DNA of 40,625 nucleotides. Source: Verrucomicrobiota bacterium. GTDB taxonomy: Bacteria; Verrucomicrobiota; Verrucomicrobiia; Limisphaerales; UBA9464. Position 1 is the stretch's first letter. Every line of letters starts with the position of its first letter. The translations under genes and the position numbers were made by a program. The stretch spans positions 1 through 40,625 of the forward strand of contig CANGMH010000003.1 of NCBI GenBank assembly GCA_947454005.1, in the 5' to 3' direction. The notes under the pieces are model-generated. The model did not search any database. It was not told the origin of the DNA and saw nothing but the letters and a program-made list of their open reading frames with translations. Below are positions 1 through 40,625 of the stretch, piece after piece.

Positions 1-191
1 AACACCACCCCGAACCCGCCTTGGCCGATGCGCTCGACCAGTTCGTAGTCGCCGAAGCGCTTGTCCGCCGGGAGTCCCGCCGCATCGTCCGCGCCGGCCT
101 GTGCCGCGAGCCCGAAAAGGCAGCGGGGGCACAGGCCGTCCGCCGATGCCGGAAGCGCGGCACCGCATTCCGGACAACGAGCGGCGGTCAT
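1..191 (-). CDS. Serine/threonine protein kinase, N-terminal fragment (truncated by window start)
   Basis: Reverse-complement reading from ATG at 191: MTAARCPECGAALPASADGLCPRCLFGLAAQ...FGDYELVERIGQGGFGVV; CxxC...CxxC zinc ribbon followed by kinase glycine-rich loop GQGGFGVV. Not in ORF track because it runs off the window. Confidence 0.85.
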   Translation of the reverse strand, partial: MTAARCPECGAALPASADGLCPRCLFGLAAQAGADDAAGLPADKRFGDYELVERIGQGGFGVV

Positions 192-422
192 GGTCGACGC
201 GAGTGAACCGGGTTCGGGCCGCCGTGTAACGCCCCGATACCATGGGCGACGGGTCGCCGGTGACGGATGCGCGTCACGAAACCACCGGCACGGCGGCTTC
301 TCCGGTGCTCGCCCGGTCCTATGGCGACCGACCCGACGCTCGCAGCAATGTGCCGGATGACCTGCGGTCCGGCACGCCCGCGTTGTTCCCGGGCCTGCCG
401 CTCGGGCATCGTCGGGCTTCCC

Positions 423-454
423 GTCCACCGGGCGGCCCGGAAAGCCCGGTGGAC
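423..454 (-). terminator. Stem-loop immediately downstream of the carB C-half stop codon
   Basis: Perfect 11-bp inverted repeat GTCCACCGGGC (423-433) / GCCCGGTGGAC (444-454), 10-nt loop, abutting the stop at 455-457; no clear U-tract. Confidence 0.6.
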
Positions 455-2245
455 TCAGTGGTACTCTTGGACCGTCTTCACCGCGTAGCCGTGGTCCTGC
501 AGCGCGGCGATGCCCATCGCCGCGGCGCGGGCGCCGGAGATGGTGGTCATGATCGGCGTGCCGGTCATGACGGCGGTGGAGCGGATCTTCACCTCGTCCT
601 CGCGCGGCGCGGCGCCGCTGGGGGTGTTGATGACGAGCTGGATCTCCTTGTTCTTGAGCAGGTCCACCACGTTCGGCCGGCCCTCGAGCACCTTGAGCGT
701 GCGCTGGACCTTCAGGCCGGCCTGTTCGAGCACCGTGGCGGTGCCGTTGGTGGCGACCAGCTCGAAGCCGAGGTCGGCGAACGTCCGGGCGACCGCGGCG
801 ACGTCCTTCTTGTGCGCGTCGGCGACCGAGAGGAACACCTTGCCCTTGAGCGGCAGCGGCGAGTTCGCAGCCATCTGCGCCTTGGCGTAGGCGACGCCGA
901 GGTCGGCATCGAGGCCCATGACCTCGCCGGTGGAGCGCATCTCGGGCGAGAGCACGATGTCCTGGCCGAGGAACTTGTTGAACGGGAACACCGATTCCTT
1001 CACCGCCCAGTACTTCGTCCAGATCTCCTCGGTGAAGCCGAGCTCCTTGAGCGTCTTCCCGGCCATCACCTTCGCGGCCAGCTTGGCCAAGGGCCTGCCG
1101 ATGGCCTTGCTCACGAACGGCACGGTGCGGGAGGCGCGGGGATTGACCTCCAGCACGTAGACGGTGTCGCCCTTGACGGCGTACTGCACGTTCATCAGGC
1201 CGATGACCTTGAGCTCCCGGGCCATGGCGTGGGTGTAGCGGCGGATGGTGTCGATGACCGGGGCCGAAAGCGTGTGCGGCGGCAGCACCATCGCGGCGTC
1301 GCCGGAGTGGACGCCGGCGAACTCGATGTGCTCCAGCATGCCGCCGATGACGATCGTGCCCTCCGACGGGTCCGCGAACTGCCCGACGTCGGTGATGCAA
1401 TCGACGTCCACCTCGGTGGCGTCCTCGAGGAACTTGTCGACCAGCACCGGCCGGTCGGGGCCCGCCTCGACGGCGAACTTCATGTAGTGCGCCAGCTCGG
1501 CATCGGAATAGACGATCTGCATGGCGCGTCCGCCGAGCACGAAGCTGGGGCGGACGAGCACCGGATAGCCGAGCCGCTGGCTGGCCTGGAGCGCCTCCTC
1601 GGCGTTGGTCGCGAGACCGTTCGGCGGCTGCGGGATGCCGAGCTTCGTGAGCATGGCCGCGAACAGCTTGCGGTCCTCGGCGACCTCGATGCTCTGGGGC
1701 GAGGTGCCGATGATGTTGACGCCGTTCTTCTGGAGGCTGAGGGCGAGGTTCAGCGGCGTCTGGCCGCCGAACTGGGCGATGGCGCCCCAGCACTTCTCGC
1801 GCTCGTAGATGTGCAGGACGTCCTCGAGCGTGAGCGGCTCGAAGAACAGCTTGTCGCTGGTGTCGTAGTCGGTCGAGACGGTCTCCGGGTTGGAGTTGAC
1901 CATGATGGTCTCGAAGCCGTCCTCCTTGAGCGCGAAGGCCGCGTGGACGCAGCAGTAATCGAACTCGATGCCCTGGCCGATGCGGTTCGGTCCGCCGCCG
2001 AGGATCATCACCTTCTTGGCCGTGTTGCCCTTCACCTCGTCGTCGCCCCGGTCGTAGGTCGAGTAGTAATAGGGCGTGTAGGCCTCGAACTCCGCGGCGC
2101 AGGTGTCGACCAGGCGGTAGCTGGGCACGAGCCCCAGCTGTTTCCGCTCGGCGCGCACGGCGTCCTCGGTGGTCCCGGTCAGGTGGGCGATCTGCCGGTC
2201 GGAGAACCCGAGCGACTTGGCCTTGGTGAGCAGTTCAACGTTCAT
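455..2245 (-). CDS. carB: Carbamoyl-phosphate synthase large subunit, C-terminal half (second ATP-grasp synthetase domain plus MGS domain)
   Basis: 596 aa; motifs VDTCAAEF, LGGGPNRIGQGIEFDYCCVHA, VNSNPETVSTDYDTSD, LEVNPRASRTVPFVSKA, C-terminal MGS-like domain; lacks the N-terminal synthetase half. Confidence 0.95.
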   Translation of the reverse strand: MNVELLTKAKSLGFSDRQIAHLTGTTEDAVRAERKQLGLVPSYRLVDTCAAEFEAYTPYYYSTYDRGDDEVKGNTAKKVMILGGGPNRIGQGIEFDYCCVHAAFALKEDGFETIMVNSNPETVSTDYDTSDKLFFEPLTLEDVLHIYEREKCWGAIAQFGGQTPLNLALSLQKNGVNIIGTSPQSIEVAEDRKLFAAMLTKLGIPQPPNGLATNAEEALQASQRLGYPVLVRPSFVLGGRAMQIVYSDAELAHYMKFAVEAGPDRPVLVDKFLEDATEVDVDCITDVGQFADPSEGTIVIGGMLEHIEFAGVHSGDAAMVLPPHTLSAPVIDTIRRYTHAMARELKVIGLMNVQYAVKGDTVYVLEVNPRASRTVPFVSKAIGRPLAKLAAKVMAGKTLKELGFTEEIWTKYWAVKESVFPFNKFLGQDIVLSPEMRSTGEVMGLDADLGVAYAKAQMAANSPLPLKGKVFLSVADAHKKDVAAVARTFADLGFELVATNGTATVLEQAGLKVQRTLKVLEGRPNVVDLLKNKEIQLVINTPSGAAPREDEVKIRSTAVMTGTPIMTTISGARAAAMGIAALQDHGYAVKTVQEYH

Positions 2246-2324
2246 CAGCGCAGAAAAATCGGGCGAAGTAAGCCGGGGCCGGGCCGGGGTGTCGAGGGGC
2301 GAGTACGGCCCCTCGCGGACACCG

Positions 2325-5102
2325 TCAGAGCGCGAGCTTCTTCGCCCGCTTCCGCCGCTCCTGCAACGTCAGCAGCGCGGGCAGGGACGTGAGCCCGGCG
2401 ACCATGCAGGCGGCGGTGCCGGCGGCCATGATGTAGCCGAGGCTGCGGATGCCCCGGTGGTCGGCCACCACGAGGCTGCCGAACCCGGCGATGGTCGTGA
2501 GCGCCGAGACCAGCACCGCCTTGCCCGTGCTCTTGGCCAGGATCCCGGGGTTCTGCTCCTCGGCGAACCGGTTGAGGATGTGGATGCCGTTGGTCACGCC
2601 GATGCCGATGACGAGCGGGAGCATCATGATGTTGGCCGGGTTGAAGGGGATGCCGGCCCAGCCCATGAAGCCCATCACCCAGACCGTCCCTATCGCGACC
2701 GGCAGCAGGGAGAGCACCACGCTGCCGATGCGGCGGAAATGCAGGAACACCAGCACGACGATCGCCGCGAGCGCCCACCAGGCGGCCTCGATGTACGACT
2801 TCTTCAGCAGCTCGGTGTAGAAATAGAGCTGCACCGGCGTCCCCGTCGCCTTGGGCGCCGCCTCCAGCAGCTCCTTGACGAAGACCTCCTGCGGCGCGCG
2901 TTCCCAGACGTCGGCCTTGGGATAGACCTGGATCAGGTGCTTGCCGGTCACGCCGAGGAAGCGGTTGCGCAGCGCCTGGGGCAGGTCCTCCGGGCGCAGG
3001 CCGCCCGAGGCGTCCTGGTTCTGCAAGGTGGCGAAGGTGTCGCGGATGTCGTTGAAGAGCGCCTGCTGGAAGCCCGCGAGCTGGACCGCGTGACGGGCCT
3101 GGCCTTCGGCGCCGCCGCGGAACATCGCCACGCGCAGGCTCCCCAAGGCGTCGATGAGCGAGCGCAGGTCGGCCAGCAGCTGCTTCTCGTCGGTCTTGAC
3201 CACCTCGTCCACGGCGAGCCGCAGATAGCCCTGCACCGCCCAGAGCGTCGCGCTGAGCTCGTTGAGCCCGACCGGCCGGGTGTCCGGCGGCGCGAACCGC
3301 ACCGCCGCGGTCGCCGCGCCGATCTCGCGGATGAGCGCGAGCTTGGCCTCCGGGGATTCCGCGAGGTACCGGGCCATCGAATCGGTCGAGGCGACGGACG
3401 GGAGCTTCTGGATCCTCGCTTCGAGCGCGACGGCCTCGGCGAGGTCGGACGCGACGACGGCGCCGTAGAGCACGGATTTCTCGGCCGAATCGATCAGCTT
3501 GTGCTCGAAGACGACGGCGGGCAGGCCTTCGCTCTGCATGTTCAGCAGGTTGTAGTCGAAGGTCACCCGCGGTATCGCCGCGGCCGCGAGCAGGCACAAG
3601 ACAGCCGTCGCGCCCAGCACCGTCCACGGCCGGTCGAGCCACAGCCGCTCCAAGCGGGCGCGCACGTCCACCCGCTCGCCGCCGGCCTCGAAGCTCTCCA
3701 GCGCCACCTCCTGCAGCTCCGCTTCGCCCGCCTTCTCGTCGATCACGTTCTGCCGGCCCGGGCGCAGCAGCAGCACCGGCAGCAGCGTCATCATCGGGAC
3801 GAGGCAGATCACCATGCCGCCGCCGGTCACGATGCCCATCTCCTGGATGCCCTTGAAATCCGTCAGCGTCATCGCGAAGAACGCTCCGGCCGTGGTGAAG
3901 CAGCCGGTGAAGATGCCCTGCCCCGTGTTCACCATCGCCAGCTCCATCGCCCGGTGTTCGCCGCGGCCGTGGCGCAGCTCCTCCTCGTAGCGCGTGATGA
4001 GATGGACGCCGAAATCGATCGCCAACCCGATGAGCATCGGCACGAAGGTGATCGTGAGGATGTTGAGGTGGCCGACGGTGAGCGTGGTGTAGCCCATCGT
4101 GTAGCCGAGCCCGACGACGAGGCTGAGCACGGCCTTGAGCGGGCGCCCGGTCTGGCTGTAGCCGGCGACGAAGATGATGGCCGTCAACGCCAGCGAGATG
4201 ACCGTGGCGACGGTCGAATCGTTCTGCGATTGCTGCATCTCGTCGTATTCGAGCACCGGCTCGCCGGTGACGCCGACGTTGACGCCGGGCACCTCGGCAC
4301 GCGTCTGCCGGACCAGCTCGCGGAACTTGTCGACCGCATCGGAGTTCAGGTCGCCGTCGCGCGCCTTGGCCGAGACGAGGTAGAACCGGCCCTTGCCGAA
4401 GGTGATGTACTTGTCCCGCTCCGCTTCTTCGCCCGCCCCGAACAACGCGTCGACGCCCGGCGACGGCGGGATGCCCGGGCGGTCCAGGCTCTGTTCCGCG
4501 CGGGCGACGATGCGTCCGAGCGCCGGCAGGGCCTTGAGCAGCGAATCGGTCCGCGCGTCCTTCTCCCGGCTGCTCGTCCGGATCTGCGTGTTCACCCGCT
4601 CGAAGAGCGAGACGAGGTTCGACGCCGACGAGAACTGCTGGAGGAAGGGCTGGTAATCCGCGAGGGCCTTCTTGAGCTCGACGAGGTTCGTCTCGGGCAC
4701 GAACAGCAGCGCCTTGCGGCCCATCAGCTTGAGGTCGCCCTTGTAGAAGACGTCGACGAACAGGTTGGTCGGCGACGTCAGCGTCGACGCGGCCTCCAGA
4801 CGGGCGCCGAGCCGCTCGACGAACTGGCGGTTCTTCTCCGGGTCCTCCGATTCGACGACGGCGACCAGGTCGTCCTGCCCGGGGAACTCCTTCTTCAGCG
4901 CTAGGAAGTTCCGGTGGTAGGTCTTGTCCGATCCGACCAGCGCGTTGCGGTCCATGTCGAACTGCAGCCGCGCGACGGTGAACCAGACGCACACGCCGAA
5001 GAGGACGAACTGCGGCCAGAGGAACCATCGCGGGTGCGCGAAGACCGCCGCCGCCAGCCGGCGCAGCGATCGGAGCATCAACGGGTCTTTCGTTTCGGAC
5101 AT
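2325..5102 (-). CDS. RND/MMPL family transporter (HpnN-like)
   Basis: 925 aa, two repeated halves with TM clusters (GLAIDFGVHLITRYEEE; GIGVTNGIHILNRFAEE), large periplasmic loops. Confidence 0.85.
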   Translation of the reverse strand: MSETKDPLMLRSLRRLAAAVFAHPRWFLWPQFVLFGVCVWFTVARLQFDMDRNALVGSDKTYHRNFLALKKEFPGQDDLVAVVESEDPEKNRQFVERLGARLEAASTLTSPTNLFVDVFYKGDLKLMGRKALLFVPETNLVELKKALADYQPFLQQFSSASNLVSLFERVNTQIRTSSREKDARTDSLLKALPALGRIVARAEQSLDRPGIPPSPGVDALFGAGEEAERDKYITFGKGRFYLVSAKARDGDLNSDAVDKFRELVRQTRAEVPGVNVGVTGEPVLEYDEMQQSQNDSTVATVISLALTAIIFVAGYSQTGRPLKAVLSLVVGLGYTMGYTTLTVGHLNILTITFVPMLIGLAIDFGVHLITRYEEELRHGRGEHRAMELAMVNTGQGIFTGCFTTAGAFFAMTLTDFKGIQEMGIVTGGGMVICLVPMMTLLPVLLLRPGRQNVIDEKAGEAELQEVALESFEAGGERVDVRARLERLWLDRPWTVLGATAVLCLLAAAAIPRVTFDYNLLNMQSEGLPAVVFEHKLIDSAEKSVLYGAVVASDLAEAVALEARIQKLPSVASTDSMARYLAESPEAKLALIREIGAATAAVRFAPPDTRPVGLNELSATLWAVQGYLRLAVDEVVKTDEKQLLADLRSLIDALGSLRVAMFRGGAEGQARHAVQLAGFQQALFNDIRDTFATLQNQDASGGLRPEDLPQALRNRFLGVTGKHLIQVYPKADVWERAPQEVFVKELLEAAPKATGTPVQLYFYTELLKKSYIEAAWWALAAIVVLVFLHFRRIGSVVLSLLPVAIGTVWVMGFMGWAGIPFNPANIMMLPLVIGIGVTNGIHILNRFAEEQNPGILAKSTGKAVLVSALTTIAGFGSLVVADHRGIRSLGYIMAAGTAACMVAGLTSLPALLTLQERRKRAKKLAL

Positions 5103-5162
5103 CGCGGTCCCGCGACGCTACACCGCGTCCACGGAAACAGAAAGCTCCGCGCGGACCAACGC

Positions 5163-7448
5163 TCAGGCCGGCGTGACGCGGACCGCGCAGTGCTTGTAGC
5201 TCGGTTGCCGCGAATGCGGGTCGAAGCTGGCGAAGGTGAGGCGGTTCACGGCGTCGTAGTGCATCGGGATGAACACCTGTCCCGGCCGCACCGTGGGCGT
5301 GACGAACGCCGTCGCGGTGATCTCGGCGCGACGCGAGCCCACCGTGACCCGGGAATGCGGCGCGATGCGCAGGCGCCGTGCGTCGTCCGGATGGATCTCC
5401 ACGTAGCACGTCTCCGGGTAGAGCTTGCGGAGGACCGCCGATTTGCCGGTGCGCGTGTTGGTGTGCCACTGCGCCGAGGTGCCGCGCCCGGTGAGCAGGA
5501 TGAACGGGAACGCCTCATCGGTCGGTTCCGCCACCGGACGCGGCGGATCGAAGAGGAATTTCGCCCGCCGGTCCGGCGTGAAGAAGAGGCCATCGGCGAA
5601 AAGGCGTCGCTCCCGCCCGGCGTGATCGGCCTTCAGCGGACCGTTTTCATCGGACGTCGCGATGCCACGAAGCCGTCGCGCGCCCGTGGACTGATCACCG
5701 GCCACTGGACACTGATCACTTTCCGCGAAGGGCCACTGGATCCCGCCGGCCTCGTCGAGATGCCGGAAATCGCGGATGCCGGTGATGTCGCACGGCTGGC
5801 CGGCGCTGAGGCGCTTGAGGATCTGGAAGGCCGCCTCGGGCGAGCTCCATTCCCGGAAGCGGTCGCCGCAGCCCCACGCCTCGGCGATGAGCCGGAAGAT
5901 GGCGAAATCGCTCAACGCCTCGCCCGGCGCGCGGAGCACCTTCTTCACCAGACCGAAACGGCGCTCGCTGTTGATGAGCGTCCCCTCCTTCTCGCCCCAA
6001 CCGGCCGCGGGCAGCACCAGATCGGCGAGGCGGGCCGTCTCGGTCGTCGCGTAGAGGTCCTGCACAACGAGGAAATCGAGCTTCTTCACCAGTTCGTTGA
6101 ACCGGTCCTGGTGGATCCACGAGTGCGACGAATTGGTCGCGATGATCCACAGGCCCTTGATCGCGCCGGACCCGATGCCGTCCACGATCTGGTCGTAGGC
6201 CCACGAGTTCTCGGACGGGATGGTCGTGACCGGCACGCCGAGCGCCTGGGCCACGGCCTCGCGGTGCTCCGGCTTGGTGAAGTCGCGTCCGCCGAGCAAC
6301 GACGTGGCGTTGGCGAACAGGCGCGAGCCCATCGCGTTGCACTGGCCGGTGATGCTGTTGGCGCCGGTGCCGGGGCGCCCGATGTTCCCGGTCATCAGCG
6401 CGAGGTCGATGACCGCCTGCGCGGTGCGGGTCGATTCGTGGCCCTGGTTCACGCCCATGGTCCACCAGAAGCTCACCCGTTTGCCCTCGGCGATGAGGGC
6501 GACGCAACGGTCGAAATCCTCGCGCGAAAGGTCGGCCGCCTCGCAGGCGCGTTCCGGCGTGAACCCGGCGACGAATCCGGCGAATTCGGCGAAGCCGCTC
6601 GTGTGCGCGTCCACGAACGCGCGGTCGACCGCGCCGCGGGCGATGAGGGCGTTGGCGATGCCGTAGAGCAGCGTGAGGTCGGATTTCGGCGCGAGCGGCA
6701 GGTGCAGGGAGGCGTTCATCGCCGTCTCGGTGCGGCGCGGGTCGAGCACGATGATCGCGGGCTTGTGCGGGTTCCGCAGCACGCGTTGCCACATGATCGG
6801 ATGCGCGATGCAGGGGTTCGCGCCGATGAAGACGAGGACATCCGACTCCTCGAAGTCCGCGTAGGTGTAGGGCGGCGCGTCGAAGCCGAAGCTCTGCTTG
6901 TAGGCGACGTGCGCGGTGGCCATGCACTGGCGCGTGTTCGAGTCGGCGTGCAGGCCGCCCATGCCGAACTTGAAGAGGGCGCCGACGAACGCCATCTCCT
7001 CGGTGCAGATCTGTCCCGTGCTGAGATAGGCGATGGAACGGGCGCCGTGCCGCGACTGGATGCCCTTCATCCGCGAGACGAACGCGTCCATCGCCCCGGC
7101 CCAGGAGACCGGCCGGAGCTCGCCGGACGCGGGATCGCGCAGCAGCGGCATGGTGGCGCGGTCCGGCGCGGCGAGCGGGGTGAGGGCTTCCCAGCCTTTC
7201 GGGCAGGCCATGCCGAGGTTCACCGGATAGTCCGGATCGGCGGTGAGGTTCACCGCTTGGCCGTCCTTCAGATGGACCTTCAGGCCGCATCCCGTGGAGC
7301 AGAAGCCGCAGACCATGGTCGTCACGCCATCGGGTTTCATCCGCGCGGGCACCTGGCCGAGGCCGAAGTCGCCCGGCGCGCGCACAAGGTCCTCGGTGAG
7401 CGGGCCGGTCCACTGGCGGAGCAACGAATTGGCGGGGGATGCGGACAT
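5163..7448 (-). CDS. nasA: Assimilatory-type nitrate reductase catalytic subunit / molybdopterin oxidoreductase (NasA/NarB-like)
   Basis: 761 aa; Fe4S4 motif [39 protein letters not shown], molybdopterin domain motifs ([28 protein letters not shown]), C-terminal molydop-binding domain. Confidence 0.88.
5686..5720. repeat. ACTGATCAC/CCACTGG-type short repeat segment inside the nasA-like CDS
   Basis: GTGGACTGATCACCGGCCACTGGACACTGATCACT; internal repetition of ACTGATCAC and CACTGG units; translates in frame (minus) to [12 protein letters not shown]. Confidence 0.55.
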
Positions 7449-7652
7449 GCAGGATGGCGTTCGGCGGCGTTGCGGCGTTCGGGCGGCTTGGGTCGGAAGC
7501 CTCGGGCCTCAGGTCTAAGGCATCGAGGGGTGCGGTTTGAAGGCCAAACGCACCGGGCCTCCGATACCGACGCGATCACCGGACCGGTGCCGGGCGGGAT
7601 CGGGAGAGACGACAGTACGACGCTCTCGAGCGTCGCAGTCCAAGAGGGGAAG

Positions 7653-7729
7653 TGGTCGGGACGACAGGATTTGAACCTGCGACATCTTGGTCCCAAACCA
7701 AGCGCTCTACCGGGCTGAGCCACGTCCCG
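7653..7729 (-). tRNA. tRNA-Pro (anticodon TGG)
   Basis: Cloverleaf: acceptor CGGGACG/CGTCCCG, anticodon arm CTTGG-TTTGGGA-CCAAG, T-arm CAGGTTCAAATCCTG, encoded CCA at 7653-7655. Confidence 0.95.
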
Positions 7730-7850
7730 AACCGCCCGCACCCTCCACTGGCCGGCCTCGCGGAGCAAGCCTCTTGTCAGGTGCCTTCGCAGGCGGTCCG
7801 CGACGTTTGGCCGTCCGTCATCGGGGCCTGCGCGGTCGCGCGGGGATCCG

Positions 7851-8684
7851 CTACGGCTTGGCGATGCCCTCGGCGAGGCGGCGCACGACGACACCCGCGG
7901 CGACGAAGCCGAACGTCCCGGTCACGAACGTCGCCGAGCCGTAGCCCCGGTCACAGTTCAGGCGGCGCGATTCTCCCGGCGCGGACGCCACTTCGGCCGC
8001 GGCGCACACCGAACCGTCCTCCTGCGGGAACACCGGCGGCTCGGACGACCACACGCAGTCCACCCCGAACTTCTTCTCGCCCCTTGGGAACCCGTGCGCT
8101 TGGCGGAGCCGCTTCCGGACCTCGCTGAGCAGCCGGTCGTGCGTCGCCCGCGACAGGTCGACGACGCGCACCTGGGTCGCGTCCCGCCGGCCGCCCGCGC
8201 CGCCGCAGGACACGATGGGGATCCCTTTCTCGCGGCAGAGCGCGATGAGGCGGCACTTGTTCTGGACGCTATCGATGGCGTCGACCACGAAGTCCGGACC
8301 GGTCTTGCCCGCGGCCCCGGGTTCCATGCCCGGGACCGGGGAACGGAGCAGACGTCCCGCGCTCTCCTCGGTGAAGAACTCCAGCAACGGCGCGACGCGG
8401 CAACCGGGATGGATGCCGCGGACCCGTTCCGCGAGCACCTCGGCCTTCGCGCGCCCCAAGGTGGAATCGAGCGCGGGAAGCTGGCGGTTCACGTTGCTGA
8501 CGCAGATCTCGTCGAGGTCCACCAACGTGAGCGCGCCGACCCCGCTGCGGGCCAGGGCCTCGACCGTCCACGATCCCACCCCGCCGAGCCCGACCACGAG
8601 CACGTGCGCGGCACCGAGCCGCTCGAGCCCTGCCTTGCCGTAGAGCCGCGCGATGCCGCCGAACCGGAAACTGTGGTCGCTCAT
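7851..8684 (-). CDS. tcdA: tRNA threonylcarbamoyladenosine dehydratase (TcdA/CsdL-like, ThiF/E1 fold)
   Basis: 277 aa; VLVVGLGGVGSWTVEALARSGVGALTLVDLDEICVSNVNRQLPAL, DAIDSVQNKCRLIALCREKGIPIVSCGGAGGRRDATQVRV, C-terminal GTFGFVAAGVVVRRL. Confidence 0.93.
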   Translation of the reverse strand: MSDHSFRFGGIARLYGKAGLERLGAAHVLVVGLGGVGSWTVEALARSGVGALTLVDLDEICVSNVNRQLPALDSTLGRAKAEVLAERVRGIHPGCRVAPLLEFFTEESAGRLLRSPVPGMEPGAAGKTGPDFVVDAIDSVQNKCRLIALCREKGIPIVSCGGAGGRRDATQVRVVDLSRATHDRLLSEVRKRLRQAHGFPRGEKKFGVDCVWSSEPPVFPQEDGSVCAAAEVASAPGESRRLNCDRGYGSATFVTGTFGFVAAGVVVRRLAEGIAKP

Positions 8685-8888
8685 CTGCCGCGAGCGTAGC
8701 CGTCGCCCCGCCGCGTGTCAGCCGGCGCGCACCGGAAGCGGTCCGCGGAGCGGTTTGCGGGCGCCCGCATTGTCCCAACGCGGCGCTTGACCCGTTTCCC
8801 GGCGGTTTCCTACTTTCCGCACTCTTTGCCGGGACGCCGACTCGCGTCGCCCCGGTGCGTCCGAACGTCAGCCAAAAAGGAAATCATC

Positions 8889-10217
8889 GTGAACGTGTCC
8901 GTCGAAACCCTGGGTCCCTGCAAGAAACTGCTCCGCGTCGAGGTGCCGGTCGAGAAGGTGAATGCCGCCTTCGACGAGCTCACCGGCGCGTTCCAGAAAC
9001 AGGCCCAACTCCCCGGCTTCCGCCCGGGCAAGGCGCCCAAGCATCTCATCGTGAAGTCCTACGAGGGCCGCATCAACGAGGAGACGCGCAAGAAGCTGTT
9101 CGAGGAATCCTACCGCCAGGCCGCCGCCGACCAGAAGCTCCGCGTGATCGTCACCATCGACGTCGAGGAGCAGTCCTTCGGCCGCGGCGTGCCGTTCGGC
9201 TACACGGTCACGCTCGAGCACGCGCCCGAGTTCGACCTACCCAACTACCAGGGCCTCGCCGCCAAGCGCGAGACCACCCTCGCCTCCGACGCCGACGTCG
9301 ACCGCGCGGTCAACATCCTCCGCGAGCAGCAGGTGAAGTACGACGACGTCACCCGCGCCGCGCAGACCGGCGACGCCGTGGTCGTCAACTACAAGGGCAC
9401 CTGCGAGGGCAAGCCGCTCACCGATTTCAACCCGGCCGCCAAGGGCCTCACCGAGAAGCAGAACACCTGGCTGCTCATCGCCGAGAACTCCTTCATCCCC
9501 GGCTTCACCGAGCAGCTCGTCGGCGCGAGCGCCGGCGACAAGAAGACGGTCACCATCGATTTCCAGAGCGAGTTCGTCATCAGCGAGGTCGCCGGCAAGA
9601 AGGGCGTCTTCGAGGTCGAGGTCACCGGCGTGAAGCAGAAGGTCCTGCCCGAGGTGAACGAGGACTTCGCCAAGAGCTTCGGAGCCCCCGACCTCCCCGG
9701 CCTGCTCCAGGGGATCCGCCGCGACCTGCAGAACGAGCTCGATTTCCGCCAGAAGCGCGCCGTCCGCGACCAGCTGCTCAAGCAGCTGCTCGACCAGGTC
9801 AGCTTCGAGCTGCCCGACAGCGTCGTCGCCAGCGAGACCAAGAACCTCGTCTACAACATCGTCAACGAGAACCAGCAGCGCGGCGTCGCCAAGGAGATCA
9901 TCGAGACCAAGAAGGACGAGATCTTCCAGAGCGCCCAGGCCAGCGCCAAGGACCGCGTGAAGGCCGCCTTCATCCTCAACCGCATCGCCGAGATCGAGAA
10001 GATCTCCGTCGACCAGCGCGAGATGTCGCAGCGCATCGTCGCCCTCGCCCAGCAGAACAACCAGACGCCCGAGAAGATGGTCAAGGTTCTCCAAGAACGG
10101 AACGCGTTCCCCGAGATCCAGCAGGACATCCTCACCGGCAAGGTCCTCGACCTGATCGAGCTCAAGGCGACCATCGCCGACGTCGCCCCGGCTCCCGCTC
10201 CCGCTCCGGCGGCCTGA
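8889..10217 (+). CDS. tig: Trigger factor
   Basis: GTG start at 8889 preceded by AAAAAGGA; 442 aa: ribosome-binding LPGFRPGKAPKHLI motif, PPIase FKBP domain (GDAVVVNYKG...), SurA-like C-terminus. ORF track start 8715 looks too far upstream. Confidence 0.93.
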   Translation: MNVSVETLGPCKKLLRVEVPVEKVNAAFDELTGAFQKQAQLPGFRPGKAPKHLIVKSYEGRINEETRKKLFEESYRQAAADQKLRVIVTIDVEEQSFGRGVPFGYTVTLEHAPEFDLPNYQGLAAKRETTLASDADVDRAVNILREQQVKYDDVTRAAQTGDAVVVNYKGTCEGKPLTDFNPAAKGLTEKQNTWLLIAENSFIPGFTEQLVGASAGDKKTVTIDFQSEFVISEVAGKKGVFEVEVTGVKQKVLPEVNEDFAKSFGAPDLPGLLQGIRRDLQNELDFRQKRAVRDQLLKQLLDQVSFELPDSVVASETKNLVYNIVNENQQRGVAKEIIETKKDEIFQSAQASAKDRVKAAFILNRIAEIEKISVDQREMSQRIVALAQQNNQTPEKMVKVLQERNAFPEIQQDILTGKVLDLIELKATIADVAPAPAPAPAA

Positions 10218-10244
10218 TCAGCGGATCTCCGGCATATTCCGAGC

Positions 10245-10274
10245 GACCAGGCGGCCAGCGATGGCCGCCTGGTC
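10245..10274 (+). terminator. Rho-independent-type terminator after tig
   Basis: 13-bp perfect stem GACCAGGCGGCCA / TGGCCGCCTGGTC with GCGA loop, followed by TATTTCC. Confidence 0.85.
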
Positions 10275-10398
10275 TATTTCCGGCGACGGCACGCGGGCCG
10301 GCGGCGGATCCGTGGTAACTTCCGGCGGTCACGGGTGTCTTCATCGGCGGAACAAGCCGCCTTGCGATGCACCCCATCCGGGTCCAAGAGTCTGCCCC

Positions 10399-13092
10399 GT
10401 GACCACCTCCCGCGAACCCCTCACGCCGGACCGATGCCCGATCGGCCTCGCCCGGGCGTCGCGCTGGGTGCTCGGGCTCCTGGTCGCGGCCCCCGTAGCC
10501 GGCCGTGCCGCGGAACCCTCGGAGGCCCGCGACCTCCTGCTCAAGGGTGAGCACGCCAAGGTGGTCGAGATCGCGGCCAAGGCCCTCAAGGACCGCCAGC
10601 GCGACGAGGAATGGCCGCTGCTGCTCGGACGCGCCTTGCTGACGACCGGCCGCTATCCCGAGGCCCGCGCCGCGATGACCAACGCGCTGGCGAAGGACTC
10701 CGGCAGCATCCGCCTGCGCTGGCTCGCCCGCGAGGCGTTCCTCGCCGCCGGCGACGCCCGCGGCGCCGCCGCGGTGCTCGACGACATCAAGGACTCCGTC
10801 ACCTCGCGGGGCGGCGGCCTGCGCGATCCGGCGAGCATGGTCGCCTTCGGCCGCGCGGCGCTGCTGCTCGGGGCCGACCCCAAGATGGTCCTCGACAAGA
10901 TCTACGCCCCCGCCCAGAAGGCCGATCCCGACCTGCGCGACGTCTACCTCGCGCGCGGCGACCTCGCGCTGGAGAAGCACGACTTCGACCTCGCCGCCAA
11001 GGCCTTCGACGAAGGGGTCCGGAAACATCCCGAGGACCCCGACCTGCTCTTCGGGCTGGCCAAGGCCCACTCCACCGGCGAACGCGAGGTCATGGGCGAT
11101 TCCCTCGAGGCCGCTCTCAAGGCGGATCCCCGGCACATCCCCAGCCTCCTGCTCATCGCCGACAACCGCATCGACGCCGAGGACTACGAAGGCGCGGCCA
11201 AGCGCCTCGACGAGGTCGCCGCCGTCAACCCCTGGCAGCCCGATGCATGGGCCTATCGCGCCGTGCTCGCGCACCTGAAGAACGACACCCTCGCCGAGAC
11301 CGCCGCCCGCGCGTCCGCGCTCCGCTTCTGGACCGACAACCCGCGCGTCGACCACCTCATCGGCCTCAAGCTCTCGCAGAAATACCGCTTCGCCGAAGGC
11401 GCGGCGCACCAGCGCAAGGCCCTCGAGGCCGACCCGTCGTATCTCCCGGCGAAGGCGCAGCTCGCGAACGACCTGCTCCGCCTCGGCGACGAGGCCGAGG
11501 GATGGAAGCTCGCGCAGGAAGTGGAGCGCATCGACGGCTACGACGTGGCCGCCCACAACCTCGTGACGCTCCACGACACGATGACCAAGTACGTCGCGCT
11601 GACGAACGCCCACTTCGTCGTGCGCATCAGCAGCCACGAGGCGGAGGTGTACGGCCCGCGCGTGCTCGCGCTTTTGGAGCGCGCGCGGACGAACCTGTGC
11701 GCCAAGTACTCCATGGAGCTGGCGCTACCGACGCTGGTGGAGATCTTCGCGGAGCAGAAGGATTTCGGCGTCCGCACCTTCGGCATGCCCGACAACCCGG
11801 GCTACCTCGGCGTGTGCTTCGGCCGCGTCGTCACCGCCAACGGGCCGGCGGCGAACAAGACCGGCGCGGTCAACTGGGAGGCCGTCCTGTGGCACGAGTT
11901 CTGCCACGTGGTCACGCTCCAGAAGACCGCGAACCGCATGCCCCGCTGGCTGAGCGAGGGCATCTCGGTGTTCGAGGAGCTCCAGGCCGACGCGTCGTGG
12001 GGACAGCGCATGACGCCCCGCTACCGCTCGATGGTCCTCGGCGGCGAGCTCACCCCGGTCTCGAAGCTCAGCGGTGCCTTCCTCGCGCCGAAGACGCCGT
12101 TCCATCTCCAGTTCGCCTATTACGAATCGGCACTGGTCGTGGATTTCTTGGTCGGCAAGTTCGGCATCGGGGCGCTCAAGGACATCTTGGACGATCTCCG
12201 CGGCGGCGCGGACATCAACGCCGCGATCGCCAAGCACACGATGCCGATGGATCGCTTCGAGAAGGAGTTCGCCGCCTTCGCCACCGACAAGGCGAAGCAG
12301 CTCGCGCCGGGGTTGGAATGGGAGAAACCCGCGCCGACGGTCGCCGAGAAGCTGAAGCCGGAGGCGATCCTGTCGGAGTTGTTCCCGGGCGGGCCGCTCA
12401 AGCGCCAGGCCAAGGAACCGGCGCTCTCCGAGGCCGAGCTGGAGACGTGGGCGGCGGCGCGCCCCGACAATTTCTGGGCGCTCAACCAGGTCGCGCAACG
12501 CGCGGTCGCGGAGAAACGTTGGGCCGACGCCAAGGCCCCGTTGCAGAAGCTCGTCGAGAAGTATCCCGAGCAGGCCGGCGCCGACAGCGCGTATCCGTTG
12601 CTGGCGTCGGTCCACCGCGCGCTGGGCGAGACCGACGCGGAGCGCGAGGTGCTGATGCGCCATGCCGAACGCGACGACGAGGCCACCGCGACATACCTGC
12701 GCCTGATGGAGCTCGCATCCGCCGCGAAGGATTGGCCGACGGTGGCCCGCAGCGCGCAGCGCTTCCTCGCCATCAACCCGCTGGTCGCGCCGCCCTACCG
12801 CTATCTCGCCGAGGCCAGCGAAGCCGCCGGCGACGCTCCGGCCGCCATCGCCGCCTACGCGACACTGATCAAGCTCGACCCGCCGAACCCGTCCGACGTC
12901 CACTACCAGCTCGCACGGCTGTTGCGTCCGACCGACGTCGAAGCGTCGCGTCGCCACGTCCTGCAGGCGCTCGAGGACGCTCCACGCAACGGCGCCGCGC
13001 TGCGGTTGCTGCTCACGCTGCCGACCAACTCCGTTCCGGCGGCGGCCCCCACGCCCGGAGGCAGGACCAAGCCGAGATCCATCGTCTTCTGA
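10399..13092 (+). CDS. TPR-repeat protein with peptidase MA-like (gluzincin) domain, exported
   Basis: GTG at 10399 in frame with ORF 10261..13092; hydrophobic signal ASRWVLGLLVAAPVAGRAAEP; TPR-like repeats; VLWHEFCHVVTLQKTANRMPRWLSEGISVFEE (HExxH ... E). Confidence 0.8.
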   Translation: MTTSREPLTPDRCPIGLARASRWVLGLLVAAPVAGRAAEPSEARDLLLKGEHAKVVEIAAKALKDRQRDEEWPLLLGRALLTTGRYPEARAAMTNALAKDSGSIRLRWLAREAFLAAGDARGAAAVLDDIKDSVTSRGGGLRDPASMVAFGRAALLLGADPKMVLDKIYAPAQKADPDLRDVYLARGDLALEKHDFDLAAKAFDEGVRKHPEDPDLLFGLAKAHSTGEREVMGDSLEAALKADPRHIPSLLLIADNRIDAEDYEGAAKRLDEVAAVNPWQPDAWAYRAVLAHLKNDTLAETAARASALRFWTDNPRVDHLIGLKLSQKYRFAEGAAHQRKALEADPSYLPAKAQLANDLLRLGDEAEGWKLAQEVERIDGYDVAAHNLVTLHDTMTKYVALTNAHFVVRISSHEAEVYGPRVLALLERARTNLCAKYSMELALPTLVEIFAEQKDFGVRTFGMPDNPGYLGVCFGRVVTANGPAANKTGAVNWEAVLWHEFCHVVTLQKTANRMPRWLSEGISVFEELQADASWGQRMTPRYRSMVLGGELTPVSKLSGAFLAPKTPFHLQFAYYESALVVDFLVGKFGIGALKDILDDLRGGADINAAIAKHTMPMDRFEKEFAAFATDKAKQLAPGLEWEKPAPTVAEKLKPEAILSELFPGGPLKRQAKEPALSEAELETWAAARPDNFWALNQVAQRAVAEKRWADAKAPLQKLVEKYPEQAGADSAYPLLASVHRALGETDAEREVLMRHAERDDEATATYLRLMELASAAKDWPTVARSAQRFLAINPLVAPPYRYLAEASEAAGDAPAAIAAYATLIKLDPPNPSDVHYQLARLLRPTDVEASRRHVLQALEDAPRNGAALRLLLTLPTNSVPAAAPTPGGRTKPRSIVF

Positions 13093-14096
13093 TGAAGCTG
13101 TCCGCCCTCATCGCTTCGATCGTCGGTCGCATCCGCAAAGCGGCGATGCCTCCGTCGGACGGGGGCGCGCTCCTGCACGACACGGTCCGGAGGCGCCGGG
13201 CGGTCGGGATCCTCGGCCTGCTGCTCGCCGGCGGACTCGTGTTCGCGCAGCGCGGAGGTGGAGGACGCGGCGGTCGCGGCGGCGGCGGCGGGTTCATGGG
13301 CGGAGGCGAGATCCAGGTGCCGGAGGACGTCCATACCGCGCGGGAAGTCGGCACGCGCAGCACCGGCACGCCGGTCTGGACCAACCCGCCCGCGTTCGGC
13401 CAGGACGTGTTCACCTTCGCCCGCATCCGCTACGACAAGAACCCGAACGGCCACCACTTCCGCGGCGGCGGCGGCTGGACCACCGACCTGCCCGACGCCG
13501 ATCTCAACCTGCCGTATCGCGTCCAACAGATGACCTCGATCCGGACGGACGCCGATGGACGCCTCATCCACCTCACCGATCCGGACCTGGTCCGCTATCC
13601 GTTCCTGTTCCTCTCGGCCGCCGGCAACCTCTACCTCACCGCCCCCGAGACCGAGGCGCTGAGGAAGCACCTGCTCAACGGCGGATTCCTGCTGATGGAC
13701 GATTTCTGGGGCGACAGCGAATGGGCCAACGCCGAGAACGTGTTCAAGGAGGTCTTCCCGGACCGGCACTTCATCGAGCTGCCGCTGGACCATCCGCTCT
13801 ACCACAGCGTCTTCGAGATCAAGGCGAAATACCAGAACGCGAACTCCATGCTCGGCGTCCGCAGCGAGCAGACCGGCGTGACCTGGGAGGACAACCATGA
13901 CGGCGACGTCCGCACCGTCCACCACCGCGCCATCCTAGACGACAAGGGCCGCCTGATGGTCCTCGCCCTGCACAACACGGACACCGCCGACGGTTGGGAA
14001 CGCGAGGGCGAGAACGACTACTACTTCCACAACTTCTCCGAGAAGATCGCGTTCCCTCTCGGCATCAACATCATCTACCACGTGATGACGCATTGA
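13092..14096 (+). CDS. DUF4159 domain-containing protein (copy 1)
   Basis: ATG at 13092 overlaps the upstream stop (TGATG). 334 aa: signal/TM, Gly-rich RGGGGRGGRGGGGGF, FTFARIRYD...LRKHLLNGGFLLMDDFWGDSEW...FPLGINIIYHVMTH. Confidence 0.85.
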   Translation: MKLSALIASIVGRIRKAAMPPSDGGALLHDTVRRRRAVGILGLLLAGGLVFAQRGGGGRGGRGGGGGFMGGGEIQVPEDVHTAREVGTRSTGTPVWTNPPAFGQDVFTFARIRYDKNPNGHHFRGGGGWTTDLPDADLNLPYRVQQMTSIRTDADGRLIHLTDPDLVRYPFLFLSAAGNLYLTAPETEALRKHLLNGGFLLMDDFWGDSEWANAENVFKEVFPDRHFIELPLDHPLYHSVFEIKAKYQNANSMLGVRSEQTGVTWEDNHDGDVRTVHHRAILDDKGRLMVLALHNTDTADGWEREGENDYYFHNFSEKIAFPLGINIIYHVMTH

Positions 14097-14111
14097 CCGG
14101 GATCTCCTCCG

Positions 14112-15137
14112 ATGGACACGCCCTTCTCACATTCGCCGGACCGCGCCACGAAGGCGCCGGAACCGTCGTCGGTGGCGGGCAAGCTCCGGGGGATCATAAG
14201 GCGGCTCGCCGCGGCGTCGCCTTGGAGGACCCGAGGGTCCGCCCTCCCGAGGAGGTGGGACGCACTCCCGCCACTGGGATCCCGCTTCGTGCTGGTCGTC
14301 GTCTGCATCTCCTTCAGCTTCCTCGTGCTCGGCCAACGACGGTTCCGGGGCGGCTGGGGAGAGACCTTCATCGGCGAGACCGAGCGCACGGCCCGCGAGG
14401 TCAGATCGCACAGCACCGGCACGCCCGTCTGGACCAACCCGCCCGCCTTCTCGACCGATGTCTTCACCTTCGCCCGCATCCGCCGCGACAGCGGCGGGTT
14501 CAGCCGCGGCGCGCCTTGGTCGACCGACGCCCCGGACAGCGATCTCAACCTCTCCTACCGGCTCCAGCAGATGACCTCGATGAAGGTCGATCCAGACGGT
14601 CGATTCCTCCGGCTCACCGACCCCGATCTTCCCCGCTATCCGTTCATCTACATGGTCGAACCCGGCAGCCTCTACCTGAGCGAGCCCGAGATCGCCGCGC
14701 TGAGGAAGTACCTGCTCAACGGCGGGTTCCTCATGCTCGACGACTTCTGGGGCGACAGCGAATGGGACAATGCCGAGGACGTGCTCAAGCGCGTGCTGCC
14801 CGAACGCAGCTTCGTCGAGTTGTCCCTCGATCACCCGGTCTACCACGGCGTGTTCGAGATCAAGTCCAAGGGACAGGTCCCCAATATCCGCACCGGCGAG
14901 ATGAGCCAGTACACCGGCGTCACCTACGAGGAGAACCACGACGGCGACACCCGGACCGTCCATCACCGCGCCATCTTCGACGAGAAGGGCCGCATGATGG
15001 TCATCGCCACCCACAACACCGACAACGGCGACGGCTGGGAACGCGAAGGCGAGAGCGACTTCTTCTTCCGCAACTTCTCCGAGAAGATCTCCTATCCGCT
15101 CGGCATCAACATCATCTACTACGCGATGACCCACTGA
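14112..15137 (+). CDS. DUF4159 domain-containing protein (copy 2, paralogue of the preceding gene)
   Basis: 341 aa; DVFTFARIRRD..., LRKYLLNGGFLMLDDFWGDSEWDNAEDVLKRVLPERSF..., YPLGINIIYYAMTH closely matches copy 1. Confidence 0.87.
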   Translation: MDTPFSHSPDRATKAPEPSSVAGKLRGIIRRLAAASPWRTRGSALPRRWDALPPLGSRFVLVVVCISFSFLVLGQRRFRGGWGETFIGETERTAREVRSHSTGTPVWTNPPAFSTDVFTFARIRRDSGGFSRGAPWSTDAPDSDLNLSYRLQQMTSMKVDPDGRFLRLTDPDLPRYPFIYMVEPGSLYLSEPEIAALRKYLLNGGFLMLDDFWGDSEWDNAEDVLKRVLPERSFVELSLDHPVYHGVFEIKSKGQVPNIRTGEMSQYTGVTYEENHDGDTRTVHHRAIFDEKGRMMVIATHNTDNGDGWEREGESDFFFRNFSEKISYPLGINIIYYAMTH

Positions 15138-16211
<1,074 letters not shown>

Positions 16212-16239
16212 AGGGGCCAGCTATTCTCCAAGAAGACAA

Positions 16240-16581
16240 ATGAGCGACGACAATCCGCGCCACCGTGAGTTCACCGGAGCGATGCTCAACATTTACCGTT
16301 GCGCATTAACCGAAGCTGGTTACCGCGCTTCACTCTTCTTCAACATGGTTAGCGACCAAGGCGGCTATCAGACAGCCATGACGCTTATCCATTCTTCGCG
16401 TCCCTCGGACGGATACACTGCGCTCCATCAGCGTCAACGGCTCGACCTTACCGTGGAAGCGTTGGTCCTTCGGCCCCAGTGGCACGACATCTTCACCGAC
16501 GACGACCGCCGAGCAGCTCATGACCGACTGGTTGAGTATGTGTACTCACTTCCAGCCGACTCTTGGCGCCCATCGACATGA
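16240..16581 (+). CDS. Small hypothetical protein of a widespread uncharacterised family (MLNIYR...GY...MVS..GG...A...LI....[23 protein letters not shown])
   Basis: 113 aa, ATG at 16240; conserved-looking motif pattern; lower-GC codon usage than neighbours. Confidence 0.75.
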
Positions 16582-16592
16582 TTTCGCTTTCA

Positions 16593-16634
16593 AATCAGCT
16601 AAGCCTCAACGCATCGCTGCGTCCTGAGCTGATT
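16593..16634. repeat. Nested inverted repeat downstream of the small ORF
   Basis: Outer arms AATCAGCT (16593-16600) / AGCTGATT (16627-16634); inner ACGCA-TCGC-TGCGT (16609-16622). Confidence 0.6.
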
Positions 16635-16647
16635 GCCCGCTAGTTCG

Positions 16648-17610
16648 ATGACCGCCCCCGCCTCCACCCCATCTCTGCCTTCCGCCTCGCTCATCAGCGC
16701 GCAGGCGCTGATGGGCATCCGCAACCTCGAGTTGCGGGCGCGCGCGGTGGTCGAGGGCTTCTGGAGCGGACTCCACCGCAGCCCGTACCACGGCTTCTCC
16801 GTGGAGTTCACCGAGTACCGCCAATACACGCCGGGCGATGATCCCCGGCATCTCGATTGGCGCGTCTTCGCGCGGAGCGACCGGTATTACATCAAGAAGT
16901 TCGAGGACGAGACCAACCTCCGCTGCCATCTCGTCGCGGACCAGAGCCGCTCGATGGATTTCGGCTCGATCGGCCACACCAAGGCCCGCTACGCCGCCAC
17001 GCTCGCCGCCACCCTCGCCTACTTCCTCCATCTCCAAGGCGACGCCGTGGGATTGCTCACCTTCGACGAACGCCTCCGCGACTATCTGCCGGCGCGCCAT
17101 CGTTCGAGCCATCTGCGCCAGATCATGCTCGCGCTGGAGAAACCCGCCGGCGGCGCGGCCACGGACCTCGCGGCGCCGCTCCGGCGGATCACCGAGCTGG
17201 TCCGCAAACGCGGGCTGGTCGCGCTCGTCTCCGATTTCCTCGCGCCGCTCGAAGGACTGGAGCGCAGCCTGACCGACCTCGCGGCCTGCCGGCACGAGGT
17301 CGTCGTCTTCCAGGTGCTCGACCCCGCCGAGCTCGGGCTGGTCTTCGACCAGGCCTCGATCTTCCGCGACGCCGAGACCGGACGCACCCTCTACGTCGAT
17401 CCGGCCGCCGCGCGGAAGGGCTACGTGCAGAAGCTCGAGGCGCACTGCGCGGAGCTCCGCCGCATCTGCGACAAACTCGGCATCACCTACCACCGGCTCG
17501 CGACGGACCAACCGCTGGAGCTCGCGCTCTTCGATTTCTTGCGGCAGCGCATGCACCGGGGGACCACGGCCCGGGCGGTGGCCGCAACCTCGGGGAACCT
17601 CCCAGCATGA
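16648..17610 (+). CDS. DUF58 domain-containing protein
   Basis: 320 aa from ATG 16648; GFSVEFTEYRQYTPGDDPRHLDWRVFARSDRYYIKKFEDETNLRCHLVADQSRSMDFG (DUF58 signature, DxSxS). Confidence 0.93.
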   Translation: MTAPASTPSLPSASLISAQALMGIRNLELRARAVVEGFWSGLHRSPYHGFSVEFTEYRQYTPGDDPRHLDWRVFARSDRYYIKKFEDETNLRCHLVADQSRSMDFGSIGHTKARYAATLAATLAYFLHLQGDAVGLLTFDERLRDYLPARHRSSHLRQIMLALEKPAGGAATDLAAPLRRITELVRKRGLVALVSDFLAPLEGLERSLTDLAACRHEVVVFQVLDPAELGLVFDQASIFRDAETGRTLYVDPAAARKGYVQKLEAHCAELRRICDKLGITYHRLATDQPLELALFDFLRQRMHRGTTARAVAATSGNLPA

Positions 17611-19715
17611 GCTTCCTCGCACCTTTCTTCCTGCTCGGTGGATTGGCTATCGCTCTGCCGGTCGTGTTCCACCTCGTCCGGCGCACGACGCGCGAGCAGA
17701 CGCTCTTCAGCTCGCTGATGTTCCTGCAGCCGTCGCCGCCGCGGCTGACGCGCAAGAGCCGGCTCGAGCACCTGCTGCTGCTCTTGCTGCGTTGCCTCGC
17801 GCTGGCGCTGCTGGCCGTCGGTTTCGCGCGACCGTTCCTCAAGCAATCCGTGCCGCCCGACGACGACCGGGGCGCGGCCCGGCGCATCGTCGTGCTGGTC
17901 GACACCAGCGCCAGCATGCGGCGCGAAGGCCTGTGGGCCGCGGCACGCGGGCAGGCCGAAGCGGCACTCCGCCAAGCCGGCCCGGCGGACCAAGTGGAGC
18001 TGCTGGCTTTCGACCGCGTCGTCACGCCGCTCTTTTCGTTCGACGAGTGGAGGACGACGCCCGCCGGCGACCGCGTCGCGCAGGCCGTCGGCCGGCTGGC
18101 CGCGACCTCGCCCGGATGGTCCTCGACGCAGCTCGGACACGCCCTCGTGCGCGCCGCCGAGGACCTCGCCGGCCCCGACGACGCCGGACAACCGGGTCCT
18201 CGCGAGATCCTGCTCATCAGCGATCTCCAGGAGGGCAGCCGGCTCGAGGCGCTCCAGGCCTATGAATGGCCGAAAGGGATCCGACTGCGCGTCGACCCGG
18301 TGAAGGTCTCGAAGACGAGCAACGCCGGGCTCCAGCTCGTCACGGGATCCGATGACGCCGACCGCGACGCCGGCCCGGTCACGCGCGTCCGCGTCGTCAA
18401 CGCGGCCGGGTCGAAGCGCGAGCAGTTCCCGGTCGGTTGGGCGCGTCCGGACGCGCCGGACCTCGTCGGCGCCGCGGTCGAGGTCTATGTGCCGCCCGGA
18501 CAGAGCCGCATCGTCTCCGTGCCCGCGCCGACCAACGCGCCGGGCCTCTCCAGGATCGTGCTCCGAGGCGACGACGACCCGTTCGACGATTCCGTCTTCG
18601 TCGTCCCGACCGAGGCCGCGCGGACGGGCATCCTGTATCTCGGCGACGATGACGCGACGGACACGCGCCAGCCGCTCTTCTTCCTGCGCCGCGCGCTTCC
18701 CGCCACCCGTCGGCAGGCGATCCAGGTCGTCGCACGGAAGTCGTCCGAAGCGGTGCCGGCGACCGATGTCGACGCGGCGGACCTCTTCGTCATCACCGAC
18801 CCGCTGGCGGACGCCGGAGCCGACGCGGTGCGGAAGCGGATCCTCGCCGGAAAGACCGCCCTGTTCGCACCGAAGAGCAACGCCTCGGCGACGACGCTCG
18901 CACGGTTGCTCGGTCTGCCTTCCTTGGTGATGGGCGAGACGAAGCCGGAGAAGTACGCGATGCTCGCCGAGATCGACTTCCGGAGTCCGCTGTTCGCGCC
19001 GTTCGCCGACCCGCGCTTCAGCGATTTCACCAAGATCCACTTCTGGCGGCATCGGCAGCTCGATGCGGCGGCGGTCCCCGGCGCGCGCATCCTCGCGAAG
19101 TTCGATTCCGGCGCGCCGGCGGTGCTGGAGGTGCCGGTCGGCAAGGGCCGCGTGATGGTGCTCACCTCCGGTTGGCAACCGGAGGACAGCCAGCTCGCGC
19201 TGTCGTCGAAGTTCGTGCCGCTGCTCTATTCCTTGATCGAGCTCGGTGGTGACGGCGCCGCTCCGGCCACGCAGGCGACGGTCGGCGACCGCGTGCCGCT
19301 GGCCGCGATGTCCGGCGCGACGACATTGCGGATGCCGGACGGAACCTCGGTCACGTTGCCGTCGGGTGCGACGGATTTCGCGACCGCCGCCGGCCCGGGG
19401 ATCTACTCGGTCGCGTCCGCGGCGGGATCCGCTCCGCGACGTTTCGCGGTGAACCTCGATCCGGCCGAGACACGCACCGCGCCGCTCTCCGAGGACGACC
19501 TCTCGCGCCTCGGCGTGCCGGTCACCCACGCGGCGCAACCGGACGCGGCCCGGTCGACGGAGAAAAAGCTCGTTCTCCAGAGCCTGGAGGCGGAGAGCCG
19601 GCAGAAGATCTGGCGCTCGATGCTCATCGCGGCGCTCGCGGTGCTGGCCGCCGAATCGGCGCTCGCCGGTTGGACCGCCCGGCGCACAATGCCCACGGAA
19701 GGAACCCCCGCATGA
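17607..19715 (+). CDS. BatA N-terminal / VWA domain membrane protein
   Basis: 702 aa; ATGA overlap with DUF58; MSFLAPFFLLGGLAIALPVVFHLVRRTTREQTLFSSLMFLQPSPPRLTRKSRLEHLLLLLLRCLALALLAVGFARPF, MIDAS VLVDTSASM, C-terminal TM. Confidence 0.9.
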   Translation: MSFLAPFFLLGGLAIALPVVFHLVRRTTREQTLFSSLMFLQPSPPRLTRKSRLEHLLLLLLRCLALALLAVGFARPFLKQSVPPDDDRGAARRIVVLVDTSASMRREGLWAAARGQAEAALRQAGPADQVELLAFDRVVTPLFSFDEWRTTPAGDRVAQAVGRLAATSPGWSSTQLGHALVRAAEDLAGPDDAGQPGPREILLISDLQEGSRLEALQAYEWPKGIRLRVDPVKVSKTSNAGLQLVTGSDDADRDAGPVTRVRVVNAAGSKREQFPVGWARPDAPDLVGAAVEVYVPPGQSRIVSVPAPTNAPGLSRIVLRGDDDPFDDSVFVVPTEAARTGILYLGDDDATDTRQPLFFLRRALPATRRQAIQVVARKSSEAVPATDVDAADLFVITDPLADAGADAVRKRILAGKTALFAPKSNASATTLARLLGLPSLVMGETKPEKYAMLAEIDFRSPLFAPFADPRFSDFTKIHFWRHRQLDAAAVPGARILAKFDSGAPAVLEVPVGKGRVMVLTSGWQPEDSQLALSSKFVPLLYSLIELGGDGAAPATQATVGDRVPLAAMSGATTLRMPDGTSVTLPSGATDFATAAGPGIYSVASAAGSAPRRFAVNLDPAETRTAPLSEDDLSRLGVPVTHAAQPDAARSTEKKLVLQSLEAESRQKIWRSMLIAALAVLAAESALAGWTARRTMPTEGTPA

Positions 19716-22700
19716 CCGACAGCTTGCTCAGAGCCCGGATCCGACCGGTCGTGCGCCGCCACGCGAGGGTCCGCTTGCTGCTCGCGCTCGCCGCCTGGTG
19801 GCTCGTCGCCGCGCTGGTCGCGGGCGCGGCTCTGTGGCTCCAGAAGGTCGCGGCCATCGGTTCGGCGCGGACGCTCCCGGTCCTGGTCGTGCTCGGAGCC
19901 GTCGGGTCGGTCGTCGTGATCGTCCTCCAGGCCCGGTCCAAGCCCGATGTGCGGGCCGTCGCGCGCGCGATCGAGCGGCGATATCCGGACCTGCGCGGAT
20001 TGTTGCTCACCGTCGTGCAACAGGAGGCCGACGAGGCGGGCCGCTTCAGCTTCCTCCAGCAGCGCGTGCTGCGGGACGCGGTGGAGCACAGCGTCCGCAA
20101 CCGTTGGCGCCGCGCGGTGCCATGGTGGCAGTCGGCCGGATCGCACGTCGTCCATCTCGCTACCTTCGCCGTCTTCGTCGCTTTGCTCGGCCCGTTGCGC
20201 GTGCCGCCCGGCCCCAAGGCCCGTTCGCGGCTCAAGGTCGTCTTCACCGGCATCGAGGTGACGCCGGGCGATGTGAGCATCGAACGGGGTGAAAGCCTCG
20301 TGGTGCTGGTCCGGTTCGGCACGGCGCCGAAGGAGGCGGAGCTCGTGATCGAAGGCATCCCGGGCAAGCCCATGCGGATCCCGTTGACCCGCAGCCTGGC
20401 GGATCCGGTGTTCGGCGGCAGCGTCCCGGACGTCAGCAGCAACTTCACCTACCGCGTCGCGTACGGCACCGCCGAGACGCGGTCCTACAAGGTCGCCGTG
20501 TTCGAGCATCCCAAGCTCGAACGCTCCGACGCCGACCTCGCGTTCCCCGCCTACACCGGGCTCTCGCCGAGGCACATCGACGACACCCGGCGCATCAGCG
20601 CCGTCGAGGGCACCACGGTGGACCTCGCGCTCCAGCTCAACAAACCGGTCGCCTCCGCCACGCTCGTCCCTCGCGGCACCAACGCGCCGTCGTTGGCGCT
20701 CACGGTCGGCACCAACCGGCCGACCGCGTCGCTCGTCGGCCACGTGCCGGTCGGGAGCACCACCTACGACCTTCGCCTCGTCGATGCCGACGGCCGCTCG
20801 AACAAGGTCGCGGCACAGTTCGTGTTCGAGGCGCAACCGAACCGCCCGCCGGACCTCAAGCTCGCCTCGCCCCGCGGCGACCAACGTCCGTCCGCGCTCG
20901 AGGAGATCACCTTCGGCGGAACGGTCTGGGACGACTTCGGCGTGCAGCGGTTCGGGTTGGCCTTCACGCAGGTCGGTCAGGAGACGCAGTTCGTCGAGCT
21001 CGGCCGCGAGGTGCCGGCGAAGGACAAGCGCGAGTTCCGTCACCTGCTCCGGTTGGAGGACCTCGGGGCGAAGCCCGACCATGTCGTCGCGTGGTTCGCC
21101 TGGGCCGACGACATCGGTCCCGACGGCAAGACGCGCCGCACGACCGGCGACCTGTTCTTCGCCGAGGTGAGGCCGTTCGAGGAGATCTTCCGTGAAGGCG
21201 AAGGCCAGGGCGGCGGCGAAGAGGAGCCCGGCGGCGGCGGACAAGGCCAGGGCAACCCGACGACCAAGCTCGCCGATCTCCAGAAGCAGATCATCAACGC
21301 GACTTGGCGCCTCCAACGCGACCAGCGCGCGAAGCCGGCCAAGGACGCCGGATCGTCCGCGCCGACGAAGAAGGGCACGTCGTCCCTCGACGCCCCGGAT
21401 GATCGTCCTGCCGAGCCTGGATCCATCCGGCAACAGATCGCGGAGATGCGCCGCGGCTTCTCCGGCGGTGCGGACGGTCTCATGGCGCAGCGCGCGCGGG
21501 CCGGCTCCGATGCCGAGGCGGCCGACGCGCCCAAGCGTCCCGCCCGTCGGGGCACCGATGCCGTCGCCCGGCCTGCGAAAGCTCCAGCACCCGTCCGCTA
21601 CGAGGACGACCTCGCGGTCGTCCGCGGATCGGCCGTCGATGCCATCGAACAGGCCAAGGCCACGATGGAGCGCCAGCAATCCCCCGGCGCGAAGACCCTG
21701 TGGTCAGCCGCCATCTCGCAGATGGAGCGGTCGCTCGAGGAGCTCGACAAGGCGAAGGGTTCACCGGCCGCGCTCGCCGATGCGCTGGTCGCCGAGCAGG
21801 CCGCTTATCAGGCGTTGCTCAAGCTACAGGCCCGCGAGACCTCCGTGACCCGCTCGCGGAGCCGCGGCCAGGGCCAGCAACAAGGCGATCAACGGAACCA
21901 GCGGCAACTCGACGAGCTGGAGCTCACCCAATCCGAGGACCGCTACGAGACCCAGCGGCAGGCCCGTGCGCCGCAGGACGAGAGCCGCCGCGAGCAGCTC
22001 CAGGTGCAGGACCGCCTCAAGGAGCTCGCGCGCCGCCAGGAAGACGTGAACGAGCGCCTCAAGGAGCTCCAGACCGCGCTCCAGGAGGCTAAGACCGAGA
22101 AAGAACGCGAAGAGGTCCGCCGCCAGCTCAAGCGCCTCCAAGAAGAGCAGAAGAAGCAGGTCGCCGAGATCGACGAACTCCAGCAGCGCATGGACCGCCC
22201 CGAGAACCAGGCGGGGATGGCCGAGCAGCGCAAGCAGCTCGACCAGACCCGGGACGACCTCCAGCGCGCCGCCGAGGCGACCGGCGACGGCAAGGTCCAG
22301 CAGGCCCTCGCCGCCGGCACCCGGGCCCAGCGCCAGCTCCAGGAGATGCGCGACGAGCTCCGCAAGCAGAACTCCAGCGAGTTCGCCGAGGAGATGCGCC
22401 AGATGCGCGAACAGGCCCGCGAGCTCGCGCGCAAGGAAGAGGAGGTCGCCAAGAAGATCGAGGCGTTGGACGCCCCGGACCGCAAGACGCTCGGCGGATC
22501 CGACGAACGCCAGAAGGCCATCGACCTGCTCGACCAGCAGCGGGCCCGCATGACCAACCTCCTCGCCCGCGCCACCCAGGTGTCGCAGCAGGCCGAGTCC
22601 TCCGAACCGCTCGTCTCGCGCCAGCTCTACGACACCCTCCGCAAGGCCAGCCAGGCCGACGCCGAGACCGCGAAGAAGCTGCAGGAGGACCTGATCCGCA

Positions 22701-23743
22701 ACCGCATGATGACGCGCGGCCTCTACGACCGCTTGCAGGACAAGTCCTCGCAGGACGGCTCGAAAGCCATCGAACTCACCGCCGAGATGCTCCGCCAAGG
22801 CCAGGACGTCCCGGCCCGTGCCTCGGAAGCCCGCGCCCGGGCGGCCATCGACGCTCTCCGGCAAGGCGTCGAACACGCGGCCGAAAAGGTCCTCGGCGAC
22901 GACACCGACGCGCTGCGCTTGGCCCAACAGGAACTGGACTCGCTCACCCAGCAACTCGATCGCGAGATGGCCCCGGCCGGCGACGCCGCCCAGCGCTCCG
23001 GCACCAACTCCGTCAGCCAAACCAAAGGTGCCGCACAGGCCAGCTCTTCCGGAAAGGAAGGAACCGGACCACAGCCCGGCCAAGGGTCCGCCCAGGACGG
23101 CGAAGCGAAGGACCCTACGGCAACGGCCCAGACCCAGGGCGCGGCTCCCGGTGAACCAGGGCGTCAACCCGGAACAGGTGACGCCCAAGGACAAGGCCCG
23201 GGCCGGCCGCAGCCATCCGGTGAAGCCGGACAACAGGCGTCGCAACCCGGAGGCAGGCAACCCGGCAACGGACGGCAGCCGGGATCCCCGCAGCAAGGCG
23301 GACGTCCGGATCCCGCCGGCCGCGGCGGGCTCGATCTCAGTCAGCTGCTCGGCGGTCGCCAGGACCGCGGAGGAGGCGGTAGCGGCGGGGGCGCCGATGC
23401 CGCGGGCCCGATCACCGGTGGCGATTTCGCGCCGTGGGCCGACCGCCTGCGCGACGTCGAGGACATGGTGGACCAACCGGATCTCCGCAGCAGCCTCGCC
23501 ACGGCGCGCGAGCAGGCGCGCCTGATGCGCCTCGAATACCGCCGGGACCTCAAGAAGCCCGACTGGGCGGACGTCCGGCTCAAGGTCGTGAAGCCGCTCG
23601 TCGAGGTCCGGGAACGCATCCGCGAAGAGCTCGCCCGCCGCACCACGGAGGAGACCTTGGTGCCCATCGACCGCGACCCGGTGCCGACGCGCTATTCCGA
23701 GCTCGTGCGCCGCTACTACGAGGATCTGGGGAAGGACAAGTGA
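19712..23743 (+). CDS. Large membrane-anchored coiled-coil protein (DUF4175-like) with P/G/Q-rich linker
   Basis: ATG 19712 (ATGA overlap); 1343 aa: N-terminal TM segments, long Q/E/R/K-rich coiled coil, low-complexity PGQ/GGG segment, charged C-terminus. Confidence 0.75.
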   Translation: MTDSLLRARIRPVVRRHARVRLLLALAAWWLVAALVAGAALWLQKVAAIGSARTLPVLVVLGAVGSVVVIVLQARSKPDVRAVARAIERRYPDLRGLLLTVVQQEADEAGRFSFLQQRVLRDAVEHSVRNRWRRAVPWWQSAGSHVVHLATFAVFVALLGPLRVPPGPKARSRLKVVFTGIEVTPGDVSIERGESLVVLVRFGTAPKEAELVIEGIPGKPMRIPLTRSLADPVFGGSVPDVSSNFTYRVAYGTAETRSYKVAVFEHPKLERSDADLAFPAYTGLSPRHIDDTRRISAVEGTTVDLALQLNKPVASATLVPRGTNAPSLALTVGTNRPTASLVGHVPVGSTTYDLRLVDADGRSNKVAAQFVFEAQPNRPPDLKLASPRGDQRPSALEEITFGGTVWDDFGVQRFGLAFTQVGQETQFVELGREVPAKDKREFRHLLRLEDLGAKPDHVVAWFAWADDIGPDGKTRRTTGDLFFAEVRPFEEIFREGEGQGGGEEEPGGGGQGQGNPTTKLADLQKQIINATWRLQRDQRAKPAKDAGSSAPTKKGTSSLDAPDDRPAEPGSIRQQIAEMRRGFSGGADGLMAQRARAGSDAEAADAPKRPARRGTDAVARPAKAPAPVRYEDDLAVVRGSAVDAIEQAKATMERQQSPGAKTLWSAAISQMERSLEELDKAKGSPAALADALVAEQAAYQALLKLQARETSVTRSRSRGQGQQQGDQRNQRQLDELELTQSEDRYETQRQARAPQDESRREQLQVQDRLKELARRQEDVNERLKELQTALQEAKTEKEREEVRRQLKRLQEEQKKQVAEIDELQQRMDRPENQAGMAEQRKQLDQTRDDLQRAAEATGDGKVQQALAAGTRAQRQLQEMRDELRKQNSSEFAEEMRQMREQARELARKEEEVAKKIEALDAPDRKTLGGSDERQKAIDLLDQQRARMTNLLARATQVSQQAESSEPLVSRQLYDTLRKASQADAETAKKLQEDLIRNRMMTRGLYDRLQDKSSQDGSKAIELTAEMLRQGQDVPARASEARARAAIDALRQGVEHAAEKVLGDDTDALRLAQQELDSLTQQLDREMAPAGDAAQRSGTNSVSQTKGAAQASSSGKEGTGPQPGQGSAQDGEAKDPTATAQTQGAAPGEPGRQPGTGDAQGQGPGRPQPSGEAGQQASQPGGRQPGNGRQPGSPQQGGRPDPAGRGGLDLSQLLGGRQDRGGGGSGGGADAAGPITGGDFAPWADRLRDVEDMVDQPDLRSSLATAREQARLMRLEYRRDLKKPDWADVRLKVVKPLVEVRERIREELARRTTEETLVPIDRDPVPTRYSELVRRYYEDLGKDK

Positions 23744-23781
23744 TGCGCGCCGCAGCCATGTTCCCGAGGCCGAACGGATGA
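23743..23781 (+). CDS. 12-codon bridging mini-ORF (MRAAAMFPRPNG)
   Basis: ATG overlaps the stop of the upstream gene (TGATG at 23741-23745) and its stop overlaps the start of the downstream gene (ATGA at 23778-23781). Confidence 0.35.
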   Translation: MRAAAMFPRPNG

Positions 23782-26156
23782 CCTTCGCCTCCCTCACCTT
23801 CTCGCGGCCCGACGGGTTGCTGCCGCTCTCGGTCGCGCTGGCGGCCGTGGCCGTGCTGCTCGCATGGAGCTATCGGTCGATGCCCGGCGGTCGCCTGCGC
23901 TGGGCCTGCCTCGGGCTCAAGCTCGTCGGCCTCGCGGCGCTCGCGGCGTGCCTGCTGGAGCCGCTCTGGACCGGCCGGCGCGCGCGGCCGGGCGCGAACC
24001 TCTTCGCGGTGGTGGCCGACAATTCCCGGAGCCTGCAGGTCCGCGACGCCGGCGACGCCCGGACGCGCGGCGAAGAACTCCGCGAGCTGCTCGATCCGGG
24101 CCGTTCCGCCTGGCCCGGGAAACTGGCGGAAGGATTCGACGTCCGGCGCTACGCCTTCGACGCGCGGATCCAGAACGTGCGCGATTTCGCGGAGCTCGAT
24201 TTCACCGGCCGCTCGTCCGCGATCGGCGCGGCCCTGCGCGGCCTCGCGGAGCGCTCCAAGGGACGTCCCCTCGCCGGCATCCTCTTGTTCACGGACGGCA
24301 ACGCCACCGACATCCTTGGCGCGTTGCCCGACCTCGCGGGCGTGCCGCCGGTCTATCCCGTCGTCCTCGGCCGGCGCGACGCCGTGAAGGACATCTCGCT
24401 GCGCCAGGTCACGGTGAGCCAGACGGTCTTCGAGGACGCGCCGGTCACGGTCCAGGCCGACGTCACGTCCGCAGGTTTCGGCGGCGAGAAGGTGCTGGCC
24501 CGGCTCCGCGACCGGACGGGCAAGGTGATGGCCGAGCAGACCGTCCGCGGGCGGGCCGACGGAGAAGGCGCCGCGCTGCGCTTCAACGTGAAACCCGAGA
24601 AGCCCGGCGTGTCGTTCTACCAGCTGCGCGTCGGCACCGCGTCGGAGATCGACCGGGGCGGTGCGGCGACGAACTCCGCCGAGGCCACCTTGGCCAACAA
24701 CGCGCGCGTGGTCGTCGCCGACCGCGGGCAGGGCCCGTTCCGCGTGCTGTACGTCGCCGGCCGGCCCAACTGGGAGTTCAAGTTCCTCAACCGCGCCGTC
24801 GCCGAGGACGACCAGGTGCAGATGGTCGGGCTCATCCGCATCGCCAAACGAGAGCCGAAGTTCGAGTTCCGCGGTCGCGCGGGCGAGACGAGCAACCCGC
24901 TTTTCCGCGGCTTCGGCGACCAGACGCGCGAAGCGACCGAGCGCTACGACCAACCCGTGCTCACGCGGCTCAACACGCGCGACGAGGTCGAGCTGCGGAG
25001 CGGGTTCCCGCGCACCGCGGAGGAGCTGTACGGCTACCAGGCGGTGATCGTCGACGACCTCGAGGCGGAGTTCTTCACGCCCGAGCAGGCGCTGCTGCTG
25101 CAGAAGTTCGTGTCCGAGCGCGGCGGCGGATTCCTGATGCTCGGCGGCATGGAATCGTTCCAAGAGGGCCACTACCAGCGCACGCCCATCGGCGACATGC
25201 TGCCGGTCTATCTCGACCGCGCGGCATCGGTGCATCCGGCCGGTCCGCTGAAGTTCGGGCTCGCCCGAGAAGGCTGGCTGCAACCGTGGGCCCGCGTGCG
25301 CGACAACGAATCCGACGAACGGACGCGCATCGACGGCATGCCCGGCTTCGAGGTCTTCAACCCCGTCCACGGCATCAAACCCGGGGCGAGCGTGGTCGCC
25401 ACCGTCGCGGACGCCGCCGGCAAGGAGCATCCCGCCCTCGTCATCCAGCGGTTCGGCCGCGGCCGCACCGCCGCGCTCCCCGTCGGCGACGTCTGGCGCT
25501 GGGGAATGAAGGATGCCGCCGCCCACGCCGACATGGACAAATCATGGCGCCAGCTCGTGCGCTGGCTCATCTCGGATGTGCCGGAACGCGTCGAGCTCTC
25601 GGTCGAGCCGGTCCCCGACGACGCGGACGGCGCGGTCCGCCTCCAGGTGCGCGTCCGCGACCCGAGGTACCAGCCGGTCGACGACGCGTCGGTCGGCATC
25701 ACAGTCGAGCCGGTCGTCTTCGACGCGGACCCGGCGAGCGGCGCCGCCGGCCCGATGCGGCTCCAGGCCGAGGCCTCCTCGACCGAGCCCGGATTGTACG
25801 AGGCGACCTACGTGCCGAGGCTCAGCGGCGGGTTCAAGGCGACCGCCGGCGCGACCAATTCGATGGGCGGCACGATCGGCCGCGACGAGGCGGGCTGGAG
25901 CTCGGACCCCGCCGCCGAGGAGTTCCGCTCCTTGGTGCCCGACCTCGCGCGGATGGAGGAGATCGCCAAGCGCACCGGCGGCGAGGTGGTCCCGGCCGCC
26001 AAGCTCGATACCTTCGTCGCCGGCCTGCCGATGCGCCGCGCGCCGGTGATGGAGGCCTGGTCGCAGCCGCTCTGGAACACGCCGTTGGTCTTCGCCCTCG
26101 CCTTGGTCTGCTTGGTCGCGGAATGGGGCCTGCGCCGATGGAAAGGCATGCCATGA
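23778..26156 (+). CDS. Membrane protein with VWA-like and glutamine amidotransferase-like (class I fold) domains
   Basis: 792 aa; N-terminal TMs, FAVVADNSRSLQVRD (DxSxS), RVLYVAGRPNWEFKFLNRAV, YQAVIVDDLEAEFFTPEQALLLQKFVSERGGGFLMLGGMESFQEGHYQRTPIGDMLPV, C-terminal TM. Confidence 0.87.
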   Translation: MTFASLTFSRPDGLLPLSVALAAVAVLLAWSYRSMPGGRLRWACLGLKLVGLAALAACLLEPLWTGRRARPGANLFAVVADNSRSLQVRDAGDARTRGEELRELLDPGRSAWPGKLAEGFDVRRYAFDARIQNVRDFAELDFTGRSSAIGAALRGLAERSKGRPLAGILLFTDGNATDILGALPDLAGVPPVYPVVLGRRDAVKDISLRQVTVSQTVFEDAPVTVQADVTSAGFGGEKVLARLRDRTGKVMAEQTVRGRADGEGAALRFNVKPEKPGVSFYQLRVGTASEIDRGGAATNSAEATLANNARVVVADRGQGPFRVLYVAGRPNWEFKFLNRAVAEDDQVQMVGLIRIAKREPKFEFRGRAGETSNPLFRGFGDQTREATERYDQPVLTRLNTRDEVELRSGFPRTAEELYGYQAVIVDDLEAEFFTPEQALLLQKFVSERGGGFLMLGGMESFQEGHYQRTPIGDMLPVYLDRAASVHPAGPLKFGLAREGWLQPWARVRDNESDERTRIDGMPGFEVFNPVHGIKPGASVVATVADAAGKEHPALVIQRFGRGRTAALPVGDVWRWGMKDAAAHADMDKSWRQLVRWLISDVPERVELSVEPVPDDADGAVRLQVRVRDPRYQPVDDASVGITVEPVVFDADPASGAAGPMRLQAEASSTEPGLYEATYVPRLSGGFKATAGATNSMGGTIGRDEAGWSSDPAAEEFRSLVPDLARMEEIAKRTGGEVVPAAKLDTFVAGLPMRRAPVMEAWSQPLWNTPLVFALALVCLVAEWGLRRWKGMP

Positions 26157-27187
26157 CCGGACCACTCGACATCGTCCCGGCCGCGCGCCAAAGCCTCGCC
26201 GGTTGGATCCGGCTGCTCGGTGCGCTCGTCGTGCTCGCCTCTTCCCTGCCCGCGCGATCGGCCACGACCTCCACCAACGACACGCCGACGCTCCTCATCG
26301 TCGTCGGCGCGCCGGGCGAGGCCGATTACGCGACGAACTTCGTCCGGCAGGCCGCCCAGTGGGAGAAGCTGGGCGAGCAGGCCGGAGCGAAGCGGACGAC
26401 CTTGGGCATCGGCGACGCCGGGACGACCGACGACTTCGCGCTGCTCCGCTCCGCGATCGAGGCCGAACCGACGGAAGGCGCGGCGGCGCTCTGGATCGTG
26501 CTGATCGGGCACGGCACGTACGACGGCCGCGACGCGAAGTTCAACCTGCGCGGCCCGGACCTCGCGGCGGCCGACCTCGCGCTCTGGCTGAAGCCCTTCC
26601 ACCGGCCCGTCGCGGTGATCGACACCTCGTCCGCGAGCGGGCCTTTCCTCAAGCCGTTGTCGGCCCCGGGCCGCGTGGTGGTGACGGCGACGCGGAGCGG
26701 CAACGAGCAGAGCTTCGCGCGGTTCGGCGGGTCCTTGGCCGACGCCATCGCCGATCCGGCGTCGGACCTGGACCAGGACGGACAGACATCGCTGCTCGAA
26801 GCGTTCCTGAGCGCGTCGGCGAAGGTCGCGGAGTTCTACAAGACCGCCGACCGTCTCGCGACGGAGCACGCGCTCGTCGACGACAACGGCGACGGCCTGG
26901 GGACGCCGGCCGATTGGTTCCGCGGCACGCGCGCCATCAAGAAGGCCAAGGACGACAAAGCGCTCGACGGCCTCCGGGCACGTCAGATGCATCTCGTCCG
27001 GAGCCCCGACGAACGCTCGATGGATCCCGCCGTCCGCGCCCGTTGCGACGAGCTGGAGCTGGCCATCGAGAAACATCGCGAGGCGCGTCCGACGATGTCC
27101 GACGACGAATATTTCCGCGGCCTGGAGACGCTGCTGCGGGAGATCGCGCGGCTCCGGATCGAGCCGACCTCGGATCCGGCGCGGTGA
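26153..27187 (+). CDS. Exported caspase/C13-like fold protein lacking the catalytic cysteine
   Basis: ATG 26153 (ATGA overlap); 344 aa; signal peptide WIRLLGALVVLASSLPARSA; LWIVLIGHGTYDG ... VAVIDTSSASGPFLKPLSAPGRVVVTATRSGNEQSFARFGGSLADAI. Confidence 0.75.
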   Translation: MTGPLDIVPAARQSLAGWIRLLGALVVLASSLPARSATTSTNDTPTLLIVVGAPGEADYATNFVRQAAQWEKLGEQAGAKRTTLGIGDAGTTDDFALLRSAIEAEPTEGAAALWIVLIGHGTYDGRDAKFNLRGPDLAAADLALWLKPFHRPVAVIDTSSASGPFLKPLSAPGRVVVTATRSGNEQSFARFGGSLADAIADPASDLDQDGQTSLLEAFLSASAKVAEFYKTADRLATEHALVDDNGDGLGTPADWFRGTRAIKKAKDDKALDGLRARQMHLVRSPDERSMDPAVRARCDELELAIEKHREARPTMSDDEYFRGLETLLREIARLRIEPTSDPAR

Positions 27188-27196
27188 GCGGCGGAT

Positions 27197-27230
27197 CGGG
27201 TCTCGGGTCTCGGGTCTCGGGTCTCGGGTC
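27197..27230. repeat. Heptanucleotide tandem repeat (CGGGTCT)n
   Basis: Four perfect CGGGTCT copies (27197-27224) plus partial CGGGTC, followed by degenerate GAAGGTCT. Confidence 0.9.
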
Positions 27231-27302
27231 GAAGGTCTCACGCGCGCCATGGCTTCTCCGCGCTTGAATCTCCGCGGCGATAGAGGCCCCTTTCCCGGGA
27301 CC

Positions 27303-28622
27303 ATGAGAACTTCCATCGCCTCCTTGTCGCCGGCCTTGGCCGCCGGTTGCGCCGCGTTCGCGATCCAGGCAGCCGACCCGGTGCTGCACACCTTCAAGCG
27401 CTTCCAGTTGAGCGACCAGTTCTGGTGCGAGGGCGCGAGCTTCGCCGACTTCAACCGCGACGGCGTGAACGACATCGTCTCCGGTCCGTGGTGGTACGAG
27501 GGACCCGGCTTCACCAAACGCCACGAGATCTACGCGCCGAAGGCGACCTTCCAGCTCCAGCTCGGGCCGATGACCTCCGTGGCCGTGCCGGGCTACGACG
27601 GCGCGCTCGGCAGCAAGAACACCTACTCGGACAACTTCTTCGCCTTCCCGCGCGACTTCAACGACGACGGCTGGATGGACGTGCTCATCATCGGGTTCCC
27701 CGGCCAGGAGACCGTCTGGTTCGAGAACCCGAGGTCGCCCGACAAACACTGGACGCGCCACGTCGTCTTCACCCAGACCGACAACGAATCACCGACCTTC
27801 GCCGACATCACCGGCGACGGCAGGCCCGAGCTCGTCTGCATCACCAAGGGCGCCTACGGCTATGCTTCGCCCGACGCCTCGGACCCCGCGAAGCCGTGGA
27901 CCTGGCACCGCATCTCGCCGGACAAGGGCTACGGCAACTTCACCCACGGCATGGGCATCGGGGACATCAACGGCGACGGCCGTGCCGACCTGGTCGAGAA
28001 GGACGGCTGGTGGGAACAACCCGCCTCGCTCGCGGGCGACCCGGAGTGGAGGTTCCATCCGGGCCCGTTCGGTCTCGGCGGTTCGCAGATGCACGTGTAC
28101 GACGTCGACGGCGACGGGCTGCCCGATGTCGTGAGCGCGCTGACGGCGCATGCGTTCGGCCTCGCGTGGTTCCAGCAGGTCCGGACCGGCGGAGAGATCT
28201 CGTTCCGCGAGCACGTGATCATGAACAAGGAGCCGCGCGAGAACCGCTACGGCGTGAAGTTCACCGAGCTGCACGCGCTGGAGCTGGTGGACATGGACGG
28301 CGACGGCGTGAAGGACATCGTGACCGGCAAGCGCTTCTGGTCGCACGGCCGCACCGGCGATCCCGACCGCAACCAGGCCGCCGTGGCGTACTGGTTCCGC
28401 ACCGTGCGCGGCGCGGACAAGTCGGTCGATTTCGTGCCGCACCTGATCGACGACAACTCCGGCGTGGGCACCCAGCTCGTCGTCGGGGACATCGACAAGG
28501 ACGGCCTGCCCGACCTCGTCGTCGGCAACAAGAAGGGCACCTTCGTCCATCTCCACGAGAAGAAGACCGTGACGCAGGCCGAGTGGGACAAGGCCCAACC
28601 GAAGCCGTTCGCGGCGCCTTGA
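27303..28622 (+). CDS. FG-GAP/VCBS-repeat secreted protein
   Basis: 439 aa from ATG 27303 (MRTSIASLSPALAAGCAAFAIQAADP signal); repeated calcium-loop-like FADFNRDGVNDIV, RDFNDDGWMDVLI, ADITGDGRPELV, GDINGDGRADLV, YDVDGDGLPDVV, GDIDKDGLPDLVVGN. Confidence 0.9.
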   Translation: MRTSIASLSPALAAGCAAFAIQAADPVLHTFKRFQLSDQFWCEGASFADFNRDGVNDIVSGPWWYEGPGFTKRHEIYAPKATFQLQLGPMTSVAVPGYDGALGSKNTYSDNFFAFPRDFNDDGWMDVLIIGFPGQETVWFENPRSPDKHWTRHVVFTQTDNESPTFADITGDGRPELVCITKGAYGYASPDASDPAKPWTWHRISPDKGYGNFTHGMGIGDINGDGRADLVEKDGWWEQPASLAGDPEWRFHPGPFGLGGSQMHVYDVDGDGLPDVVSALTAHAFGLAWFQQVRTGGEISFREHVIMNKEPRENRYGVKFTELHALELVDMDGDGVKDIVTGKRFWSHGRTGDPDRNQAAVAYWFRTVRGADKSVDFVPHLIDDNSGVGTQLVVGDIDKDGLPDLVVGNKKGTFVHLHEKKTVTQAEWDKAQPKPFAAP

Positions 28623-28717
28623 GCGTCCCGGCGGCGCGATGTGCCGCCTTTGCCATCGACCCGATGCATCGGGGACAAGACCGGCGACCGGAGCGGCGCC
28701 ATCTTCCTCTCACGAAC

Positions 28718-29986
28718 ATGCAGCCCCGGTCAGGACCCAAGGACGTCGTCGTCATCGGCGGCGGCATCATCGGCCTCAGCATCGCCTACTACACGGCGCT
28801 GCGCGGCAACCGCGTGACCGTCGTCGACCGGAACCCGGGACAACGCGACGGCTGTTCCTTCGGCAACGCCGGCATGGTCGTGCCGAGCCATTTCGTGCCG
28901 TTGGCCGCGCCCGGCATGGTGGCGCTCGGCCTCAAGTGGATGTGGGACCCGGCATCGCCGTTCTACATCAAGCCGCGCCTCGACCTGGACCTGCTGAAGT
29001 GGGGGCTGAAGTTCTGGGCCGCGTCGACCGCCGCGCACGTCGGGCGCGCCGCGCCGCTGATCCGCGACCTCAGCTTCGCGAGCCGCGCCTGTTTCGAGGA
29101 GCTGTCCGCGCTCCCCGGCGAAGGGTTCGGCCTGGTCCAGAAGGGCCTCGTGATGCTCTGCAAGACGCAGCACGCGCTCGATGACGAGGCCCGGTACGCC
29201 GCGCAGGCGAACGCCCTCGGCGTCCCGGCCCGGGTGCTGGACGCCGAGGGCCTCGCCGCGCTCGATCCGGACGTGACCATGGACGTCGCGGGCGGCGTGT
29301 TCTTCCCGAAGGATTGCCATCTCTCGCCCGGACGCTTCATGGACGCCCTCCAACGCCGCTGCGAGACGCTCGGCGTGCGGACCGCGTGGAACACGGAGAT
29401 CACCGGCTTCGTGCGCGACGGACGCCGGATCGTCGGGGCGACGACCGCGACGGGAACCCTCGCGGCCGATGAGTTCGTGCTCTGCGGCGGGTCCTGGTCG
29501 CCGGTCCTCGGGAGCGGGCTGGGCCTGAGGATCCCGATGCAGGCGGGCAAAGGCTACAGCCTCACGCTGCCGGAGCCGCGCGAGCTGCCGCAGGTGTGCT
29601 CGATCTTCACCGAGGCCCGCGTCGCGGTGACGCCGATGGGCCGGACGTTGCGCTTCGGCGGGACGATGGAGATCGCCGGCCTCGACGAGACCATCAACCC
29701 GGTCCGCGTCCGGGGCATCATCGATGCCGTGCCGAGGTATTATCCGAAGTTCGGGGCCGATGACTTCGCGGGCATCCAGCCTTGGCGCGGGCTGCGGCCG
29801 TGCTCACCGGACGGCCTGCCGTACATCGGCCGCACCGCGGGCCACGACAACCTCACCATCGCCACCGGTCACGCGATGATGGGCCTGAGCCTCGGCCCGA
29901 TCACCGGCAAGCTCGTGGCCGAGGTGCTTTCCGGCGAGCGGCCTTCGATCGATCTGGAGCTCCTCGACCCGGACCGCTACGCGTGA
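28718..29986 (+). CDS. FAD-dependent oxidoreductase, D-amino-acid dehydrogenase-like
   Basis: 422 aa; DVVVIGGGIIGLSIAYYTALRGNRVTVVDRNPG, CSFGNAGMVVPSHFVPLAAPGM, PWRGLRPCSPDGLPYIGRT, TGHAMMGLSLGPITGKLVAEVL. Confidence 0.88.
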   Translation: MQPRSGPKDVVVIGGGIIGLSIAYYTALRGNRVTVVDRNPGQRDGCSFGNAGMVVPSHFVPLAAPGMVALGLKWMWDPASPFYIKPRLDLDLLKWGLKFWAASTAAHVGRAAPLIRDLSFASRACFEELSALPGEGFGLVQKGLVMLCKTQHALDDEARYAAQANALGVPARVLDAEGLAALDPDVTMDVAGGVFFPKDCHLSPGRFMDALQRRCETLGVRTAWNTEITGFVRDGRRIVGATTATGTLAADEFVLCGGSWSPVLGSGLGLRIPMQAGKGYSLTLPEPRELPQVCSIFTEARVAVTPMGRTLRFGGTMEIAGLDETINPVRVRGIIDAVPRYYPKFGADDFAGIQPWRGLRPCSPDGLPYIGRTAGHDNLTIATGHAMMGLSLGPITGKLVAEVLSGERPSIDLELLDPDRYA

Positions 29987-30010
29987 CTGCGCGGCGGCGC
30001 GGCCACCGGT

Positions 30011-31174
30011 TCACTTCACCGCGGCGTCCCGTCCGTCACGCGTCACCGCGCCGAAGGCCTCCCACTGCCAGAGGATCCGCCGCGCGGCTTCGCCCGTGCC
30101 CCAGCGACCGGCCCAGCCCTTGGGAGCCGCGCCCGCGGCGACCAGTTCGCGCAAGGCCCCGGCTTGTCGGCGCGTGAGCATCCAGTCCTGGCCAAGGTTG
30201 AAGACGGCGGAATCGAGCACGACCGGGACGGACGACGTCCCGGCGGCCTCGCGGAAACGCGGCGTGTACAGACCCGTCCAGCGGATCCCGTCGCCGATCG
30301 CCGACGCCTTGCGCAGCAGGATCCGGTGGAATCCCGCCGGACGCGCCTGGTCCAGGACGGATGCGAGCTCGCCGATGCCGCGCGGGAAGAGCGGACGATG
30401 CCGCGCGCCGTCCATCGTCAGCCGGATGGCCAACGGCAGCAGCCAGGTGCCGGCGATCTCCCATCCGCTCCGGGCCGCCTCGGAACGCCAGCGGGAGAGC
30501 TCCCAGTTGTTGAAGTGCGGCCCGCACACGTCGCTGGCGAGATAGCTCGGCGACATGGACGAGAGCCCGCGCAGGTCGTCGTCGTACAGCGCATCCCACA
30601 CGCCGAGCAGCTCGCGCAGGCGCCGTTCGTTCTGCATCGCGTCGACGTCGAGCCCGAGCGTGGCCAACCACGGCCGCAACCGCGTGGCAGGATGCGACCC
30701 GCCGTTCACGCCGAGGTACAGCGCGCCCTGGGGCCGGAGGCAAGGGGCGAGGCTCTTCAACGCCTGTCCGGGATCCGGGATGTAGCTGAGCACGCCGTGG
30801 CAGGTGACGAGGTCGAAGTCCGTGCCGACCTTCGTCGCGAGATCCGGATCGGTGAGGTCCGCCACGTCGAAGGCGACCGGCCGGGCGATCTTCGCGGCGC
30901 GCTGGATCCGCCGCGCGACCTCGATCGACCGAGAGCTGAAATCGACCGCGACGATCTCCGCCTTGGGCAACCGCCGCCGCAGCACGAAAGCTTCCGCGCC
31001 GGTGCCGCAGCCGGCGACGAGCACGCGCGCGGGCCTGCCCTGTCCGGGAAGGCCGACCGCCTCGATCCATCGCTGCGACGGGAGCGAACCGCCCTTGCCC
31101 TCGGCGATGGAGGCCTCGGTCCCGGGGTACGGGAGCCGGTCGTAGCTGCGGCGGGTCTTCTCGGCGGGTGTCAC
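30011..31174 (-). CDS. Class I SAM-dependent methyltransferase with C-terminal accessory domain
   Basis: 387 aa; RVLVAGCGTGAEAFVLRRRLPKAEIVAVDFSSRSIEVARR, FDLVTCHGVLSYIPDP. Confidence 0.9.
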   Translation of the reverse strand: MTPAEKTRRSYDRLPYPGTEASIAEGKGGSLPSQRWIEAVGLPGQGRPARVLVAGCGTGAEAFVLRRRLPKAEIVAVDFSSRSIEVARRIQRAAKIARPVAFDVADLTDPDLATKVGTDFDLVTCHGVLSYIPDPGQALKSLAPCLRPQGALYLGVNGGSHPATRLRPWLATLGLDVDAMQNERRLRELLGVWDALYDDDLRGLSSMSPSYLASDVCGPHFNNWELSRWRSEAARSGWEIAGTWLLPLAIRLTMDGARHRPLFPRGIGELASVLDQARPAGFHRILLRKASAIGDGIRWTGLYTPRFREAAGTSSVPVVLDSAVFNLGQDWMLTRRQAGALRELVAAGAAPKGWAGRWGTGEAARRILWQWEAFGAVTRDGRDAAVK

Positions 31175-31179
31175 CGCGG

Positions 31180-31248
31180 CGATTGAGCGGTCTGGCGGGC
31201 GGGCAGGTCAACCGCCGCGGTCCAGAGCGGTGCCCGCCCGTTCAATCG
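31180..31248. repeat. Nested inverted repeat between the response regulator and methyltransferase genes
   Basis: Outer CGATTGA (31180-31186) / TCAATCG (31242-31248); inner GGGCGGGCA (31197-31205) / TGCCCGCCC (31231-31239). Confidence 0.6.
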
Positions 31249-32147
31249 CGCAGGCCGCCCATCGCCTTCAGCGCGGTGCGGATCGCGGCGGCGCGGTTCT
31301 CGGCGTGGAGCTTGCCGAGGATGTGCTCGACGTGCTTCTCCACGGTGCGGCGCGCGGAGCCGAGGATGATGGCGACCTCCGAGTTGGCTTTGCCCTCGCT
31401 GAGCCAGAAGAGCACCTCCGCCTCGCGGGGTGTCAGCCCGAGCGGCAGGAGCGCGTTGGGACCTTCCGAGGCCCGCGTCTCCAGCTCGATGACGGTCGGC
31501 TCGCCGGGACGTCCGGTCGACCAACGGGCGCCGAGCCCCGGGGCGACCTCCTCGGACCGGATGCGCGTCGCGGCCGGGCGCAGCGCGTCGGGAAGCGACC
31601 CGGGCGCCGATGCCGGGAAGCTCCTCGTGAGCAAGGTCTGCGCGAGCCGCGTGGCGAAGAGCACCTTGCCGTCGGGCGCCGCGACGATCAACGCGCGGTC
31701 GAGCGAATCGCGCAATTGTTCCTCGGCCTCGCGCCGCATCTCCAGCTCGTCCGCCAGGTCGCGTTGCAGCCGGGCGACGCGCAGATGCGTCCGCACGCGC
31801 GCCAGCACTTCCGGCGTCTGGATCGGCTTCGTCACATAGTCGACCGCGCCGGCGTCGAGGGCGCGGACCTTCTCGTCGAGCTCGTCCACCGCGGTGAGGA
31901 AGATGACCGGGACGTCCGCGGACGCCGGACGCGCCTTGATCCGGCGGCAGACCTCCATGCCGTCCATGCCCGGCAGCATGTAGTCGAGCAGCACGATCTC
32001 CGGCGTCTCGTGGTCGAGCTGGGCGAGGGCGCCCTCGCCGGATTCCGCCACCAGCACGCGGTGTCCCGCCTGGGTCAACGCGTCGAAGAGCAGGCCGAGA
32101 TTGGCCGGCACGTCGTCGACGACCAGGATGGTGGCGGGAAGGTCCAA
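31242..32147 (-). CDS. Response regulator, REC domain plus LuxR-type HTH output
   Basis: Probable TTG start at 32147 (MDLPATILVVDDVPANLGLL...); LLDYMLPGMDGMEVCRR; C-terminal LTPREAEVLFWLSEGKANSEVAIILGSARRTVEKHVEHILGKL. The ORF-track extension to 32588 overlaps the PEP-CTERM gene. Confidence 0.88.
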   Translation of the reverse strand: MDLPATILVVDDVPANLGLLFDALTQAGHRVLVAESGEGALAQLDHETPEIVLLDYMLPGMDGMEVCRRIKARPASADVPVIFLTAVDELDEKVRALDAGAVDYVTKPIQTPEVLARVRTHLRVARLQRDLADELEMRREAEEQLRDSLDRALIVAAPDGKVLFATRLAQTLLTRSFPASAPGSLPDALRPAATRIRSEEVAPGLGARWSTGRPGEPTVIELETRASEGPNALLPLGLTPREAEVLFWLSEGKANSEVAIILGSARRTVEKHVEHILGKLHAENRAAAIRTALKAMGGLRD

Positions 32148-32166
32148 GTCGGTCCGGAGCGCGGGA

Positions 32167-32835
32167 TCAGCACCCAGCGGCCTCGGCGGTCGCGCGGGTC
32201 CGGGCCGCCCGGCGGCGCCGCCACAGCCACGCCGTCCCGGCCAGACCGGCCAACGGCAGGAGACTGCTGGCCTCGGGGACCTCCGAGACGGACACGGCAT
32301 CCAGGTAGGGCCCGCCGAAAGAACCGCTGGCCGTGGTGAAGCGGAGCGTGGCGTCGCCGGAGACCGACGGAGTGAACTGCGTCGTGAAGACCTGCCAAGG
32401 CGTTGTCGCGCCGAAGTCGGTGAACGCGTTGAGACCGGTCGGGTCGACCGAACCGGACACCAGGGTGCCGAGGCTGAAATCCAGCGGCGCCACTCCGCCG
32501 CCGTCGTCGGTGTAGGCGAACGACAGCTGGTAGGTGACCCCGGCGGACAGCCCCAACGTCTGCTCGAGCCCGGTGGGGAACGGACCACCGGAGAGGTTGC
32601 CGATCAGGTCGACGAACTGCGCGCCTGCCGCGGCCGATCCGCCCGAATAACCGGCGCTCAGGACGTCCGTGCCGCCCCCGACCGCGGTCCAACCGGTCGG
32701 CGTCTGTTGCAGGAACAGCCCCGGAGTCACGGAGTCCAGCTCGAAGGACGGGTTGAAGACGAGGTTCGCCGACGCCGCGATGCCCGGCGTGGAGAGAAGT
32801 GCCAGAGGCACGAGGAAGGCTGGCTTGAGACCCAT
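32167..32835 (-). CDS. PEP-CTERM sorting domain-containing exported protein
   Basis: 222 aa from ATG 32835: signal MGLKPAFLVPLALLSTPGIAASA, NLVFNPSFELD, C-terminal VPEASSLLPLAGLAGTAWLWRRRRAARTR (PEP motif, TM, Arg cluster). Confidence 0.9.
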   Translation of the reverse strand: MGLKPAFLVPLALLSTPGIAASANLVFNPSFELDSVTPGLFLQQTPTGWTAVGGGTDVLSAGYSGGSAAAGAQFVDLIGNLSGGPFPTGLEQTLGLSAGVTYQLSFAYTDDGGGVAPLDFSLGTLVSGSVDPTGLNAFTDFGATTPWQVFTTQFTPSVSGDATLRFTTASGSFGGPYLDAVSVSEVPEASSLLPLAGLAGTAWLWRRRRAARTRATAEAAGC

Positions 32836-32882
32836 TGCGGTTCCGACCGTGCCATGCCGGCGAGCACCGGGCAACCCGGCGC

Positions 32883-32898
32883 GGAACAGGGATGTTCC
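32883..32898. promoter_or_regulatory. Perfect dyad GGAACA-N4-TGTTCC upstream of the PEP-CTERM gene (possible operator or small hairpin)
   Basis: GGAACA 32883-32888, TGTTCC 32893-32898, about 48 bp upstream of the ATG at 32835. Confidence 0.3.
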
Positions 32899-32933
32899 TG
32901 AGAGCCTCGTTCCCGCGTCCCTTGGATCCCACC

Positions 32934-35900
32934 TCATCCGAGCCGTCTCCGCAGCGCCGCCATCTGGTACGAGGTCGCGAGCGCTTCCAGTTCGTCGGCG
33001 AAGGCGGCATGGCCGGGCGCTTCCGCGCGGAGCACCGCGATGGCGGCACGCAGGGCGACGATGTCCCCGCGGTTCGCCGCGACGCGGAGCGGCGTGAGCT
33101 GCGCCTCGGACGGCAGCGTCGCGACCGGCGCGGGATCCGACGCGTTCGCGACCGGGGTCGCGGCCAGTATCTCGTCCTCGTAGCGCCACGCCAGGCGGAG
33201 CTGATGCCGCAGGATCTCGAGCAGCTGAGATTCTTGGAACGGTTTCGGCAGGAAATCGTCCGCACCCGCGCGCGCTGCGTCGTCGCGGTTGAACCCGAAC
33301 ACGCTCGCCGAAGTGGCCACCAACCGCGGCCCCGGGCCCGGCAGCGCGCGGATGCGACGGGTCAGCTCGAAGCCGTCCATGCCGGGCATGCGCAGGTCGA
33401 GCAGGACGAGGTCGAAGGCGTCCGGGCCGACGGCACCCGCCATGGCCTCGAGCGCCTGCGCGCCGGTCTCGGCTTCGGTCAGGTCGAAGCCCAGCGGCCC
33501 GAGGAACTCGCGCAACAACCGGCGGTTCACCTCCAGGTCGTCCACCAGCAGCACACGACGTCGACGTCCTTCGTGGCCGATGATCCGCCGCGACGGCCCG
33601 ACCGTCGACACCGGCGACGACGACGGAGGGAGCGGGATCGCGAACGAGAAGCGGCTGCCCTTCCCCGGCGTGCTCTCGACCTCGATGCGCCCGCCCATCA
33701 GGCCGACCAGGTGCTGGCTGATGGCCAGACCGAGGCCGGCGCCCTGTTCTTGCGGACGGCCCGGTCCCGCATGCGAGAAGGGTTGGAAGAGCCGCGCGAT
33801 GTCGTCGGACGAGAGCCCCGGGCCGGTGTCGGCCACGACGAAGCGGAAGCGGTCCGCGCCCGCCGGGTCCGGCACGGCCTCCAGACGGACGCCGCCGGAG
33901 GTCGTGAACTTGACCGCGTTGCCCAGCAGGTTCTCCAGCACCTGACGCAGCCGTTGCGGGTCGCCCACCACGGCACCGGCGGGCAGGGCGTCGGCGACCA
34001 CCTCCAACCGGAGGCCGCGCACGTTCGCGCGCGCCGCGAAACCGACCTCCAGGTCGCGCAACAGATCCCGCGGCAGGAACGGCGCGGGCCGCAGCTCGAC
34101 GCGCCCGGCCTCCACCTTCGCGAGGTCGAGCACGTCGTTGATCAGCCCGAGCAGATGGTCGCCGCTGCTGCGGATCACCCGCAGGCGCTCGCGGTTGCGG
34201 TCCGATTGCTCCGGGTCGCGCGAGAGGATCTGCGCGAAGCCGAGGATGCCGTTGAGGGGCGTCCTCAGCTCGTGGCTCATGTTCGCGAGGAAGCGCGATT
34301 TCGCGCGGTTGGCTTCTTCCGCCGCGTCCTTCGCGACCTCGAGCTCCCGGGTCCGCACCGCCACCAACTCCTCCAGCTCGCGCGCCCGCGTCTCCGCCCG
34401 CCCCAACCGCCACCGCAGCACGCCCCAGAACAAGGCCAACGCGGCCAGAGCGTATCCCGCGAACGCCGCGGGGCCCCGGTACCACGGCGCCGCCACGTCG
34501 AACCGGTACCTCGCCACGGGCGACACCGCGCCGGCCTCGTCGCGCATCCGCACCTCGAAGGTGAACGGCCCGCCGTCGGGGTTCAGGAACTCGCGCTCGG
34601 TCTCGGTCGTCCAGTCGCTCCAGCGGTCGTCGAACCCGACCAGCCGCGTCTGGAATCCCGCCGCCGCACCCGCGCCGTACTGCGCCGGCGCGAAGACGAT
34701 GCGCACCGGTTCGCGGCCGTGCCGGAACTTCCCCTCCGTCCGCACCGGCTGCTCCGCGCCCTCCGCGTGCACCTCGCGGATGATCGGCGCCCATCGCGGC
34801 GCCGCGCCCGGACGATAGTCCCCGAGCCCGAGCCGGAAGACCGGTCCGCCGAACGGCTTCACCCACAGCACGCCGCCGGCCGGCTCCGGTTCCCAGAGCG
34901 CGAACTGATATCCCCGCCGCCCGACCAGCGTGCGGACCGCCGCGCTCGCCGGCTCGAACGCGACCGCGCCGTCCGCGCCCACCCGGAACCGGGCCAGCGG
35001 ATACGGCGTGTCCTTCAGCGATTGGATGCCGTTGATCCAGACCTCTCCCGGCGCACCGCGCGACACGGGGTCCACCACCAGGTTCGTCCGCCCCGGGACC
35101 ACCAGCCGCGTGTCGGGCGAGAAGCGGTCGGCCACGCGGTCGTACCGGTAGAGCCCCGCTGCCGTGCTGAAGTGCGGCCCGAGGGAAGTATCGAACAGGA
35201 AGATCTGCTCGTGCCCTGCCGGCAATCCCTGCGGCCTCTGCGGATGCACGTACTGGACCACGGTCGCGGCCGACCACGGAGCCCCCGGTGTCGCCCGCAC
35301 CGCGCGGAAGACGCCCCGCGTCGTCGTCCCCGCCCAGAGCGTGCCGTCCGGTTCCTCCGCGATGGACACCACCTCGCCCGAGATCTCCGGCAACGCACCC
35401 TCCACCACCCAGCGACCGTCCTTCACCGAGAGGCTCAGCAGGCGGTCCGCGAGCCCGACGAAGATGCGGTCGGGATCCGTGGCCGAACGCGCGAGGCCCG
35501 ACACCGGCGACGGCGCGGTGAAGACGACCTCCAGCCCTTGTTGTCCGACGCGCGACAACCCGGCCGAGGTCCCGATCAACAGACCCGTCCGATGGCTCAA
35601 CAACTTCGTGCCATGCGTCCCCGCCGGCATGCGCGGATCGCGCTCGACCCGGGCGGAGCGTCCTTCCTCCGGCGCAGCCGGCACCACGCGCAGCAGCGCG
35701 TCGTCCGCGAGGAAGTAGAGCGTCCCCTCGTGGCGCACCGCGCCGCCGATGCGCGTGTTCTGCCGGCCGTCCTCGCGCGGGAAGACGCTGCCCGGAACCG
35801 AGCGGTCGATGCGGTTCAAGCCGTCCTGCGTGCTCACCCAGAGGCCGCCCTCGCGGTCCTCCGCGATCCCGCGCACCGTGTCGCTGGTCAAGCCCGTCGC

Positions 35901-36836
35901 CGAGGTGACCACCCGCAACCCGCCGCCGTCCGGACGGATCAATCCAAGTCCCCCTCCCACCGTGCCGACCGCGACCGTGCCGTCCCGCAGTTGCCGCACG
36001 ACGGTCGGCTCGATGCCCGCCAACCAGCGGTCGCCCGAGGTCGTCACCACGCGCAGGCCGCCGTCGGCCGCCAGTTCGCGCACGCCTTGGCCGCGGACGA
36101 GCAGACAGGTGGCGCCGCTCGCGTTGGTCCAGCCGCCCATCGGGCCGTCCGACGTCGGCGGGCCTGCCGACGGGACGGCCCTCCACGCGCCGCCGATCCA
36201 TTCGGATATCCCCTCGCCCGCCTTGTGCAAGAACAGCCGGGCGCCGGCTGCGAACATCCGCGCCTTGCCCGGACCCGCGAGGTCGCGACGCTCGGTGCGC
36301 GCGCCATCCCATCGCAGCACCACACCGTCGCCCGCCGCGAAGACGCCGTCCGGCCGCACCACAAGATCCCGGAGCGGTCCCACGCCGCGGCGGTCCTCCG
36401 GCAATCCGGCGAGCAGGTCGCGATGACGCGGACGTCCGTCGCCGTCGTGGACGACCACGCCGAACACATCGACCCCGCAGAGGAAAAGACCGGGCTCCTT
36501 GGACGCGCCGACGGCATCGGCGGACCACGCCAGGTCGCGGATGTATTGCGGCGTGATCTTGAGGAAGGCCCAGTCGCGCCCGTCGAACTCCAGCACGCCG
36601 TCGAGGTTCGCGAACCGCATCGTGCCGTCGTCCGCCTGCGCCGCGCCCCAGACGTCTGCGCCGCCGCGATAATCCGCCGCCCGCCATGTGCGCACCACCG
36701 GACGCCCGGTCTCGTCCCCTGCCCCGCAGCGGACGACCGCGGCCATGCCCACGAACCACGCAACGATGAGCGACACGCCGCCACGGCCGACCCGTCGGCG
36801 GGGCGAGAGGTCGATGGGATTCCGGACGAAAGACAC
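32934..36836 (-). CDS. Hybrid two-component sensor histidine kinase/response regulator with periplasmic beta-propeller and Y_Y_Y-like domain
   Basis: 1300 aa; propeller repeats ([25 protein letters not shown]), single TM before kinase, H-box [20 protein letters not shown], HATPase [19 protein letters not shown]-terminal [22 protein letters not shown]. Confidence 0.93.
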
Positions 36837-37031
36837 CGACGCGGAGTGAAGCGCGGCACGACCGGATCGGGAAAGCCCAGAGTGCCTTGCGGGGGGGCGA
36901 TCGGAAGTGACGGTCAGGTTGGCGGATGGGGCGCAGCCCGGCAGGGTGCACGGTCAAGGCGCCCGGAGGCGCAACTCCCGACGAAGCGGGAAGAATCCAC
37001 GGACGGGCGGCAGTTGCTACCATCGTGGGTA

Positions 37032-37184
37032 GGGTCCGCGCTGCCGCGCGACCCCATCTGTCCTGCCAGGGACCTCCATGGGCAGGAAATAGCCGCCGAC
37101 CTCCTCGGACACGCCTACCGGGAACTTCCCTCGTACCACCTCGACTTACCGCCACTTCTCATCGCGCCCTGCCAAGCGGGCAGG
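37032..37184. repeat. Cluster of three GC-rich hairpins in the intergenic region
   Basis: GGGT(C)CGCGC-TGCC-GCGCGACCC (37032-37054); TCCTGCC/GGCAGGA (37061-37067/37081-37087); CCTGCC-AAGCG-GGCAGG (37168-37184). Confidence 0.55.
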
Positions 37185-37231
37185 TCCGCCCCCATGCAGG
37201 TCGAGCCGGCCCCGCGACAGGGCCTCGTGCT

Positions 37232-38344
37232 TCAGCTCCGCCGATGGAACGGGAAGTCGGTGTAGCCCTCCGCCGTCGGCGCCGACCACACCTTCGGATC
37301 CGCGGGAGGATTCAGCTCCCAACCGTGGGTGAACCGCTCCACGAGGTCGGGATTGCTCAGATAAGGCCGTCCGAAAGCGATGAGGTCCGCATGACCGGAG
37401 ACGATCGCCGCCTCGGCCGTTTCCCGCGTGTAGCCGCAGTTGCCCATCAGCGGGCCGGAGAACACCGCGCGGAATTCCGGGAGCGTCATCGGCGTGCCCT
37501 GCTGGTGGAAGCCGAAGGCCAGCCCGTCCACCACATGGAGGAAGGCCAGTCCGTAGGCGTCCAACTGCGCGGCGGCGTAGGTGTACGTCCCGCGGAAATC
37601 GGGCGCGCCCATGTCGTTGAAGTTGCCGTTGGGCGACAGGCGCACCGCCACACGATCCGCCGGCCAGACGGTGAGGACCGCCTCGACGATCTCCTTCAGG
37701 AAGCGATAGCGGTTCTCCACGCTTCCGCCGTAGCGATCCGTCCGATGATTCGTCTTGGAGTCGAGGAACTGGTTGATCAGGTAGCCGTTGGCCGCGTGGA
37801 TCTCCACCCCGTCGAATCCGGCGGCCTTGGCCCGTTCTGCCGCTCGCCGGTAATCCTGCACCACGTCGGCCACCTCGGCCGTCTCCAGGGCGCGCGGCGT
37901 CTCGTAGGGCTGCTTGCCGACCGGGGTGTGGATGGAATCGCCATCGATCTTGATGGCCGAGGCCGACACCGCCGGCTGGCCCCCGTGGAAGCTGCTGTGC
38001 GACGCGCGTCCGCAGTGCCAGAGCTGGAGAAAGATGGGCGTGCCGCGGGCCCGCAGCGCCGTCGTGATCTTCTTCCAGCCCGCCACCTGCGCATCGTTGT
38101 AGATGCCCGGCGAATCCACCCAGCCGAAGCCCTGTTCGGAGATGGTGGTCGCCTCGGCGATGATGAGCCCCGCCGAAGCCCGCTGCGTGTAATACTCCGC
38201 CATCAGATCGTTCGGCACGCGTTCACGACCGGAGCGGGCGCGGGTGAGCGGGGCCATCACCACCCGGTTGCGCAGCGGCAGACCGCGCAGGTCGAAGGGG
38301 GAGAGCAATCGGGGCGAGGCGTTGGTCGAGGCGGTGTCGTTCAT
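37232..38344 (-). CDS. nemA: Old Yellow Enzyme family alkene reductase / N-ethylmaleimide reductase-like
   Basis: 370 aa from ATG 38344 (MNDTASTNASPRLLSPFDLRGLPLRNRVVMAPLTRARS); QLWHCGRASH, GVEIHAANGYLINQFLDSKTNHRTDRYGGSVENRYRF. Confidence 0.92.
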   Translation of the reverse strand: MNDTASTNASPRLLSPFDLRGLPLRNRVVMAPLTRARSGRERVPNDLMAEYYTQRASAGLIIAEATTISEQGFGWVDSPGIYNDAQVAGWKKITTALRARGTPIFLQLWHCGRASHSSFHGGQPAVSASAIKIDGDSIHTPVGKQPYETPRALETAEVADVVQDYRRAAERAKAAGFDGVEIHAANGYLINQFLDSKTNHRTDRYGGSVENRYRFLKEIVEAVLTVWPADRVAVRLSPNGNFNDMGAPDFRGTYTYAAAQLDAYGLAFLHVVDGLAFGFHQQGTPMTLPEFRAVFSGPLMGNCGYTRETAEAAIVSGHADLIAFGRPYLSNPDLVERFTHGWELNPPADPKVWSAPTAEGYTDFPFHRRS

Positions 38345-38579
38345 GGGTTCAGGCTTATCCGGGATTGGCGCGATGCGCCAGCATTGCCACAAGTGGTCAG
38401 TTCGGCGACGAGGCGGAAAGGAGCTTCGCGTCGGTGGCAAGGGTGACCGTGCGGTCGTGCTCCAAGAAATCGTCGCCGGTGGACAACGTCCGCGTTTGGC
38501 TCACCGGACCGGCTCGCTGAACGGATCCCGGGCGGTTTGGTTCCGTTCAACCGGTTGTTGTCGGATGACCTAAGAGGAG

Positions 38580-38664
38580 TGGTGCCCACGACAGGACTTG
38601 AACCTGTACGATGTTACTCACTAGAACCTGAATCTAGCGCGTCTGCCAATTCCGCCACGTGGGC
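38580..38664 (-). tRNA. tRNA-Leu (anticodon CAG)
   Basis: Reverse complement GCCCACGTGGCGGAATTGGCAGACGCGCTAGATTCAGGTTCTAGTGAGTAACATCGTACAGGTTCAAGTCCTGTCGTGGGCACCA; anticodon arm CTAGA-TTCAGGT-TCTAG, long variable arm, encoded CCA. Confidence 0.95.
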
Positions 38665-38802
38665 TTCACGCTGCGCGCTGGGAGATAGGGGGGCGCGGTC
38701 GGAGCGACAAGCTTTTTCCTCGGCGCTCCCGTGGAAACCGCGGCTTCCGGAGAGAAGTTGACGTCGCACGGACACAGGAGGTTCGCTACGCGCGTCCCCG
38801 AC

Positions 38803-40625
38803 ATGCAACACGCACGCATCCCTTCGCTCGTGGCCGCGCTGGTCCTCGGCACGGCCGCGAACGCCCTCGACTGGCATCCGGGCCCGGGTTACCGCGCGGC
38901 CAAGCTCGCCGTTCCGGCGGGCGGCAAGACCGGATTCACCCTGCTCGATCCGGCGGCTCTGGGGATCGATTTCACCAACGACCTCTCGGAGACGCGTCTC
39001 GGACAGTTCCAGAACCTGATGAACGGGTCGGGCGTCGCGGCCGCCGATATCGACGGCGACGGCCATGTGGACCTCTACTTCGTCCACAAACAGTCCTCCA
39101 ACCAGCTCTTCCGCAACCTGGGCGGATGGAAGTTCGCCAACGTGACCGCGGGCTCCGGCGCCGGCTGCACCAACCAGACCTCCGTCGGCGCGGTGTTCGG
39201 CGATCTCGACGGGAACGGCACCCAGGACCTGCTCGTCACCGGGTTCGGCGGGCCGCACGCGTGCCTGCTGAACGACGGCAAGGGCCGCTTCACCGATGTC
39301 ACCGCGTCCTGCGGGATCGCCAGCCGCACCGGAGGCACCTCGCTCGCCCTCGCGGATGTCGACGGCGACGGCGACCTGGACCTCTACCAGTGCAACTTCG
39401 CGACCCAGGCGATCCTCCGCGACGGCGCGACGGTCGCGACCCGCATGGTGGACGGCCAGCCGGTCGTCACCGGCCGTTTCGCCAACCGCTTGCGGATCAT
39501 CGAGGGCAAGCTCTACGAGCTCGGCGAGCCCGACGTGCTGTATCTCAACGACGGCAAGGGCCGGTTCACGCCGTCGCCTTGGGAGAAGACCTTCAGCGAC
39601 TCGGAAGGGCGGCCTGTCCCGCCCCTGGCGGATTTCGGGCTCGCGGTCCAGATCCGCGACGTGGACGGCGACGGCTTCCCCGACATCTACGTGTGCGATG
39701 ATTTCCAGACTCCGGACCATCTGTGGCTCGGCGACGGGAAGGGCCGCTTCCGCGAGGCGCCCGCGATGGCGCTCCGCAACATGAGCTTCGCCTCGATGGG
39801 CGTGGATTTCGCCGACATCGACCGCGACGGCCGGCTCGATTTCTTCACCGTCGAGATGCTCGACGGCAACCTCGGCCAGCACCTCCGCACGTCCAGCCCC
39901 ATCTCGCCCATCGCCCGCGCGCCCGGCCTCTCCGCCGACCGCGAGGAGTTCCCGCGCAACGCGCTCTACTGGAACCGCGGCGACGGCACCTACGCGGAGA
40001 TCGCCTGCTTCGCCGGCGTCGCGGCCACCAGCTGGTCGTGGGCGCCGGTCTTCATGGATGTCGACCTCGACGGCTGGGAGGACCTGCTGGTCTCGAACGG
40101 CCACATGCACGACGTCAACAACCGCGACGTCACCGCCCGCGTGAAATCCCGTCCGGGCCAGAGCCTCCAGGTCACCAAGGACCTGTTGCAGCAGTATCCG
40201 CGGCTCGAACCGCCCAAGGCCGCGTTCCGCAACCAGCACGACCTCACCTTCGCGGACACCAGCGCCGCATGGGGCTTCGATTCCACCCGCATCGCGCACG
40301 GGATGGTCACCGCCGACCTGGACGAGGACGGCGACCTCGACCTCGTCCTCAACTGCGCCTACGGCCCGCCGCTCATCTACCGCAACGACACGAGCGCGCC
40401 GCGCGTCGCCGTCCGCCTCAAGGGCAAGGCACCCAACGGCACGGGCATCGGCGCCCGGATCACCCTCACCGGCGGCCCGGTCCGGCAATCCCAGGAGATG
40501 GTCGCCGGCGGCCAATATCTCTCGAGCAGCGAACCGCTGCGCGTCTTCGCCGCCGGCAAAGGCGACATGACGCTCGAGGTCGTCTGGCGGTCCGGACAGC
40601 GGAGCATCGTCGAAGGCGTGAAGCC
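38803..40625 (+). CDS. CRTAC1/ASPIC-UnbV-type VCBS-repeat protein (3' end beyond window)
   Basis: Open from ATG 38803 to window end: MQHARIPSLVAALVLGTAANALDWHPG...GVAAADIDGDGHVDLYFVHK...LADVDGDGDLDLYQCNF...VRDVDGDGFPDIYVCDDF...RITLTGGPVRQSQEMVAGGQYLSSSEP. Absent from ORF track because no stop lies inside the window. Confidence 0.92.
   Translation, partial: MQHARIPSLVAALVLGTAANALDWHPGPGYRAAKLAVPAGGKTGFTLLDPAALGIDFTNDLSETRLGQFQNLMNGSGVAAADIDGDGHVDLYFVHKQSSNQLFRNLGGWKFANVTAGSGAGCTNQTSVGAVFGDLDGNGTQDLLVTGFGGPHACLLNDGKGRFTDVTASCGIASRTGGTSLALADVDGDGDLDLYQCNFATQAILRDGATVATRMVDGQPVVTGRFANRLRIIEGKLYELGEPDVLYLNDGKGRFTPSPWEKTFSDSEGRPVPPLADFGLAVQIRDVDGDGFPDIYVCDDFQTPDHLWLGDGKGRFREAPAMALRNMSFASMGVDFADIDRDGRLDFFTVEMLDGNLGQHLRTSSPISPIARAPGLSADREEFPRNALYWNRGDGTYAEIACFAGVAATSWSWAPVFMDVDLDGWEDLLVSNGHMHDVNNRDVTARVKSRPGQSLQVTKDLLQQYPRLEPPKAAFRNQHDLTFADTSAAWGFDSTRIAHGMVTADLDEDGDLDLVLNCAYGPPLIYRNDTSAPRVAVRLKGKAPNGTGIGARITLTGGPVRQSQEMVAGGQYLSSSEPLRVFAAGKGDMTLEVVWRSGQRSIVEGVK

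Follow-up and report, generated by a model that had tools for sequence, protein, structure and literature searches.

A single gene, probably acquired horizontally, at the MoxR|DUF58 junction of a Verrucomicrobiota operon encodes a small helical domain with probable links to phage defence

The window, by which we mean the whole stretch of 40,625 nucleotides that was analysed, contains an operon in which the genes for a MoxR-type AAA+ ATPase and a DUF58 protein are separated by a short segment of low [G + C] content. The features around this junction are the following.

15138..16211, forward strand: MoxR-type AAA+ ATPase gene, left neighbour (open reading frame; Pfam AAA_3, 1e-62)
16206..16214, forward strand: GGATGAAGG, last stretch common to the window and its closest relative, G002 (blastn breakpoint and G002 sequence)
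16215..16646, forward strand: low-GC insert of 432 bp, without counterpart in G002 or other relatives
16240..16581, forward strand: open reading frame of 113 amino acids (protein P0001), a small all-helical domain
16593..16634, forward strand: imperfect hairpin 3' of the open reading frame (arms 16593-16603 and 16624-16634)
16647..16651, forward strand: right GATGA, which holds the DUF58 start ATGA
16648..17610, forward strand: DUF58 gene, right neighbour (open reading frame; Pfam DUF58, 1.8e-54)

The 3' end of the MoxR gene reads GTGATCGGATGA, and the DUF58 gene begins with ATGACC at 16648, an in-frame TTG at 16633 being an alternative start. A first reading of the sequence alone had described a low-GC segment of about 440 bp with a separate open reading frame at this place, and both parts of that description are correct. 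The GC content of 0.562 over 16212-16643 compares with a window mean of 0.697 (sd 0.027; 432-bp windows), making the insert the lowest-GC 432-bp window in the whole 40.6 kb, and the GC3 of its open reading frame, read in frame, is 0.63 vs 0.88-0.94 in the flanking genes. It had also been assumed that the remaining junctions of the operon are ATGA overlaps. This does not apply to all of them, DUF4159b|MoxR being TGA-ATG and DUF4159a|b having a gap of ~15 bp. Upstream of MoxR lie two DUF4159-type genes in tandem (window 13136-15137), each of which also cross-matches the counterpart of the other in relatives, at ~70-77% DNA identity.

The genome that contains the window (G000) and G002 are colinear over 5182-26156 at ~94% DNA identity, and blastn between them gives clean breakpoints at the junction, at 16214 and 16648. 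Elsewhere in this colinear region G002 shows two further insertions with respect to the window, of ~2.3 kb and 0.33 kb (L051 7259-9624 and 10711-11040), near window positions 7602-7649 and 8735-8740. In the family, MoxR and DUF58 mostly overlap or lie at most about 50 bp apart. The congener G005 reads exactly GGATGAAG, showing that the predicted empty site exists, and other genera also have empty ATGA junctions. The expectation of an empty site in close relatives is thereby borne out for G005 and these genera, but not for the genomes most similar in sequence, as the site is occupied in G002, G003, G004, G014 and G020. The segment is a real and clean insertion of one foreign gene at the coupled MoxR|DUF58 junction.

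The P0001 gene was found in none of the 38 relatives searched, and in the phylum it is carried by two of 388 genomes including its own, the other match being a homologue with 33% identity. Together with the empty junction of G005 and the breakpoints against G002, this upholds the earlier proposal that a single gene was acquired. Relatives of P0001 occur at 129 loci in many phyla of the species-level collection, and in a maximum-likelihood protein tree the window copy joins a copy from Acidobacteriota (Pyrinomonadaceae) with support of 97/83, apart from two Verrucomicrobiota copies and on a long branch (1.59). The absence in relatives, the scarcity in the phylum and the placement in the tree support horizontal acquisition. 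The long branch may indicate that the window copy is old or degenerating, and a gain in G000 is not fully separable from a loss in G002. The same branch would fit a gene ancestral to the clade and lost in the relatives, whose composition would reflect relaxed constraint and not transfer. Such an ancestry is extremely improbable given the single distant match among the other genomes of the phylum, a nearest tree neighbour that belongs to another phylum, and the empty ATGA junctions of the wider family.

The motif GATGA occurs at both borders (16207-16211 and 16647-16651), as had been noted, with the suggestion of a possible 5-bp target duplication; this interpretation finds no support. Where two genes are coupled, the stop of the first and the start of the second share ATGA, and any insertion that spares both genes would tend to leave this motif twice. 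The repeat is nearly forced because ATGA is the stop/start coupling motif, only the preceding G being free, and the match of that base is roughly a one-in-three event. Moreover, the two 65-bp border regions have three different 5-mers in common (GATGA, CTCCA and AGCTG), and the left side of G002 reads GGATGAAGGCTCC, running on as its first DUF58-start copy with a DUF58-like coding start, so that the left homology reaches 16214, past the end of GATGA. From these three observations a target-site duplication is not supported, and a duplication beyond chance was rejected as a candidate.

Insertion of a minimal non-autonomous cassette by a transposition-like event, with duplication of GATGA, would account for the motif at each border and for the plausible ATGA junction obtained when the borders are joined. 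It is nevertheless very unlikely, since the MoxR stop and the DUF58 start by themselves account for the repeated ATGA, the two further 5-mers are shared by chance, and the sequence common to G002 extends beyond GATGA. The insert also lacks a transposase, and there are no terminal inverted repeats at its borders, where the longest inverted match is 7 bp and internal to MoxR; the sequence-only reading was right on both points. The check for other copies and shared ends that it proposed gave a negative result: the segment is single-copy, with 20-40 bp chance matches as the only others in its own genome or in relatives, its DNA has no match in plasmids and relatives beyond short chance matches, and its ends are not common to the inserts of relatives. 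The GATGA repeat would rather be the coupling motif left twice than a footprint of transposition.

In this clade the MoxR|DUF58 junction has been interrupted repeatedly, by REP/transposase arrays and by at least three other small genes. In G002 it contains REP repeats, a Y1 transposase gene (Y1_Tnp) and duplicated DUF58 starts: the first ~110 bp of DUF58 are present at least three to four times, with palindromic repeats in between, a copy number that is uncertain because contigs break inside the array. Each DUF58-start copy of this array (L046 2570-4063 and L003) is followed by GCAG..CTGC-type palindromes, with the Y1_Tnp gene among them. A gene of ~204 amino acids lies at the junction in G003 and G004; of 188 genomes in the class, only these two have it. 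G014 and G020 harbor different small open reading frames (100 and 108 amino acids), coupled to MoxR and with an ATGA overlap to a truncated DUF58 copy, and the truncated copies and repeats are followed by a PemK/MazF-like gene in G014 and a DUF559 nuclease gene in G020. The truncated DUF58 5' copies of these two genomes (L006 for G014, L138 for G020) carry CCCTCTCCCC/GGGGAGAGGG repeats. Finally, the junction holds 457 bp in G451 and 168 bp in G446. The insert of G000 does not resemble those of its relatives. The small genes of G000, G003/G004, G014 and G020 all lie directly after MoxR in the same direction, a shared orientation that over four cases is expected one time in eight by chance and proves little. 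In G003, G004, G014 and G020 the DUF58|VWA junction, too, has been enlarged, by repetitive-looking sequence with no obvious gene, so that the looseness is in part a feature of these lineages themselves.

The most economical account of the entry would be illegitimate recombination at a site that repeats and duplicated DUF58 starts had disturbed beforehand, although the shared GGATGAAGG is the sole pointer to it. A more specific version supposes that a duplicated DUF58 5' end and repeats were present at the junction before the gene arrived, much as in G002 today, and that the gene replaced most of them via illegitimate recombination or came by REP/Y1 transposase activity. The DUF58-start copies (three or more), REPs and Y1_Tnp gene of G002 favour it, as do the match of the left border to copy 1 of G002 over the shared stretch and the arrangement in G014 and G020, where truncated DUF58 copies and repeats accompany a small gene. 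However, there is no REP at the G000 junction, the insert has no residual similarity to G002 or G014 beyond chance, and the three bases AGG, which match beyond the stop codon once the shared ATGA-A is set aside, carry little weight; we regard this route as possible but doubtful.

The inverted repeat reported 3' of the gene is present, but it is imperfect (11-bp arms with one mismatch, 16593-16603/16624-16634), its folding is unremarkable (z of -1.8 as DNA and about -0.45 as RNA) and it does not recur in the homologues, as a common mobility signal would. In a separate observation, strong GTAG-type palindromes (REP-like) lie directly 3' of two solo homologues (L063 and L094; fold z of -4.1 and -5.0). 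The hairpin raises the idea of an integron gene cassette integrated at a secondary site, with the hairpin as its attC, and a Vibrio plasmid homologue does lie between VCR-like repeats, which makes that copy an integron cassette. For the window such an origin is unlikely: the hairpin is not significant, Rfam gave no match for the insert, and the left border, by inspection, does not open with TTRRRY. No attC-like R''/R' pair was found in the window or in most homologues, a result of low power, as the Vibrio site likewise escaped the home-made detector.

P0001 matches no entry of Pfam, NCBIfam, PADLOC or PHROGs, and by Pfam is itself neither GmrSD_N (PF03235) nor DUF1524, the C-terminal HNH part of GmrSD; no credible relative was found among PDB sequences. 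The AlphaFold model is confident and all-helical (pLDDT 90.5, pTM 0.81), and a Foldseek search of PDB and viral models returned no hit below E = 0.4. P0001 shares 35-51% identity with 51 aligned family members, in which G58, L62, L68, E73, F85 and L97 are invariant. It has the conserved core Y..A....Y.A..F..M and the motif that opens with S[DE] and continues over 16 further letters, while the W of the family's LWER is replaced by H in the window copy. The most conserved stretch of the family is RLDLTVEAL, and no catalytic motif was recognised. A literature search brought up nothing specific to this domain, nor to the insertion of single genes at operon junctions.

Among the 84 homologous loci examined, 37 carry the domain in an open reading frame of more than 200 amino acids. 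In 29 of these 37 long homologues GmrSD_N is present and the domain forms the C-terminal part. The actinobacterial loci L069, L072, L075 and others encode GmrSD_N proteins of ~755-840 amino acids whose C-terminal domain is that of the window gene and is covered by no Pfam model. In L096, L127 and L137 the domain is instead N-terminal and runs on into an HNH or McrA-like nuclease region; one long open reading frame also matches Arr-ms, possibly by read-through into a neighbouring gene. Solo copies lie next to genes of restriction and defence, their neighbours including genes for SNF2/ZorD-like helicase, NERD-UvrD, McrBC, RmuC, Vsr, LlaJI, YgjP and DUF4062, and several adjoin housekeeping genes (ThiC, YchF, FAD oxidoreductase), in a survey of neighbours without a matched random control. 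Further copies are found on plasmids and phage contigs. The G000 genome, though no more than 89% complete, has no match to GmrSD_N (PF03235), so no partner was found there. The extra domains listed for GmrSD do not include that of P0001 (PMC4619093).

A helical domain placed at either end of different nucleases would most simply be an adaptor, a targeting or a regulatory module. On the basis of its fusions and of the settings of its solo copies, P0001 is best read as an accessory module of DNA-targeting defence that spreads horizontally, in which role it would be a standalone copy of a domain found elsewhere in GmrSD_N (DUF262) proteins and HNH nucleases, most likely serving phage defence directed at DNA. 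The housekeeping neighbours of several solo copies and the lack of a GmrSD_N match in G000 weigh against this reading. We therefore favour, as the probable explanation, a horizontally acquired solo domain gene at a tolerant MoxR|DUF58 junction, likely an accessory phage-defence module. According to this scenario, a single foreign gene would have landed at the junction of a conserved MoxR/DUF58/VWA operon and decoupled it, at a site that in this clade seems to tolerate repeated insertion, and P0001 would be expressed by read-through of the operon. A bolder proposal, which we consider unlikely, is that the junction is a recurrent landing site where an undescribed route places unrelated small genes in the direction of the operon, without element ends, and that the passenger here is a free-standing DNA-targeting defence module that spreads singly and plugs into host nucleases in trans.

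The acquisition itself is an ordinary one and does not define a new kind of element; what makes it interesting is the uncharacterised defence-linked domain, together with the repeated use of the junction. The family is widespread yet unnamed, and neither a solved nor a viral structure resembles the confident model. The GmrSD_N and HNH fusions make the domain a testable candidate for a phage-defence module that moves on its own, being found in an integron and on phage contigs, and a conserved coupled operon can repeatedly take up small foreign genes if the downstream start codon is kept.

Several known systems share features with the locus. GmrSD/DUF262 type IV restriction proteins (PF03235) have the same domain at the C-terminus in many actinobacterial members, whereas the window gene is the small domain alone, in a genome where no GmrSD_N gene was found. 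Integron cassettes with a single small gene, such as the Vibrio homologue, are likewise promoterless, but the window gene is without an attC found (by a weak test) and lies inside a conserved operon. REPs and REP-associated Y1 transposases (RAYT) are represented by the REPs and Y1_Tnp at the same junction in G002, whereas the G000 insert contains neither. Finally, the interrupted operon is one of the MoxR-DUF58-VWA operons, whose gene order most of the family retains, but in the window the translational coupling of MoxR and DUF58 is broken.
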